Of a stretch of 64,000 nucleotides of DNA, positions 1 through 64,000 are shown piece by piece. The position numbers and the translations under genes were made by a program. The notes beneath the pieces were generated by a model. It did no database searches and was not told the origin of the DNA. It saw only the letters and a program-made list of their open reading frames with translations. Numbering within the stretch: position 1 is the first letter of the stretch; each line of letters opens with the position of its first letter. The DNA lies in contig JAFIHF010000048.1 of the NCBI GenBank assembly GCA_017848855.1, positions 1-64,000 on the forward strand, given 5' to 3'. This DNA comes from Rhodanobacter denitrificans (lineage in GTDB: Bacteria; Pseudomonadota; Gammaproteobacteria; Xanthomonadales; Rhodanobacteraceae).

Positions 1-766
1 GCTTGTCCAAAGAGAAAGTCACCAAAGAGAAACGACACCCCGATGGCGCGCCCTCCGCCCATCCATGGGCTCCGGGTGCGCGGGCGGGTTCCGGGGTTTT
101 TCGACGGGACTCCTGTCCCGGCGAAAAACTGGCCCGCATCCATGCGGGCCATCCTGTCGGACTTTCCTCCACCCGCCCGCCGCGCCATAGGGGCCCCGGG
201 TAGAGCAGCGCGCTCCCAGCGCGCAGAAGCAACAGCAAGAGCACCCCACCCCAGCCCTCCCCTGCTTGCAGGGGAGGGGGCGACAGCCCACAAGCTTGCG
301 GCGCTTCGCTCTTGCTCTTGCTCTGCTTCTGGCGCGCAGGATGCGCGCCTGCTTTTCCGGGGCCCCTCGGCGGCGGTGAGCCGTGGACGATCAGGCCGCG
401 CAGCGGGCGAGTCCAGGGATGGACTCGCCTTTTCGACCGGACAGGAGTCCGGCCGAAAAGCCCGGCCACGGCTCACGCACTTGCCGGGCAGGAGGCCCGG
501 CAAGCGTCGCCGCGGGGTGCCCTTTCTCTTTGGCTACTTTCTCTTTGGGCACGCAAAGAGAAAGTAGCTCGGCCACCGGCAGGTGGACGAAACCGCTTTG
601 TCGCTTGCGAGAGCAACGAGAAAAACCAGAGCGCATCGCGAGCACCCGCCCCTCACCCCAACCCTCTCCTCGCTCCTCAAAGCCGCGGCCATCCATGGCC
701 GCTCCCCGCGTACCCCGCCGGGGAGAGGGAGCAAAAAGCGCGGTGCAACAGAAAGTCGACGCAAGT
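1..766. repeat. Gene-free composite repeat block 1
   Basis: I see no gene in this stretch. It is built from GC-rich dispersed units. Two oppositely oriented copies of a unit of about 270 bases face each other; they meet near 220-330 around AGCAAGAGC-like sequence. Each outer end carries a hairpin arm with an AAAGAGAAAG core: a half hairpin at about 8-25 and a complete one at 533-568. A smaller perfect hairpin lies at 255-278 (11-bp arms, 2-base loop). A CCCCTCACCCC...CCCTCTCC stretch follows at 645-725. Reverse-complement versions of the same units fill about 20230-21047. Translations read through it are low-complexity and unlike real proteins. Confidence 0.7.
533..568. repeat. 15-bp perfect hairpin capping the composite repeat
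   Basis: The arms at 533-547 and 554-568 are perfect inverted copies (GCTACTTTCTCTTTG and its complement) around a 6-base loop. Sister hairpins with the same loop size occur at 20350-20385 (one G/U-type mismatch) and 20915-20950 (perfect, one arm variant). The recurring hairpin marks the end of each repeat unit. It could act as a bidirectional terminator or mRNA stabiliser, but no long T run follows. Confidence 0.75.
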
Positions 767-2011
767 TCAAAGACCCGCCCGACCTTGCAACCACCGCGCC
801 GCCCCACGCCCCGCAAGCAACCCGCTCGCGAAACAAGCGGTGAGCAAGTAGCCGCCAGTAGGCGCCTCCCAATCCAGCATTTCGCCCGCACAGAACGTGC
901 CCGGCCGCGCACGCAGCATCAGCTGTTCGTCGAGCGCCGCCAGTCGTACGCCACCGGCGGTGCTGATTGCCTCGGCCAGCGGGCGCGGGGCGCGCAAGGT
1001 GAGCGGCAGCGACTTGATGCGCGCGGCAAGCAGGATCGGATCGGCGAGCGCGGCCTTGTCCGCGCCCTCGAACACCAGCGCGCATTTCGCGGCGTCGAGA
1101 TGCGCGCGGCGGCGCAGCCAGTCGCCGAGGCTGTGCTTGCCGCGCGGGGCGGCGAGGCGTTCGGCGAGCGCGGCTTGCGCAATGCCCGGCGCCAGGTCGA
1201 GTTGCAGCAGGGCTTCGCCGTGTTGCGCGATGCGTTCGCGCAGGTCCGCGCCGATCGCGTAGACCAGGCTGCCTTCGATGCCGTATTCGCTGAGCACGCA
1301 TTCGCCCTGGCGCGACTGCGGCGCGCCGTGGCGGTCGGTCCAGTGCGCGGTCACGGCTTTCAGCGGTGCGCCGGCGAAGCGCGTGCGCAGGTGTTCGCTC
1401 CAGCCGAGCTCGAAGCCGCAGTTGGCGCTTTGCAGGGGCGCGATGTCGATGCCGGCATCGCGCAGCGGCGCCACCCAGGCGCCATCGGAGCCGAGCTTCG
1501 GCCAGCTGGCGCCGCCCAGCGCCAGCACCGTGGCGTCGGCCGCGACGCTGCGTTCGCCGTCCGTCGTGGCGAAGCGCAATGCGCCGTCGTCGTTCCAGCC
1601 CAGCCAGCGGTGGTGCATGTGGAAGGCCACGCCGTCGGCGCGCAGCCGGTGCAGCCAGCGGCGCAGCAGCGGCGCGGCCTTCATGTCGGCGGGGAACACC
1701 CGGCCCGAGCTGCCGACGAAGGTCTCCACGCCGAGGCCGCGCGCCCAGGCGCGCAGCGCCTCGGCGTCGAACGCGTGCAGCCAGCGCGCGACGTCGTGGC
1801 GCCGCTCGCCGTAGCGCGTCACGAAGCGGTCGAACGGCTCGCCGTGGGTGAGGTTCAAGCCGCCCTTGCCGGCAAGCAGGAATTTCCGCCCCACCGAGCC
1901 CATGGCGTCGTAGAGGTCGACCCGGATGCCGGCCGCGCAGGCGGCTTCGGTCGCCATCAGGCCGGCGGGGCCGCCGCCGACGATGGCGAGGCGTGGAATG
2001 TCGGTGTGCAT
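767..2011 (-). CDS. NAD(P)/FAD-dependent oxidoreductase, BaiN/YhiN (HI0933) family
   Basis: A 414-residue flavoprotein. Residues 11-18 read VGGGPAGL, the dinucleotide-binding GxGxxG of a Rossmann fold. It is followed by the family-typical region GRKFLLAGKGGLNLTH (about 41-56), and near the C terminus by a second flavin-contact segment around CAGEMLDWEAPTGGY. The length fits the HI0933-like family, whose members are cytosolic and mostly uncharacterised; some are described as bile-acid-type reductases. The gene ends against the repeat block at 1-766 and starts 109 bases from the end of the secreted paralogue cluster. No operon partner is seen. The family assignment is firm; the substrate is unknown. 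Confidence 0.85.
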   Translation of the reverse strand: MHTDIPRLAIVGGGPAGLMATEAACAAGIRVDLYDAMGSVGRKFLLAGKGGLNLTHGEPFDRFVTRYGERRHDVARWLHAFDAEALRAWARGLGVETFVGSSGRVFPADMKAAPLLRRWLHRLRADGVAFHMHHRWLGWNDDGALRFATTDGERSVAADATVLALGGASWPKLGSDGAWVAPLRDAGIDIAPLQSANCGFELGWSEHLRTRFAGAPLKAVTAHWTDRHGAPQSRQGECVLSEYGIEGSLVYAIGADLRERIAQHGEALLQLDLAPGIAQAALAERLAAPRGKHSLGDWLRRRAHLDAAKCALVFEGADKAALADPILLAARIKSLPLTLRAPRPLAEAISTAGGVRLAALDEQLMLRARPGTFCAGEMLDWEAPTGGYLLTACFASGLLAGRGAARWLQGRAGL

Positions 2012-2042
2012 CCGCGCATGGTCGCATGCGCGGCGCCGGCGG

Positions 2043-2072
2043 CAAAAAGGCCCGGGCGTCGCCGCCCGGGCC
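2043..2072 (-). terminator. Rho-independent terminator of the 2120-3205 gene
   Basis: A 10-bp perfect GC stem (arms 2049-2058 and 2063-2072, loop TCGC) is followed on the minus strand by five T residues (AAAAA at 2044-2048 on the plus strand). It lies about 48 bases beyond the stop codon of the first secreted paralogue. Confidence 0.7.
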
Positions 2073-2119
2073 AGGTTGGATCCTTGCGAGGCGCGCTCAC
2101 TGCGCGCCTCGCGCGGACT

Positions 2120-3205
2120 TCAGTGCAGGATCGCGTGCGTGATCGCGCAGGAGTTGGTGTCGTTCGACCAGCTCGCCTGCTCGGTGAAGGTGCCGGTGCC
2201 CATCGTCACGTTCGCCGCGCCGCCCGCCTGGCCGGCCGGGATCCACGCGCACTCGTCCGAGTTCTCGGCGCCGGTGCTGGCGTTGGTCCAGCCACCCGCC
2301 GGATAGGTGTCGGACATCATCTCGTGCCACTCGTGGCCCAGCGTCATCGTCCAGCCATCGAGTTTGCCGGCAGTGCCCGAATTCACGAAGTTCACGCCGC
2401 AGCTCGAACCCAGATCCATGTTGTAGGGCTGGTTGCTGTAGGCGAGGTTGCCGTAGGACGAGGCGGTGTAGTTGTGCCACGCGCAGTAGCCCTGGGTCGG
2501 GCTCTGGTAGTTGTCCGGGTTGGTGCCGTGCGGCGACATGATGATGTAGTAGGTGTAGCGGTTGGAGCTGGGCGCGGTGTTGCCGAAGTGCGCCGCCGCC
2601 TTGATCGCCTCGTTCGCGAGGTCGGTTGCGGTCGGGGCGCTGGGCGCCGCCGCCGCGTTGTCGTAATAGACGCCGGCCAGCACGCCGCCGGTCTGGTACG
2701 GCACGAATTTGGCGGTCGACGGGCAGCTGGTGGCGCCCCTGGCCACGCCCGCGCCATCGCACCACTGGGTCAAGTCGGCCGACCACTTTTCATTGCCGGT
2801 GCCGATGCCCTTGAACATTTCCTCGGCCACCGCGGCCGCGCCGTAGGAGTCGCCGGAGAACACGTCGTCGCCCTTGGCGTTGAGCGTCTGCGTGCCCCAC
2901 TGGTTGCCGTAGTACACGATGTAGACCTTGACGTGGCCGGACATCACGCCCACGCCGCCGACGGCGCCGCCGTAGCTCAACGTCTTCGTGGAGCGCCTGG
3001 CCCTCTGCTGCGAAGCCTCGTACTTGTGCATCAGCTCATGCACCGGGCGGGTCGGCAACGCGCCATGGCGATAGCTGTGCCCGCTGGCGGGCGCGTAGGG
3101 GTTGAACTCCGGCGTTGCGTTGTTGCCGGACTGGGCGATGGCCACGCCGCCCGCCAGGGCGAACAGGACGGATGCCGCAACGGCCTTGCATGCGATGTGC
3201 TTCAT
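2120..3205 (-). CDS. Secreted HE..HE/E-motif protein, single-domain paralogue 1
   Basis: 361 residues, starting at MKHIACKAV with a clear Sec signal peptide (cleavage near AIAQ, residue ~24). GGGGGAG lies about 8 bases upstream of this ATG; an earlier in-frame ATG would put non-signal sequence in front. The core contains KVYIVYYGNQWG, a Cys-bearing WCDG segment, and GHEWHEMMSDTYP (~288-300) followed by ENSDECAW. This pattern of His/Glu and acidic residues resembles zinc-peptidase-like secreted proteins, but it is not a textbook HExxH, so activity is inferred. It aligns throughout with the next two genes but stops where their PKD and P domains begin. It may be a T2SS substrate. No specific function is recognised. 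Confidence 0.8.
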   Translation of the reverse strand: MKHIACKAVAASVLFALAGGVAIAQSGNNATPEFNPYAPASGHSYRHGALPTRPVHELMHKYEASQQRARRSTKTLSYGGAVGGVGVMSGHVKVYIVYYGNQWGTQTLNAKGDDVFSGDSYGAAAVAEEMFKGIGTGNEKWSADLTQWCDGAGVARGATSCPSTAKFVPYQTGGVLAGVYYDNAAAAPSAPTATDLANEAIKAAAHFGNTAPSSNRYTYYIIMSPHGTNPDNYQSPTQGYCAWHNYTASSYGNLAYSNQPYNMDLGSSCGVNFVNSGTAGKLDGWTMTLGHEWHEMMSDTYPAGGWTNASTGAENSDECAWIPAGQAGGAANVTMGTGTFTEQASWSNDTNSCAITHAILH

Positions 3206-3328
3206 TTGCACTCCCCCGAGTGTCTGAGTGATGGTCCCGGCATGCGCCGCGCATGCCGGGGTATTCGGCCGCACATCCCATGTCGAACATCCCGGGCGCG
3301 GGCAACCGCGCCGTGCGCCGGAATCCTT

Positions 3329-3377
3329 GCGATCGTCCATGATCGCGAGGGTCAAACGGGCGGCCATCCATGGCCGC
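3329..3377. repeat. Twin-palindrome dispersed repeat
   Basis: About 49 bases made of two adjacent palindromes: GCGATCGTCCATGATCGC (arms of 6) and, 13 bases on, GCGGCCATCCATGGCCGC. The same unit recurs at 34888-34936 and 34952-35000, and in degenerate form at about 34826-34872. It lies in the 219-base gap between paralogues 1 and 2. The structure is of the REP/BIME kind. Confidence 0.75.
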
Positions 3378-3393
3378 ACTACTCATGGCAAAA

Positions 3394-3415
3394 CGGCGCG
3401 CATCCCTGCGCGCCG
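3394..3415 (-). terminator. Terminator of paralogue 2
   Basis: A 9-bp stem (3394-3402 with 3407-3415, loop TCCC) is followed on the minus strand by TTTT. It lies directly beyond the stop codon of the 3425-5152 gene. An almost identical hairpin terminates paralogue 3 at 5282-5303, so the terminator was duplicated with the gene. Confidence 0.65.
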
Positions 3416-3424
3416 CGTCTCTCG

Positions 3425-5152
3425 TCAGAACGTCACGCTCCAACCGTTGAGCGTGCCGTAGTCGCCCGAATACCACGGGTCGTTGTCGATCACCTGCAGC
3501 TGCCAGGTGCCCGCGGCCGCATCGGCCGAGGCGTTCACCGTGTAGGTGGAGTTGATGTTGCCGTCGTTGTTGTAGTCCGGCGACTGCAGGGTGTACGAGG
3601 TGCCATCCGGCGCAATCAGGTCGAGCTCCAGGTCGCCCGACCAGTTGTGCGTGATGTTCACGTGCACCTTCAGCGCGGACGGGGCATTGCCGGACACGCC
3701 GCTCACCGCGATGCCGTCCTGGATCGTGGCGTTGTCGTCGATCGTCACCGGGGTGTCGGTGCTGCTGAACGTGCCGCCGCTGCTGCTGGACACCTTCACC
3801 GACGCGCTCTTGCTGCTGCTGGCGCCGGTGTTGTCCTTCACCGTTTCGGTCACGGTGTAGGTGCCCGCCGCGGCGTAGGTGTGGCTCGGGCTGGCCGCGG
3901 TGGACGTGCTGCCGTCGCCGAAGGTCCAGGAGTGCGAGCTGATCGTGCCGCCGGTGTCGGTCGACGCGTCGGTGAAGTTCACCGTCAGGCCGCTCACCGT
4001 GTCGGTGAAGTTCGCCACCGGCGTGCTGCCGCCGCCACCGCCACCGCCACCCGTACCGCCGTGCAGGATCGCATGCGTGATCGCGCAGGAGTTGGTGTCG
4101 TTCGACCAGCTGGCCTGCTCGGTGAAGGTGCCGGTGCCCATCGTCACGTTCGCCGCACCGCCCGCCTGGCCGGCCGCGATCCACGCGCACTCGTCGGAGT
4201 TCTCGCTGCCGCTGCTGGCGTTCGTCCAGCCGCCCGCCGGGTAGGTGTCCGACATCATCTCGTGCCATTCGTGGCCGAGCGTCATCGTCCAGCCGTCGAG
4301 GTTGCCGGCGCTACCCGAGTTCACGAAGCCCACGCCGCAGCTCGAACCCATGTCCATGTTGTAGGGCTGGTTGCTGTACGCGATGTCGCCGTAGGACGAG
4401 CTGGTGTAGTTGTGCCACGCGCAGTAGCCCTGGGTCGGACTCTGGTAGTTGTCCGGGTCGGTGCCGTGCGGCGACATGATGATGTAGTAGGTGTAGCGGT
4501 TGGAGCCCGGCGCGGTGTTGCCGAAGTGCGCGGCGGCCTTGATCGCCTCGTTCGCCAGGTCGGTCGCGGTCGGGGCGCTGGGCGCGGCCGCCGAGTTGTC
4601 GTACCACGAGCCGGCGTACACGCCGCCGCTCTGGTACGGCACGAAGCTGGCGTTGGACGGACAGCTGGTGGCGCCGGAGGCCACGTTCGGGCCGTCGCAC
4701 CACTGGGTCAGGTCGGCCGACCACAGCTCGTTGCCGGTACCGATGCCCTTGAACATCTCCTCGGCCACCGCGGCGGCGCCGTAGGAGTCGCCGCTGAACA
4801 CGTCGTCGCCCTTGCCGTTCGTGGTGCGCGTGCCCCACTGGCTGCCGTAGTACACGATGTAGACCTTGACGTGACCGGACATCACGCCCACGCCGTCGAT
4901 GCCGCCGTTGTAGGTCAGCGTGTTCGTGCCGGTCGTGCCGGCGGCGGTCGACGCGTGCGTGTCGCGGTAGTGCTTCATCTTCTGGTGCACTTCGCGCGTG
5001 GGCACCGCGCCATGGCGGTAGCCGTGCCCGTGCGCCGGCGCGTACGGATTGAACTCCGGCGACATGCCGTGATCGTTCTGCGCCAGCGCCGGACCCGCCG
5101 CCAGGCCGAACAGCACCGACGCGGCAAGGGTCTTCAACAGGATCTGCCTCAT
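3425..5152 (-). CDS. Secreted HE..HE/E-motif protein with PKD and P domains, paralogue 2
   Basis: 575 residues. It begins at MRQILLKTL with a Sec signal peptide ending at ALAQ (~25); GGGGAG lies 7 bases upstream of the ATG. Residues ~26-360 match paralogue 1, including GHEWHEMMSDTYP (~292-304) and ENSDECAW. A Gly-rich linker (~365) is followed by a PKD domain (~370-455: PVANFTDTVSG, SWTFGDGST, SPSHTYAAAGTYTV) and a C-terminal proprotein-convertase P domain (~470-575: HNWSGDLELDLIAPDGT, DPWYSGDYGTLNGW). PKD and P domains are common appendages of secreted bacterial peptidases and aid folding or substrate adhesion. Probably exported by Sec and then the T2SS encoded nearby (inference). Confidence 0.85.
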   Translation of the reverse strand: MRQILLKTLAASVLFGLAAGPALAQNDHGMSPEFNPYAPAHGHGYRHGAVPTREVHQKMKHYRDTHASTAAGTTGTNTLTYNGGIDGVGVMSGHVKVYIVYYGSQWGTRTTNGKGDDVFSGDSYGAAAVAEEMFKGIGTGNELWSADLTQWCDGPNVASGATSCPSNASFVPYQSGGVYAGSWYDNSAAAPSAPTATDLANEAIKAAAHFGNTAPGSNRYTYYIIMSPHGTDPDNYQSPTQGYCAWHNYTSSSYGDIAYSNQPYNMDMGSSCGVGFVNSGSAGNLDGWTMTLGHEWHEMMSDTYPAGGWTNASSGSENSDECAWIAAGQAGGAANVTMGTGTFTEQASWSNDTNSCAITHAILHGGTGGGGGGGGSTPVANFTDTVSGLTVNFTDASTDTGGTISSHSWTFGDGSTSTAASPSHTYAAAGTYTVTETVKDNTGASSSKSASVKVSSSSGGTFSSTDTPVTIDDNATIQDGIAVSGVSGNAPSALKVHVNITHNWSGDLELDLIAPDGTSYTLQSPDYNNDGNINSTYTVNASADAAAGTWQLQVIDNDPWYSGDYGTLNGWSVTF

Positions 5153-5281
5153 CTGAACTCCCCGAATCAAAATCGATGAACCCTTGGTCTCTGCCCCCGC
5201 AGGCTTCCGGGTGATGGTGGGTGGCACATCCGTGTCGGATGAACCGGGCGCGCCGTGCTCGCGAGCGCCCCGGAACGAAAA

Positions 5282-5303
5282 CGGCGCGCATCCCTGCGCG
5301 CCG
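5282..5303 (-). terminator. Terminator of paralogue 3
   Basis: A 9-bp GC stem (5282-5290 with 5295-5303, loop TCCC) is followed on the minus strand by TTTT. It lies just past the stop of the 5313-7046 gene and is a near copy of the hairpin at 3394-3415. Confidence 0.65.
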
Positions 5304-5312
5304 CGTCTCTTG

Positions 5313-7046
5313 TCAGAACGTCAGGCTCCAGCCGTTGAGCGTGCCGTAGTCGCCCGAATACCACGGGTCGTTGTCGATCACGCGCAGCTTCCAGGTGCCG
5401 TTGCCCTGCACCGAGGAGGCGTTCACGGTCCAGGTGGTGTTGATGTTGCCGTCGTCGTTGTAGTCCGGCGACTGCAGCACCGCGTAGGCGCCGTTCGGCG
5501 CGACCAGGTCGATCTCCAGATCGCCCGACCAGTTGTGGGTGATGTTGACGTGCACCTTCAGCGCGGACGGCGCGTTGCCCGGCTCGCCGGTCACCTTGAT
5601 GCTGCTGGTGATGGTGGCGTTGTCGTTGATCGCCTTCTTGGTGTTGTTGCTGAAGGTGCCGCCCGGCGGCGGCGGCGGGGTGGACGTGACCGTCACCGAG
5701 GCGGTCTTGCTGCTGGTGGCGCCGGTGTTGTCCTTCACCGTTTCGGTCACGTTGTAGGTGCCCGCCGCGGCGTAGGTGTGGCTCGGGTTGGCCGCGGTGG
5801 ACGTGCTGCCGTCACCGAAGGTCCAGGAGTACGAGCTGATCGTGCCGCCGGTGTCGGTCGACGCGTCGGTGAAGTTCACCGTCAAGCCGCTCACCGTGTC
5901 GGTGAAGTTCGCCACCGGCGTGCTGCCGCCGCCACCGCCCGAACCGCCGTGCAGGATCGCATGCGTGATCGCGCAGGAGTTGGTGTCGTTCGACCAGCTC
6001 GCCTGCTCGGTGAAGGTGCCGGTGCCCATCGCCACGTTCGCCGCGCCGCCGGGCTGGCCCGCCGCGATCCACGCGCACTCGTCGGAGTTCTCGCTGCCGC
6101 TGCTGGCGTTCGTCCAGCCGCCCGCCGGGTAGGTGTCCGACATCATCTCGTGCCACTCGTGGCCCAGCGTCATCGTCCAGCCGTCCAGCGTGCCGGCGCT
6201 GCCCGAGTTCACGAAGTTCACGCCGCAACCCGAGCCGCTGTCCATGTTGTAGGGCTGGTTGCTGTAGGCGATGTCGCCGTACGACGAGGTGGTGTAGTTG
6301 TGCCACGCGCAGTACTGGCCTTGGTAGTTGTCCGGGTTGGTACCGTGCGGCGACATGATGATGTAGTAGGTGTAGCGGTTGGAGCCCTGCGCGGTGTTGC
6401 CGAAGTGCGCGGCCGCCTTGATCGCCTCGTTCGCGAGGTCGGTCGCGGTCGGGGCGCTGGGCGCGGCCGCCGCGTTGTCGTAGTAGACGCCGGCCAGCAC
6501 GCCGCCGCTCTGGTACGGCACGAAGTTCGCGTTCGACGGGCAGCTGGTGGCGCCGGTGGTCACGTTCGGGCCATCGCACCACTGGGTCAGGTCGGCCGAC
6601 CACAGTTCGTTGCCGGTGCCGATGCCCTTGAACATCTCCTCGGCCACCGCCGCGGCGCCGTAGGAGTCGCCGCTGAACACGCTGTCGCCCTTGCCGTTCG
6701 TGGTGCGCGTGCCCCACTGGCTGCCGTAGTAGACGATGTAGACCTTCACCTTGCCCGACATCACGCCCACGCCGTCGACGCCGCCGCCGTAGGCGAGCGT
6801 GTTCGAGCTGGTCGCCGCCGCGGTCGACGCGTGCGTGTCGCGGTAGTGCTTCATCTTCTCGTGCACGCCGCGCGTGGGTACCACGCCATGGCGGTAGCTG
6901 TGCCCGTAGGCAGGCGAGTACGGATTGAGCTCCGACGAAATCCCATGGTTGTTCTGCGCTAACGCCGGACCCGCCGCCAGGCCGAACAGCACCGACGCGG
7001 CCAGCGCCTTCAGCAGCACCTGCTTGCAACGAATGGAACTGGGCAT
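5313..7046 (-). CDS. Secreted HE..HE/E-motif protein with PKD and P domains, paralogue 3
   Basis: 577 residues, starting at MPSSIRCKQVLLKAL with a signal peptide ending at ALAQ (~31). A GGGGAAA Shine-Dalgarno lies 7 bases before the ATG; the longer in-frame extension upstream has no signal-like sequence. The domain order equals paralogue 2: core with GHEWHEMMSDTYP (~293-305), PKD (~370-455), P domain (~470-577). It lacks the short SPTQGY segment present near residue 230 of the other two. It is the first gene of the trio and has the longest upstream region (732 bases), including a structured leader with partial likeness to a glycine riboswitch. The chemistry of the core is not established. Confidence 0.85.
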   Translation of the reverse strand: MPSSIRCKQVLLKALAASVLFGLAAGPALAQNNHGISSELNPYSPAYGHSYRHGVVPTRGVHEKMKHYRDTHASTAAATSSNTLAYGGGVDGVGVMSGKVKVYIVYYGSQWGTRTTNGKGDSVFSGDSYGAAAVAEEMFKGIGTGNELWSADLTQWCDGPNVTTGATSCPSNANFVPYQSGGVLAGVYYDNAAAAPSAPTATDLANEAIKAAAHFGNTAQGSNRYTYYIIMSPHGTNPDNYQGQYCAWHNYTTSSYGDIAYSNQPYNMDSGSGCGVNFVNSGSAGTLDGWTMTLGHEWHEMMSDTYPAGGWTNASSGSENSDECAWIAAGQPGGAANVAMGTGTFTEQASWSNDTNSCAITHAILHGGSGGGGGSTPVANFTDTVSGLTVNFTDASTDTGGTISSYSWTFGDGSTSTAANPSHTYAAAGTYNVTETVKDNTGATSSKTASVTVTSTPPPPPGGTFSNNTKKAINDNATITSSIKVTGEPGNAPSALKVHVNITHNWSGDLEIDLVAPNGAYAVLQSPDYNDDGNINTTWTVNASSVQGNGTWKLRVIDNDPWYSGDYGTLNGWSLTF

Positions 7047-7778
7047 TTTCGATTTCCCCAAGAAATTCGGGACGAGCGACCCTGACGCGGTCGCGCAGAC
7101 CCCGTGGCAATGAATTGCCGCACGCGTGCGGCACCGTTTGCTGCTTGCCAGACGGCTCCCGAGCGCCCGTTGCGGCCAGCCACTCCCCCTGAGAGATTCC
7201 CTCTCGCGGCCGGCCTGGGGCTTTGCTCGACGGCGCCCGCCCCCGCAGGCGCCATCCGGAACCATTCGCCGATGCTCCCCATGGCGAATGGGTTGAAGCT
7301 ACGCAATCGAATTTGCACCCGTCAATACCAGGAACCGCAAATGCAAACCGGCGACACGCCAATCATTCACACTTGCTTCATATTGCAGCCACGCGTATGA
7401 AACGCCGTATCGAAAACGTAATTACATGCGATGTTTCGGTATATCGCCGATGCCATCAAGCAATCCGGAAATGGCTGTACCGCGCGCCTTCCAAGGCATC
7501 GTCGGGCCGGCGAATGGCTATCCGAATCCGCAACAAGAAACGAAATTCGCAATTTATTGCCATATCTCCAAATCGAATGATCGGCGCGTAATGACTTTCG
7601 ATCATCCCGCTCCACTCGGCACCTTCGCTCCGGCCATCCGATGCGCGACGAAGCCAGGCCGATCTCTCCCTCCTCCCTTTCGAGAGAAGGGCTCCTTCGA
7701 CAAACGCCGGAACATGCCGGCCAAGCCCCGGCCAATCGGGTGCGATGAAGCCGCCGCCGGTCGCGCCGACGCAGCGCC
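7047..7778. other. 732-base intergenic region with structured leader and AT-richer patch
   Basis: No gene is supported. The part nearest 7046 carries a 16-bp perfect palindrome at 7117-7132 and the riboswitch-like segment at 7188-7281. A 9-bp-arm hairpin lies at 7263-7291 (CCATTCGCC and its complement). Between about 7290 and 7610 the base composition is clearly lower in GC than the neighbouring genes, and stop codons occur in all frames. This fits promoter DNA for the 5313-7046 gene or a decayed insertion. Nothing recognisable is seen at 7610-7778 beyond short hairpins. Confidence 0.5.
7188..7281 (-). promoter_or_regulatory. Glycine-riboswitch-like segment upstream of secreted paralogue 3
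   Basis: Read on the minus strand, the segment contains in order GGGGAG (7280-7275), GGCGCCG...GAGCAAA (ending at 7222) and GGAATCTCTCAGG (7200-7188). Glycine aptamers carry GGAGAG, then GCGCCGAAGGNGCAA, then GAATCTCTCAGG, in the same order. Deviations: the central CCGAAGG is CCGTC here, the spacing to the last motif is long, and GGGGAG falls in the loop of a strong local hairpin. The 3' end is 141 bases before the ATG of the 5313-7046 gene. This is either a degenerate single aptamer or a coincidence. Confidence 0.3.
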
Positions 7779-8471
7779 TCAGTCCAATCGCACGCCCAAC
7801 TGCGCGAAGCGGCGCAGGCCGTCGGCGCTGGGCAGCAGGGCGCGGCTGCGGCTGGCGCGGCGCAACCAGCCGGCATCCAGCATCGCGTCGGTGAGCGCCA
7901 CGCCCAGCGGGCCGCCCACGTGCAGGCGGCGCTCGGTCCAGTCGATGCAGCCGCGGCCGCGCAGGCGCAGCAGGCGTTCGGCCGCTTGCGCTTGCCAGCC
8001 CACTTCCACCAGCGCTTCGACCGCGGGCGCCCGCAGGCGCAGGCCGTCGCCGGTCGATTGCAACCAGCCGCGCTCCAGCCACGCCGCGCACATCGCCACG
8101 CCGAGCTCGCCGGCCAGATGGCGATAGCAGGTGCGTGCGCGGCACAGCGCGGGATCGCTGCCCGCCGGGCGCTGCGCCTTCGGTGCGCGCGGCAAGGCCA
8201 TCGCCTCCAGCCACGCCGCCACCTCGTCGTCGGCGAGCCGGTAGTAGCGATGGCGGCCCTGCTCCTGCACCGCGAGCAGGCCGCCGTCCAGCAGGCGCTT
8301 CAGGTGCGCGCTGGCGGTGGCCGCGCCCACACCGGCCACGCGCGCCAGTTCGCCGGCGGGGCGGGCGCTGCCGTCCAGCAGCACCAGCAGCATCGCCGCA
8401 CGCGCGGGCTCCGCCAGCAGGGCGCCGAACTCGGCCAGCTGATAGCGGTTGGGAAGCTCCACGCGGCTCAT
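7779..8471 (-). CDS. ArsR-family winged-helix transcriptional regulator
   Basis: 230 residues. The N-terminal ~90 residues form an ArsR-type wHTH: LAEPARAAMLLVLLDG, then ELARVAGVGAATASAHLKRLLDGGLL (recognition helix ~46-65), then a wing with QGRHRYYRL. The C-terminal half contains CRARTCYRHLAGELGVAM, a Cys-bearing segment seen in the longer ArsR subgroup, where it may bind metal or a ligand. It is transcribed divergently from the flavin-reductase-like gene at 8555, with 83 bases between the starts, so regulation of that gene is likely. It is longer than the usual ~100-residue ArsR. The family is certain; the effector is unknown. Confidence 0.85.
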   Translation of the reverse strand: MSRVELPNRYQLAEFGALLAEPARAAMLLVLLDGSARPAGELARVAGVGAATASAHLKRLLDGGLLAVQEQGRHRYYRLADDEVAAWLEAMALPRAPKAQRPAGSDPALCRARTCYRHLAGELGVAMCAAWLERGWLQSTGDGLRLRAPAVEALVEVGWQAQAAERLLRLRGRGCIDWTERRLHVGGPLGVALTDAMLDAGWLRRASRSRALLPSADGLRRFAQLGVRLD

Positions 8472-8554
8472 GCGCGCAGTGTAGTGCGCGCCCTGCGCGC
8501 TCGTTTCGCCACGCAGCGAAACATCCGCACGCTCCTGCCGACGACACTGCCGGC

Positions 8555-9187
8555 ATGGACATCTACCACGCCCCCGATACGTTGCGGATCCGCCCCTCCA
8601 TCCTCTACTTCGGCACGCCGGTCGTGCTGATCACCACGCGCAACCTCGATGGTTCGACCAACATCACGCCCATGTCGTCGGCCTGGGCACTGGCCAACCG
8701 CGTGACGATCGGCCTCGCCGGCGGCGGCCAGGGCCTCGCGAACCTGCTGCGCGAACGCGAATGCGTGCTCAACCTCGCCGACGAGTCGATGCGCGAGGCG
8801 GTGGAACGGCTGGCACCCACCAGCGGCCGCGATCCGGTGCCCGCATGGAAGCAGGGCCATCGCCACGAGGCGGACAAGTTCGCGCTGGCCGGCTGGCACG
8901 CGCTGCCTTCCCTGCAGGTGAACGCGCCGCGCATCGCCGAGGCGCCGCTGCAACTGGAGGCGCGCGTGCTCGATGCCACCGAACACCCGCTGGAGGCCTG
9001 GCGCGACAATGCCGGCGGCTACGTCACGCTGGAGCTGGCGGTGTGCGAGGTGCACGCGCACGCCGACATCGTGGTGCCGGGCACGTCGCACATCGATCCG
9101 CGCCGCTATCGCCCGCTGTTCTACGTGTTCCGCCACTACTACGGCGTGGGGCCTGCGCTGGGCCGCACGTTCAAGGCCGAGGTGTAG
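8555..9187 (+). CDS. Flavin reductase-like (FMN-binding) family protein
   Basis: 210 residues, starting at MDIYHAPDTLRI. Residues ~17-60 (ILYFGTPVVLITTRNLDGSTNITPMSSAW) are typical of the flavin-reductase-like FMN-binding split barrel: the ITT...DG..N..PMS pattern lines the flavin site. Proteins of this class reduce free flavin for monooxygenase partners or act as orphan flavoproteins in the cytosol. No monooxygenase gene lies beside it. It is divergent from an ArsR regulator that probably controls it, and 51 bases separate it from the SIMPL gene downstream. A longer upstream reading frame is ignored because it runs through the promoter and regulator. Confidence 0.8.
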   Translation: MDIYHAPDTLRIRPSILYFGTPVVLITTRNLDGSTNITPMSSAWALANRVTIGLAGGGQGLANLLRERECVLNLADESMREAVERLAPTSGRDPVPAWKQGHRHEADKFALAGWHALPSLQVNAPRIAEAPLQLEARVLDATEHPLEAWRDNAGGYVTLELAVCEVHAHADIVVPGTSHIDPRRYRPLFYVFRHYYGVGPALGRTFKAEV

Positions 9188-9238
9188 CGCGCGCGCCGGC
9201 GTGGCAGACTCGGCGCATCGCCACGCCGGAGACGCGCC

Positions 9239-9958
9239 ATGAAGTGGATCGTCAGCAGCCTGCTGCTCGCCCTCGGTTTCGCGCTGGGCGGCTGGTACAT
9301 CGGGCACGGTTTCGAGGCGGGGCGCAACGCGCGCATCGTCACCGTGAAGGGCTTGGCCGAGCGCGACGTGAAAGCCGATCTCGCGCTGTGGCAGCTGCGC
9401 TTCGTGCGCGCGGGCGACCAGCTCGCCACCGTGCAGGCGGCGATCCAGCAGGACGACGCCACGGTCACCGCGTTCCTCACCAGGCATGGGCTGGGGCCGG
9501 AAGCGATCGCGTTCCGCGATCTCGAAGTCACCGACCGCGCCGCGCAGACCTGGGGCGAGGGCAAGTACCCCAGCCGCTACATCATCGTGCGCACGGTGAT
9601 GCTGCGCAGCGCCGACGTGGACAAGGTGGCCGCCGCCTACCAGGCCAGCGGCGCGCTGGTCGACGCGGGCGTGGTGCTGGGCGGCGAGAACCCCGGCAAC
9701 AGCGGCGGCCCCACCTACCTGTTCGACGGCATCAACGCACTGAAGCCGGCGATGATCGCCGAGGCAACGAAGAACGCGCGCGCCGCCGCCGAACAGTTCG
9801 CGCGCGACTCGGGCAGCCGGCTGGGCGGCATCCAGCGCGCCAGCCAGGGCGTGTTCGAGATCCTGCCGCGCGACAAGGCGCCGATGCTGCAGGCGGACAA
9901 GCAGATCAACAAGACCGTGCGCGTGGTGGCGACGCTGGAATATCGCCTGGCGAACTGA
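9239..9958 (+). CDS. SIMPL domain (DUF541) periplasmic/membrane-anchored protein
   Basis: 239 residues with one N-terminal hydrophobic segment (~4-23) that is either an uncleaved anchor or a signal peptide. The SIMPL/DUF541 domain follows: VTVKGLAERDVKADLALWQLRF (~36-57), a conserved internal region with LVDAGVVLGGENP, and a C-terminal AMIAEATKNARAAAEQFA helix, ending in VRVVATLEYRLAN. The family includes oxidative-stress-linked periplasmic proteins of E. coli, but its biochemical role is unclear. The stop codon is one base from the end of the convergent beta-propeller gene, so transcription of the two collides. Confidence 0.85.
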   Translation: MKWIVSSLLLALGFALGGWYIGHGFEAGRNARIVTVKGLAERDVKADLALWQLRFVRAGDQLATVQAAIQQDDATVTAFLTRHGLGPEAIAFRDLEVTDRAAQTWGEGKYPSRYIIVRTVMLRSADVDKVAAAYQASGALVDAGVVLGGENPGNSGGPTYLFDGINALKPAMIAEATKNARAAAEQFARDSGSRLGGIQRASQGVFEILPRDKAPMLQADKQINKTVRVVATLEYRLAN

Positions 9959-9959
9959 A

Positions 9960-10982
9960 TCAGCGCCGCGGTTTGGTGATGCGCAACACGGGTTTTCCCG
10001 CCACGGAGGCGAGCGGGAAATACGCCAGGTGCGTGGCCTCGTCCACCGCCACCACGTGCGCATTCGGCCCCAGCATCGCCGTGGCCACGGGGCCGACCGT
10101 GCGTCCCTGCACCCGGAACAGCGAAACCTCGCCCGACTCGCCGGCCACGTACAGCCAACCCAAGCCACGGTCGTAGGCCAGCACATCCGGGTCGCGAGCG
10201 ACGTCGAACGTGGACAGCACGCGCTTGTGCGCCAGATCCACCACGAGCAGCTTGTCGTTGTCCTCGCAGGCGATGAAGGCGAGCTGGCTGGCGGGATCGA
10301 TGTAGAGGCCGTGGTTGCCTTGCGCGCCCGGCAGGTCCATCCGGCCGACCACCTTGTCCGTCACGGGGTCGATCTCCACCAGTTGCCCGCGGGTCTGCAC
10401 GTTGGCGTAGATGTGCTTCGACACCGGGTCGTACTGCGTGTTGCCTACTTCGCCGCCCAGCGGGATCGTCGCCACCCGCGTGTTCGTGCGCACGTCGATC
10501 ACCGTGTCGGTGCCGCCATGCTCGTCCGACACGTAGAGCTTGTGGACCGCCGGGGCGTAGGCCATGCCGTCGGGGTAATCGCCGGCCGGCACGCGCGCCG
10601 TGATCTTCAAGGTGGCAGGGTCGATCGCCACGACTTCGTTGGTGCCGGTGGCCGAGGCGTAGACCCGGCCCAGCTCCGGCACGAACAGCACCCCGTGCAC
10701 GCGACTGACGCGGGGCACATCCGCCACGACCTTGCGGGTTTGCGTGTCGAACACCGCGACCACGCTGTCGCCCAGATGCGCCAGGTACAAGCGGTGGCTG
10801 GCGGGGTCCAGGCTGGCGTAGTCCCAGCGGGTGGTGCGGCCGCTGAGCGGCGCATCGGCCACCGTCGCCAGCGGCAGATGCGCTTGGGCGGTGCCGCTGC
10901 GCGCGCTCGTTGCGGTCAGCAGCAGGAGTGCGGCCAGCGCCGGCAAGGCCAGGGCACGGCTGGGAATGGATCGCTGGAACAT
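9960..10982 (-). CDS. Secreted YncE-like beta-propeller repeat protein
   Basis: 340 residues, starting at MFQRSIPSRALALPAL with a Sec signal peptide (hydrophobic ~11-25). GGAG lies about 9 bases upstream; an earlier in-frame ATG would add 48 basic residues before the signal and is rejected. The mature part consists of ~40-residue blades of the YVTN/YncE type: DSVVAVFDTQTRKVVADV, NEVVAIDPATLKITARV, DTVIDVRTNTRVATIPLG, KLLVVDLAHKRVLSTFDV. Such propellers are periplasmic and bind ligands or protein partners; some bind DNA. No catalytic residues are obvious. The nearest gene, hrpB, ends 83 bases upstream on the same strand. Confidence 0.8.
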   Translation of the reverse strand: MFQRSIPSRALALPALAALLLLTATSARSGTAQAHLPLATVADAPLSGRTTRWDYASLDPASHRLYLAHLGDSVVAVFDTQTRKVVADVPRVSRVHGVLFVPELGRVYASATGTNEVVAIDPATLKITARVPAGDYPDGMAYAPAVHKLYVSDEHGGTDTVIDVRTNTRVATIPLGGEVGNTQYDPVSKHIYANVQTRGQLVEIDPVTDKVVGRMDLPGAQGNHGLYIDPASQLAFIACEDNDKLLVVDLAHKRVLSTFDVARDPDVLAYDRGLGWLYVAGESGEVSLFRVQGRTVGPVATAMLGPNAHVVAVDEATHLAYFPLASVAGKPVLRITKPRR

Positions 10983-11065
10983 GGCAGGCTCCGTTGCGGG
11001 CAAGCTCGACCATGCATTGTGCGCGCGTCGGCCGGCGGATTCCCTGGACACGCGGCGACTCGTGC

Positions 11066-13657
11066 TCAGGTGCCGCGCGGCTTCGCGCGATGCGTGGGCA
11101 CGGCGCTCCACGGATCGTCGGGCCACGGGTGGCGCGGGTAGCGGCCCTTCAGTTCCTTCTTCACCTCGGGGTAGGTGCGCTCCCAGAAGCCGCGCAGGTC
11201 CTGGGTGACCTGGATCGGCCGGCCCGCGGGCGAGAGCAGGTGCAGGGTCACCGGCACGCGGCCGCCGCCCACGCGTGGGGTGTCGGCGAGGCCGAACAGT
11301 TCCTGCAGCTTCACCGCCAGCACCGGCGGCGCATCAATCGCGTATTCCAATCGGCGCGTCTGGCCGCTGGGCACGGTGAGCGCATCCGGCGCCTGCGCAT
11401 CCAGCGCCTGGCGTTGCGCGTGGTCGAGCATGGCCGACAGCGCCTGCGACAACTCTTCCGCATCCAGCGCGTCGAGCCGGCGCTTGCCGGCGAGGTAGGG
11501 CGCCAGCCAGTCATCCAGCGTGGCGAGCAGGTGCGCGTCGGACACGTCGGGCAGGTCCAGCTCGGGCATCCAGCCGCGCAAAGCCTGGATGCGCAGGCGC
11601 AGGCGGCGCGCGTGCTCGCTCCACGGCAGCGCGTCCAGTCCCTTGCTGCGGATCGCGGCGAGCAGCGCAGGCAGCGCGTCTTCCGGCTGCACCGGCACGC
11701 TGCGGCGTTCCAGCACGATGGCGGCGTAGCGGCGCTCCTCGAACGCCTCCACCGCGTCGCGCGCGTCGTTCCAGCGCAGCGCGCGCTCGCGCACGAAACG
11801 CTGTGGGTAGTCGCGTTCCAGCACGCGCGGATCGAACGGCGCGGCGGCGAGGATCAGGCTGTCGCGCGCTTCGAAGCGCAGATCGAGCGCCACCAGCCAC
11901 GGCTCGCCCAGCAGCGCGGTGTTGTCGTGCAGGCGCGCACCGCGGCCGTTCGCCAGCGTGTAGCGCAGCGGGTTCGCCTCGTCGCGGCGGGCGATGCGGT
12001 CAGGGAAGGCGTGCAGCAAGAGGTCGCCCACCGCGTGGCTGTCGGGCGTGCCGCTTGCGGCCGTCCGGACGTCCAGACGTCTGCGCCAGCCCTTCGCCGC
12101 CTGCTCGATCGCGGCCAGCGCACCGGCATCGGCGCCGTGGCCGCGGCGGTCGCGCCAGGCGTGCAGCGCGGCCACGCGCGCGCGGAAGTCGTCGCTGCGC
12201 GCCTGCTCGCCGCGCAGCGGCGAACGCGCCTCCATCAGTGCGAGCAGGTCGGCGACCAGCGGGCGCAACGGCTCCGGCGCGCGCAGCGCGGCGGCGCCGA
12301 GGCGTGGCGTGGCGCCCAGCGTCAGCATGCGGCGGCCCAGCGCGCTGATGCGGCCGTCCGCCTCCAGCGCGCCGAGATTCGCGAGCAGCTCGCGCGCCTG
12401 CGCCAGCGCGCCGGGCGGCGGCGCGTCCAACCACGGCAGCGCGTCACTGCCCCAGGCGGCGAGTTCCAGCGCGAGGCTGGAGAGTTCCGCCTGTGCGATC
12501 TCCGCGCCGCGCGCGGCTTCCAGCCGCTTGCTCTGCGGCCACAGCCGATACGCCGTGCCCGCGGCCACGCGCCCGGCGCGGCCCGCGCGCTGGTCGGCCG
12601 AGGCCTGCGAGATCGCCACGGTTTCCAGCCGGGTGAAGCCGGAGTTCGGATCGAAGCGCGGCTCGCGCGCGAGGCCGGCGTCGATCACCGCGCGGATGCC
12701 CGGCAGGGTGACGCTGGATTCGGCCACGTTGGTGGCCAGCACGATGCGGCGGATGCCGGGTTCGGCAGGCGACAAGGCGAACTGCTGCTCGGTCAGCGAC
12801 AATTCGCCGTGCAGCGGCACGATCTCGATGCGCGCGTCATCCCCGCCCGCCCGTTGTAGGTCGGGCTTCAGCCCGACATGCGAAACCCGTCGGGATGAAT
12901 CCCGACCCACGGATTCGGCTTCGCTTGCGGGAGAGGGGAGCGACTGCTCCAGCACCGCCTGCGCCCGCGCGATCTCGCGTCGCCCCGGCAAAAAAGCCAG
13001 CACGTCGCCGTCGTTCTCCGCCAGCGCCTGCTTCGCCACGCGCGCCAGATGATGCTCGATGCTCTCCTGCGCGCGCGCCGGCGGATGCTCGATGCGCACC
13101 GGGTAGCTGCGGCCGGGGCTGCTGATGCGCGGCGCGTGCAGCCACTGCGCGATGCGCTCGCCGTCCAGCGTGGCGGACATCACCACGAGGCGCAGCTCGG
13201 GCCGCAGCGTGGCCTGCACATCCAGCGCCAGCGCGGCGCCGAGGTCGCCGGCGAGATGGCGCTCGTGGAATTCGTCGAACAGGATCGCGCCGATGCCGGC
13301 GAGCTCGGGATCGTCCTGGATCAATCGGGTGAGGATGCCTTCGGTGACCACCTCGATGCGCGTGGCCGCACCCACCCGCGACTCGAAGCGGATGCGGTAG
13401 CCCACCGTCTGCCCCACCTCCTCGCCCAGCTGGCGCGCCATGAACTGCGCGGCGGCGCGCGCGGCGATGCGGCGCGGCTCCAGCATCACGATCTTGCTGC
13501 CGGCCAGCCACGGCGCATCGAGCAGCGCAAGCGGCACCTGGGTGGTCTTGCCCGCGCCCGGCGGCGCCTCCAGCACCAGCCGCGGCGTCGCTTCCAGCGA
13601 CGCGCGGATGTCAGGCAGTAGCGGGGTGATCGGGAAGCTGGGGACGGCAGGACTCAT
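11066..13657 (-). CDS. hrpB: ATP-dependent RNA helicase HrpB
   Basis: 863 residues. DEAH-type helicase core: Walker A APPGAGKTT (31-39), DEFH (128-131), SAT (161-163), a P-loop-coupled C-terminal helicase domain with QRAGRAGRV (356-364), then HA2-like and HrpB C-terminal domains. HrpB proteins are usually ~810-840 residues. This one carries an extra segment (~249-269) encoded by a dispersed double-hairpin repeat inserted in frame between the two RecA domains (12856-12909). The start ATG lies 38 bases after gspD, so the gene may be read from the T2SS operon. The function is RNA-dependent ATP hydrolysis; its physiological RNA targets are poorly defined. Confidence 0.92.
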   Translation of the reverse strand: MSPAVPSFPITPLLPDIRASLEATPRLVLEAPPGAGKTTQVPLALLDAPWLAGSKIVMLEPRRIAARAAAQFMARQLGEEVGQTVGYRIRFESRVGAATRIEVVTEGILTRLIQDDPELAGIGAILFDEFHERHLAGDLGAALALDVQATLRPELRLVVMSATLDGERIAQWLHAPRISSPGRSYPVRIEHPPARAQESIEHHLARVAKQALAENDGDVLAFLPGRREIARAQAVLEQSLPSPASEAESVGRDSSRRVSHVGLKPDLQRAGGDDARIEIVPLHGELSLTEQQFALSPAEPGIRRIVLATNVAESSVTLPGIRAVIDAGLAREPRFDPNSGFTRLETVAISQASADQRAGRAGRVAAGTAYRLWPQSKRLEAARGAEIAQAELSSLALELAAWGSDALPWLDAPPPGALAQARELLANLGALEADGRISALGRRMLTLGATPRLGAAALRAPEPLRPLVADLLALMEARSPLRGEQARSDDFRARVAALHAWRDRRGHGADAGALAAIEQAAKGWRRRLDVRTAASGTPDSHAVGDLLLHAFPDRIARRDEANPLRYTLANGRGARLHDNTALLGEPWLVALDLRFEARDSLILAAAPFDPRVLERDYPQRFVRERALRWNDARDAVEAFEERRYAAIVLERRSVPVQPEDALPALLAAIRSKGLDALPWSEHARRLRLRIQALRGWMPELDLPDVSDAHLLATLDDWLAPYLAGKRRLDALDAEELSQALSAMLDHAQRQALDAQAPDALTVPSGQTRRLEYAIDAPPVLAVKLQELFGLADTPRVGGGRVPVTLHLLSPAGRPIQVTQDLRGFWERTYPEVKKELKGRYPRHPWPDDPWSAVPTHRAKPRGT
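12856..12909. repeat. Double-hairpin dispersed repeat inside hrpB
   Basis: Two 7-bp hairpins with 4-base loops, GTCGGGC/GCCCGAC (12860-12877) and GTCGGGA/TCCCGAC (12889-12906), sit in the middle of hrpB without breaking the frame. The second hairpin sequence recurs twice in the intergenic region at 33957-34004. Confidence 0.75.
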
Positions 13658-13695
13658 GCGCAGCCATGATACCGGCTGCCACGCGGCCACCCGCC

Positions 13696-16119
13696 TCAAT
13701 GCTTCAACGGCACCGTCTGCGCCCCGCCCGCCGGCGGCATTGCCGCCTTCGCTTCGGGCACCGCCTGCACCCGCAGCGGCTTCAGCGATTCGAATCCGCG
13801 CTGGTAGTCGTCGGTGATCTGGCGCGCTTCCTCGCTGCTGCGGATCACGCGCGGGGTGATCAGCACGATCAGTTCGGTGCGGTCGCGGCTGCGTTTGGTG
13901 GTGCCGAACAGGCGGCCGAGGATCGGCACGCGGTTCAGGCCGGGCACGCCGTTGTCGTCGGTGCCTTCGTTCTGCTGGATCAGGCCGCCGAGCAGCACGG
14001 TCTGACCGCTCTGCACCGCCACCTGGGTCTGCATGCTGCGGTCGGCGATGGTGTAGTTGCCGTTCTTGTCCTGGATGGTGGGGGTGCTCACTTCCTGGCT
14101 GACGTCGAGGTAGACCAGGCCGCCGGGATTCACCCGCGGCACCACCTTGAGGATCACGCCGGTGGTGAGGTACTGCACCTGGCCCAGCGTGCCGATGGTG
14201 TTGCCGCCGCCGAGGCCGGGCGTGATGTAGCTCTGGTTCACCGGGACGTTGTTGCCCACCTGGATCATCGCCGGCTGGTTGTTCATCACCACCAGCGAGG
14301 GCGCGGACAGCGTCTTGGTGTTGCCGCTGTCCTCCATCGCGCGCACCGCCACCTGCATCTGGCTGTTGAGGAAGGAGTAGAACAGCGGCTCGCCGCCGAA
14401 GGCGTTGCCGCCGCCGCCCAGCGCCACCTGGCGATGGCGGTAGAGCTCGCCGGGCACGATCTGGCCGCTGCTGTTGGTGGTGCTGCCGGTGAGACCCTGC
14501 AAGTACCATTGCACGCCGAACTGGAACTGGCCGGTGAGGCTCACCTCGAGGATGCGCGTCTCGATCTGCACCTGCAGCGGAATCGTGTCGAGCCGCCTGA
14601 TCGCGGCCTCGATCTCGCTCCACTGCGAGGGCCGCGCGCGGATCAGCAGCTGGTTGTTCGCGTCCACCGAGCCGATGCGGATGCTGCCGTCCGGCGAGAC
14701 GTACTGCTGGTCCTGGCTGGCCGCGTTGGGGTTGCCGAAGCTGGTGGACGACATCGCGCCGCCCTGCAGGCCGCCGATGCCGTTGCCGCCGGTGTTGCCG
14801 TAGCCGTTGCTGCCCACGCCGCCGAGGCCGCCGACGCCGTTGCCGCCGCCCATGCCGCCCATGCCGCCACCCAGCCCGCCGCCCGCGGTGTTGCCGCTGC
14901 CGAAGCTGCCGGCGGTGCTGCCCATGCCGCTGGCCGCGCCGCGCGCGTTCTCGGCGTTGCCCAGCGTGCCGCTGGTCAGGCCGGGGCCGACTTCGCCGCC
15001 GCTGCCGCCGCCGCTGCCGTTGGCGTAGATCTGCGCCAGGTACTTGGCGAGGTCGGAAGCCTTGATGTTGCGCACGTCGTACACGTAGAGCTGCGGCTGG
15101 TTGCCGCCGCCCTGATCGATGCGGGCGATCCACTGGCCCACTTCGTCCACGTAGTTCGGCTGGGTGCTGATCACCACCAGCGCGTTGGTGCGCTTGATCG
15201 GGATGAAGCGCAGCATGCCGGCCAGCGGGGTGTCGCCCTTGGGGCCGAACATCTCGTCCAGCTTGGGCATCAGCTGTTCCACGTCGGCGTGCTGCAGGTT
15301 GAACACGCCCACCGAGGTGCCGCGCAGCCAGTCCACGTCGAAGGTGCGCACGGTGCGCTGGTAGTTGGCCAGCTCCTCCGGCGTGCCGGACATCACCAGC
15401 AGGTTGCGCGCGGGGTCGGCCAGCAGCACCGCGTCGGGCCGCGCGAACGGCTTGATCAGCTTCTGCATCTCGCTGGCGGCGATGTAGTGCAGCGGGAACA
15501 GCCGCGCCTGCAGGCCGCCGGCCGGCGCCACCGCGCCGAGGCTGGGCACCAGGTTGCCGCCCACCGCCTCCTTCGCCGGCAGCACCACGTAGCTGCCGCC
15601 GCGCTCGACCAGCGCGTTGCCGGTCCACGCCAGCAGCGTCTCCAGGATCGGCAGCGCCTGGCTGGCGTCCACCGGCTCGGCGGTGGAGAAGGAGATGTTG
15701 CCCTGCACGCCGGGCACGATGGTGTAGTTCTTCTTCAGCAGGTCGCCGAGGATCGCCTTCACCACCGCCTGCACCGGCTGGTTCTCGAAGTTGAAGGTGA
15801 CGCCGTTCGCGCCGCTCACCGGCGGGCGCGGCGTGGCCAGCGCCGTGGGCCGGATGAACTGCCCGCTGCCGCGGCTGATCTGCGGCAGCGCCGCGCCGCT
15901 CGTGGTGGTGGTCTGGTCGTTGTTGAGCGGCAGCGGCGCCGGCACCGGCGCGTGCGTGCCGGCCATCGCCTCGCGCTGCAGCGAGGTGTCGTCCGGCCGC
16001 GGCGTCAGGGGGGCGCAGCCGGCGAGCAGGGTCAGCGCCGCCAGCGCGGCGGCGCGCGGCAGGCCGGATCGGAGGCGGGCAAGCGGCCGCGAACGCGCGA
16101 GGGTGTGCTGGCGGGACAT
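13696..16119 (-). CDS. gspD: Type II secretion system secretin GspD (XpsD)
   Basis: 807 residues. It forms the outer-membrane secretin channel of the T2SS. The N terminus is a lipoprotein signal with lipobox LLAGC, Cys35 being the predicted lipidated residue. N-domains follow (NFENQPVQAVVKAILGDLLKKN; KLIKPFARPDAVLLAD; GMLRFIPIKRTNALVVIS). A long Gly/Asn-rich insert lies at ~366-456, then the C-terminal secretin domain with VPVNQSYITPG and the signature VPILGRLFGTTKRSRDRTELIVLITPRVI. It is the last structural gene of the operon, starting 3 bases after gspN. The Gly-rich insert between N-domains is unusually long. Confidence 0.95.
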   Translation of the reverse strand: MSRQHTLARSRPLARLRSGLPRAAALAALTLLAGCAPLTPRPDDTSLQREAMAGTHAPVPAPLPLNNDQTTTTSGAALPQISRGSGQFIRPTALATPRPPVSGANGVTFNFENQPVQAVVKAILGDLLKKNYTIVPGVQGNISFSTAEPVDASQALPILETLLAWTGNALVERGGSYVVLPAKEAVGGNLVPSLGAVAPAGGLQARLFPLHYIAASEMQKLIKPFARPDAVLLADPARNLLVMSGTPEELANYQRTVRTFDVDWLRGTSVGVFNLQHADVEQLMPKLDEMFGPKGDTPLAGMLRFIPIKRTNALVVISTQPNYVDEVGQWIARIDQGGGNQPQLYVYDVRNIKASDLAKYLAQIYANGSGGGSGGEVGPGLTSGTLGNAENARGAASGMGSTAGSFGSGNTAGGGLGGGMGGMGGGNGVGGLGGVGSNGYGNTGGNGIGGLQGGAMSSTSFGNPNAASQDQQYVSPDGSIRIGSVDANNQLLIRARPSQWSEIEAAIRRLDTIPLQVQIETRILEVSLTGQFQFGVQWYLQGLTGSTTNSSGQIVPGELYRHRQVALGGGGNAFGGEPLFYSFLNSQMQVAVRAMEDSGNTKTLSAPSLVVMNNQPAMIQVGNNVPVNQSYITPGLGGGNTIGTLGQVQYLTTGVILKVVPRVNPGGLVYLDVSQEVSTPTIQDKNGNYTIADRSMQTQVAVQSGQTVLLGGLIQQNEGTDDNGVPGLNRVPILGRLFGTTKRSRDRTELIVLITPRVIRSSEEARQITDDYQRGFESLKPLRVQAVPEAKAAMPPAGGAQTVPLKH

Positions 16120-16122
16120 GGA

Positions 16123-16853
16123 TCAGTGTGCTCCTTCGTGGTTCTCGGCCTGGCTCTGGGCGCGACGCTGCAGGATCGCGGCCTTGAGTTTGCGCAGGCG
16201 TTCGAGCTGCTGCGGGTTGTAGGCAGGCGGCGCCTGGCGCGGCGCGCCCTGGTTCAGCGGCACCACCCGCTGCACGGTGGCGGCGCCGGGAGCCTCGCCA
16301 TCGCCCTGCGTTGGCGCCGCCGCGGGCTCCGCGGCGGCAGGCTCGCCGGCGTTCGCGGGCGGCGCCTTCGCGGCGTCGATCGGCGCGCCGGCGGGCAGCT
16401 TCAGTTCGGTGCGGCCCTGCGGCGAATCGAGGATCACCGAGCGCGGTTTCACCTCGACCAGGCTCAGGCTGCCGTCGGGCAGCGCCTGCCCTTCGCGCAG
16501 GCGCAGCTCCTTGTTGCCGTTCTTGTCGTGCAGCAGCGCCATGTGCAGTTGCGGGGTGAGGATGATGCCGGTCAGCGCGAGGTCGCCGAGGCTGCTGCCG
16601 CCGCTGGCGGCGTGCGCCTCGGGCTTGCGGTCGGGGCTGAACAGCGACTGCTGCCACACCGGCGCGAACTCGGCCAGCGGCAGCGGCACGGGCAGGCTGG
16701 CCGGTTTGCCGGAGGTGGGCAGCGGCGCGGCGGCGCGCGGCGCGTTCCAATGCACGCCGCGGCCGAGGCCGGCCAGCAGTGCCAGCCACAGCGTGCCCAG
16801 CAGCAGGGCGAGGATCACCAGGACCGGGGTCAGCCGACGTTGGCTGGCGGCGT

Positions 16854-16857
<4 letters not shown>
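16123..16857 (-). CDS. gspN: Type II secretion inner-membrane protein N (XpsN-like, GspC HR domain)
   Basis: 244 residues: a short cytosolic N terminus, one transmembrane helix (~9-30, LTPVLVILALLLGTLWLALLAGL cut short here), then a periplasmic region. Residues ~60-150 (WQQSLFSPDR, LALTGIILTPQLHMALLHD, REGQALPDG, VEVKPRSVILDS) resemble the HR domain of GspC, which contacts the secretin N0 domain. The C-terminal ~90 residues are Pro/Ala-rich with a terminal charged helix; no PDZ domain is present. Its position between gspM and gspD is that of xpsN in xanthomonads. The start overlaps the gspM stop by ATGA, so translation is coupled. Naming as N or C is a matter of convention. Confidence 0.8.
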
Positions 16858-17515
<658 letters not shown>

Positions 17516-17519
<4 letters not shown>

Positions 17520-18682
17520 GGCACGCTCCCGGAAGCCGCCGGCTTGTCGGTGGCGGCATGTTCCGGCGCCGGCTTGTGCAGCTGCGCCACCATGTAGAAG
17601 CGCTCCTTGCCGGTGGCCGGATCGGACTGGATGCTGCCCTGGAAATTCGCGTTGTCGAGCAGCGGCGAGCCCTTCAGCAGGTCGAGCAGCTTCGCCGCCT
17701 GCGGACTCTGGCCCTGGAAGGCGACCTGGCCGTTGTCGTCGAGGCTGAAGCGCTCCAGCCACGCGCTGGACGGCAGCCGCCTGGTGAGATCGAGCAGCAC
17801 GCCGAGCACGGTGGCGCGCTGCGCCTTGCGCTGCGCCAGGAAGCCAGCCGCGCCGGCGTCGTCCTGCAGCTGCTTGCGCAGGCCGGCCACCTGCTGCGCC
17901 TCGCCGCGCATCGCCTCCACCTGCGCCTGCATCTGCGCCAGCGCGCTCTCGCGATTGTGCAGCCAGCTGCCCATCGCCAGCAGCAACAGCAGCACGCAGG
18001 CGGCGCCGAGCAGCAGGTTCAGGCGCAGCCGCGGCCGCGTGCGGTGCGCGGCCTGTTCCGGCGGCAGCAGGTCGACGCCGAGGCGGCCGGCGTCCTGCGC
18101 CAGGTCCACCGCGTCGACCGTGATGCCCAGCGCGCGCAGCCGGGCCAGCAGCGGGTCCAGCGTGTCGCGGCGCACCGCCAGCAGCTCCGCGCTGCAGCGC
18201 CCGGGCGCGGCCGGCTGCACCAGCTCGCGCACGGCGTAATACACCTGCGCGGCGCTGAACGGGGTCTGCCGGTCCATCTCGAACGCCATCACCTGGCGCA
18301 GGTTCGCGCGCGCCGCCAGCGGCAGCTGCAGCGTGCGGCGCAGCACCGCGGCGGGCGGCAGCAGCAGGGCCAGCCGGCGATCCTCGGGATCGGTGCCGTG
18401 CCACGCGGCGGCCAGCGCGGCCTGCTGCGCGACGGCGTCGAGCTCGTCGCTCCAGCGCGCCAGCGGCTCGGCCTGGCCGGCGCGGCGCAGCCGCCAGCCG
18501 CCGTCGACCTGCTGCAACAGGTGCCAGCCGGCGCCGTCGGCCAGCGCGGCGCGCCAGCGCGGCGGCAGCAGCGCGCGCAGCTCGCCGCCCCACCAGGCGA
18601 AGAACGCCGGCAGCGGCGAAGCGCGCCAGCTCCGGCGCAATTGTTCCAGCAGCGGCCGCAGCGACTGCATCGCAGCACTCAT
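17516..18682 (-). CDS. gspL: Type II secretion system protein GspL
   Basis: 388 residues. The N-terminal ~225 residues form the cytosolic actin-like domain that docks GspE (RRTLQLPLAARANLRQVMAF, ELLAVRRDTLDPLLARL). A transmembrane helix lies at ~227-246 (LNLLLGAACVLLLLLAMG), and the periplasmic PilN-like domain (~255-370) includes GVLLDLTRRLPSSAWLERF. GspL recruits the ATPase to the membrane. Both ends overlap the neighbours by ATGA. The C-terminal tail is Pro/Ala-rich. Confidence 0.85.
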
Positions 18683-19539
18683 TCCCCGTCACCCTCTTCC
18701 CAGCGCAGCACAGTATACGGTTGCCCGGCCATTCCCCCGGCGCGGAAGCGTACCGTGGCACGAATCACGGCATGCGTGCCATCGGCCAGCACCGCCTCCG
18801 CGCGGATGCTGTGCGTGACGCCGCCGCCGATCGGCGGCGCGGCCATGCGGCTGTTCCGCTCGCGCGCAGCGCGCAGCGCGGCCAGCTGTTCCGGATCGAG
18901 CCCGGGGATCGCCGCCAGCGCCAGCGGCGGCGCGGTGTTCGGGTCGGGCATGGCCTGCCCGGACCAGAGCGTGATCGCCGGCTCCAGCTTGCGGTACAGC
19001 GCCGGCGTCATGCCCAGCACCAGCTGCAGCTCCTGCAGGCTGGCGAACGGGCCGTGGCGCGGGCCGTAGTCGCGCCCGGCCGCCGCGTACTCGGCGCGCC
19101 CGCGCTCGGCCTGGCCCGGCTCGGTGACGAAACTGCGCCAGTCCACCACGCGGGTGGCGAGCTTGCCGGCGGCCGCCGCATCCAGCCCGGCGGCGCGGAA
19201 CAGCGCCTGCAGCACCTCGGGCGAGGCGGCGTTGAGATCCACCTTGCCGCCTTCGTCGGTCACCGTGACGCTGACCGTGGCGCCGTCGAAGTCGAACGGA
19301 TAGCTGCGGCCGTCGCCGACCCAGCGCCGCTGGGCGACCGGATCCTGCATCGCATAGGTCGCCCGCATCACGCCCGCTTCCGCGGCGTAATGGGCGCGGG
19401 CCTCGGCGAACTGGTAGCGCGTCTGCAACGCCGCCGTGCGCGCCAGCACCGCGTAGCCGCCGAGCAAAACCGCCAGCAGGGTGCAGGCCCACAGCACCAG
19501 CAGCAGGGCCACGCCGCGCTGTCGCGCGCGCCGCTTCAT
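18679..19539 (-). CDS. gspK: Type II secretion minor pseudopilin GspK
   Basis: 286 residues. A short class III leader of 9 residues (MKRRARQRG) is followed by VALLLVLWACTLLAVLLGGY, the prepilin transmembrane helix. GspK lacks the Glu+5 common to other pseudopilins, as is normal for this subunit. The rest shows the large alpha-domain typical of GspK (VDLNAASPEVLQALFRAAGL; PNTAPPLALAAIPGLDPEQLAAL). It caps the pseudopilus tip with GspI and GspJ. The start overlaps the gspJ stop (ATGA). It is the only pseudopilin here whose leader has not been extended by a repeat. Confidence 0.9.
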   Translation of the reverse strand: MKRRARQRGVALLLVLWACTLLAVLLGGYAVLARTAALQTRYQFAEARAHYAAEAGVMRATYAMQDPVAQRRWVGDGRSYPFDFDGATVSVTVTDEGGKVDLNAASPEVLQALFRAAGLDAAAAGKLATRVVDWRSFVTEPGQAERGRAEYAAAGRDYGPRHGPFASLQELQLVLGMTPALYRKLEPAITLWSGQAMPDPNTAPPLALAAIPGLDPEQLAALRAARERNSRMAAPPIGGGVTHSIRAEAVLADGTHAVIRATVRFRAGGMAGQPYTVLRWEEGDGE

Positions 19540-21056
19540 CGCCCGCCCCCGAGCGGCAGCCTGCTGCTGGGCAGCAGGCCGGCCCGACCGGCCGTGGCGG
19601 AGGCGTCGATCCGCAGCGGCACGTCCAGCTCGGGCCAGCCGTCACCGCCCTGCGGCTGCAGCTTGACGCGCACCAGCTGCGGCAGGCGGCTGCCGTCGGC
19701 CCAGTCGCCGCTCCACGGCAGCACGCGGTTCTGCGCATCGCGGCCGAGATAGCCGAAGCTGCCGTCCTTGATGTGATCGAGCAGCACCTGCGGCTCGCCC
19801 AGCGGCTTCGGCGGCTGGCCGTCCGGCGGCAGCAGCGCCAGTTGCAGCTCCAGCCGCTGGCCATCCTTGCCGTCGTCGACCAGCTTCAGCACCTGCAGCT
19901 GCGGGCCCAGCTTGCCGAGGTAACCCGGCAGCGGGGCCGCGTAGCGCATCTCGTGCTCGCTGCCGGAGAAATAGATCGGCTGGCCGCGATCGTCGCGCCC
20001 GATCGGCTGCGCCAGCGCCTGCGCCAGCTCGCGGCGCAGGAAACGCTGCGCCGAACCGATCTGGTCCATCCGCGTGATCGCCACGCTGCCCGAACGCGCA
20101 CCGTGGATCGCGCTGCGCACGCCGCCGTAGACGCCCACCAGAAGAAGGGCCAGCAGGGCCAGGGCGCCCAGCACTTCGAGGAGGGTGAAGCCGGCGGCGC
20201 GGCTTGAGCGCCCTCGTTGGCGGCGGACTGCACCTGCCCCCTCTCCCCCAACGGCTCTGCCGTTGGGGGAGAGGGTTGGGGTGAGGGGGGCTCTTGCTTC
20301 TGCGTTATCGCAAGTTTCAAAGCGGTTTCGTGCGCCTGCCGGCGCCCGAGCTACTTCTCTTTTGCTTGTCCAAAGGAGAAGTAGCCAAGAGAAAACGACA
20401 CCCCGCGGCGGCGCTTGCCGGGCGTCCTGCCCGGTCGAAAAGGCGAGTCCATCCATGGCCTCGCCCGCTGCGCGGCCTGATCGTCCACGGCTCACCACCG
20501 CCGAGGGGGCCCCGAGTAAAGCGGCGCGCTCCTGCGCGCAGAAGCCAAAGCCCCCCTCACCCCGACCCTCTCCCCCAAGCGGAGCTTGGAGGAGAGGGAG
20601 TTGGTGCGGCGCGCGCTTCGACTTTGCTCGGCTTTGCTCTTGGCTTTGCTCTTGGCTTTGCTCTTGGCTTTGCTCTTGGCTTTGCTCTTGGCTTTGCTCT
20701 GGCTGTCGCTTCTGCGCGCTGGGAGCGCGCTGCTCTTCCGGGGCCCCTATGGCGCGGCGGGCGGGTGGAGGAAAGTCCGCAGGATGGCCCGCACGGATGC
20801 GGGCCAGTTTTTCGCCGGCACACGGAGGTGCCGTCGAAAAACCCCGTAACCCGCCCGCGCACCCGCAGGGCAGGATGCCCGGAGGGCGCGCCATCGGGGT
20901 GCCGTTTCTCTTTGGTTCCTTTCTCTTTGGGCAAGCAAAGAGAAAGGAACTCGGCCACCGGCAGGTGGACGAAACCGCTTTGTTCCTTGCGGCAGCCGCG
21001 CGAAAAACCACCGCCTTCAGATTCCCGCCTCCGCGGGAATGACGACGGCGCTTCAT
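19536..21056 (-). CDS. gspJ: Minor pseudopilin GspJ with a 289-residue repeat-encoded leader
   Basis: The mature pseudopilin starts at FTLLEVLGALALLAL (F encoded at 20189-20187). It runs 217 residues with normal GspJ features (FLRRELAQALAQPIGRDDRG, MRYAAPLPGYLG). No ATG, GTG or TTG lies in frame within about 90 codons upstream of the cleavage site. The only start in the expected operon position is the ATG at 21056, which overlaps the gspI stop as ATGA. From there the frame stays open through about 820 bases of composite repeat, giving a 506-residue product. Repeat-encoded parts include (QEQS)6 and hairpin-derived stretches. An in-frame ATG within the repeat (leader of ~95 residues) is an alternative start. 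Confidence 0.7.
   Translation of the reverse strand: MKRRRHSRGGGNLKAVVFRAAAARNKAVSSTCRWPSSFLFACPKRKEPKRNGTPMARPPGILPCGCAGGLRGFSTAPPCAGEKLARIRAGHPADFPPPARRAIGAPEEQRAPSAQKRQPEQSQEQSQEQSQEQSQEQSQEQSRAKSKRAPHQLPLLQAPLGGEGRGEGGFGFCAQERAALLGAPSAVVSRGRSGRAAGEAMDGLAFSTGQDARQAPPRGVVFSWLLLLWTSKREVARAPAGARNRFETCDNAEARAPLTPTLSPNGRAVGGEGAGAVRRQRGRSSRAAGFTLLEVLGALALLALLLVGVYGGVRSAIHGARSGSVAITRMDQIGSAQRFLRRELAQALAQPIGRDDRGQPIYFSGSEHEMRYAAPLPGYLGKLGPQLQVLKLVDDGKDGQRLELQLALLPPDGQPPKPLGEPQVLLDHIKDGSFGYLGRDAQNRVLPWSGDWADGSRLPQLVRVKLQPQGGDGWPELDVPLRIDASATAGRAGLLPSSRLPLGGGR
20231..21047. repeat. Composite repeat block 2 inserted in the gspJ leader
   Basis: Reverse-complement relative of the block at 1-766. It contains a 17-bp perfect hairpin (20239-20255 with 20259-20275, loop TCT), the AAAGAGAAAG-type hairpins at 20350-20385 and 20915-20950, two inverted copies of the ~270-base unit, and a 12-base tandem array at 20630-20701. 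Near the gspI end is a small ATTCCCGC...GCGGGAAT hairpin (~21021-21041). The whole block sits between the gspJ start codon and the prepilin cleavage site without closing the frame. Confidence 0.75.
20630..20701. repeat. 12-base tandem repeat, six units
   Basis: Six head-to-tail copies of GGCTTTGCTCTT form the centre of composite block 2; the last copy has one change. At the equivalent centre of block 1 (about 310-330) only short CTTGCTCTTGCTC runs are seen. Being a multiple of three, unit gain or loss would keep the gspJ frame. Confidence 0.85.
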
Positions 21057-21664
21057 GGCGCACCACCCGCCGCCGCCACCGGCGTCCCCAACCTCAGAGT
21101 GCTGAAATGCGCCACCTGCGGCCGCGCCGCACTCCCCCAGTTCACCGTGAGGTCGAGCCGATAGAGTTGCAGCATCGCGCCATCCACCCGCGGGCCGGGC
21201 GGATTCCACGGCGTCACGTCGAGCTGCCAGCGATAGGCGTGGTCGAAGCTGCCGCTGCGCCGCCCGGGTTGCAGCGGCTCGGTGACGTAGGCGCTGTCCA
21301 GCAGGCTGCGCGCCCACAGCGCCACTTCGTCGTGCGCGGCTGCATTGCGCGACAGCGCGATCGCGCCGCCGGCGACCTTCATCAGCGCGGCGAAGGCGAT
21401 CGCCAGCAGCAGCATCGCGGCGATGACTTCGAGCAGGGAAAAGCCTTTTTGGCGGGACTCGGGACGCGACAGCCGGGACTCGGGACTCGGGACTCCATGA
21501 AGCCGGGACTCGGGACTCGGGACTCGGGACTCGGCAGAGCGCGCCGAGACAGGCTTTGGCCTTGCGCGCTGGCCGATACGCCCGAGCGCCGAGCTGTGGC
21601 TTTGCCCGAGTCCCGAGTCCCGAGTCCCGAGTCCCGGCTGTTGCTTCCCGAGTCCCGGCTTCAT
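21053..21664 (-). CDS. gspI: Minor pseudopilin GspI with a repeat-extended leader
   Basis: 203 residues. The ATG at 21664 overlaps the gspH stop (ATGA). The first ~74 residues are encoded by an expanded GGGACTC-type repeat element (21453-21659). The prepilin motif then appears as QKG/FSLLEVIAAMLLLAIAFAAL, with F at residue 75 and Glu+5 present. The mature part is ~129 residues, normal for GspI, with LARS-like ALWARSLLDSAYV and a C-terminal beta region. The stop overlaps the gspJ ATG. No other start codon lies between the ATG at 21664 and the cleavage site. GspI nucleates the pseudopilus tip complex. Confidence 0.8.
   Translation of the reverse strand: MKPGLGKQQPGLGTRDSGLGQSHSSALGRIGQRARPKPVSARSAESRVPSPESRLHGVPSPESRLSRPESRQKGFSLLEVIAAMLLLAIAFAALMKVAGGAIALSRNAAAHDEVALWARSLLDSAYVTEPLQPGRRSGSFDHAYRWQLDVTPWNPPGPRVDGAMLQLYRLDLTVNWGSAARPQVAHFSTLRLGTPVAAAGGAP
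21453..21659. repeat. GGGACTC-arm inverted-repeat element, copy D (in gspI leader)
   Basis: The element has outer arms of tandem GGGACTC on one side and GAGTCCC on the other, around a ~85-base core that includes GGCAGAGCGC and CGAGCGCCGAGC. This copy has extra arm units and a small duplication (207 bases against about 135 in copies A and B). Confidence 0.85.
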
Positions 21665-22266
21665 GGCTTCACCTTGTCCACCACCGCGACCTGCCCGGTG
21701 AGCCACGACACGTTGATGCGCCACTGGCGGCGGCCGCTGGCGAGGATGATGTGGCCGCCGGTGGAGCTGCCGTCGGGGAAGAAGCGGATGCGCCCGGTGT
21801 ACGGGTTCGGGCGATCCTCCAGCGCGCTGGTGATCGAAAGCTTCATGCCCTTGGGCAGGCGCACGTGCTGCCGTTTCGCGTCGCTGTAGGTGTCGTCGCG
21901 CACGTCCACGTCGAAATGCTGTTCCTTGCCCTGCACGATCGCCTGCGCGCGGGTGGCGCGCAGCGCCGCGGCGAGCTCGCCGCTGGCCGCGTTGACGCGC
22001 GCGCTGGCCAGGCCCTGCGTCACCGACACCGCCACCGCCGCCGCGGCGATGCCGATCAAGAGGATCACCACCAGCATTTCGAGCAGGGTGAAGCCGCTTT
22101 GTTTGCGGGACTCGGGACTCGGGACTCGGGACTCGGCAGAGCGGTGCGGGGCGTGCTTTGGCCTTGCGCGCTGGCCGATGCGCCCGAGCGCCGAGCTTTG
22201 GCCTTTCCCGAGTCCCGAGTCCCGAGTCCCGAGTCCCGGCTGTCGCGTCCCGAGTCCCGGCTTCAT
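21661..22266 (-). CDS. gspH: Minor pseudopilin GspH with a repeat-extended leader
   Basis: 201 residues. The ATG at 22266 overlaps the gspG stop (ATGA). Residues 1-~54 come from the repeat at 22106-22260; the leader then ends RKQSG and the mature protein begins FTLLEMLVVILLIGIAAAAVAV (F at residue 59, Glu+5 present). The mature part (~143 residues) shows the GspH/FimT-like pattern with LRATRAQAIVQGKEQHF and IRFFPDGSSTGGHIIL. No in-frame ATG is visible between the start and the cleavage site. GspH is the subunit joining the tip to the GspG shaft. Confidence 0.82.
   Translation of the reverse strand: MKPGLGTRQPGLGTRDSGLGKGQSSALGRIGQRARPKHAPHRSAESRVPSPESRKQSGFTLLEMLVVILLIGIAAAAVAVSVTQGLASARVNAASGELAAALRATRAQAIVQGKEQHFDVDVRDDTYSDAKRQHVRLPKGMKLSITSALEDRPNPYTGRIRFFPDGSSTGGHIILASGRRQWRINVSWLTGQVAVVDKVKP
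22106..22260. repeat. GGGACTC-arm inverted-repeat element, copy C (in gspH leader)
   Basis: Same architecture as the other copies: four arm units, a core with GGCAGAGCGG and CGAGCGCCGAGC, then the complementary arm. An additional short CCCGAGTCCCGG duplication lies at 22247-22260, immediately before the gspH start codon. Confidence 0.85.
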
Positions 22267-22808
22267 TGCCAGTTGCCCACGTCCTTGTCGTAGCCGTCGC
22301 CGCCGGGCTTGCCGTCGCGGCCGTAGAAGATCAGGTCGAAGTTGCCGTGGTCGCCGGGCGCCTTGTAGCCGAAGGCGTGGCCCCACGGATCCATGAGTTC
22401 GGACTCCTTCGCGTACGGGCCCTGCCAGTTCGGCGCGTTCGCCGGCTTGGTCACCAGGTCCTGCAGCTGCTGCGGCGGGGCGCCGTTGTCCAGCGCGTAG
22501 TTCTCGATCTTCTGGCTGAGCGTGGTGAGCTGGGCCTTGCCCGCGCCGTATTTGCCCTTGTCCATGTTCTTGCCGACCTGGGTCACCACCACCGCGCCGA
22601 CGATGCCGATCAGCACGATCACCGCGAGCATTTCGAGCAGGGTGAAGCCGCTTTGTTTGCGGGACTCGGGACTCGGGACTCGGGACTCGGCAGAGCGCAT
22701 CGAGGCGAGCTTTGGCACCACGCGCTGACCGATACGCCCGAGCGCCGAGCTTTGGTCTTTCCCGAGTCCCGAGTCCCGAGTCCCGAGTCCCGCACAATAC
22801 GTATTCAT
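22263..22808 (-). CDS. gspG: Major pseudopilin GspG with a repeat-extended leader
   Basis: 181 residues from the ATG at 22808 (MNTYC), chosen because GAGAGGA lies 6-7 bases upstream. Two earlier in-frame ATGs (22814, 22823) sit on or before that site. The leader is 54 residues, mostly encoded by the repeat at 22660-22792, and ends RKQSG. The mature protein starts FTLLEMLAVIVLIGIVGAVV (F at 55, Glu+5). The mature part (~127 residues) has GspG hallmarks: YALDNGAPP, LMDPWGHAFGYKAPGDHG and the C-terminal calcium-site region DLIFYGRDGKPGGDGYDKD. An internal ATG at 22700, created by the repeat, would give an 18-residue leader. It forms the pseudopilus shaft. Confidence 0.88.
   Translation of the reverse strand: MNTYCAGLGTRDSGLGKDQSSALGRIGQRVVPKLASMRSAESRVPSPESRKQSGFTLLEMLAVIVLIGIVGAVVVTQVGKNMDKGKYGAGKAQLTTLSQKIENYALDNGAPPQQLQDLVTKPANAPNWQGPYAKESELMDPWGHAFGYKAPGDHGNFDLIFYGRDGKPGGDGYDKDVGNWQ
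22660..22792. repeat. GGGACTC-arm inverted-repeat element, copy B (in gspG leader)
   Basis: About 133 bases. Its core differs by a few bases from the other copies and contains CAT at 22698-22700, which supplies an in-frame ATG on the minus strand. The arms are three to four GGGACTC units and their complements. Confidence 0.85.
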
Positions 22809-22819
22809 CGTCATTCCTC

Positions 22820-24037
22820 TCATTGAATATTGCTGGTCAGGCTGAGCAGCGGCAGCAGGATCGCCGCCATGATGAAACCCACCAGCACGGTCATCACCAC
22901 GGTGAGCGCGGGCACCAGCGCGGCGAGCAGGCGGTCGATCGAGCGGCGGCTTTCCAGCTCGAAGGTGTCGGCCACCTTGAGCAGCATGCCGTCCAGCTCG
23001 CCGGCCTCCTCGCCCACCTGCACCATCTGCAGCGCGAGCCGCGGGAACACTTTCGACTGGCCCAGCGCGAGGCTGAGCCCGGAGCCTTCCTTCACCTGTT
23101 CGTGCGCCTGCGCCAGCGCCGCGTCGAGCGCGCGGTTCGCGGTGACCTGGCGTGCGATGGACAGCGCGCCGAGCAGCGGCACGCCGTTCTTCAGCAGCGT
23201 GCCCAGGGTGCGCGCGATGCGCGCGGTCTGCACCTTGAGCAGCAGCGGGCCGGCCACGCGCAGGCGCAGCACGCGCGCATCCCAGGCCAGCCGCGCGGCC
23301 GGCTCGCGCAGGCGCAGGCGGAAGAAGAACGCGCCGCCGACCAGCAGCAGCGCGAGCAGCCACCACCACGACTGCAGCGTCTGGCCCAGCGCCAGCACCG
23401 CCTTGGTGATCCACGGCAGCGGCACCTGCATGTCCTCGAAGATCGGCACGAACTGCGGCACCACGTAGGCCAAGAGCAGCACCAGCGAGCCGAGCACGCC
23501 CACCAGCAGGAAGGCCGGATAGATCAGCGCATTGACGATGCTGCCGCGCAGCTGCTGCGAACGTTCGAGGTAGTCCGCGAGCCGGCGCAGCGTGTCCTCC
23601 AGCGAACCGCCCGCCTCGCCCGCGCGCACCAGCGCGATGTAGAGCTTGGGGAACACGCCGTGTTCCTCGTCCAGCGCCTGCGACAGCGGCAGGCCGCCAC
23701 GCACGCGGTCGCGCACGCGCTCCACCAGCTTCTTCGCGCGCTCGCCCTCGGGCAGGTCGAGCAGGATGCCCAGCGCGCGGTCCAGCGGCTGGCCCGCGCC
23801 GAGCAGGGTGGCGAGCTGGTGCGTGAACTGCGCCAGCTGGTCGCCGGTGAACGGTCCGCGCTTGAACAGCGCGGCAAAACCCGAACCGCCGCCCATCGCG
23901 TCCGCCGGCTGCGCCTCCAGCGGCGTGTGGCCCTGATCCTGCAGCCGCACCACCACCTCGTCGACGCTGGCCGCTTCCATCTGGCCCTGCAGCAGCTCGC
24001 CGGATTCGCTGATGGCTTTGTAGTGGAATTGGGCCAT
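22820..24037 (-). CDS. gspF: Type II secretion inner-membrane platform protein GspF
   Basis: 405 residues, beginning MAQFHYKAISESGELLQGQMEA, the usual GspF start. Two T2SF domains (~70-195 and ~270-395) each carry the conserved hydrophobic regions. Three transmembrane segments lie at ~170-195, ~222-242 and ~375-397. The sequence LGAGQPLDRALGIL and the second-domain KNGVPLLGAL are family signatures. It is the polytopic core that couples GspE ATPase motion to pseudopilus assembly. It is separated from gspE by repeat copy A (172 bases between genes), unlike the ATGA-coupled genes downstream. Confidence 0.92.
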   Translation of the reverse strand: MAQFHYKAISESGELLQGQMEAASVDEVVVRLQDQGHTPLEAQPADAMGGGSGFAALFKRGPFTGDQLAQFTHQLATLLGAGQPLDRALGILLDLPEGERAKKLVERVRDRVRGGLPLSQALDEEHGVFPKLYIALVRAGEAGGSLEDTLRRLADYLERSQQLRGSIVNALIYPAFLLVGVLGSLVLLLAYVVPQFVPIFEDMQVPLPWITKAVLALGQTLQSWWWLLALLLVGGAFFFRLRLREPAARLAWDARVLRLRVAGPLLLKVQTARIARTLGTLLKNGVPLLGALSIARQVTANRALDAALAQAHEQVKEGSGLSLALGQSKVFPRLALQMVQVGEEAGELDGMLLKVADTFELESRRSIDRLLAALVPALTVVMTVLVGFIMAAILLPLLSLTSNIQ

Positions 24038-24055
24038 TTACGGGACTCGATGGAG

Positions 24056-24190
24056 CCGGGACTCGGGACTCGGGACTCGGGACTCGGCAGAGCGCGTCGA
24101 GGCGGGCTCTGGCCATGCGCGCTGACCGATGCGTCCGAGCGCCGAGCTGTGGCCTTTCCCGAGTCCCGAGTCCCGAGTCCCGAGTCCCGG
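24056..24190. repeat. GGGACTC-arm inverted-repeat element, copy A (gspE-gspF gap)
   Basis: About 135 bases with four GGGACTC units at one end and the complementary units at the other; an isolated extra unit lies at 24041-24049. It occupies most of the gspE-gspF gap and does not enter a coding region. The transcript could form a stem of roughly 25 bp. Confidence 0.85.
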
Positions 24191-24209
24191 ATTCACGGAG
24201 CCTCGAATC

Positions 24210-25949
24210 TCAGCCCTCCTGCGTGACACGCAGCACCTCCTCCAGCGTGGTGATGCCGGCGAGCGATTTGGCGATGCCGTCCTCGTACATGGTGCGCATG
24301 CCTTCGGCGCGCGCCTGCTTCTCGATCTCGCCGGCGTCGGCCTTCTGCATCACCAGGCGGCGCAGCGGGTCGCTCATCACCAGGAATTCCATGATCGCCT
24401 GGCGGCCGCGGTAGCCGCTGGGGTTGGCCGCGCTGGAGCCGGGTTTCCACAGGCGGATCGGTTTGCCGTCGGCGTATTTCTCCAGCTCGAACTGCGCGAT
24501 CACCTCGGGCGCGGGCTCGTAGGGGATCGCCGTCTCCGGATCGAGCCGGCGCACCAGCCGCTGCGCGAGGATGCCGTTGACGGTGGAGCCGAGCAGGTAG
24601 TCCTCCACGCCCATGTCGAGCAGGCGGGTGATGCCGCCGGCGGCGCTGTTGGTGTGCAGCGTGGACAGCACCAGGTGGCCGGTGAGCGCGGACTGGATCG
24701 CGATGCGGCAGGTTTCCAGGTCGCGCATCTCGCCGATCATGATGACGTCGGGGTCCTGGCGCACGATGGAACGCAAGGCGCCGGCGAAATCCAGCCCGAT
24801 CTGCGGCTTCACCTGGATCTGGTTGATGCCTTCGATCTGGTACTCGACCGGATCCTCGACGGTGATGATCTTCACGTCCGGCGTGTTGATCTTCGACAGC
24901 GCGGTGTACAGCGTGGTGGTCTTGCCCGAGCCGGTGGGGCCGGTGACCAGCAGGATGCCGTGCGGGCGCTCCAGCACCTCGACGAAGCGCGACTGGAAGC
25001 TGTCGGTGAAACCGAGCGTGGCGAAGTCGAACACCACCGATTCGCGGTCGAGGATGCGCATCACCACCGACTCGCCGAAGCTGGTCGGCACGGTGGACAC
25101 GCGCAGGTCCAGCTCCTTGCCCTGCACGCGCAGCTGGATGCGGCCGTCCTGCGGCAGGCGGCGTTCGGCGATGTTGAGCTTGGCCATGATCTTCACGCGC
25201 GAGATCACCGCCGCGGTACTCGATGCCGGCGGCGCCTCCACCTCGTGCAGCACGCCGTCGATGCGGTAGCGCACCTTGAGCCGGTTCTCGAATGGCTCGA
25301 TGTGCACGTCGGAGGCGCGCTGCTCCACCGCGCGTTGCAGGATCAGGTTGACCAGGCGGATGACGGGCGCCTCGGAGGCGAGGTCGCGCAGGTGCTCCAC
25401 GTCGTCCACTTCGGCGGCGCCGCCGTCGATGTTCTCCACGATGGTGCCCATCGCGGAACGGCCCGAGCCGTAATAGCGCTCGATCAGGTCGTCGATCTCC
25501 GAGCGCAGGCCGATGCGCAGCGCCACCGGGCGCCCCGCCGCCAGCGTCACCGCCTGCAGCGGGTAGGGATCGGCGGGATCGGCCATCACCAGCGCCAGCC
25601 CGTGCTCGCCGTCGCTCACCGGCACCACGTGCTGCTGCTTGAGGAAGCGCAGCGAGAGGTCGAGATCAGGCGGCGCCAGTTCCGGCGCCTCGCGCGCGCT
25701 GAGCAACGGCACGCCGAGCAGTTCCGACCAGGCCTCGGCCAGCTCGCGCTCGTTGACCAGGCCCAGCCGCGCCAGCAGCGCGGTGAGCGTGCCCTCGGTG
25801 GCCTCCTCGTGCAGGCGGCGCGCCCGCGCCAGGTCGCCGTCCTTCAGGCGGCCGCGCGCCACCAGCAGGGCGCAAACCGCCGCTTCGCGCTCGTCCACCG
25901 CCGTCGACACCTTCTCCGTTGCCGCTGTCGCCGCCAACATTCGCCACAC
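24210..25949 (-). CDS. gspE: Type II secretion assembly ATPase GspE
   Basis: 579 residues. N1E/N2E domains (~1-165) bind GspL. The RecA-like ATPase follows: Walker A GPTGSGKTT (337-345), Asp box with ITVEDPVEYQIEG, Walker B region DPDVIMIGEMRD (399-410), His box STLHTNSA (~430). Most GspE proteins carry a tetra-Cys zinc finger near residue 400-460 of the family; in the matching region here (RRLDPETAIPY ... KPGSSAANPSGYRGR) all four Cys are absent. First gene of the operon; the promoter probably lies at 25950-26072. An ATG nine bases into the frame is an alternative start. Confidence 0.93.
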   Translation of the reverse strand: MWRMLAATAATEKVSTAVDEREAAVCALLVARGRLKDGDLARARRLHEEATEGTLTALLARLGLVNERELAEAWSELLGVPLLSAREAPELAPPDLDLSLRFLKQQHVVPVSDGEHGLALVMADPADPYPLQAVTLAAGRPVALRIGLRSEIDDLIERYYGSGRSAMGTIVENIDGGAAEVDDVEHLRDLASEAPVIRLVNLILQRAVEQRASDVHIEPFENRLKVRYRIDGVLHEVEAPPASSTAAVISRVKIMAKLNIAERRLPQDGRIQLRVQGKELDLRVSTVPTSFGESVVMRILDRESVVFDFATLGFTDSFQSRFVEVLERPHGILLVTGPTGSGKTTTLYTALSKINTPDVKIITVEDPVEYQIEGINQIQVKPQIGLDFAGALRSIVRQDPDVIMIGEMRDLETCRIAIQSALTGHLVLSTLHTNSAAGGITRLLDMGVEDYLLGSTVNGILAQRLVRRLDPETAIPYEPAPEVIAQFELEKYADGKPIRLWKPGSSAANPSGYRGRQAIMEFLVMSDPLRRLVMQKADAGEIEKQARAEGMRTMYEDGIAKSLAGITTLEEVLRVTQEG

Positions 25950-26072
25950 CCTCCGCCGCAGCCGCCCCCGACCGGACGATCACTGTACCGTGCCGCCCCT
26001 GCCAACGGATACGACCGCGCCGCCGGCGCGCGGTTCAGCGCGGCATTCTTGCGGAATGCGCCGCATACAAAG

Positions 26073-26102
26073 AAAACCGGCGCCCTCCCGGGCGCCGGTT
26101 TT
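26073..26102. terminator. Bidirectional rho-independent terminator
   Basis: A perfect 13-bp stem (26073-26085 with 26090-26102, loop TCCC) has AAAA at one end and TTTT at the other, so it can work on either strand. It lies 34 bases past the adhesin stop, insulating the T2SS operon from the adhesin gene. Confidence 0.85.
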
Positions 26103-26135
26103 CCCGACATCATGGCGATGTCAGCGGGGCGTCGC

Positions 26136-29100
26136 TTACCAGCCGATGCCCAGACCCACGCCGCCGGAGGCCTCGTTGCCGCTCACCGCGGCGCCCACGG
26201 TGAGGTTGGCATTGCGCGACAGCGAATGCGAGTAGCCCACCGACAGCGCGGCCTGGCCGCGGTAGCCGCCCACGCCCACGCCCACGCGGTTCGGCGTGTC
26301 GATGCCCTGCGTGCTGAACGCCATCTGCGACATCGCCGCGCCCATCGCGCCTACCCGCGTCATGCGCTGGTTCACCGCGCGGAACTGGTCGTTGACCTCG
26401 CCGCGCAGGGAGTTCAGGTCGGCGTTGCTCGCCAGCCCGGCCACCTTCTGGTCGGTATAGGTCTTGGCCGAGTTCAGCGTGGTCTGGTTGCCGGCGTCGG
26501 CATAGGCCTTCGCGTCGATCAGGGCCTGCTGCACCTGCCCGGTGTTCGCCGCGTCGGTGGCCTGCGTGCCCGCGGCCACGTTGGCGATCTGCCGCTCGCT
26601 GCCCGCCGCACCCACCGAGACGGTGTTGGCGCGATCGGCCACCGAGCCCGCGCCCAGCGCCACCGCGTTCTGGGCGGACACCGTCGCGCCCTGGCCCAGG
26701 GCGGTGCCCGAGGCCGCGTTCACCGTGGCGCTTTCGCCCACCGCCACCGCGTTGGTGGCGGCCGCGGCGATCGTGGTGTTGGCGCCCACCGCGGTGGAGC
26801 CGTCAGCGTTCACCTTCGCGTTGCCGCCGATCGCGGTGTCGTTCGGGCCGGCGGCGTAGCTGTCGCCGCCGACCGCAGTGCCGTGGTCGCCGCCGGCGTT
26901 GGCGTTCGAACCGACCGCCACGCCCTTGGAGCCGGCGGCCACCGCGGCCGTGTCGCTGCCGTCGCCGGCGCCATCCGCCGCCAGGTACGGGCTGCCCGAC
27001 GCGTTCCGCTCCAGCATGCCCACGCGGCCGTCGAGCGCGGCGATGTTGCCGAACGCCTGCGTCAACGCGCCGTCCAGCGCGCCCAGCGCGTCGCCCACGC
27101 TGTGGTAGCTGCCGCCCTGCAGGCTGTAGAGCGGCCCCGCGAAGCCGCCGGCCGCCATCGCCGCGCCGCCGCCCAGCGCCTGCGCCAGCGCGTCGCCCAG
27201 CGCGAACAGCTGGCCGCCGTTGACCGCGTCCATGCTGTCGGCGCCGAGCGCGCCGGCCTTGACGTTGGCCAGCGTGGTGCCGCCGTTGCCGGCCAGCGTG
27301 AGCGTCGCCTTGTCGGCGTCGTCGTAGCTCACCATGTTGGCGATGCTGCCGCCGATGCCGCCGATCGCATCCTGCAGCTGCTTCAGGTTCACCGCATCGG
27401 TGCCCGCCGTGCCGGCCGCCACGTTGGTGATCTGCCGCTCGCTGCCGGCGCGGCCCACCGAGACCGTGTTGGCGCGGTCGGCCACCGACTGCGCGCCCAG
27501 CGCCACGGCATTGGTCGCGCTGGCCTTCACCGTGGCACCGGAGCCCAGCGCCGTACCCTTCACCGCATCGGCCTCGGCCAGCCAGCCCAGCGCCGTGGCC
27601 TGGTTCGCCGCCGCCAAGCTGCCGGCACCCACCGCGACGGCGCCAAGCCCGCTCGCCTCGGTGCCGAACAGGCCGTAGACGCTGCCGCCGATCGCCACGC
27701 TCTGGCTGGCGCTGGCCGTGCTGCCTTCGCCCACCGCCACGCTGCTCTCGCCCCCCGCCGTGGCACCCACACCGCCGGCAAAGGCGTAATCGCCGGCAGC
27801 GGTGGCGCTGTAGCCCACGCCGGTGGCAAGCAGGCCGTCGACCTGCGCATAGCTGCCCAGCGCGGTGGCGCCGTCGGCCTTGGCGGCGGCGCGGAAGCCT
27901 GCCGCCAGGGCCTGCGTGCCGCCCGCCGCGGACTCGGCGCCGAGCGCCGTGCCGTAGGTTCCGGCGACCTGTGCCGCATGGCCGTAGGCCGATGCGCCGT
28001 CCGCGTCGGCCAGGCTTTCCGCGCCGGTGGCCACGCCGTTTTCGCCATTGGCCTGCGCGTTGGCGCCGGCAGCGACGCTGTTCTCGCCCTGCGCCATGCT
28101 GCCGTAGCCCACCGCCACGCTGCCGGCGCCGAGCGCGCCGGCGCCGGCGCCCAGCGCCGTGGCCTGGTCCTGCCACGCGAAGCTGCCCGCACCGATCGCG
28201 GTGCTGTTCGCGCCCGCCGCATCGGCCTTGTAGCCGAACGCCGCGCTCTCGTCGCCGTTCGCGAGGCTGCTCGCGCCCGCCGCCACCGCGTGCGTGCCGA
28301 GCGCCAACGCGTCTTCGCTGCCGTCGGTGGCGCCGTCGGCCGCGAACAGGTGCGAGGCCGTCGCCGACGCATTCGCCACCGCGTCGAGCTGGGCCTTGTT
28401 CACCGCGTCCGTCGCCTCCGTGCCGGCGGCCACGTTGGCGATCTGGCGGGTCAAGCCGTCCTTCGCGCTGCCGACCGAGATGGTGTTGACGCGGTCCGCC
28501 CAGCTGTCGGCGCCCAGTGCCACGCTGTGCTCGGCGAGGGCGGTGCTGGTATCGCCGATGGCGACGCTGCCGAGGCCGGCAGCCCAGCTGTTCGTGCCCA
28601 GCGCGGTGGCGTTGTCCCCCTTCGCGTAGGCGAAGTAGCCCAGTGCGGTGCTGGCTACGCCGCCGGCCTCGCTGATCGCGCCCACGGCAGTGGCGTTGTC
28701 GGCCAGCGCATGCGCGCCCGCGCCCAGCGCCGCGGCGTTCTCGCCCTTGGCCAGGGTGTCGATGTAGATGCCCAGGCCCGGGATCAGGTCGGCCGAGCCG
28801 CCCAGCGCCACGCTGCCGTTGCCGATCGCGGCGCTCTGCGAACCGACCGAGGTGGCGAACGTGCCGCTGGCGGTGGCGATGCCGCCCACCGCCGTGGCCT
28901 GCTGTCCGAGCGCGCTGGCGCCCACGCCGAGCGCGGTGCCGGCCAGGCCGGTGGCTTCCGCACTGGCGCCCACCGCGGTGGCGCCGATGCCGGTGCCGGT
29001 GGCGGCGGCGGTGATCGGATTGCCATCGGCTCCCTGCAGCAGCGGATTGCCGTCCTCGTCCACGGCCACGCCGCCGATCGCCACGCTGCTGGCGCCGCCG

Positions 29101-30689
29101 GCTTGCGCGTTGATGCCGCTGGCCACGCTGTTCGCGCCCTGCGCCATGCTGCCGTAGCCCACCGCCACGCTGCCCGCGCCGAGCGCGCCGGCGCCGGCGC
29201 CCAGCGCCGTGGCTTGGTCCTGCCACGCGAAGCTGCCCGCACCGAGCGCGGTGCTGTTCGCGCCCTCCGCATCGGCCTTGTAGCCGAACGCCGCGCTCTC
29301 GTCGCCGTTCGCGAAGCTGCTCGCGCCTGCCGCCACCGCGTGCGTGCCGAGCGCCAGCGCGTCTTCGCTGCCGTCGGTGGCGCCGTCGGCCTGGAAGAAG
29401 CGTGTGGCGCCGGCCACCGCATCGTCCAACTGGCCCACGTTCACCGCATCGGTGGCTGCGCTGCCCGCGGCCACGTTCACGATCTGGCGCTCCTTTCCTT
29501 CCGCACCCACCGAGACGGTGTTCGCGCGATCCGCCACCGAGTTCGCGCCCAGCGCCACGCTGTTATCGGCGGCGGCATGCGCCATGAAGCCCAGCGTGCT
29601 GCTGTTCTCGCCCTCCGCGTAGCTGCCGCTGCCCACCGCGGTGCCGCCATCGAGGTCGGCCGTGGCCAGTGCGCCCAGTGCGGTCGACTGCAGGCCGTCG
29701 GCCTGCGCCATGGTGCCGATGGCCGTCGCACCCAGGCCGGAAGCGGTCGCGCCGTTGCCGAAGGCGCTGGCCGCGACGCCGGCGCTGGTGGTGCCCTGGT
29801 AGAGGATGCCCGGGATGCCGTAGAGGATGTCGCCCACGTCGGCGCGGCCGCCCACCGCCACGCTGTAGTCGCCGCTGGCCGCGGCCTTGTTGCCGATGGC
29901 AACGGCCTCCTGCCCGCTGGCCTTGCTGGACACGCCAACCGCCACGCTGGCGGCGCTGAGCGCATTCGCGCCATAGCCCAGGGCCGTGCTGAGGCGGCCG
30001 CCCGCCTGTGCGTAACTGCCCGTGGCGGTGGCCCCATCGGCCGAAGCCTTGGCGCGGAAGCCCGATGCCAGCGCCTGGGTTCCCGCGGCCTCCGACTCGG
30101 CGCCCAACGCCGTGCCGTACGCGCCAGTGGCCTGCGCGGCGCTGCCGTAGGCCGACGCACCTTCCTGGTCGGCCAGGCTGTTCGCGCCCGTCGCCACCGC
30201 ATTCGCACCATTCGCCTGCGCGGCGTTGCCCTGGGCCACGCTGTTCGCGCCCTGCGCCACGCTGCCGTAGCCCACCGCGAGGCTGCCCTCGCCCAGCGCG
30301 TTCGCGCCCGATCCCAAGGCCGTCGCCTGGGCCGCCAGTGCGAGGCTGCCCGCGCCGACCGCGATGCTGTTCGCGCCTTCCGCATCGGCGCCGAAGCCGA
30401 ACGCCACGCTCTCGTCGCCCATCGCCATCGCGCTCGCGCCCACGGCCACCGCGTGCGTGCCGTTCGCCAGCGCGTCTTCGCTGCCGTCGGTGGCGCCGTT
30501 GGCCTCGATGAAGCGCGTGTCGCCGGCCATCGCCGGCGCGGCGCCCAGCGCCAGGGCGAGACCGGCCGCCGCCAGCGCGGCGCGCAGGCGCTTCGCGCCG
30601 CCGCCCTTGCCGCTGGCACGCGCGTGTTCGGACGCGACCACCAGCGTGCCGAGCGATTTGTTCCAGACTTTGCTGTAGATCCTGTTCAT
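26136..30689 (-). CDS. Trimeric autotransporter adhesin (YadA/Hia type)
   Basis: 1517 residues. It begins with the extended signal peptide region MNRIYSKVWNKSLGTLVVASE and a hydrophobic core (~35-55). The passenger holds three long YadA-head blocks (~57-395, ~430-750, ~780-1090) made of 14-residue AxAxGxxSxAxG-type repeats. Each block opens with GATDGSEDAL and closes with a neck motif (SVADRANTVSVG, RQI.NVAAGT..TDAVN). A fourth, shorter head and neck lie at ~1230-1390, then a stalk and the YadA anchor (~1430-1517) ending VGLGIGW. It is exported by Sec and self-inserts as an outer-membrane trimer for adhesion or biofilm formation. Own terminator at 26073-26102. Confidence 0.93.
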   Translation of the reverse strand: MNRIYSKVWNKSLGTLVVASEHARASGKGGGAKRLRAALAAAGLALALGAAPAMAGDTRFIEANGATDGSEDALANGTHAVAVGASAMAMGDESVAFGFGADAEGANSIAVGAGSLALAAQATALGSGANALGEGSLAVGYGSVAQGANSVAQGNAAQANGANAVATGANSLADQEGASAYGSAAQATGAYGTALGAESEAAGTQALASGFRAKASADGATATGSYAQAGGRLSTALGYGANALSAASVAVGVSSKASGQEAVAIGNKAAASGDYSVAVGGRADVGDILYGIPGILYQGTTSAGVAASAFGNGATASGLGATAIGTMAQADGLQSTALGALATADLDGGTAVGSGSYAEGENSSTLGFMAHAAADNSVALGANSVADRANTVSVGAEGKERQIVNVAAGSAATDAVNVGQLDDAVAGATRFFQADGATDGSEDALALGTHAVAAGASSFANGDESAAFGYKADAEGANSTALGAGSFAWQDQATALGAGAGALGAGSVAVGYGSMAQGANSVASGINAQAGGASSVAIGGVAVDEDGNPLLQGADGNPITAAATGTGIGATAVGASAEATGLAGTALGVGASALGQQATAVGGIATASGTFATSVGSQSAAIGNGSVALGGSADLIPGLGIYIDTLAKGENAAALGAGAHALADNATAVGAISEAGGVASTALGYFAYAKGDNATALGTNSWAAGLGSVAIGDTSTALAEHSVALGADSWADRVNTISVGSAKDGLTRQIANVAAGTEATDAVNKAQLDAVANASATASHLFAADGATDGSEDALALGTHAVAAGASSLANGDESAAFGYKADAAGANSTAIGAGSFAWQDQATALGAGAGALGAGSVAVGYGSMAQGENSVAAGANAQANGENGVATGAESLADADGASAYGHAAQVAGTYGTALGAESAAGGTQALAAGFRAAAKADGATALGSYAQVDGLLATGVGYSATAAGDYAFAGGVGATAGGESSVAVGEGSTASASQSVAIGGSVYGLFGTEASGLGAVAVGAGSLAAANQATALGWLAEADAVKGTALGSGATVKASATNAVALGAQSVADRANTVSVGRAGSERQITNVAAGTAGTDAVNLKQLQDAIGGIGGSIANMVSYDDADKATLTLAGNGGTTLANVKAGALGADSMDAVNGGQLFALGDALAQALGGGAAMAAGGFAGPLYSLQGGSYHSVGDALGALDGALTQAFGNIAALDGRVGMLERNASGSPYLAADGAGDGSDTAAVAAGSKGVAVGSNANAGGDHGTAVGGDSYAAGPNDTAIGGNAKVNADGSTAVGANTTIAAAATNAVAVGESATVNAASGTALGQGATVSAQNAVALGAGSVADRANTVSVGAAGSERQIANVAAGTQATDAANTGQVQQALIDAKAYADAGNQTTLNSAKTYTDQKVAGLASNADLNSLRGEVNDQFRAVNQRMTRVGAMGAAMSQMAFSTQGIDTPNRVGVGVGGYRGQAALSVGYSHSLSRNANLTVGAAVSGNEASGGVGLGIGW

Positions 30690-30805
30690 GTGCTGCTCCC
30701 CTCAAAACGGTGATGGCCAGGCGCCTGTGGCAGCCGGCAGTCGTTTGCTTGCGTCGTGTGCAGCCGACGCCCCGTTCGCGCATGGGGCGTGGAAGTCGTG
30801 GATGG

Positions 30806-30838
30806 GCCGGCCTCCCGCCGCACGGGCGGGAGGCCGGC
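30806..30838. terminator. GC hairpin after the subtilisin-like protease gene
   Basis: A perfect 14-bp stem (30806-30819 with 30825-30838, 5-base loop) lies 11 bases past the protease stop. No T run follows on the minus strand, so it may serve as an mRNA-protecting hairpin rather than a true terminator. Confidence 0.5.
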
Positions 30839-30848
30839 TTGCGGCGGC

Positions 30849-32825
30849 TTACCTGGGCGCGGTGAAGTTGCCCAGCACCGTCACGCCGCTCCATGCGGCG
30901 GTGCCGGTCACGGTGAGGTAGTAGGTGCCGGCGGCCGGGCGCGTGATCACCACGGACTCGCTGTTGCCGGGGTGCACCGACTTGAAGTCGTAGCTGTCGG
31001 CGCTGGCCGGGGCATTCCGCTTCACGTACAGCGCGACATCGCCCTGGCCGCCCATCGTGCGCAGGCTGAGGCCGAGCGCGCCGGCCGGCACCTCGAGCTT
31101 GTAGACCGTGCTTGCGCCCGCCTTGCCGGACTGGCCGGCCAGCGCCACGCCGTTGCCCAGCTCGATCGCCGGCGGCGGCTCGCCCGGCCCGCCGCCACCG
31201 GCCACGGCCCTGGCCACCGCGGCGGAGGCGTCGACGATGCCGGCGCCGATCGGACGGTCGGCCGCTGGCGCCACCTTCGGCGCCATCGCGGTGGACTGCA
31301 GCACGTCGAGCACTTCGTCCGGGCTCAGCAGCGGCAGGTTCGCGGCGAGGCGCGCGCTCTGCATCAGCGCGACGATGCCCGAGACGTGCGGGGTGGCCTG
31401 CGAGGTGCCGGCCATGCCGCCGTAGCTCTTGTCGTTCGCCACCGGCGCGGTCTTGCCGCTGTTCAGCGCCTGCCAGATGAAACCGTCGTTGGCCTGCGCG
31501 CCGCTGCTGCCGTCGTTCGCGTAGACGCCGCCGCCCGGCGCGGCGATCTTCACCACGTTGCCGTAGTTGGAGTAGTACGCGCGCTTGCTGGTGACGCCGG
31601 TGGCGGCCACGGTGATCGCACCGGGGCAGCTGGCAGGCGAATGACCGGCCGCATCCTTGTTGCTGTTGCCGGCCGCCACCACCACCACGGCGCCGAGCGC
31701 GCGGGCCTTTTCGATGGCCTTGGCCGCCGAGCTGCTGGCGCTGCAGCTGCCGCTGCCGCCGAGGCTGAGGTTGATGACCTGGGCCGGATGGGTGTTGGCG
31801 GGCACGCCGTCCACGCTGCCGCCCGCGGCCCACACGATGGCGTCGTTGATGTCGCTGTTGTAGCCGCCGCAATGGCCAAGCACGCGCACCGGCAGCACCT
31901 TCGCGCCGTGCGCGATGCCCGCCATGCCCGCGCCGTTGTTGGTCAGCTCGGCGCCGCTGGTGCTGGCGACGTGGGTGCCGTGCCAGCTGCTGTCCTCGGC
32001 CGGATGGGTGGCGTCGGTGCACTCGCTCAGCCACGGCTCGGCGGTGGTCCAGTCGCCGAGGTCCCAGCCGCCGGGGACGCGGCCGTCCTGCTCGCGACCG
32101 GAGACCTTGGCGTCGACGATGAAGTCGTAGCCGGCGTCCGCCAGCGAGGTGTCGATGTCGACGTGGCTGGTGATGCCGGTGTCCAGCACGGCGATCACGA
32201 TGCCGTTGCCGTCGGCGAGATCCCAGGCGTTGTTGACGTTGCTGCCGCCCCAGTTCGCGACGCCGGCCGCGGTGGCCGTGCCGTCCGGCGCCTTCAGGTT
32301 CCACTGGTACTTGGCGTAGTAGGTGTCGCTGGGCGTGAAGGTGGCCGGGGCCAGCGACTCGGGCGCGCGCACGTCGCGCACCGCCTGCCACATCAGGTCG
32401 GGCTCGACGTAGGCCACCGCCGGATCGGCGGCGATCTGCTCGATCAGCGCGGCGGCTTCGGCGCGGTCGAGCTTGCGCGAGGTGCGGATCAGGTCGGAAC
32501 CGACCGCCAGCTTGCGCTGGTAACTCGCCGAGACGGACTTCAGCGCGGTGCCGGCCATGGTGCGGGTTGCCGCGTTCAGGCCGGCGCGGTCGATCGCCGC
32601 GCCCACGCTCTGCACCGCGGCGCCGCGCTGGACGGACGGCGCGCTGCCGTCGCGGTAGCTGACGATGAAGCGATCGTAGCTGCCGCCGTCGCGCAGGCCG
32701 CTGACGTCGAAGCGCGCCGCCGCTGCGGCCGTCGCCTGCGCCGCGCCGCCCGCCACCGCGGGCAGTGCGCACGCCATGGCCACGGCGGCCGCGAGCAAAG
32801 TCCTGACTCCCAACTGCTTCTTCAT
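30849..32825 (-). CDS. Secreted S8 (subtilisin-like) serine protease with PPC domain
   Basis: 658 residues, starting at MKKQLGVRTLLAAAVAMACAL, a Sec signal peptide; GGGGAA lies ~9 bases upstream. An inhibitor-like propeptide (~40-145) precedes the catalytic domain with Asp215 (VLDTGI), His282 (WHGTHV), the oxyanion Asn387 (AAGNSN) and Ser475 (GTSQATPH). The C-terminal ~110 residues (GQSGKAGASTVYKLEVPAGA, GGQGDVALYVKRNA, GTYYLTVTG) form a bacterial pre-peptidase C-terminal (PPC) domain, usually removed after export. It resembles xanthomonad extracellular proteases that use the T2SS, so T2SS export is likely (inference). It lies 159 bases upstream of the adhesin on the same strand. Confidence 0.93.
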   Translation of the reverse strand: MKKQLGVRTLLAAAVAMACALPAVAGGAAQATAAAAARFDVSGLRDGGSYDRFIVSYRDGSAPSVQRGAAVQSVGAAIDRAGLNAATRTMAGTALKSVSASYQRKLAVGSDLIRTSRKLDRAEAAALIEQIAADPAVAYVEPDLMWQAVRDVRAPESLAPATFTPSDTYYAKYQWNLKAPDGTATAAGVANWGGSNVNNAWDLADGNGIVIAVLDTGITSHVDIDTSLADAGYDFIVDAKVSGREQDGRVPGGWDLGDWTTAEPWLSECTDATHPAEDSSWHGTHVASTSGAELTNNGAGMAGIAHGAKVLPVRVLGHCGGYNSDINDAIVWAAGGSVDGVPANTHPAQVINLSLGGSGSCSASSSAAKAIEKARALGAVVVVAAGNSNKDAAGHSPASCPGAITVAATGVTSKRAYYSNYGNVVKIAAPGGGVYANDGSSGAQANDGFIWQALNSGKTAPVANDKSYGGMAGTSQATPHVSGIVALMQSARLAANLPLLSPDEVLDVLQSTAMAPKVAPAADRPIGAGIVDASAAVARAVAGGGGPGEPPPAIELGNGVALAGQSGKAGASTVYKLEVPAGALGLSLRTMGGQGDVALYVKRNAPASADSYDFKSVHPGNSESVVITRPAAGTYYLTVTGTAAWSGVTVLGNFTAPR

Positions 32826-33144
32826 GCTGTATTCCCCGTTGTGCCGGCGGCCATCCGCCGCCCGGCGTCCCTGGCGCTCGTCGGCGCCTCGAATGTGCCG
32901 CCCTTCGTCCCCACGAAGAAGCGGCGCCCGGTCAGCCCACGGGGCGTGGACATGCGGAACGCTCGCGCCGCGCAGCCCGCACACCGTTTCGTGACATCCT
33001 TCGCAAACTACTCGCATGTATTTGCGACGGTCAATACGGTTGTCGAAATTTTTTGCGCACATTGCCGGCGACGCTGCGCGGCCGGCGGCTGGCGAAACCG
33101 CGCGGCTCTGGGACAATGCCCGTTCGCCCTCCACGGACCCGCGC
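32826..33144. other. 319-base divergent intergenic region
   Basis: Separates the protease (minus) from tatD (plus). It contains an AT-richer stretch at about 33000-33065 (including AAATTTTTTGCGC), the likeliest promoter region. No gene, repeat or clear operator is seen. Confidence 0.5.
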
Positions 33145-33933
33145 ATGCAGTTGCTCGACATCGGCGCCAACCTCGGCCACGAATCCTTCCGCCACGACTT
33201 CGATGCCGTGCTGCAACGTGCGCAGGCGCACGGCGTGGGCCGGATGATCGTCACCGGCGCCTCGCGCGAGGGCAGCGAGCACGCGCTGGCGCTGGCACAT
33301 GCGCACCCCGGCGTGCTGTGGGCCACCGCGGGCGTGCATCCGCACCATGCGGTGGACTACGACGACGCCACCGACGCGCGGTTGCGCGAGCTGGCGCAGG
33401 ATCCTGCGGTGCGCGCGGTGGGCGAGACCGGGTTGGACTACAACCGCAACTACTCGCCGCGCGACGTGCAACTGCACGTGTTCGAACGCCAGCTGGCGAT
33501 CGCGGCGGAGCTGGGCAAGCCGCTGTTCCTGCACCAGCGCGACGCGCATGCGGATTTCCTCGCCCTGCTGCGGCGCTGGCGCGACCGCGTACCCGCCGCG
33601 GTGGTGCACTGCTTCACCGACAGCCGCGAGGCGCTGCACGACTACCTCGCGCTGGACTGCCACATCGGCATCACCGGCTGGATCTGCGACGAGCGCCGCG
33701 GCAGCCACCTGCGCGAGCTGGTGCGCGAGATCCCCGCGAACCGGCTGATGATCGAAACCGACGCGCCTTATCTCCTGCCGCGCACGGTGCGGCCGCAGCC
33801 CTCGCACCGGCGCAACGAGCCGATGTACCTGAAGCACATCTGCGAGGAGATCGCGCGCGACCGCGGCGAACCTGCCGAAGTCACCGCGGCGAACAGCACG
33901 GCGGTCGCCGCGGCGTTCTTCGGCCTGCCGTAG
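33145..33933 (+). CDS. tatD: TatD family metal-dependent DNase
   Basis: 262 residues, starting at MQLLDIGANLGHESF. It aligns by eye with E. coli TatD itself: N-terminal DIGxNL replacing the HxH of paralogues, GVHPHHAVDY, VGETGLDYNRN, FLHQRDAH, HCFTDSREAL, ITGWICDERRG, and IETDAPYLLPR near the C terminus. These residues bind the metals of the TIM-barrel active site. The protein is cytosolic and has 3'-5' DNase activity in DNA repair or degradation. An upstream in-frame ATG at 33016 is rejected because the region is AT-rich and non-conserved. The stop is followed directly by dispersed hairpin repeats. Confidence 0.93.
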   Translation: MQLLDIGANLGHESFRHDFDAVLQRAQAHGVGRMIVTGASREGSEHALALAHAHPGVLWATAGVHPHHAVDYDDATDARLRELAQDPAVRAVGETGLDYNRNYSPRDVQLHVFERQLAIAAELGKPLFLHQRDAHADFLALLRRWRDRVPAAVVHCFTDSREALHDYLALDCHIGITGWICDERRGSHLRELVREIPANRLMIETDAPYLLPRTVRPQPSHRRNEPMYLKHICEEIARDRGEPAEVTAANSTAVAAAFFGLP

Positions 33934-34008
33934 GTCGGACGTAGATCGGGCCGTAGGTCGGGATTCATCCCGACACAGGCTGGCGTGTCGGGATGAATCC
34001 CGACCCAC
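33934..34008. repeat. GTCGGGA hairpin repeats (pair) after tatD
   Basis: Two 7-bp hairpins with 4-base loops at 33957-33974 and 33987-34004, plus degenerate GTAGGTCGG and GTAGATCGG half-units at 33930-33950. The same element type interrupts hrpB at 12856-12909. Confidence 0.75.
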
Positions 34009-34038
34009 GGCACCGCCTCGACCCGCCGCATCCCGGCT

Positions 34039-34785
34039 TCACTCCACCCGCCCCACGCGGGTGAAGAACGGCCAGCGCACCGCGCGCACCTCGGCGGGAT
34101 CGCCCCAGGCGGCGGCGAGTTCGGGCGTCGCCGCCTCGATCGCATCAGTGCCGGTGCGCTTCGCGTGCCGCTGCGTGGCCGACCACGAGCGCAGATAGGC
34201 GAGGAACTGCGCGAGGTTCCAGTCGGCGCGCATCGTGAAACTCGGCGTATCCACGTGCGCGAACGGGAACGGCAGCTCGCGGTAGCCGGCATCCACCAGC
34301 GCGCGCTCGGGCGGCCAGTCCGGGCCCAGCGTGTCGGCGTAGAGTCGGCGCTCCACCGCATCCACGGCGCGGCTCACGCTGCAGTTGCCGTAGGCGGAGA
34401 TCGCCAGCAGCGCGCCGGGCTTCGCCACGCGGCGCACCTCGGCGTGGAAGGCGTCGAGCTCGAACCAGTGCAGCGCCTGCGACACGCCTATCAGGCTCGC
34501 GCTGTGCGCGGCGAGCGTGCTGCGCTCGGCCGGCTCCACGCGGTAGTCGATGCGCGGATGCGCGCCGGCCTGCGCGATCTGCGTGGCGCTGGGATCGGTG
34601 GCGACCACGCGCTCGAAATGCGCGGCCAGCCCCAAGCTGGCCTGGCCGTTGCCGCAACCGGCATCCCAGGCCAGCGCGCGGTCGGGCGCCTGCTGCGCCA
34701 GCCACTCGAACCAGTCGGCGGGCGGCAACGGGCGCGCATCGCGATAGAGCGCGGCGTGGCCGGAGAAGTGATCCTTGAACGCCAT
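34039..34785 (-). CDS. Class I SAM-dependent methyltransferase
   Basis: 248 residues, starting at MAFKDHFSGHAALYRDARP. Rossmann methyltransferase motifs: AWDAGCGNGQASLGLAAHF (motif I, ~40-58), VVATDPSATQIAQA (motif II), and a motif IV region ASLIGVSQALHWFELDAF. The layout (FxxxAxxYxxxRP, then QALHWF) is that of the UbiE/TAM-like methyltransferases acting on small molecules; the substrate is unknown. The upstream region is occupied by three copies of the twin-palindrome repeat, so its promoter must lie within or before them. A longer in-frame version reads into those repeats and is not credible. Confidence 0.82.
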   Translation of the reverse strand: MAFKDHFSGHAALYRDARPLPPADWFEWLAQQAPDRALAWDAGCGNGQASLGLAAHFERVVATDPSATQIAQAGAHPRIDYRVEPAERSTLAAHSASLIGVSQALHWFELDAFHAEVRRVAKPGALLAISAYGNCSVSRAVDAVERRLYADTLGPDWPPERALVDAGYRELPFPFAHVDTPSFTMRADWNLAQFLAYLRSWSATQRHAKRTGTDAIEAATPELAAAWGDPAEVRAVRWPFFTRVGRVE

Positions 34786-34825
34786 GTGGAAACTCCGTGG
34801 GGGCGGGTTCGATGTGCGATATTGC

Positions 34826-35000
34826 GCGCGTCCCTGATCGCGAGGATCGAACGGGCGGCCACCCACGGCCGCCCTCCTTACCTCTTTGCGATCGTCCATG
34901 ATCGCGAGAATCAAATGGGCGGCCATCCATGGCCGCACCCCTTACCCCTTTGCGATCGTCCATGATCGCTAGGATCAAATGGGCGACCATCCATGGCCGC
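34826..35000. repeat. Cluster of three twin-palindrome repeats
   Basis: Copies at about 34826-34872 (degenerate), 34888-34936 and 34952-35000 have a ~64-base period. Each has GCGATC...GATCGC and GCGGCC...GGCCGC arms. They separate the methyltransferase start from the rluE stop, both minus strand. A fourth copy is at 3329-3377. Confidence 0.8.
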
Positions 35001-35005
35001 ACTCT

Positions 35006-35539
35006 TCAACCGATTACGCGCGTTTCGCCGGGTGCCAGTCCATCGAGCGCGTAGTCGCCGATGCGCAGGCGGATCAGCCGCAGCGTGGGGAAGCCCACCG
35101 CAGCGGTCATGCGCCGCACCTGGCGGTTGCGGCCTTCACGCAGGGTGAGCGTGAGCCAGCTGGTGGGGATCAGTTTGCGGTAGCGCACCGGCGGGTCGCG
35201 CGGCCACAGCCAGTCCGGTTGCGCCGCGTGTTCGGCCAGCGCGGGCAAGGTGGGACCGTCGTTCAACGCCACGCCGCGGCGCAGCGCGGCGAGCGCGGCG
35301 TCGTCGATCGCGCCGTCCACCTGCACCAGGTAGGTCTTGGGCTGCTTGTGCCGCGGATCGGCGAGGCGGTGCTGCAGGCGGCCGTCGTCGGTGAGCAGCA
35401 GCAGGCCTTCGCTGTCGTGGTCCAGCCGGCCCGCCGCGTAGACGCCCGGCTGTTTCACGTAGTCGGCCAGCGTGGGCCGGCCGCGCTCGTCGGTGAACTG
35501 GCAGAGCACGCCGTAGGGTTTGTTGAGCGCGATCAGCAT
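35006..35539 (-). CDS. rluE: 23S rRNA pseudouridine synthase, RluE type
   Basis: 177 residues. RsuA/RluB/E/F family core without the N-terminal S4 domain, as in RluE. It starts [14 protein letters not shown], with the catalytic motif [17 protein letters not shown] (~37-53), whose Asp attacks the target uridine, then KTYLVQV and the C-terminal [18 protein letters not shown]. coli RluE modifies U2457 of 23S rRNA. It lies between repeat clusters, with no visible operon partner. The match to RluE rather than RsuA rests on the short length and lack of an S4 domain. Confidence 0.85.
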
Positions 35540-35566
35540 GGTCTGGAAAACCCTGGCGGGGCCGTT

Positions 35567-35648
35567 GCGCGCAGGAGCGCACCCTGTGCGCGAACGCTTT
35601 TGCTCCGATCAACGCCAGAGCATTCGCGCACGGGGCGCGCTCCTACGC
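35567..35648. repeat. REP-like inverted doublet
   Basis: Two imperfect copies of GTAGGAGCGCnCCnTGTGCG-type sequence face each other (35567-35598 and 35619-35648), able to form a long stem. It lies between the rluE start and the NYN gene stop. This matches the usual layout of REP doublets in high-GC gammaproteobacteria. Confidence 0.7.
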
Positions 35649-35662
35649 ATGTCGATGCAGGT

Positions 35663-36325
35663 TCAAAACGGCCGCGGGCACACCGACTGCAGGCCGTCGA
35701 TGTGTTCGTGCAGGTCGGAGGCGATGCCCTGCCACATCGGGTCGAGGATGAAGTCGATGCCTTCGCGACGCGCCAGCTTCGCGGCGGGGATGAAATCCGC
35801 GTCGCCGGCCACCAGCACGATCTGGTCCACCTGCTGCTTGTGCGCGAGCGCGGCGATGTCGATGCCGATCTTCATGTCCACCTGGGTCTGGCGCATCTCC
35901 GGCTCGTAGTGCTCGTCGCCGAGCTCCTCCCAGCGCAGGCTGCCTTCGCGCAGCTGCTGCATCGCCTGGGGTTTCAGTTTCCACTCGCCGCGCTCGGCGA
36001 GCCGGCCGAGGCGCAGCGCCATCTTGCGCTGGCGGCGCAGCTGCTCGTGCAGCTCGCGGCGGAACGCGGCGGCGGCGCTCTTGCCGAAATCCACCGGGCT
36101 GCCGCTCACCGGACGCACGAACACCTTGTCCAGCGGCGGGCAGTCGTAGAAGAAGATGCGGTACAGCGCTTCGCGCGGGCGATCCAGCGCCTTCAGGTGT
36201 TCCAGCGCCATGCCGAACACGGTCTTGGCCACGGTGCGCGCGTCGTTGGCGTCGCGCTCGCTCCACACCTTGCGGTAACGGGCGAGGAAGAAGGCGCCGT
36301 CGACGAGGATGGCGGTGCGTTGCAT
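35663..36325 (-). CDS. NYN (PIN-like) domain ribonuclease-type protein
   Basis: 220 residues. The N-terminal RTAILVDGAFFLARY carries the first acidic residue of the NYN/LabA (DUF88) fold. The central region TQVDMKIGIDIAALAHKQQVDQIVLVAGDADFIPAAKLARREGIDF contains the remaining Asp residues (D in VDMKIG and GDADF) that form the metal site. Members are predicted RNases in the cytosol; targets are unknown. No partner gene is adjacent. The fold assignment is firm, the activity is inferred. Confidence 0.85.
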   Translation of the reverse strand: MQRTAILVDGAFFLARYRKVWSERDANDARTVAKTVFGMALEHLKALDRPREALYRIFFYDCPPLDKVFVRPVSGSPVDFGKSAAAAFRRELHEQLRRQRKMALRLGRLAERGEWKLKPQAMQQLREGSLRWEELGDEHYEPEMRQTQVDMKIGIDIAALAHKQQVDQIVLVAGDADFIPAAKLARREGIDFILDPMWQGIASDLHEHIDGLQSVCPRPF

Positions 36326-36411
36326 AGGAATTCCTTATGAGTGCTGCGCGATTCGGATGACGGCCGGCCCATACTGGCCGCCCGCGACGATTTTAAGCGA
36401 TGCGCGGTGCG

Positions 36412-37335
36412 TCAAGCGGCCGGCGCCGCCGCGCCATGCGGCCGGGCCGGCAGCTGGCGGCAGTATGCCGCCGCCTCCGCCAGCAGCCATGCGCGGAACG
36501 CCTGCAGGCCGCGATGCGCCTGCGAGCGCGGCGGATACACCAGCCAGTACGCGTCCGTCACCGGCAGGTAGCGCTCGCCCAGCACCTGCAGGCGGCCGGC
36601 GTCGATCATCGACTTGGCCATCACCATGCGCCCCAGCGCCACGCCCAGGCCTTCCAGCGCCGCATGGCGCTGCGCCTCGAAGCTGTCGAACTGCGCCACG
36701 TAGCGCCGCGGCAGCTCGCCGCCGTAATGCGCGAACCAGTCGCGCCAGCGGTTCGCCGGATTGGGATCGCCCAGCAGCGGCCAGCGCGCGAGGTCGTGCG
36801 GGTCGGCGCCGCCCATGCGCGCCACCAGCGCGGGCGCGGCCACCGGCGCGATCCACTCGCCGAACAGCCGCTCGCTGTGCAGCCCCTCCCACTCGCCGCG
36901 GCCGTAGCGCAGCGCGCAGTCCACCGGCTCGCGCTCGAAATCCACCAGCGCCGAGCCGGACTGCAGGTTCAACTCCAGCTCCGGATGCGCCGCCACCAGC
37001 CGCGGCAGCCGCGGCACCAGCCAGCTGGACATGATGCCGGGGCTGGCGCTGAGCGTGAGCGCGTCGTGGTGGTATTCGCGGTAGCGCATCAGCGCGTGCT
37101 CGATGCCGTCGAAATGCTGGCCCACCGCCTCCAGCAGCCGGCAGCCTTCGGTGGTGAGCGCGACGCCGCGCGGGCCGCGCTCGAACAGTCGCCGCTCCAG
37201 CCGCTCCTCCAGCTGGCGCATCTGGTGGCTGAGCGCGCTCACGGTGAGGTGCGCCTGCTCGGCGGCGCGCGACAGCTTGCCGTGGCGAGCGACCAGCACG
37301 AACTGCTGCAGCAGGTCCAGCGAGAGCCGCGTCAT
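36412..37335 (-). CDS. LysR-family transcriptional regulator
   Basis: 307 residues. N-terminal wHTH (~1-65: LLQQFVLVARHGKLSRAAEQAHLTVSALSHQMRQLEERL) followed by a periplasmic-binding-protein-like effector domain (~90-295). The layout resembles the GcvA subgroup. It is divergent from a small reading frame at 37442 with a 106-base gap that should hold the operator. The aldo/keto reductase further downstream may also be a target (inference). The effector is unknown. Confidence 0.88.
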   Translation of the reverse strand: MTRLSLDLLQQFVLVARHGKLSRAAEQAHLTVSALSHQMRQLEERLERRLFERGPRGVALTTEGCRLLEAVGQHFDGIEHALMRYREYHHDALTLSASPGIMSSWLVPRLPRLVAAHPELELNLQSGSALVDFEREPVDCALRYGRGEWEGLHSERLFGEWIAPVAAPALVARMGGADPHDLARWPLLGDPNPANRWRDWFAHYGGELPRRYVAQFDSFEAQRHAALEGLGVALGRMVMAKSMIDAGRLQVLGERYLPVTDAYWLVYPPRSQAHRGLQAFRAWLLAEAAAYCRQLPARPHGAAAPAA

Positions 37336-37441
37336 CTTGAATGTCCTTCAAGGCAGGCTTGCGAAGATATCGCTTTTTGCGCCCGGCGCCACGCCGTACC
37401 TTGCACGCCGTCCCCACCCCCGCACTTGCAAGGAATTCATC

Positions 37442-37651
37442 ATGCGCTCGCCCTTCGTCGGCCTGCTGCTGCAGCACGGCCATGTGCATTCCCCCGAACT
37501 CGTCCGCCAGCTGAGCCGCGCGGACCAGCGCCCGCTGTCCCTGCGCGGCGCGGCCAGGCAGTTGAGCGCCGCAGACGCCGGCGCGCGGCGCAATTCCTGG
37601 CGCGGCATGGCTGGCGCCGCGCGCTACCTGTTCCTCATCAACTCGCCCTGA
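37442..37651 (+). CDS. Small hypothetical protein divergent from lysR
   Basis: 69 residues. The ATG is preceded by AAGGAA at a good distance (6-7 bases), and the frame opens directly in the LysR divergent promoter region. The sequence (MRSPFVGLLLQHGHVHSPE ... AARYLFLINSP) has no recognisable domain, signal or membrane segment. The position suggests control by the LysR gene. It may equally be a chance frame in GC-rich DNA; I rate it below even odds. Confidence 0.4.
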   Translation: MRSPFVGLLLQHGHVHSPELVRQLSRADQRPLSLRGAARQLSAADAGARRNSWRGMAGAARYLFLINSP

Positions 37652-37783
37652 TCGATTCGGCTTGACCTGAGTGGCTTGATCGGGCGCCCCCGCGTACCCA
37701 TCTCGGCGGCATCGTTCGTCGGGATGGGCCGCGCGCGGAAGCCTGCGCGGCCGCCGGCATCCCGCCCCAACCGGAGTCCCCGC

Positions 37784-38731
37784 ATGCAACCCCGTCCGCT
37801 CGGCCGCTCGCCGCTTTCCATCGCCCCGCTGGTGTTCGGCGGCAACGTGTTCGGCTGGAGCGTGGACGAGGCGCGCGCGTTCGAGCTGCTCGACGCCTAC
37901 GTCGACGGCGGCGGCAACCTGATCGACACCGCCGACGTCTACCCGGCCTGGGTGCCGGGCAACCGCGGCGGCGAGTCGGAAACCATCATCGGCAAGTGGC
38001 TGCGACAGGGCGGCAAGCGCGAGCGCGTGCTGATCGCCACCAAGGTGGCGAAGTGGGTCGAGCATCCCGGCCTGTCGCCGGTCAATATCCGCGCCGCGGT
38101 GGAAGGCTCGCTGCGGCGCCTGCAGACCGACCGCATCGACCTCTACTTCGCCCACCAGGACGACGCCAGCGTGCCGATGCACGAGACGCTGGGCGAGTTC
38201 GCGCGACTGATCGAGGAAGGCAAGGTGCGCGCGATCGGCGCCTCCAACTTCACGGCCGACCGCGTGGTCGAGGCGCTGGCGGTGTCGAAGGCATACGGCC
38301 TGCCGCGCTACGAGTGCCTGCAGCCCGAATACAACCTGGTTGCGCGCGCCGGCTACGAGGCGCAGCTCGAACCGCTGGTGCGCGCGGAGAACCTCGGCGT
38401 GACCTGCTACTACGCGCTGGCCAGCGGCTTCCTCAGTGGCAAGTACCGCAGCGCGGCCGACCTCGCCAAGAGCAGCGCGCGCGGCCGCGCGGCGCAGCGT
38501 TTCCTCAACCCGCGGGGCCTCGGCGTGCTCGCCGCGCTGGATGCGGTGGCCGCCGCGCACCGCGCCACGCCCGCCCAGGTGGCGCTGGCCTGGCTGATCG
38601 CCCGCCCCGGCATCACCGCGCCGATCGCCAGCGCCACCAGCGTGGCGCAGCTGCAGGAACTGCTGGGCGCGCTGCAGCTCACGCTGGGCAGCGACGAGAT
38701 CGCCGCGCTGGACGCGGCCAGCGCGGTCTGA
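37784..38731 (+). CDS. Aldo/keto reductase
   Basis: 315 residues. TIM-barrel AKR fold with the catalytic tetrad visible: Asp48 and Tyr53 (NLIDTADVY), Lys in IATKVAKW (~79) and His in LYFAHQDD (~119). NADPH-binding C-terminal region: PIASATSVAQLQELLGAL. It starts at MQPRPLGRSPLSIAPLVFGGN, with GGAG ~9 bases upstream. It resembles the YdjG/Tas-like cytosolic AKRs that reduce small aldehydes. Its stop codon abuts the stop of the convergent TraB/GumN gene with no gap. The substrate is not predictable. Confidence 0.9.
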   Translation: MQPRPLGRSPLSIAPLVFGGNVFGWSVDEARAFELLDAYVDGGGNLIDTADVYPAWVPGNRGGESETIIGKWLRQGGKRERVLIATKVAKWVEHPGLSPVNIRAAVEGSLRRLQTDRIDLYFAHQDDASVPMHETLGEFARLIEEGKVRAIGASNFTADRVVEALAVSKAYGLPRYECLQPEYNLVARAGYEAQLEPLVRAENLGVTCYYALASGFLSGKYRSAADLAKSSARGRAAQRFLNPRGLGVLAALDAVAAAHRATPAQVALAWLIARPGITAPIASATSVAQLQELLGALQLTLGSDEIAALDAASAV

Positions 38732-39802
38732 TCAACGCACGGCGGCGTCCACGGGCCTGTCGGCAACACTGGACGCCGGCGCCGGCTCGTCGTTCTGCTC
38801 GTTCGGCGCTTCCACCGTGTAGCCCTGCGCCTTGAGTTTGGCGAGATAACCCTGCGGCGAGAGCAGCTCGCCCATCGGCAGCAGCGCCAGCGTGCGCCGG
38901 TTCTTAGCCAGCGCATCGTCCGCCGCCTTCAGCCAGCTCTGCGCCACCTTGGCCCGCACATCCTGCAAGCCTTGCTGGCGCGCGAGGTCGGAGCCGTCGA
39001 AGGCCGCGGTGCAGGCATCGCCGTGCCGGTCGCGGCGCAACGCGGCCAGCGTGTCGATGTCGCCGGTGGCCCAGGCGTTGGCCGCCGCCTGCATGTTCGG
39101 CAGGTCGCGCTCGATGCGATCCATGGTCTGCACGAGGCAGGCCGTGTCGTCGATGCTGCCATGGCGGAACTCGGCGACGGCTTGTTTGGGATCGTCGATG
39201 GTGAACTTGAAGCTGGTGCTGACCTGCGGGATGTCGTGCTGCTTGGCCAGCTGGCGCACCCGCTTGCCGGCCACGTCGCCGTCCACGAGGCCGGCGCCCT
39301 TCACGGCAGCCTTGTACAACTCGCCGGCGGCGAAGATCGGCCGGTATTTCTCCACGCCGCTGTCGTGGCCGAGATAACGCGCCTTCAAGCTCTGCCAGCG
39401 CGCATACACCGGCGGCGGCAGCACGTCCGCCAACTTCTTGCCGTCGGGGTTGTTGCGGATGCCGATCAGGCGCGGCAACAGCATCAGCTTGCTGAAGAAG
39501 CTGCCCTTGGCGTTCACCTCGATCGCTGGCGGCAACAGCAGCGCCTGCGCGGCCAGCTCGGTGGCCTCCACCTGCTGCGACTGCCACTGCATCTGCTTCG
39601 GCAGCGGCGTGAGCGTGCCCAATATCCACAGCACGTGGTCGCCGCGGCTCACCTTCCACAGGCCCGGCCCGGGCAACTCGCCGCTCACCACCACTGCAGG
39701 CAGCTCCTTCGCCGCGCTGGTGGCCGGCGCGGGCAGCGTTTGCGCGAACGCGGGCATGGCCGCCAGACCGAACGTCACGATCAACCACGCACTGCTGCGC
39801 AT
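38732..39802 (-). CDS. TraB/GumN family secreted protein, paralogue 1
   Basis: 356 residues with a signal peptide (MRSSAWLIVTFGLAAMPAFA, cleavage ~21). TraB/GumN features: GPGLWKVSRGDHVLWILGTLTPLPKQMQW (~46-74), where LGTLTPLP replaces the family GxxH region, and a C-terminal LLPMGELLSPQGYLAKLKAQGYTVE. The family is related to Tiki-like metalloproteases, but here the expected first GTxH His appears to be Thr/Pro, so catalysis is doubtful. About half of its residues match the next gene, a tandem paralogue. It ends without a gap against the aldo/keto reductase. Confidence 0.85.
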   Translation of the reverse strand: MRSSAWLIVTFGLAAMPAFAQTLPAPATSAAKELPAVVVSGELPGPGLWKVSRGDHVLWILGTLTPLPKQMQWQSQQVEATELAAQALLLPPAIEVNAKGSFFSKLMLLPRLIGIRNNPDGKKLADVLPPPVYARWQSLKARYLGHDSGVEKYRPIFAAGELYKAAVKGAGLVDGDVAGKRVRQLAKQHDIPQVSTSFKFTIDDPKQAVAEFRHGSIDDTACLVQTMDRIERDLPNMQAAANAWATGDIDTLAALRRDRHGDACTAAFDGSDLARQQGLQDVRAKVAQSWLKAADDALAKNRRTLALLPMGELLSPQGYLAKLKAQGYTVEAPNEQNDEPAPASSVADRPVDAAVR

Positions 39803-39912
39803 GCGTCACTCCCTCGATCGGTTCCGGCGGCACCGACGGCCGCCAGGTTTCGCTCGGACCGGCAGCCGGCGGCGAAGTTCAGTGCGCCGGACCGTCGCCG
39901 GTCACGGTCGCG

Positions 39913-41013
39913 TCAATGCGTGCCGGTCGAAGCCGCCGCCGCAGGCACGGTGCCGTCGGACGTGGCCGGCGCGTCGTCCAAGCCCAACGGCGCTTCCACC
40001 GTGTAGCCCTGCGCCTTCAACTTCGCGAGGTAGCCGCCGGACGACAGCAGTTCGTCCATCGGCAGCAGCGCGAAGCTGGTCGGGTTGTCCGCCAGCGCCT
40101 TGCGCGCCGCGGCCAGCCATGTGGCTTCCATCTGCGCGGGCACGTCGTCGAGGCCGAGCTGGTGGGCGAAGCCGGCGCTGGTGACCGCGGTGACGCAGGC
40201 GTCGCGGCGGTGGCTGTCGGGCAGGCGGCGCAGTTCTCCCAGGTCACCGGTGGCCCAGGCGTTCGCGCGCGCGGTCATCGCCGGCAGGTCGTGCTCGATG
40301 CTGTCCAGCGTGCGGTTGAAGCATTCCAGATCGCTGGGCGCGGCGGCCTTGAAGGCCTTGAGCGCGTCGCGCGGATGCTGGATCTCCACGCGGTATTCCA
40401 CCGATGTCTCCGGCACGCCGTCGCGCTTGGCCAGCGCCGCTACCGTGCCCGGCACGCCGCCGTTGGCGCTGAGGCCGTTCGCCTTCAGCGCCTTCTTGTA
40501 CAGCTCCTGCGCCGCGAACAGCGGCCGCCAGCGCTCGATGCCGCTGTCGTCGCCGAGGTATTTCTGCTTCAGCACCCGCCAGCGCGCGTAGGTCGGCGCA
40601 TCCATCACCTGCTCCAGCGTCTTGCCGTCCGGGTTCTTGCGCGCGCCGTAGGCCGAAGGCAGCAGGAACAGCTTGCCGAAGAAACCCACGTCCGCTTTCA
40701 GCTTGATCTTCGGCTCCAGCAGCACCTGTTTCGACTGCGCCAGCACCTGCTCCACCTCGCGCGACTCCCACCGGATGTTGCCCGGCAGCGGCGACAGCGT
40801 GCCCAGCACCCACAGCACGTGCTCGCCCTTGCTCACCTTCCACAAACCCGGGCCGGGCACCACGCCGCTGACCACCACGGGCGCGAGCAGCGGCACGTCG
40901 CCGGGCACCGGCGGCGCCGTCGTCGTGCTGGCCGGCGGTGGCGTCTGCAGCGGCGCGGCAGGCAGGGCGGGCGCAGCCAGCGCGAAGCACAGCAGCGGAA
41001 TCCAGGGGCGCAT
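39913..41013 (-). CDS. TraB/GumN family secreted protein, paralogue 2
   Basis: 366 residues from MRPWIPLLCFALAAPALPA, a signal peptide; an ATG 9 bases earlier is an alternative, but GAGG sits at better spacing for this one. It is collinear with paralogue 1: GPGLWKVSKGEHVLWVLGTLSPLPGNIRW, KYLGDDSGIERWRPLFAAQELYKKAL, LLPMDELLSSGGYLAKLKAQGYTVEAP. The role is unknown; both probably act in the periplasm. The gap to paralogue 1 is 110 bases, so the two may be cotranscribed. Confidence 0.85.
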   Translation of the reverse strand: MRPWIPLLCFALAAPALPAAPLQTPPPASTTTAPPVPGDVPLLAPVVVSGVVPGPGLWKVSKGEHVLWVLGTLSPLPGNIRWESREVEQVLAQSKQVLLEPKIKLKADVGFFGKLFLLPSAYGARKNPDGKTLEQVMDAPTYARWRVLKQKYLGDDSGIERWRPLFAAQELYKKALKANGLSANGGVPGTVAALAKRDGVPETSVEYRVEIQHPRDALKAFKAAAPSDLECFNRTLDSIEHDLPAMTARANAWATGDLGELRRLPDSHRRDACVTAVTSAGFAHQLGLDDVPAQMEATWLAAARKALADNPTSFALLPMDELLSSGGYLAKLKAQGYTVEAPLGLDDAPATSDGTVPAAAASTGTH

Positions 41014-41373
41014 CGGGCTCATCCTCGTCGTCGGTGACCGGCGCTGTGACCGCGCCAAGTGCATGATGTTCGCTGCCTCAAGGCAACGGTGCTTGAACAG
41101 CCACGCGCGATCGATGCCTGCTGCCCGTGTCGAAGCGAAGTTGGGCGCCTGATCGAGGAAGTGGAAGCGGCCGGATGTCTGCGGCATCCGGCAGGGCGGC
41201 CCGGGCGCAAGCACATGCGGCGCCGCCCATCACCGCCCATTTACCCGCGCGGGCGGAGAGTACTTCAGCTCCGGGGCCGCCTTTCAATGAACTGTGCGAG
41301 TGTCGCGGAGCAAAGCGGTAGGCAGATGAACGGTCGACCTCCCTTCCACGGTTATCAAGACATGGAGAAGATC
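41014..41373. other. 360-base divergent intergenic region
   Basis: Lies between TraB/GumN paralogue 2 (minus) and the alpha/beta hydrolase (plus). I see no gene and no repeat. It should contain the divergent promoters; no clear -10/-35 pair could be chosen. Confidence 0.4.
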
Positions 41374-42069
41374 ATGAGCAACAAACCTGCTGTCGTGCTG
41401 GTTCACGGATTCTGGGGCGGCGCCGCCCATTGGGCCAAGGTCATCGTCGAACTCAAGCGCCTGGGCTACGACGATCTGCACGCGGTCGAGATGCCGCTGA
41501 CCTCGCTCGCCGACGACGCGGGACGCACGCGCAAGATGCTCGCGCAGATCCAGGGCCCCGTGGTACTCGTGGGCCATTCGTACGGCGGCGCGGTGATCAG
41601 CGAGGCGGGCAACCAGCCCAACGTCCGCGCGCTGGTCTTCATCGCGGCCTTTGCCCCGGATGCCGGCGAAAGCCCGGGCGGCATCACGCAGGAAAAGCTG
41701 CCGGAGGCCGCGCCGAACCTTGCCCCGGACAGCGACGGCTACCTCTGGCTGAAGCCGGACAAGTTCCATGAAAGCTTCTGCCAGGACCTGACCGCCGATG
41801 AAGGCCTGGTCATGGCGGTCACGCAGAAGGCGCCGCTGGCGAGCACGTTCGGCAACCCGGTGACCGATCCGGCATGGCGGCACAAGCCATCGTGGTATCA
41901 GGTTTCGGATCGGGATCGGATGATCAACCCCGAGAACCAGAAGAGGATGTCCGCCCGGATGAACGCCCGCAAGATCATCCATCTGGATGCGAGCCATGCG
42001 TCGCTCGCCTCGCAACCGCGCGAAGTGGCCGCGCTGATCAACGACGCGGCGTTGGCGACAGCCGCGTAA
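41374..42069 (+). CDS. Alpha/beta hydrolase (EstC/salicylate-esterase-like)
   Basis: 231 residues from MSNKPAVVLVHGFWGGAAHW; GGAGAAG lies 3-9 bases upstream, and an ATG 12 bases earlier is possible. Oxyanion region HGFWGG (11-16), nucleophile elbow GHSYGG (Ser69), Asp in SDRDRMI and catalytic His in DASHASL near the C terminus complete the triad. This short form without a lid resembles plant-type methylesterase/EstC hydrolases common in soil bacteria. Cytosolic, no signal peptide. It is convergent with icd and shares a bidirectional terminator with it. Confidence 0.87.
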   Translation: MSNKPAVVLVHGFWGGAAHWAKVIVELKRLGYDDLHAVEMPLTSLADDAGRTRKMLAQIQGPVVLVGHSYGGAVISEAGNQPNVRALVFIAAFAPDAGESPGGITQEKLPEAAPNLAPDSDGYLWLKPDKFHESFCQDLTADEGLVMAVTQKAPLASTFGNPVTDPAWRHKPSWYQVSDRDRMINPENQKRMSARMNARKIIHLDASHASLASQPREVAALINDAALATAA

Positions 42070-42089
42070 ACGGAATGCGCCTCGCGCGA

Positions 42090-42121
42090 CGCAAACGGGG
42101 CGCCGGGGCGCCCCGTTTGCG
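42090..42121. terminator. Bidirectional terminator between hydrolase and icd
   Basis: A perfect 15-base inverted repeat (42090-42104 with 42107-42121, 2-base centre) includes CAAAC/GTTTG at its outer part. It lies between two convergent stop codons (42069 and 42147). T tracts are short, so it may be helped by the converging transcription. Confidence 0.7.
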
Positions 42122-42146
42122 TTGCCCCATGGAGCGACGTCCGGCC

Positions 42147-44687
<2,541 letters not shown>

Positions 44688-45107
44688 ATGGAGCGGCGAA
44701 GGTTCCTTGCCCGCATGGGCCAGACATTGGCGGCTTTCGGTGCGCTGCCTGCGACACTGCGCGCGGAGGGCCGCAGCCATGCCCGGGCTCGGCTGCACCT
44801 GCAGGACTGCCGCATCGCCGGCAGTCAGTACTACGCCGCCCGCACCATCCTGCCCCGTTTGCGTCCCGGCGACCCGCTGCGATTGCGTCGCCAGCCCCAC
44901 AACCCGCACGACGATCGCGCCATCGAAGTGTTCTGGCGCGAGCACAAGCTCGGCTACCTGCCCCGCCTGGACAACGCCGCCGCCGCGTCCCTGCTCGATC
45001 GCGCGCATGTGCTGCGTGCCGAAATCATCGGCATCGATGATCCGGAGGAGGAGTGGGAACCGGTGCGATTGCGGGTGTGGGTCGAGCCCGAGGCGCGCTC
45101 CTCTTGA
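44688..45107 (+). CDS. HIRAN-domain protein with twin-arginine-like N terminus
   Basis: 139 residues. It opens with MERRRFLARMGQTLAAFGAL: RRRFL followed by a hydrophobic stretch is a plausible Tat signal. The rest is a HIRAN domain (~36-130): LQDCRIAGSQYYAARTILPRLRPGDPLRLRRQPHNPHDDRAIEVFW and KLGYLPRLDNAAAASLLDR. HIRAN domains usually bind DNA 3' ends in helicases, which sits oddly with export; stand-alone bacterial copies of this kind have unknown roles. GGGG lies ~10 bases upstream of the ATG. It lies 83 bases before cas3 on the same strand and might be cotranscribed, but is not a known Cas gene. Confidence 0.8.
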   Translation: MERRRFLARMGQTLAAFGALPATLRAEGRSHARARLHLQDCRIAGSQYYAARTILPRLRPGDPLRLRRQPHNPHDDRAIEVFWREHKLGYLPRLDNAAAASLLDRAHVLRAEIIGIDDPEEEWEPVRLRVWVEPEARSS

Positions 45108-45190
45108 GCGCTGCCTTCGCCTTGCCGCATACGACCTGACGGCATGCTCCAGCGACGGCAGCTGCCCCATCCGAGACCGCCTGGTGATTC

Positions 45191-47577
45191 ATGGATTATC
45201 CCTCGCTCTTCCGCCACACCACGGGCAACGCCCCGTATACCTATCAACACCGTTTGGCCGTCCAGCCGTGGCCCGACGTTCTGAATGTCCCCACAGGCCT
45301 CGGCAAGACTGCTGCGGTCAACCTGGCCTGGCTCTGGAAACGCGGCTGGCGGCAAGGCGCACGCGCAGGCCAAACCGATGCAGACACCCCGCGCCGCCTC
45401 GTCTGGTGCCTGCCGATGCGTGTGCTGGTGGAGCAAACCGCGGACAACATCCGTGCCTGGCTGAAGGCGCTCGGCATCCTGGGCAATGCCGGCGACGGCA
45501 AAATCTCGGTGCACGTGCTGATGGGCGGTGCGGACGACCTGAAAACCTGGGCCGAATATCCCGACGAGGACATGATCCTGATCGGCACCCAGGACATGCT
45601 GCTGTCGCGTGCGCTGATGCGCGGCTACGGCATGAGCCGCTACCAGTGGCCGATCCATTTCTCTCTCCTGCACAACGACTGCCTGTGGGTGTTCGACGAA
45701 GTGCAACTGATGGGCGCGGGGCTGGCTACCTCGACGCAACTGGAAGCCTTCCGGCGCCGCTTCCCGCTGGCGCGCCACAGCCGTTCGCTATGGGTCTCGG
45801 CCACACTGAATCGTGCGTGGCTGGACACCGTCGATTTCAGGCCGCATCTGGAAACGCTCGCCACACTCGGTATCGGCGACGAGGATCGCCAGCAAGCCGG
45901 CGACCGGCTCCGTGCCGTCAAGAGCCTGTACAAACTGGACGTGCGCCTGACTCGCGAAGCCGGCAACAAGAAAGGGCTGGAGACACATCTCCAGGCCATG
46001 CGGGATGCGATCCTGCAGGCGCATGACACCCGCGGCCAGACTCTCGTCATCGTCAACCGTGTCGAGCGTGCGCAGCAGTTGTTCCGCCTGTTGCGTGCGA
46101 AACGGCCCGACAAGGCCGACCTCCTGCTCCACGCCCGCTTCCGCGCCGCCGAGCGCGCAAAGCAAGCCGAACGCCTGCGCGACACGGGAGCCTGCGCCGA
46201 CCGCATCGTCGTCGCCACCCAGGCGATCGAGGCTGGCGTCGATATTTCCTCGAAGTTGCTGGTGACCGAACTGGCTCCGTGGTCGTCGCTGGTACAGCGC
46301 TTCGGCCGCTGCAACCGCTACGGCGAGCACAACGCCGACGGCGCGCGCATCCTGTGGCTGGACATCGAGGACGACAAGGACTTGTCGCTGCCCTACACGG
46401 CCGCCGAACTGGCTGTCGCGCGCGGCAAGCTGGAGGGCTTGCATGACGCCAGCCCGCAGGTCCTGCCCGCCACCGACGAGGCACGTCCGCTCACCGCCGT
46501 ACTGCGCCGCAAGGACCTGCTCGACCTGTTCAACACCGATCCCGACCTGTCCGGTTTCGACGTGGACGTGTCCGACTACATCCGCGACAACGATCGGCCC
46601 GGCGTGCAGGTGTTCTGGCGCGACTTCGACGATCCCAACCAGGACAAACCTCAGGTACAACCGGGTCGCGCCGAACTGTGCCCGGTCTCCATCGGCCAGG
46701 CCCGCGACCTTCACAAGCGTGGCGCCTGGCGCTGGGACACGCTGGACGACCGTTGGGTCAGGCTGGAATATCCGCCGCGCCCCGGCATGACGTTGTTGCT
46801 GAAAGCGGCTGACGGAGGCTACGACGAGGAGGTCGGCTTCGATACCGATCTCAGGAAATCGCCGGTGCTTGTCATTGCGCCTGCGGAATCCTTGCCGGAA
46901 AACGCCTTCGGCGAGGATTGGCGTTCGCGGCAGAACCGGCCCGTGGGGCTGGCCGACCATCTGGGACACGTTGCCGAACAAGCCGAAAAGCTCTGTACCG
47001 CGGCAGGCGAAACCGTCCACAGGGGCAGTGTCGTCCGTGCCGGCCGCTGGCACGACCTCGGCAAGGCCCATGCAGTGTTCCACGCCACCATGCATTGCTG
47101 CGACAAGGCACCCGCGAGCTTCCTCGCCAAATCGCCATGCAATGGACGCCACAGCCGCCCGTTCTTCCGCCACGAACTGGCCTCCATGCTGGCATGGCTT
47201 GCCCAGCACAACGGCGAACCGGATGCCGACCTCATCGCCTACCTGGTCGCCGCCCACCACGGCAAGGTGCGCATGAGCCTGCGCGCCATGCCGACCGAGA
47301 GCGCCGAGCCCGGTATCCAGCGTTTCGCCCGCGGCGTATGGGAAGGCGACACCCTGCCCGCGCTGGACTTCGACGGCGAGCACAGCGACGAAACCCGGCT
47401 GAGCCTTGCCCTGATGGAGCTGGGCGAAGGCGCACAGGGCCCCTCCTGGAGCGAGCGTGCATCGAATCTGCTGGAGCACCACGGCCCCTTCAGGCTGGCA
47501 TGGCTGGAAACGCTGGTGCGCATCGCCGACTGGCGCGCCTCCGCTGCCGAGCAAGCGCCGAACAACGGAGACCCGGC

Positions 47578-47581
<4 letters not shown>
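45191..47581 (+). CDS. cas3: Type I-G Cas3 helicase-nuclease (helicase-HD order)
   Basis: 796 residues. N-terminal SF2 helicase: Walker A NVPTGLGKTA (32-41), DEVQ box (169-172), SAT (203-205), QRFGRCNR (369-376). The HD nuclease is at the C terminus: LADHLGHV (~588), RWHDLGK (His621-Asp622), RHE (~660), AAHHGKV (His689-690) and RIADWRA (Asp780). HD after helicase is the arrangement of type I-G (formerly I-U); in most other subtypes HD comes first. It degrades DNA recruited by the effector complex. The stop overlaps the csx17 ATG. First gene of the cas operon. Confidence 0.93.
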
Positions 47582-50768
<3,187 letters not shown>

Positions 50769-50771
50769 ACC

Positions 50772-52250
50772 ATGCTTGCGCTAGCGTTCACCTTCCCCGC
50801 CGGGAAGTACCACGCCACACCGTGGGATCGGCACGTCAACGAAGGCGCCGTGGTCTGGCCGCCGGAGCCGTGGCGCGTGCTGCGTGCACTGATCGCCACC
50901 TGGCACCACAAGATCAAGCACGCGGGCCGGCACGACGAGACCACGCTCGCCGCGCTCATCGAATCGCTGTCGCAGGATTTGCCGGAATACGCGCTGCCGG
51001 CCGCAAGCCACAGCCATACGCGCCACTACATGCCGCAATGGAAGGCGGGCGATACCTCGCTGGTGTTCGATGCCTTTGCCGCAATCGACCGCGACGAACC
51101 CTTGGTCATGGCGTGGCAAAAACTGGATCTGCCAGCGGCACAGCTTGCTCTGCTGGACGAGCTGCTCGCTGCCATGGGCTATCTCGGCCGTGCCGAATCG
51201 TGGGTGGAGGCTTGCCGTTTTGAAGGCGATTTCCGGCCCAATTGCTCACCGGGCAGCGAGGCGATCGACAAGACCACGGGCGAGCTGCGCGAAGCAGTGA
51301 CGCTGCTTGCCCCCTTGCCACCAACCGAATACAGCGAGCTGCGCAAGAGTTTTCTCCCCGACAAGAAGGCGGAGAAGAAACTCGGCAACACGCTGCCTGG
51401 CGAACTGCTCGACGCCCTTTCGGTGGAAACCGCCGACCTGCGCAAGCTGGGCTGGAGCCAGCCGCCGGCTGCACGCAAGGTGTCGTATCTGCGCCCCATC
51501 GATGCCTTGCGCTCCAAGCGCACGACGCGCCAGGCCGCGATGCCGTCAGCCACGACCATTCGCTACCTGCTGATCGGCAAGCCCCTGCCGCGTGTCGAGG
51601 ACAGCGTGCGCATCGGCGAACTGCTGCGTCGCGCCGTGATGAGCGAGGCGAAAAAACAACTGGGCGAAGACGCGATCCCGCCGGCGTTTTCCGGGCACGA
51701 TCTGGCCGTCGGCAATCGCCATCGCCATGCCTTCTATCTGCCCTGGGACGCCAATGGCGACGGCTTTATCGACCGACTGGTTCTCCACGTGCCCGACGGC
51801 ATGAAGTCCGCCGAGCGCCGCGTCGCCGAAAGGCTGCGTCGTCTATGGAGCCGCGACGGCGACGACTGGCAACTGGTGCTTGAGAATGCGGGTGACGCCG
51901 AAATTGGCGCGCCCTTGCTGGCTCAAGCCAAACAGTGGCAATCGGTCACGCCCTATTTGCATCCCTGGCATCTCAAGAAGCATTTCGATATCGAAGCGCA
52001 GATCCGGCGCGAATGCCGCGAGCGCGGCCTGCCCGAACCAGTGCATCTCGAACGGTTGCCTGCAATCCCGGTAGGTGGGCTGATGCGCAACGCGCTGCGG
52101 TTTCGGCGCTTCCGCGCCAAGCGCGGATTGCACCAACCCGACCGTCTCGGCAGTCTCTGGCGCATGACCTTCGACGAATCCGTTTCCGGACCGGTTGCGC
52201 TCGGCTTCGGCTGCCATTTTGGCCTTGGCCTGTTCAGGCCCGTGGCATGA
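50772..52250 (+). CDS. csb2: Type I-G Csb2 (GSU0054), Cas5/Cas6-type RAMP protein
   Basis: 492 residues. It starts MLALAFTFPAGKYHATPWDRHVNEGAVVWPPEPWRVLRAL, the conserved Csb2 N terminus (Cas5-like). The C-terminal half includes FSGHDLAVGNRHRHAFYLPWDANGDG and a terminal glycine-rich loop GFGCHFGLGLFRP as in Cas6-type RAMPs. In type I-G it is taken to combine the Cas5 and Cas6 roles: crRNA 5'-handle binding and pre-crRNA cleavage. His residues in SHSHTRHYMP (~75) and NRHRHAF (~316) are candidates for catalysis. It ends 23 bases before the antisense vapC. Confidence 0.92.
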   Translation: MLALAFTFPAGKYHATPWDRHVNEGAVVWPPEPWRVLRALIATWHHKIKHAGRHDETTLAALIESLSQDLPEYALPAASHSHTRHYMPQWKAGDTSLVFDAFAAIDRDEPLVMAWQKLDLPAAQLALLDELLAAMGYLGRAESWVEACRFEGDFRPNCSPGSEAIDKTTGELREAVTLLAPLPPTEYSELRKSFLPDKKAEKKLGNTLPGELLDALSVETADLRKLGWSQPPAARKVSYLRPIDALRSKRTTRQAAMPSATTIRYLLIGKPLPRVEDSVRIGELLRRAVMSEAKKQLGEDAIPPAFSGHDLAVGNRHRHAFYLPWDANGDGFIDRLVLHVPDGMKSAERRVAERLRRLWSRDGDDWQLVLENAGDAEIGAPLLAQAKQWQSVTPYLHPWHLKKHFDIEAQIRRECRERGLPEPVHLERLPAIPVGGLMRNALRFRRFRAKRGLHQPDRLGSLWRMTFDESVSGPVALGFGCHFGLGLFRPVA

Positions 52251-52273
52251 AGCGCAATCGCGAACGACTTTCC

Positions 52274-52660
52274 TCACAACCGATACGGCACCACCACCTC
52301 GACCTTCCTGCTGCCCACCCTGAAATCCCGCGTGTTCCGTGTCACCAGTGCAAGCCCATGCTGCACGGCTACCGCGGCTTGCAATGCATCGGGCAGCTTC
52401 CAGTGTTCGCTGCGGCGCAGGGAGGCGGCGAGGTCGGCGACCTCGCTGGTGATCGGCAGATGCGGGAAGACGTCGAGCAGTTCGCGCGCCAACGGTTCGG
52501 TGCGCACGGTGAAGCCGGCGAGCACTTCGGCGCGGGTGATGACGGAGATCGCACACGCGCTGCCGTGCTCGGCCAGGAAGGCGGTGGCGGCCTCGATGTT
52601 GTTGAAGTGGTCGATGAGGATGACCGAGTCGATCAGGTATTTCACCCGCGCTCGTCCCAT
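52274..52660 (-). CDS. vapC: VapC-type PIN-domain toxin ribonuclease
   Basis: 128 residues from the ATG at 52660; a GTG at 52645 that overlaps the vapB stop (GTGA) is an equally good start. PIN acidic residues: Asp11 (YLIDSVILIDHF), Glu45 (ITRAEVLAG), Asp91 (KLPDALQAA) and Asp112 (TRNTRDF). VapC toxins cleave tRNA or rRNA and are blocked by VapB. It is antisense to the cas operon, between csb2 and cas4-cas1, and convergent with csb2. The gene is intact. It could act as an addiction module stabilising the locus (inference). Confidence 0.88.
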   Translation of the reverse strand: MGRARVKYLIDSVILIDHFNNIEAATAFLAEHGSACAISVITRAEVLAGFTVRTEPLARELLDVFPHLPITSEVADLAASLRRSEHWKLPDALQAAVAVQHGLALVTRNTRDFRVGSRKVEVVVPYRL

Positions 52661-52887
52661 TCATCGCGCACGCGCTGCTGGTGGCTCAGGCCGTCGCCGT
52701 GCCGCCAGATGCCGGCGGTGCGCCGCAGCGCGGCCTGCAGGCCGGCCAGCCCCTGGCTTTCGTGGCGGATGCGGTAGCCGTGCACGGCCTGGCGCACCAG
52801 CTCGGTCATCGGCAGGTTGCGGGCCTCGGCCTCGCGATCCAGCCAAGCCTTGTCGTCGGGATCCAGGTTGATGAGTGTGCGTGCCAT
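52642..52887 (-). CDS. vapB: VapB-type ribbon-helix-helix antitoxin
   Basis: 81 residues. The N-terminal MARTLINLDPDDKAWLDREAEARNLPMTELVRQAV is a ribbon-helix-helix DNA-binding domain; the C-terminal ~35 residues are Gln/Arg-rich and should neutralise VapC. It overlaps vapC and so is coupled to it. Antitoxins of this class autorepress; direct repeats in the 117-base upstream gap are candidate operators. Divergent from cas4-cas1, so repression could also affect the adaptation genes. Confidence 0.87.
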   Translation of the reverse strand: MARTLINLDPDDKAWLDREAEARNLPMTELVRQAVHGYRIRHESQGLAGLQAALRRTAGIWRHGDGLSHQQRVRDEWDERG

Positions 52888-53004
52888 GGCTGCACGATAT
52901 CACATCTTCCTTGGTGCGATATCTGTCGCTTGCACCCATCGCGACATCGATAGTAAAAGCTTGATCACCAAGGGATATTGGCGGCCGCAAGGGGAGCGAC
53001 TGCG
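52888..53004. promoter_or_regulatory. Divergent vapBC / cas4-cas1 promoter with candidate operator
   Basis: 117 bases, lower in GC than the flanking genes. GCACGATATC at 52892-52901 is repeated as GTGCGATATC 22 bases on, i.e. two helical turns, as expected for a ribbon-helix-helix repressor. CCTTGGTG (52909-52916) and its inverse CACCAAGG (52966-52973) form a wider inverted repeat. AAGGGGAG (52989-52996) is the ribosome site of cas4-cas1. Confidence 0.4.
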
Positions 53005-54726
53005 ATGGAGCCGAAGCAGGGAGATCTCGAACTTCCATTCCCGGAACTGGGCGACGATCAGCCTCCCATTCCGGTGCGCATGCTCAATGAGCACGTGTAT
53101 TGCCCGCGGCTGGCCTACCTGGAATGGGTGCAAGGCGAATGGGCCGATTCCGTCGACACCGTCGATGGCCGTCACAAGCACCAGCGTGTGGACAAGCAAG
53201 CAGGCGACCTGCCCGATGCCGAAACCGCCGAGGAGGAGCAGGCGGAAATTCATGCCCGCTCGATCAGCTTGTCTTCGAACAAGCTCGGACTCATCGCCAA
53301 GCTCGACCTGATCGAAGGCGAAGGCAGCGTTGTCACCCCGGTGGACTACAAACGCGGCAAGCGCCCGCATACCGCACGTGGCGTGTACGACCCGGAGCGT
53401 GTTCAACTGTGCGCACAAGGGCTGCTTTTGCGCGAACACGGCTACACCTGCGACGAAGGCGCCATCTACTACGTCGGCAGCAAGGAACGCGTCGTCGTGC
53501 CCTTCGACGACGAATTGCTCGCGCTTACCCGCAACGCCATCGCCGAACTGCGGGCGATGGCGGCCGGCGGCCGCATCCCGGCGCCACTCGTGGACAGCCC
53601 CAAGTGCCCACGCTGCTCGCTGGTGACCATCTGCCTGCCCGACGAGATCCAATTCCTGCATCGGGCGGAATTGAGTCCACGCCCGCTGGCCGTGCCGCAT
53701 CACGAAGCCCTGCCGCTGTACATCCAGCACTACAGCGCCAAGCTGGCCAAGAAGGGCGAGGTGCTTGAAGTCACCGACAAGGACGGCCACATGCTCGCCA
53801 GCGCCCGTCTGCGCGAGGTGTCGCAAGTCGTGGTCCAGGGCAACGTCTACATCACCACGCCTTGCCTGCAGGAGCTGATGCAGCGGGACATTCCCGTCAG
53901 CTGGCACAGCTACGGCGGCTTCTTCTTCGGACACACCCAGGGCAACGGGCACAAGAACGTCGAGCTGCGCACCGCGCAATATCGGGCGAGCTTCAACGAA
54001 CACACCTGCCTGCGCATCGCACGTGGACTGGTCGCCGCCAAGATCGGCAATTGCCGTACCCAGCTTCGCCGCAACTGGAAACCCGAAGAGAAGCCCGAGC
54101 GCCTGCTGGCCGATCTGAAGCGCATACGTCAGCAGGCCGAGCGCGCCGAGAACCTGGAAACCTTGCTCGGCATCGAGGGCCACGCTGCCGCGCTCTATTT
54201 CGGCCAGTTTCGCCAGACGCTCAAGGCTGCCGCGCCCGACGACGAGGCGCTGCTGACCTTCGACTTCAACCAGCGCAACCGGCGCCCGCCCACCGACCCG
54301 GTCAACGCCATGCTCTCGTTCGCCTACACCATGCTGGCGCGCACCTGGACCACCGTGCTTGCCGCCGTGGGCTTCGATGCCTTCCGCGGCTTCTACCATC
54401 AGCCGCGCTATGGCCGCCCGGCATTGGCACTGGACATGATGGAACCGTTTCGTCCGTTGCTCGCCGACTCGGTGGTGATGCAAGTCGTCAACAACGGCGA
54501 AGTGCGCCCCAGCGACTTCATCAGCGCAGCGGGAAGCGTCAACCTCGCCCCCAGCGGCCGCAAGCGCTTCATCGCCGCCTTCGAACGCCGGCTCAGCCAC
54601 GAAATCACCCACCCGATGTTCGGATACCAGCTGAGCTACCGTCGCCTGCTGGAACTGCAGGCTCGCCTGCTCGGCCGCTTTCTGCTCGGCGAACTCGGCG
54701 ACTACCCCAACTTCACCACCCGCTAG
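53005..54726 (+). CDS. cas4-cas1: Cas4-Cas1 fusion, type I-G adaptation protein
   Basis: 573 residues from the ATG at 53005 (GGGGAG ~9 bases upstream). The Cas4 part (~20-225) has YCPRLAYLEW (Cys33), Asp101 (IAKLDLIE), DYKRGK (Asp114, Lys116), a QLCAQGLLLREHG motif and the Cys cluster CPRCSLVTIC (201, 204, 210) that together hold an Fe-S cluster. The Cas1 part (~236-573) has the integrase metal residues Glu391 (LLGIEGHAA), His465 (GFYHQPRYG) and Glu480 (DMMEPFRP). Fusion couples PAM-selective prespacer trimming to integration. A TTG 27 bases upstream is a less likely start. Confidence 0.95.
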   Translation: MEPKQGDLELPFPELGDDQPPIPVRMLNEHVYCPRLAYLEWVQGEWADSVDTVDGRHKHQRVDKQAGDLPDAETAEEEQAEIHARSISLSSNKLGLIAKLDLIEGEGSVVTPVDYKRGKRPHTARGVYDPERVQLCAQGLLLREHGYTCDEGAIYYVGSKERVVVPFDDELLALTRNAIAELRAMAAGGRIPAPLVDSPKCPRCSLVTICLPDEIQFLHRAELSPRPLAVPHHEALPLYIQHYSAKLAKKGEVLEVTDKDGHMLASARLREVSQVVVQGNVYITTPCLQELMQRDIPVSWHSYGGFFFGHTQGNGHKNVELRTAQYRASFNEHTCLRIARGLVAAKIGNCRTQLRRNWKPEEKPERLLADLKRIRQQAERAENLETLLGIEGHAAALYFGQFRQTLKAAAPDDEALLTFDFNQRNRRPPTDPVNAMLSFAYTMLARTWTTVLAAVGFDAFRGFYHQPRYGRPALALDMMEPFRPLLADSVVMQVVNNGEVRPSDFISAAGSVNLAPSGRKRFIAAFERRLSHEITHPMFGYQLSYRRLLELQARLLGRFLLGELGDYPNFTTR

Positions 54727-54749
54727 CCATCGCAGACTACGAGACGGCC

Positions 54750-55040
54750 ATGGACGAACATCTGTACTTGGTGACCTACGACATCCGCGACGACAAGCGC
54801 TGGCGGCGCGTATTCAAATTGATGAAGGGTTTTGGCGAGTGGCTGCAACTTTCCGTCTTCCAATGCCGGTTGAGCCGGCGCCGACATGCCGAACTGGTGC
54901 AACTGCTCGATGGCACCATCAACCGCCGCGTCGACGCCCTGCTGATCATCGACCTCGGCCCGGCAGACAAGGTGCAACCCCGCGTGGTCAGCCTGGGCGA
55001 CAAGTTCGAACCCGTCGCACGCGAACCCATCATCGTATAG
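54750..55040 (+). CDS. cas2: CRISPR-associated Cas2
   Basis: 96 residues from MDEHLYLVTYDIRDDKRWRRVFKLMKGFGEWLQLSVFQCRL. Ferredoxin-like fold with Asp11 in TYDI and the family pattern of a long helix followed by SVFQCRLS. It dimerises between Cas1 dimers during spacer integration. It starts 23 bases after cas4-cas1 and is followed directly by the leader. An internal frame within cas1 extending upstream is not used. Confidence 0.93.
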   Translation: MDEHLYLVTYDIRDDKRWRRVFKLMKGFGEWLQLSVFQCRLSRRRHAELVQLLDGTINRRVDALLIIDLGPADKVQPRVVSLGDKFEPVAREPIIV

Positions 55041-55261
55041 TCGGCCGCAGCCCAGCCCGCTTTCGCCCTGTCGACGCGAGCGCTGCGGTCATGCCTCCAA
55101 ACCCGGCCAGCGCTCGCACGAACCAGCTCTTTGACAATCAAGCACATTCACTCGCTTCCTGCTCCTTTACTTTCAGGAGTGCCGCCGCCGTGTGTTATTG
55201 TGCGGAAGCGCTCGCACTCCACGAAAAAACAGCCCGCCGCACCGCCACTTGTGCCCGGTCT
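55041..55261 (+). promoter_or_regulatory. CRISPR leader
   Basis: 221 bases between the cas2 stop and the first repeat, richer in AT than the array, as leaders usually are. TTGACA at 55132-55137 is a perfect -35 hexamer, but no good -10 lies 17 bases on; TATTGT at 55197-55202 is a candidate -10 with a poor -35. CTCCT...AGGAG at 55163-55180 can form a short hairpin. Leader location next to cas2 and the degenerate repeat at the far end agree on array polarity. Confidence 0.7.
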
Positions 55262-58200
55262 GTGATCCGCAGCGAATCGCTGCGGCCTCATTGAAGCGCC
55301 TGCGGCCGTGTCGGCGTGGTCGTGGATACCTCGGGGTGATCCGCAGCGAATCGCTGCGGCCTCATTGAAGCCTGATCGTGGTCTGGCGCGCGTCCTGCGG
55401 GGCACCGAGTGATCCGCAGCGAATCGCTGCGGCCTCATTGAAGCACGCCAATCTGCAAAGCAAGCCCGCCGTTCCTTCTGGTGATCCGCAGCGAATCGCT
55501 GCGGCCTCATTGAAGCACCAGCTCCGCCGCGAGGTCCACGAGTTGTCGCTCGTGATCCGCAGCGAATCGCTGCGGCCTCATTGAAGCTCGCCCGGATGGG
55601 CGACAGGGGAAAGGAAAGTCTCGTGATCCGCAGCGAATCGCTGCGGCCTCATTGAAGCGCGCGATCCTGGCCGACTCGCCGAACGTTACGCTGCGGTGAT
55701 CCGCAGCGAATCGCTGCGGCCTCATTGAAGCTTGATTGAGGCGTGGGATTAGAGCCATCCATACCCACGTGATCCGCAGCGAATCGCTGCGGCCTCATTG
55801 AAGCAATTTCTCGATCCCCCAAGGCGCGGCTGGCCCCACCGGTGATCCGCAGCGAATCGCTGCGGCCTCATTGAAGCTTCTAGTGCGGCCCCGAGAGACG
55901 GGGCCGCGAAGCGGGTGATCCGCAGCGAATCGCTGCGGCCTCATTGAAGCGCGCCGGGGCGGTACGTCGGATCGCGGCGGATCACCGCGTGATCCGCAGC
56001 GAATCGCTGCGGCCTCATTGAAGCGGACGAATGGGAGTTGTCGAACGGCAGCGGCATGTTCGGTGATCCGCAGCGAATCGCTGCGGCCTCATTGAAGCAG
56101 CGCACGTGGTTCGCGGCCATAGCGAGCCTCGAATACTGTGATCCGCAGCGAATCGCTGCGGCCTCATTGAAGCTCGTGCGAGGCCTGCGCTTGCGCCAGT
56201 TTCACCGCTGTGATCCGCAGCGAATCGCTGCGGCCTCATTGAAGCCCGAATGCCATGCTCGTCTTGACACTTTGGATCGCATGTGATCCGCAGCGAATCG
56301 CTGCGGCCTCATTGAAGCTCGCTGCCCGATCGCAAGTTCGCCGTCGAATGCGAGGTGATCCGCAGCGAATCGCTGCGGCCTCATTGAAGCGGACGCTCGG
56401 CACCGGCCCGCACGCCGGTCGTGTAGTGATCCGCAGCGAATCGCTGCGGCCTCATTGAAGCGAGCCTTCATCGCGCAGAAACGGGATGACACACTTCGTG
56501 ATCCGCAGCGAATCGCTGCGGCCTCATTGAAGCCGAGGTGACGATACGGGTGCTCATGCAACAACTCCTGTGATCCGCAGCGAATCGCTGCGGCCTCATT
56601 GAAGCGGCGAAGCTGCAAGGGGATTCGCCAGTGGGCCGCTTGTGATCCGCAGCGAATCGCTGCGGCCTCATTGAAGCGCCGCGGATGCGGGTGCGGTCGA
56701 TGCCGCGCTGCAGGGTGATCCGCAGCGAATCGCTGCGGCCTCATTGAAGCGCAGGCGCGGCGTGGATCGACGCCTACCGCAAGAAGTGATCCGCAGCGAA
56801 TCGCTGCGGCCTCATTGAAGCGCCGGTATCAGCGGGCTGGCAAGCGCCGCATCGGCCTAGTGATCCGCAGCGAATCGCTGCGGCCTCATTGAAGCTCGCT
56901 GCAGGCGCCTTCCAGCACCCCATGCGGGCGCCGTGATCCGCAGCGAATCGCTGCGGCCTCATTGAAGCGTGTCGGGCAGGTACGCCGTGGCGCGCGCGAG
57001 GTCGACGGTGATCCGCAGCGAATCGCTGCGGCCTCATTGAAGCCCGGGAAGCGCTATTGCGCATCGCTGTATTTCTGCGTGATCCGCAGCGAATCGCTGC
57101 GGCCTCATTGAAGCGTCACGCCTGCAGCGTCTTGGGCTCGGCAAACCTCGGGTGATCCGCAGCGAATCGCTGCGGCCTCATTGAAGCAGGATGTTGCGCG
57201 CCGGAGTCCAGCGGGAGATCGGGCGTGATCCGCAGCGAATCGCTGCGGCCTCATTGAAGCGACGTGACGCCCTCGGCCTCGTCCGCCAGCTTCAGGTGAT
57301 CCGCAGCGAATCGCTGCGGCCTCATTGAAGCTGGGCTGCGAGCTGGCCGCGAAGCGTGCGGCGAAGGCGGGTGATCCGCAGCGAATCGCTGCGGCCTCAT
57401 TGAAGCCTCGGAGCGGATGAGCCAGTCGAAGGTGCCTGGCTTGTGATCCGCAGCGAATCGCTGCGGCCTCATTGAAGCACGCTGGTGACCTTGACGTCGC
57501 CGGCGGGCGGCTGGCCGTGATCCGCAGCGAATCGCTGCGGCCTCATTGAAGCCGCATCCTCGACCTCGTGAGCGAGGGCGAGATTGGCGGTGATCCGCAG
57601 CGAATCGCTGCGGCCTCATTGAAGCGAGGTTACGCGCGTGTGGACTGCGGCGGATGGCGCGTGATCCGCAGCGAATCGCTGCGGCCTCATTGAAGCGGCG
57701 CAATTCGTGCATCGCCTGCGCTAATTCGGTGTGATCCGCAGCGAATCGCTGCGGCCTCATTGAAGCAGGTAGTCGCCGATGTGATGCTCGTAGTAGTGCA
57801 TGTGATCCGCAGCGAATCGCTGCGGCCTCATTGAAGCGTGCCATTTGTTCCGGGAGCGCCCGTGTCTCCCCGCGTGATCCGCAGCGAATCGCTGCGGCCT
57901 CATTGAAGCGTTGCGGCGCTCGTACTGGTCCGCAGCCGACTCCCATGTGATCCGCAGCGAATCGCTGCGGCCTCATTGAAGCATTTATCGTTGGCACCGA
58001 TCTTGCGTCCTCCGCTGTGATCCGCAGCGAATCGCTGCGGCCTCATTGAAGCTGCCAGCGAAGCGCCGTGACCACCCTTGGCTTTGCGGTGATCCGCAGC
58101 GAATCGCTGCGGCCTCATTGAAGCAGACCGTGCGCCAGGAACCCGACGTGGTGCGCGCGCGTGATCCGCAGCGAATCGCTGCGGCCTCATTGAAGCCGCG

Positions 58201-61200
58201 ATCGCGTGGAATGCATTTTTCGAGGGCCGCGAGCGTGATCCGCAGCGAATCGCTGCGGCCTCATTGAAGCCTCTGGTCGGAGGCTTTGCCGAGCACCCTA
58301 GACGCCGTGATCCGCAGCGAATCGCTGCGGCCTCATTGAAGCCAGCTGCCTACCCGTGCTTTCGCCAAGACGCTCCCAGGTGATCCGCAGCGAATCGCTG
58401 CGGCCTCATTGAAGCAACCCGCGATTCCGCCGCTGTCGCAGTGGCCTCAAGGCTGTGATCCGCAGCGAATCGCTGCGGCCTCATTGAAGCGCTCACCATC
58501 CCGGCAGCGTAGGCAATCGGTGCAGCCCGTGATCCGCAGCGAATCGCTGCGGCCTCATTGAAGCAGGCCGACCGCGAGAAGGCCTACAACCGGCTACGCG
58601 GGTGATCCGCAGCGAATCGCTGCGGCCTCATTGAAGCCCGATGCCTGCGTGCTTGGCGGCGAACTGTGGCTGTGATCCGCAGCGAATCGCTGCGGCCTCA
58701 TTGAAGCCTCATGGGAGTTTCCTCATTGGTTTTGGGTGGACTTCGTGATCCGCAGCGAATCGCTGCGGCCTCATTGAAGCCACCGCTCCAGCGTTCACGC
58801 CGACGTGGTGGCCGAACGTGATCCGCAGCGAATCGCTGCGGCCTCATTGAAGCGCTGACCGACTCGCGCCCGATCTCCCGCTGGACTCCGGTGATCCGCA
58901 GCGAATCGCTGCGGCCTCATTGAAGCAACCGACTGCGCTAGCGCCTTTTCGTGCGAGGCCTGCGGTGATCCGCAGCGAATCGCTGCGGCCTCATTGAAGC
59001 CAGGAGATCGCCGGCGGCAACCGCAGCACGCTGCTGAAGTGATCCGCAGCGAATCGCTGCGGCCTCATTGAAGCCGGCAGACGCTTGCCATGGTGCATCA
59101 GGAAATGCCGGTGATCCGCAGCGAATCGCTGCGGCCTCATTGAAGCCAGACGCCGTTCTGGTCCATCTGCCAGCTGATGTCGGTGATCCGCAGCGAATCG
59201 CTGCGGCCTCATTGAAGCTTGCGTGGCTCTTGACACACTGGTTCACGCATATGGGTGATCCGCAGCGAATCGCTGCGGCCTCATTGAAGCGCGCTGTCGG
59301 CGATGCCCTTGCCAAGCGCCCCGCCCACGTGATCCGCAGCGAATCGCTGCGGCCTCATTGAAGCGGCAGCGCGGTTGCAGCGCCCAGTCGCAAGCACTGG
59401 TGATCCGCAGCGAATCGCTGCGGCCTCATTGAAGCTTCGCCGCTCGGCGCGTTCTGGCCGGTCTTGCAGCGGTGATCCGCAGCGAATCGCTGCGGCCTCA
59501 TTGAAGCCAAATCACTGCGGAAGCACGGCGCATGGCCAAGGCCCGTGATCCGCAGCGAATCGCTGCGGCCTCATTGAAGCTTGTCTTCCGGCGGCAGCGC
59601 CCGGGCCTCGCTGATGTGATCCGCAGCGAATCGCTGCGGCCTCATTGAAGCTGGAAGCGCTGGGCATGATTGAATATGATCCGCTCGTGATCCGCAGCGA
59701 ATCGCTGCGGCCTCATTGAAGCCATGTTTCCTCCTCTCGATGTCTTGCGCCCACAGGGGGTGATCCGCAGCGAATCGCTGCGGCCTCATTGAAGCCCGCT
59801 GCGCGAGGAGCTCAACGGCGCCGAACCCAAGTGATCCGCAGCGAATCGCTGCGGCCTCATTGAAGCGAGGTGACGGGGGCAGCGACGGTCTACGGGTTCC
59901 TGTGATCCGCAGCGAATCGCTGCGGCCTCATTGAAGCTGATTCTCGGGAAGAAAACGATGACGGATCTTGCGGTAGTGATCCGCAGCGAATCGCTGCGGC
60001 CTCATTGAAGCCGGGAGCGGCGAGTGTGTTCATTCCGCATCCTCCAAGAGTGATCCGCAGCGAATCGCTGCGGCCTCATTGAAGCATGCGACCTCCATGA
60101 ACAGACTTCCCTGTTCGGACAGGTGATCCGCAGCGAATCGCTGCGGCCTCATTGAAGCCGGCTGCACGGCCAAGTGCAGATCAAGCGCCTGCAGGTGATC
60201 CGCAGCGAATCGCTGCGGCCTCATTGAAGCACGATGGCGTTTGCAGGATCGCCAGCCAGCGACACGAGTGATCCGCAGCGAATCGCTGCGGCCTCATTGA
60301 AGCGTGACCCTGGCGCGCTGCGTGAGCGGCACGGCCATGGTGATCCGCAGCGAATCGCTGCGGCCTCATTGAAGCTGCTCTTGCTTGGTTATTGGGGTAT
60401 GGGGAGCATCACGTGATCCGCAGCGAATCGCTGCGGCCTCATTGAAGCGTTCGCTCCAGTTCCGCCAGCTTGGTCTTGATGGTGCGTGATCCGCAGCGAA
60501 TCGCTGCGGCCTCATTGAAGCCGCCGCTGTCTGCTGCTGATGCTGCGCTGTGGGATATGTGATCCGCAGCGAATCGCTGCGGCCTCATTGAAGCAGCGCG
60601 CGCGCGCCGGGCTGCGCGCCCAGCCACACGTGATCCGCAGCGAATCGCTGCGGCCTCATTGAAGCGTCCGGGCGCTTCGAGAAGATCACGGACAAGCCGG
60701 GTGATCCGCAGCGAATCGCTGCGGCCTCATTGAAGCGCTGCCGGCTGCCGTTGTGTATTGCGTGCTGGCATGGTGATCCGCAGCGAATCGCTGCGGCCTC
60801 ATTGAAGCAGCCCCTTGGCGCTCGGCGGCGGCACCAGCGCGTTGTGATCCGCAGCGAATCGCTGCGGCCTCATTGAAGCTTCCGCCTCGCCGAGCGCAGC
60901 CGCGCCGCGGTGCACAGGTGATCCGCAGCGAATCGCTGCGGCCTCATTGAAGCGGATCGATCACGCGAGGCACTCGCACGCGTAGGTCTGTGATCCGCAG
61001 CGAATCGCTGCGGCCTCATTGAAGCGACGCCTGGATTGCCGACAAGCGCGTGTTCCCCACGGTGATCCGCAGCGAATCGCTGCGGCCTCATTGAAGCGCT
61101 GGGCCGGATGAAGACGAAGCCGCGCACGCGGTAGTGATCCGCAGCGAATCGCTGCGGCCTCATTGAAGCAGCGCAGCAGCCCGTTCTACGTTGGCGGTTG

Positions 61201-61893
61201 AGGAGGTGATCCGCAGCGAATCGCTGCGGCCTCATTGAAGCCCCTGCTGCGTCACCGTGTTCTGCAGCGTGGCCACGTGATCCGCAGCGAATCGCTGCGG
61301 CCTCATTGAAGCGCTCTTGCTTGGTTATTGGGGTATGGCGAGCATCACGTGATCCGCAGCGAATCGCTGCGGCCTCATTGAAGCCAGCTTGGCCAGGAGT
61401 GGACCGCGGTGATCGTGGGCGGTGATCCGCAGCGAATCGCTGCGGCCTCATTGAAGCTCATTCAGCCGCCGCTGCATCAGTTCGAACGCGCCCGTGTGAT
61501 CCGCAGCGAATCGCTGCGGCCTCATTGAAGCGATCGTCAAAACGAAGCAAAGGATGGCCCGTAAGTGTGTGATCCGCAGCGAATCGCTGCGGCCTCATTG
61601 AAGCTGCGCATGCACGTGCGCCAGGCGCGGGTGCAGCTTGGTGATCCGCAGCGAATCGCTGCGGCCTCATTGAAGCCTGTTCGGCGAGCTCGACCGCGCC
61701 AGCTTCCTGCGCGTGATCCGCAGCGAATCGCTGCGGCCTCATTGAAGCCATGCCTGCCCCTGCCACTTTCGCCGCGCTGATTGCCGTGATCCGCAGCGAA
61801 TCGCTGCGGCCTCATTGAAGCACGCGGCCGGCCACCTGCATGGTATCGAGCTTGACCGTGATCCGCAGCGAATCGCTGCGGCCTCATTGAAAC
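55262..61893 (+). CRISPR. Type I-G CRISPR array, 92 repeats and 91 spacers
   Basis: Repeats are 36 bases, starting GTGATCCGCAG and ending CCTCATTGAAGC, with an 8-bp perfect hairpin inside (CCGCAGCG, loop AAT, CGCTGCGG). I counted 92 repeat starts from 55262 to 61858, mean period 72.5 bases, spacers ~35-39. All internal repeats look identical; the last (61858-61893) differs by a G-to-A change near its 3' end, marking the old end. The cas4-cas1 and cas2 genes sit immediately upstream. One pair of spacers is nearly identical (60376-60412 and 61313-61348). The reading frames across the array are artefacts. Confidence 0.98.
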
Positions 61894-62065
61894 CAAGCGG
61901 CGCGAAGCCGGCAAGATCGTCGTGGCAGTCAACTATCGCCGCAAGACAGTGGATGGTAGGCAGCAGGTCAATGCCTTTTGCACAGCATCACCGATCGACT
62001 TGGCAGACGTGTGTACGGACATGGCAACGGGCCGGCTCGAACTGCTCAGCAGTGCGCTGGAATGA
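61862..62065 (+). pseudogene. Open-frame remnant flush with the array end
   Basis: From inside the last repeat the frame reads without a stop for 67 codons (…ETKRREAGKIVVAVNYRR…, ending LELLSSALE) to a TGA at 62063-62065. No start codon is available: upstream the frame closes at 61859-61861. The composition looks protein-like, with mixed charged and hydrophobic residues and no low complexity. It may be the 3' end of a gene cut off when the array was founded or moved here. It could also be chance. The product is not recognised. Confidence 0.3.
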
Positions 62066-62072
62066 AAGAGGT

Positions 62073-62146
62073 GCGCGGCGCCGGACTCGAACCGGATCAT
62101 GACGGGCCGAAGGCCCCCCAACCGTTCCCTTTGGAAACTACCGCGC
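62073..62146 (-). other. tRNA-like 74-base structured segment (degenerate)
   Basis: Read on the minus strand, the first seven bases (GCGCGGT) pair with the last seven (GCCGCGC), and near the 3' end CCGG-TTCGAGT-CCGG looks like a T arm. A D-arm-like stem (GTTTCC with GGGAAC) and a GGGCC-TTC-GGCCC hairpin lie between. The anticodon position has a 3-base loop and the 3' end is ACCT, not CCA, so this is not a working tRNA. It may be a tRNA relic or an attachment-site scar beside the CRISPR locus. Confidence 0.25.
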
Positions 62147-62265
62147 GGATTGGAGGTTAGCACCGATGGCAGGTGATCCATGGCGATTCGTCGCGGCTTC
62201 AACCCCATAAAAATGCATACCAAATCTGCTAGCGTTCCCGGTTCGTCCGCTGCCGTTTGCCGCCC

Positions 62266-64000
62266 ATGTCCGCCCTGCGCTACCCGCTCGCTCTGCTCGC
62301 CACCGCACTGCTCGCCGGTTGCGCCCATCAGCCCGCGCATGCGCCGGGCCTGCCCGACGGCGCGCGCGCCACGGTGGCGATCCTGGAAACCACCGACCTG
62401 CACAGCAACATCCTCGGCTACGACTACTACAAGCAGAAGGCCGATCCCACGCTGGGCTTCGAGCGCACTGCCACGCTGATCGCGCAGGCGCGCGCGCAGT
62501 ACCCGAACCACTTCCTGTTCGACAGCGGCGACACCATCCAGGGCACGGTGCTGGCCGACTGGCAGGCGCAGGTACAGAAAATGCCCTGCGACCGCGAGCT
62601 GGCGATCTACCGCGCGATGGACGCGGTGGGCTACGACGGCGGCACCGCCGGCAACCACGAGTTCAACTACGGGCTGGGCTGGCTCTCGCAGGTCACCGGC
62701 ACGCCGATGGACGTGGACGGCGGCACGCGCGCGCACTGCGCCGGCCCGCATTTCCCGCTGGTGCTGGCGAACGTGAACAGCGCGCGCGACGGCCAGCCGA
62801 TCTTCCAGCCGTGGGCAATCGTCACCAAGCCGATCACGGTGCAGCTGCCGGACGGCAAGACGACGAGCGTGCCGCTGCGCGTGGCGATCGTCGGCTTCAC
62901 GCCGCCGCCGATCCTGCAATGGGACAAGCAGAACCTCGCCGGCAAAGTCACGGTGGACGGCGTGGTGGAGGCGGCGAGGAAGTACCTGCCGCAGATCGAG
63001 GCGCAGCATCCCGACCTCGTCGTCGCACTGGTGCACGGCGGCCTCGACACCGCGCCGTACACGCCGGCGATGGAGAACGCCGGCTGGCATCTCGCCGGCG
63101 TGCCCGGCATCGACGTGCTGCTGCTCGGCCACTCGCACGCCGAATTCCCCGGCCCGCGCTTCGCGCACATGCAGGACGTGGACGACGTGCGCGGTTTCAT
63201 GCGCGGCAAGCCCGCGGTGATGGGCGGCTTCTTTGGCAAGGATCTGGGCGTGATCGAGCTGGCGCTGGATCGCGAGCATGGCCGCTGGAAGATCGACGAC
63301 AACCGCACGCACAGCGAAGTGCGGCCGATCTGCCGCAAGAACGGCGACGCGGCGAGCTGCGTGGCGCCCGACCCCGCCATCGCGCCGCTGGTGGCGAAGG
63401 TGCAGGCCGCCGCGGTGGCCTACGTGGACACGCCGATCGGGCATAGCGACGTGTGCCTGTCGAGCTACTTCGCCGACGAGGGCGACATGACGGCGCTCGC
63501 CGTGGTCAACGCCGCGCAGCGCGACTACGTGCGCAGCGAGCTGCCGCGCCTGCATCCGGAACTGGCGAACGTGCCGGTGCTCTCCGCCGCCGCCGCGTTC
63601 CGCACCGGCTTCGGCGGCGCGGACGACTACACCGACGTGGCGCCCGGCCCGCTCACCCTGCGCAGCGCAGCGGATCTCTACTTCTACCCGAACACGCTCG
63701 CCGCGGTGCGCACCGACGGCGCCGGCGTGAAGGCGTGGCTGGAGGAAGCCGCCAAGCGCTTCAACCGCATCGACCCGGCGAAGACCGGCGCGCAGGAACT
63801 GATCGACACGCACTTTCCCGGCTTCAACTTCGACCAGCTGCAGGGCGGCATAGCCTACGCGATCGACGTGAGCAAACCGGCGGGCCAGCGCATCGTGTCG
63901 CTCAGTTACGACGGCCAGCCGGTCAAGCCCGACCAGCCCTTCATCGTGGTGACGAACAACTACCGCGCCAGCGGCGGCGGCCGTTTCCCCGGGCTGGACG
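62266..64000 (+). CDS. CpdB/UshA-type cyclic phosphodiesterase / nucleotidase lipoprotein (3' end outside window)
   Basis: 578 codons are visible with no stop before the window ends. The N terminus [19 protein letters not shown] is a lipoprotein signal (lipobox LAGC, Cys19). The metallophosphatase domain has ETTDLHSN (Asp44, His46), [21 protein letters not shown] and GHSHAEF, the dinuclear metal residues of the calcineurin-like fold. After ~residue 390 begins the 5'-nucleotidase C-terminal domain ([26 protein letters not shown]), and SGGGRFPG follows at the window end. The layout suggests a 2',3'-cyclic-nucleotide 2'-phosphodiesterase/3'-nucleotidase in the periplasm. Partial only because of the window edge. 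Confidence 0.88.

Follow-up and report, generated by a model that had tools for sequence, protein, structure and literature searches.

Selfish palindromic repeats, dispersed through the genome, have probably been inserted in frame into the leader-coding stretches of the pseudopilin genes gspG, gspH and gspI of Rhodanobacter denitrificans, and a repeat of another family into that of gspJ, and translation would begin at the operon start and yield long leaders that are cut away afterwards. By this reading, the repeats would enter the leader-coding stretch in frame with arms that are open in every frame, and the lengthened leader would be translated from the operon start, stay in the cytoplasm and be cut off by prepilin peptidase. 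Prepilin leaders are described as cytoplasmic and removed in the available excerpts of PMC10191384. The mature pseudopilins encoded by these genes would be left unaltered, so that an insert could persist, while purifying selection would hold the frame and recombination or local transposition may spread inserts among neighbouring leaders of one genome.

The window, that is, the whole stretch of 64,000 nucleotides that was analysed, carries a type II secretion (T2SS) operon on its minus strand. Its pseudopilin genes are listed below.

22263-22808, minus strand: gspG, leader of 54 residues, or 59 from the ATG that overlaps the gspF stop
21661-22266, minus strand: gspH, leader of 58 residues, with no further ATG, GTG or TTG in the leader
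21053-21664, minus strand: gspI, leader of 74 residues, with no further ATG, GTG or TTG in the leader
19536-21056, minus strand: gspJ, leader of 289 residues
18679-19539, minus strand: gspK, ordinary leader of 9 residues, serving as the comparison

NCBIfam pseudopilin domains begin at residue 52-53 in GspG, 56-58 in GspH, 72 in GspI and 284-288 in GspJ, compared with residue 7 in GspK. The GspG match exceeds the NCBIfam cut-off, as in the family of pseudopilins with class III signal peptides, while H, I and J match XpsH, XpsI and PRK08808, each under the curated cut-off. The prepilin motif is present, with a G preceding FTLLE or FSLLE (small residue, F, E at +5). In gspH, gspI and gspJ, an in-frame ATG overlaps the preceding stop at offset -4; gspG also has an overlapping ATG, and more ATGs follow at 56 and 54 residues. 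A preliminary description of this DNA had reported leaders of 54, 58, 74 and 289 residues against 9 in gspK, and starts of gspH, gspI and gspJ that overlap the preceding stop. Open reading frame coordinates and domain starts agree with both points, with gspG at 54-59 residues and sharing the overlap. The same description took the leader DNA of all four genes to be a dispersed repeat, which holds for each of them, with the qualification that the gspJ repeat belongs to another family than the element in gspG, gspH and gspI.

Four copies of this palindromic element lie in the operon, and a larger repeat lies in gspJ.

22660..22792: palindromic element in the gspG leader, with arms of 31 and 33 nt around a centre of 69 nt and 91% identity to the copy in gspH
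22106..22238: palindromic element in the gspH leader, with an additional short array at 22247-22259
21504..21636: palindromic element in the gspI leader, 92% identical to the gspH copy, with additional arrays at 21453-21465, 21474-21495 and 21646-21657
24057..24189: the fourth copy, which lies between the start of gspF and the stop of gspE and shares 92% identity with the one in gspH
20235..21014: composite dispersed repeat of ~0.8 kb, the bulk of the gspJ leader, with 199 matches in the genome and long copies on C1, C28 and C56

The inserts in gspG, gspH and gspI are near-palindromes, in each of which a GGGACTC array (31 nt) and a GAGTCCC array (32-33 nt) enclose a centre of 69-70 nt. Three exact GGGACTC units in tandem match 207 times in the genome, compared with no match for the pattern read backwards. 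Over 133 nt, the gspH copy shares 91-92% identity with the others in the gsp operon and 81% with the genome's next full-length copy, a comparison of sequences that points to local spread within this genome. Three units of seven bases make 21 bases, or seven codons, and give one stop-free heptapeptide in all three frames (GTRDSGL from one strand and ESRVPSP from the other), because a seven-base unit does not divide into whole codons. An array can therefore be inserted into a gene with no stop codon of its own; the total length and the centre must fit as well. The palindrome was also considered as the insert of gspJ and rejected, as that gene carries the different, larger composite repeat. REP-type mobility, through a Y1 (RAYT) transposase adjoining the element, was rejected as well: the genome has two Y1_Tnp matches, one of them containing a stop, and neither locus of ~3 kb has two tandem GGGACTC units.

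The elements are no speciality of the T2SS, a point that the preliminary description had missed. Across the 31 stretches of this genome that were examined, from which the copy at C50:159-195 was omitted, we counted 48 array clusters, ten of which are in frame and open within eight genes. The remaining 38 comprise 21 between genes of the same strand, 14 with a coding signal at a single flank, one with a coding signal at neither, one between genes on opposite strands and one at a contig edge. In polA, the in-frame copy sits immediately ahead of the Klenow part. The uvrD gene has two, behind the residues equivalent to E. coli UvrD 242 and 473, and purM has one, which appears as an additional segment around SSRVPSPESRVPA when the protein is aligned with solved structures. 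One copy each was found in nadE and valS, and further in-frame copies in sucB, an acetylornithine-deacetylase gene and icmF (two). The two uvrD sites were followed in eight sister genomes. Seven of them have nothing at site 1, and the eighth (G005) has another insert there; at site 2, four carry a different repeat (SPSPLRG...), G005 carries another insert, and the remaining three are short. Unrelated repeats thus share permissive sites.

To look at the same leaders in relatives, a GspF search yielded 80 named loci from Rhodanobacter, Dyella, Frateuria and others, of which 78 give at least one leader row and 76 give a row for gspH, gspI or gspJ. Rows left out were the gspJ of L109, L120, L142 and L146 (spacer >870 nt, gspI unrecognised) and the masked gspH of L102, and the pilin motif was not seen in L130 and L138. 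Leaders of at least 30 residues in gspH, gspI or gspJ occur in 44 of the 76 relatives, with one such leader in 22 of them, two in 16 and three in 6; the other 32 have none. By gene and with the window included, leaders of this length make up 44/66 in gspH, 19/63 in gspI and 12/67 in gspJ. Net charge is positive in all 75 long H, I and J leaders (+1 to +26, median +7), and their top 15-residue mean hydropathy is 1.71. Insert families vary among the genomes (GIRDSGFG...SRIPNPESR, GNGERGTG...SPFPVPRSP, plus repeats without heptamers). Exact GGGACTC triplets were found in this genome and in 6 of the 60 relatives searched, and the long leaders of Rhodanobacter sp. DHB23 (L084), Dyella tabacisoli (L099) and Rhodanobacter fulvus (L114) come from other repeats. 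Element-free leaders such as MKRQRG occur in gspI of L086 and in gspJ of L083 and L087. Likeness is greater among leaders from the same genome (mean 0.424 vs 0.242 when shuffled), and none of 2000 shuffles of the 61 leaders from 27 genomes, with the gspJ leader of the window omitted, reached as high a value. Such likeness would follow either from local spread or from each genome having its own active repeat family.

Hairpins or G-quadruplexes behind the start codons could instead tune the relative translation of the pseudopilin subunits, with the elements kept for that purpose. Long stems are indeed predicted directly after the starts (gspG: -113 kcal/mol, z -9.7; gspH: -114 kcal/mol, z -6.5), the arrays concentrate at gene starts of the gsp operon, and related heptamers form G-quadruplexes in vitro and lie near the ends of open reading frames, according to the available portions of Rehm et al. 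(PMC4692102). A strong predicted fold is to be expected of any long palindrome, however, and regulation does not follow from it. We consider such tuning unlikely, given that the 32 relatives noted above do without any long H, I or J leader, that insert families change between genomes and in some lack heptamers, and that the same element occurs in frame well inside polA, uvrD and nadE, where tuning at a start codon is inapplicable.

The frame evidence bears on how the leaders are made. From the operon start to the cleavage site, the gspH and gspI leaders contain no ATG, GTG or TTG, so the long leader must be translated in these two genes, given standard starts. Among long leaders overall, the -4 start is the sole standard start in 9 of gspH, 7 of gspI and 1 of gspJ, the window's gspH and gspI among them. 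For spacers of at least 75 nt, with the window included and with relatives that are not independent of each other, the -4 start is in frame in 20/20 cases in gspI (17 distinct lengths) and in 12/12 cases in gspJ (11 distinct lengths). Over all rows, again including the window, it is in frame in 62 of 63 for gspI (L137 starts at +1) and in 67 of 67 for gspJ. The long spacers of gspH keep it in only 31/53; in the remainder, a start in frame can be found somewhere from -10 to +30 nt, a weaker test. In gspG, the phases in relatives are spread about evenly, with no frame bias. It is very probable, as judged from these sequences, that translation of the long leaders begins at the operon start.

Initiation within or behind the repeats would yield normal short leaders and make the long frames untranslated accidents, a reading we find very improbable. 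Internal starts do exist in gspG (ATG 18, GTG 24 and 25 residues ahead of the mature start) and in gspJ (ATG 89, GTG 102 and 103), and some leaders of many relatives likewise have them, so internal initiation is possible in these two genes. It is contradicted in gspH and gspI by their lack of any standard start past that of the operon, and the frame with the overlapping start, always kept in the long spacers of gspI and gspJ, counts against internal starts because these need no such frame. The suggestion that the repeats create internal starts accordingly fails for gspH and gspI and survives as a possibility for gspG and gspJ, while, as to its counterpart in the preliminary description, a prepilin peptidase that accepts very long leaders, the translation of such leaders is very probable. 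Frameshifted leaders in relatives, which together with working secretion were named there as a refuting case, were absent from the long spacers of both gspI and gspJ. All four inserts are in frame, as described there; the window alone makes a weak case (about 1 in 81 by chance), and the relatives carry it.

Prepilin peptidase (PF01478) was not found in this genome's own assembly, which has 73 contigs and is 92.7% complete. Within the genus, it was present in all seven genomes of at least 95% completeness and not found in two genomes of 87%; as every well-completed genome has the gene, an assembly gap is likely here. That a decaying or misassembled operon explains the long leaders as loss of function, for which the state of the assembly and the undetected peptidase might speak, is scarcely credible, since the mature parts match their own families, the frames are open throughout, and other assemblies (L084, L099, L114) show long leaders with other repeats.

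The nearest precedent for in-frame insertion of dispersed palindromes is found in the Rickettsia palindromic elements (RPEs), to which we liken the element by description, without claiming membership. In the available portions of PMC10969869, PMC3733652 and PMC2229807, which cite Ogata and co-workers, RPEs are palindromes of ~105-150 bp that occur in many copies, both in frame within unrelated conserved genes and between genes. The present element resembles them in palindrome size, in copy number and in its in-frame and intergenic placement, as far as those portions describe them: it measures 133 bp, has arms of 31-33 nt and a long predicted stem-loop, and is inserted in frame ten times in eight unrelated conserved genes as well as in three pseudopilin leaders. 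It differs in its host, a GC-rich gammaproteobacterium of a soil group, in arms built of a 7-base tandem unit, in its clustering in T2SS pseudopilin leaders, and in the several unrelated repeat families found at the same sites. A GC-rich gammaproteobacterium with in-frame palindromes in polA, uvrD, nadE and pseudopilin genes would stand beside Rickettsia, the main case described in the portions of the literature available.

A second likeness is to the GGGNATC heptamers of Xanthomonas and Nostoc. These are described in the available portions of Rehm et al. 2015 (PMC4692102) as G-rich and dispersed, mostly of four units, often in convergent inverted pairs and mostly intergenic, with 7-11% overlapping an open reading frame at least partly and with xpsF marked as repeat-associated. 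The G-rich 7-base tandem unit, the dispersal and the inverted pairs are shared, and the GGGACTC arrays of 31-33 nt fit a tandem (GGGANTN)n of at least 14 bp and mostly four units. The unit itself is different, however, and neither GGGAATC nor GATTCCC occurs in 21440-22800 or 24051-24195, whereas Rehm-type arrays contain at least one GGGAATC each. In the text of PMC4692102, "in frame" and "leader" do not appear, and "pilin" appears three times, always in the reference list. Enterobacterial and neisserial MITEs are likewise small open-frame repeats fused in frame to genes (PMC2229807), but the available portions of that paper do not describe them as heptamer palindromes or link them to prepilin leaders. 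Leaders beyond the usual few residues are known from type IVb pilins and from the type IVa pilins of Streptococcus sanguinis, as the available excerpts of PMC10191384 report; those leaders are not described there as repeat DNA, whereas the leaders studied here change between close relatives with the repeat that is present. A search of the open literature, with subscription papers largely outside its scope, returned no title on repeats in prepilin leaders.

We also put forward, tentatively and at somewhat less than even confidence, that the T2SS pseudopilin leaders of Rhodanobacteraceae are a recurrent sink, in which unrelated, coding-compatible selfish palindromes with any-frame arms repeatedly invade leaders and other permissive sites and spread from leader to leader, perhaps through homology at the prepilin motif. 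If so, a secretion machine would routinely synthesise leaders 50 to nearly 300 residues long and then dispose of them. The different repeats at the same sites in sister species would form a natural series for finding the leader length at which targeting or cleavage breaks down, and the same series bears on where proteins tolerate insertion. Gene starts in these operons would also be prone to mis-annotation.

The distribution of arrays is strongly uneven. Seven-base arrays of at least 21 nt number 44 in 26,286 bp of leader spans, against 4 in the remaining 954,403 bp of these 80 loci. Three of these four lie just upstream of gspF (L141, L144, L159), like the fourth copy in the window, and the remaining one (L138) is just behind gspF, close to a contig end. 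Only one of 73 gspK leaders is long, despite the same kind of leader and an overlapping start (two of the 73 were judged by eye, their motif being unmatched). Arrays were found in none of the 18 type IV pilin-type leaders examined in three repeat-rich relatives, with 10 further non-gsp matches left out, and in none of the five in this genome. The idea that inserts are a general trait of all prepilin leaders was therefore rejected as far as these type IV pilin-type genes are concerned. Tolerance alone is insufficient, because inserts are all but absent from the leaders of gspK and of type IV pilins. The FTLLE/FSLLE coding shared by gspG to gspJ, and not by gspK, could allow recombination between leaders to spread inserts among gspG to gspJ only. 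An exception to this sparing, the T2SS-like gene L241, carries an array, and by sequence it resembles a second T2SS pseudopilin.

The composite repeat in the leader of gspJ, a type II secretion pseudopilin gene, was found to have 199 matches in the genome. Several contigs of this assembly open with a copy (e.g., C1:5-676, C10:1-243, and C14:1-244), so the repeat may itself break the assembly. The features considered here are as follows.

20235-21014, composite dispersed repeat of ~0.8 kb, also present at many other genome sites
20615-20710, 12-base tandem array within the gspJ leader, unit CTTGGCTTTGCT
26136-30689, minus strand, 1517-residue open frame with many repeats
G016:C1:142637, in a relative's genome, pseudopilin-like gene (L241) located away from the main gsp operon

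The tandem array would translate as repeated QSQE, and the leader of L241 reads GNGERGTG...SPFPVPCS. Nine prepilin-motif matches were observed in the window's own genome, although no PF01478 prepilin peptidase was found across its whole 92.7% complete assembly. From its appearance, we take the 1517-residue frame to be a candidate trimeric autotransporter adhesin. Separately, one UvrD loop carries in-frame repeats that differ from sister genome to sister genome (loci L207-L214).
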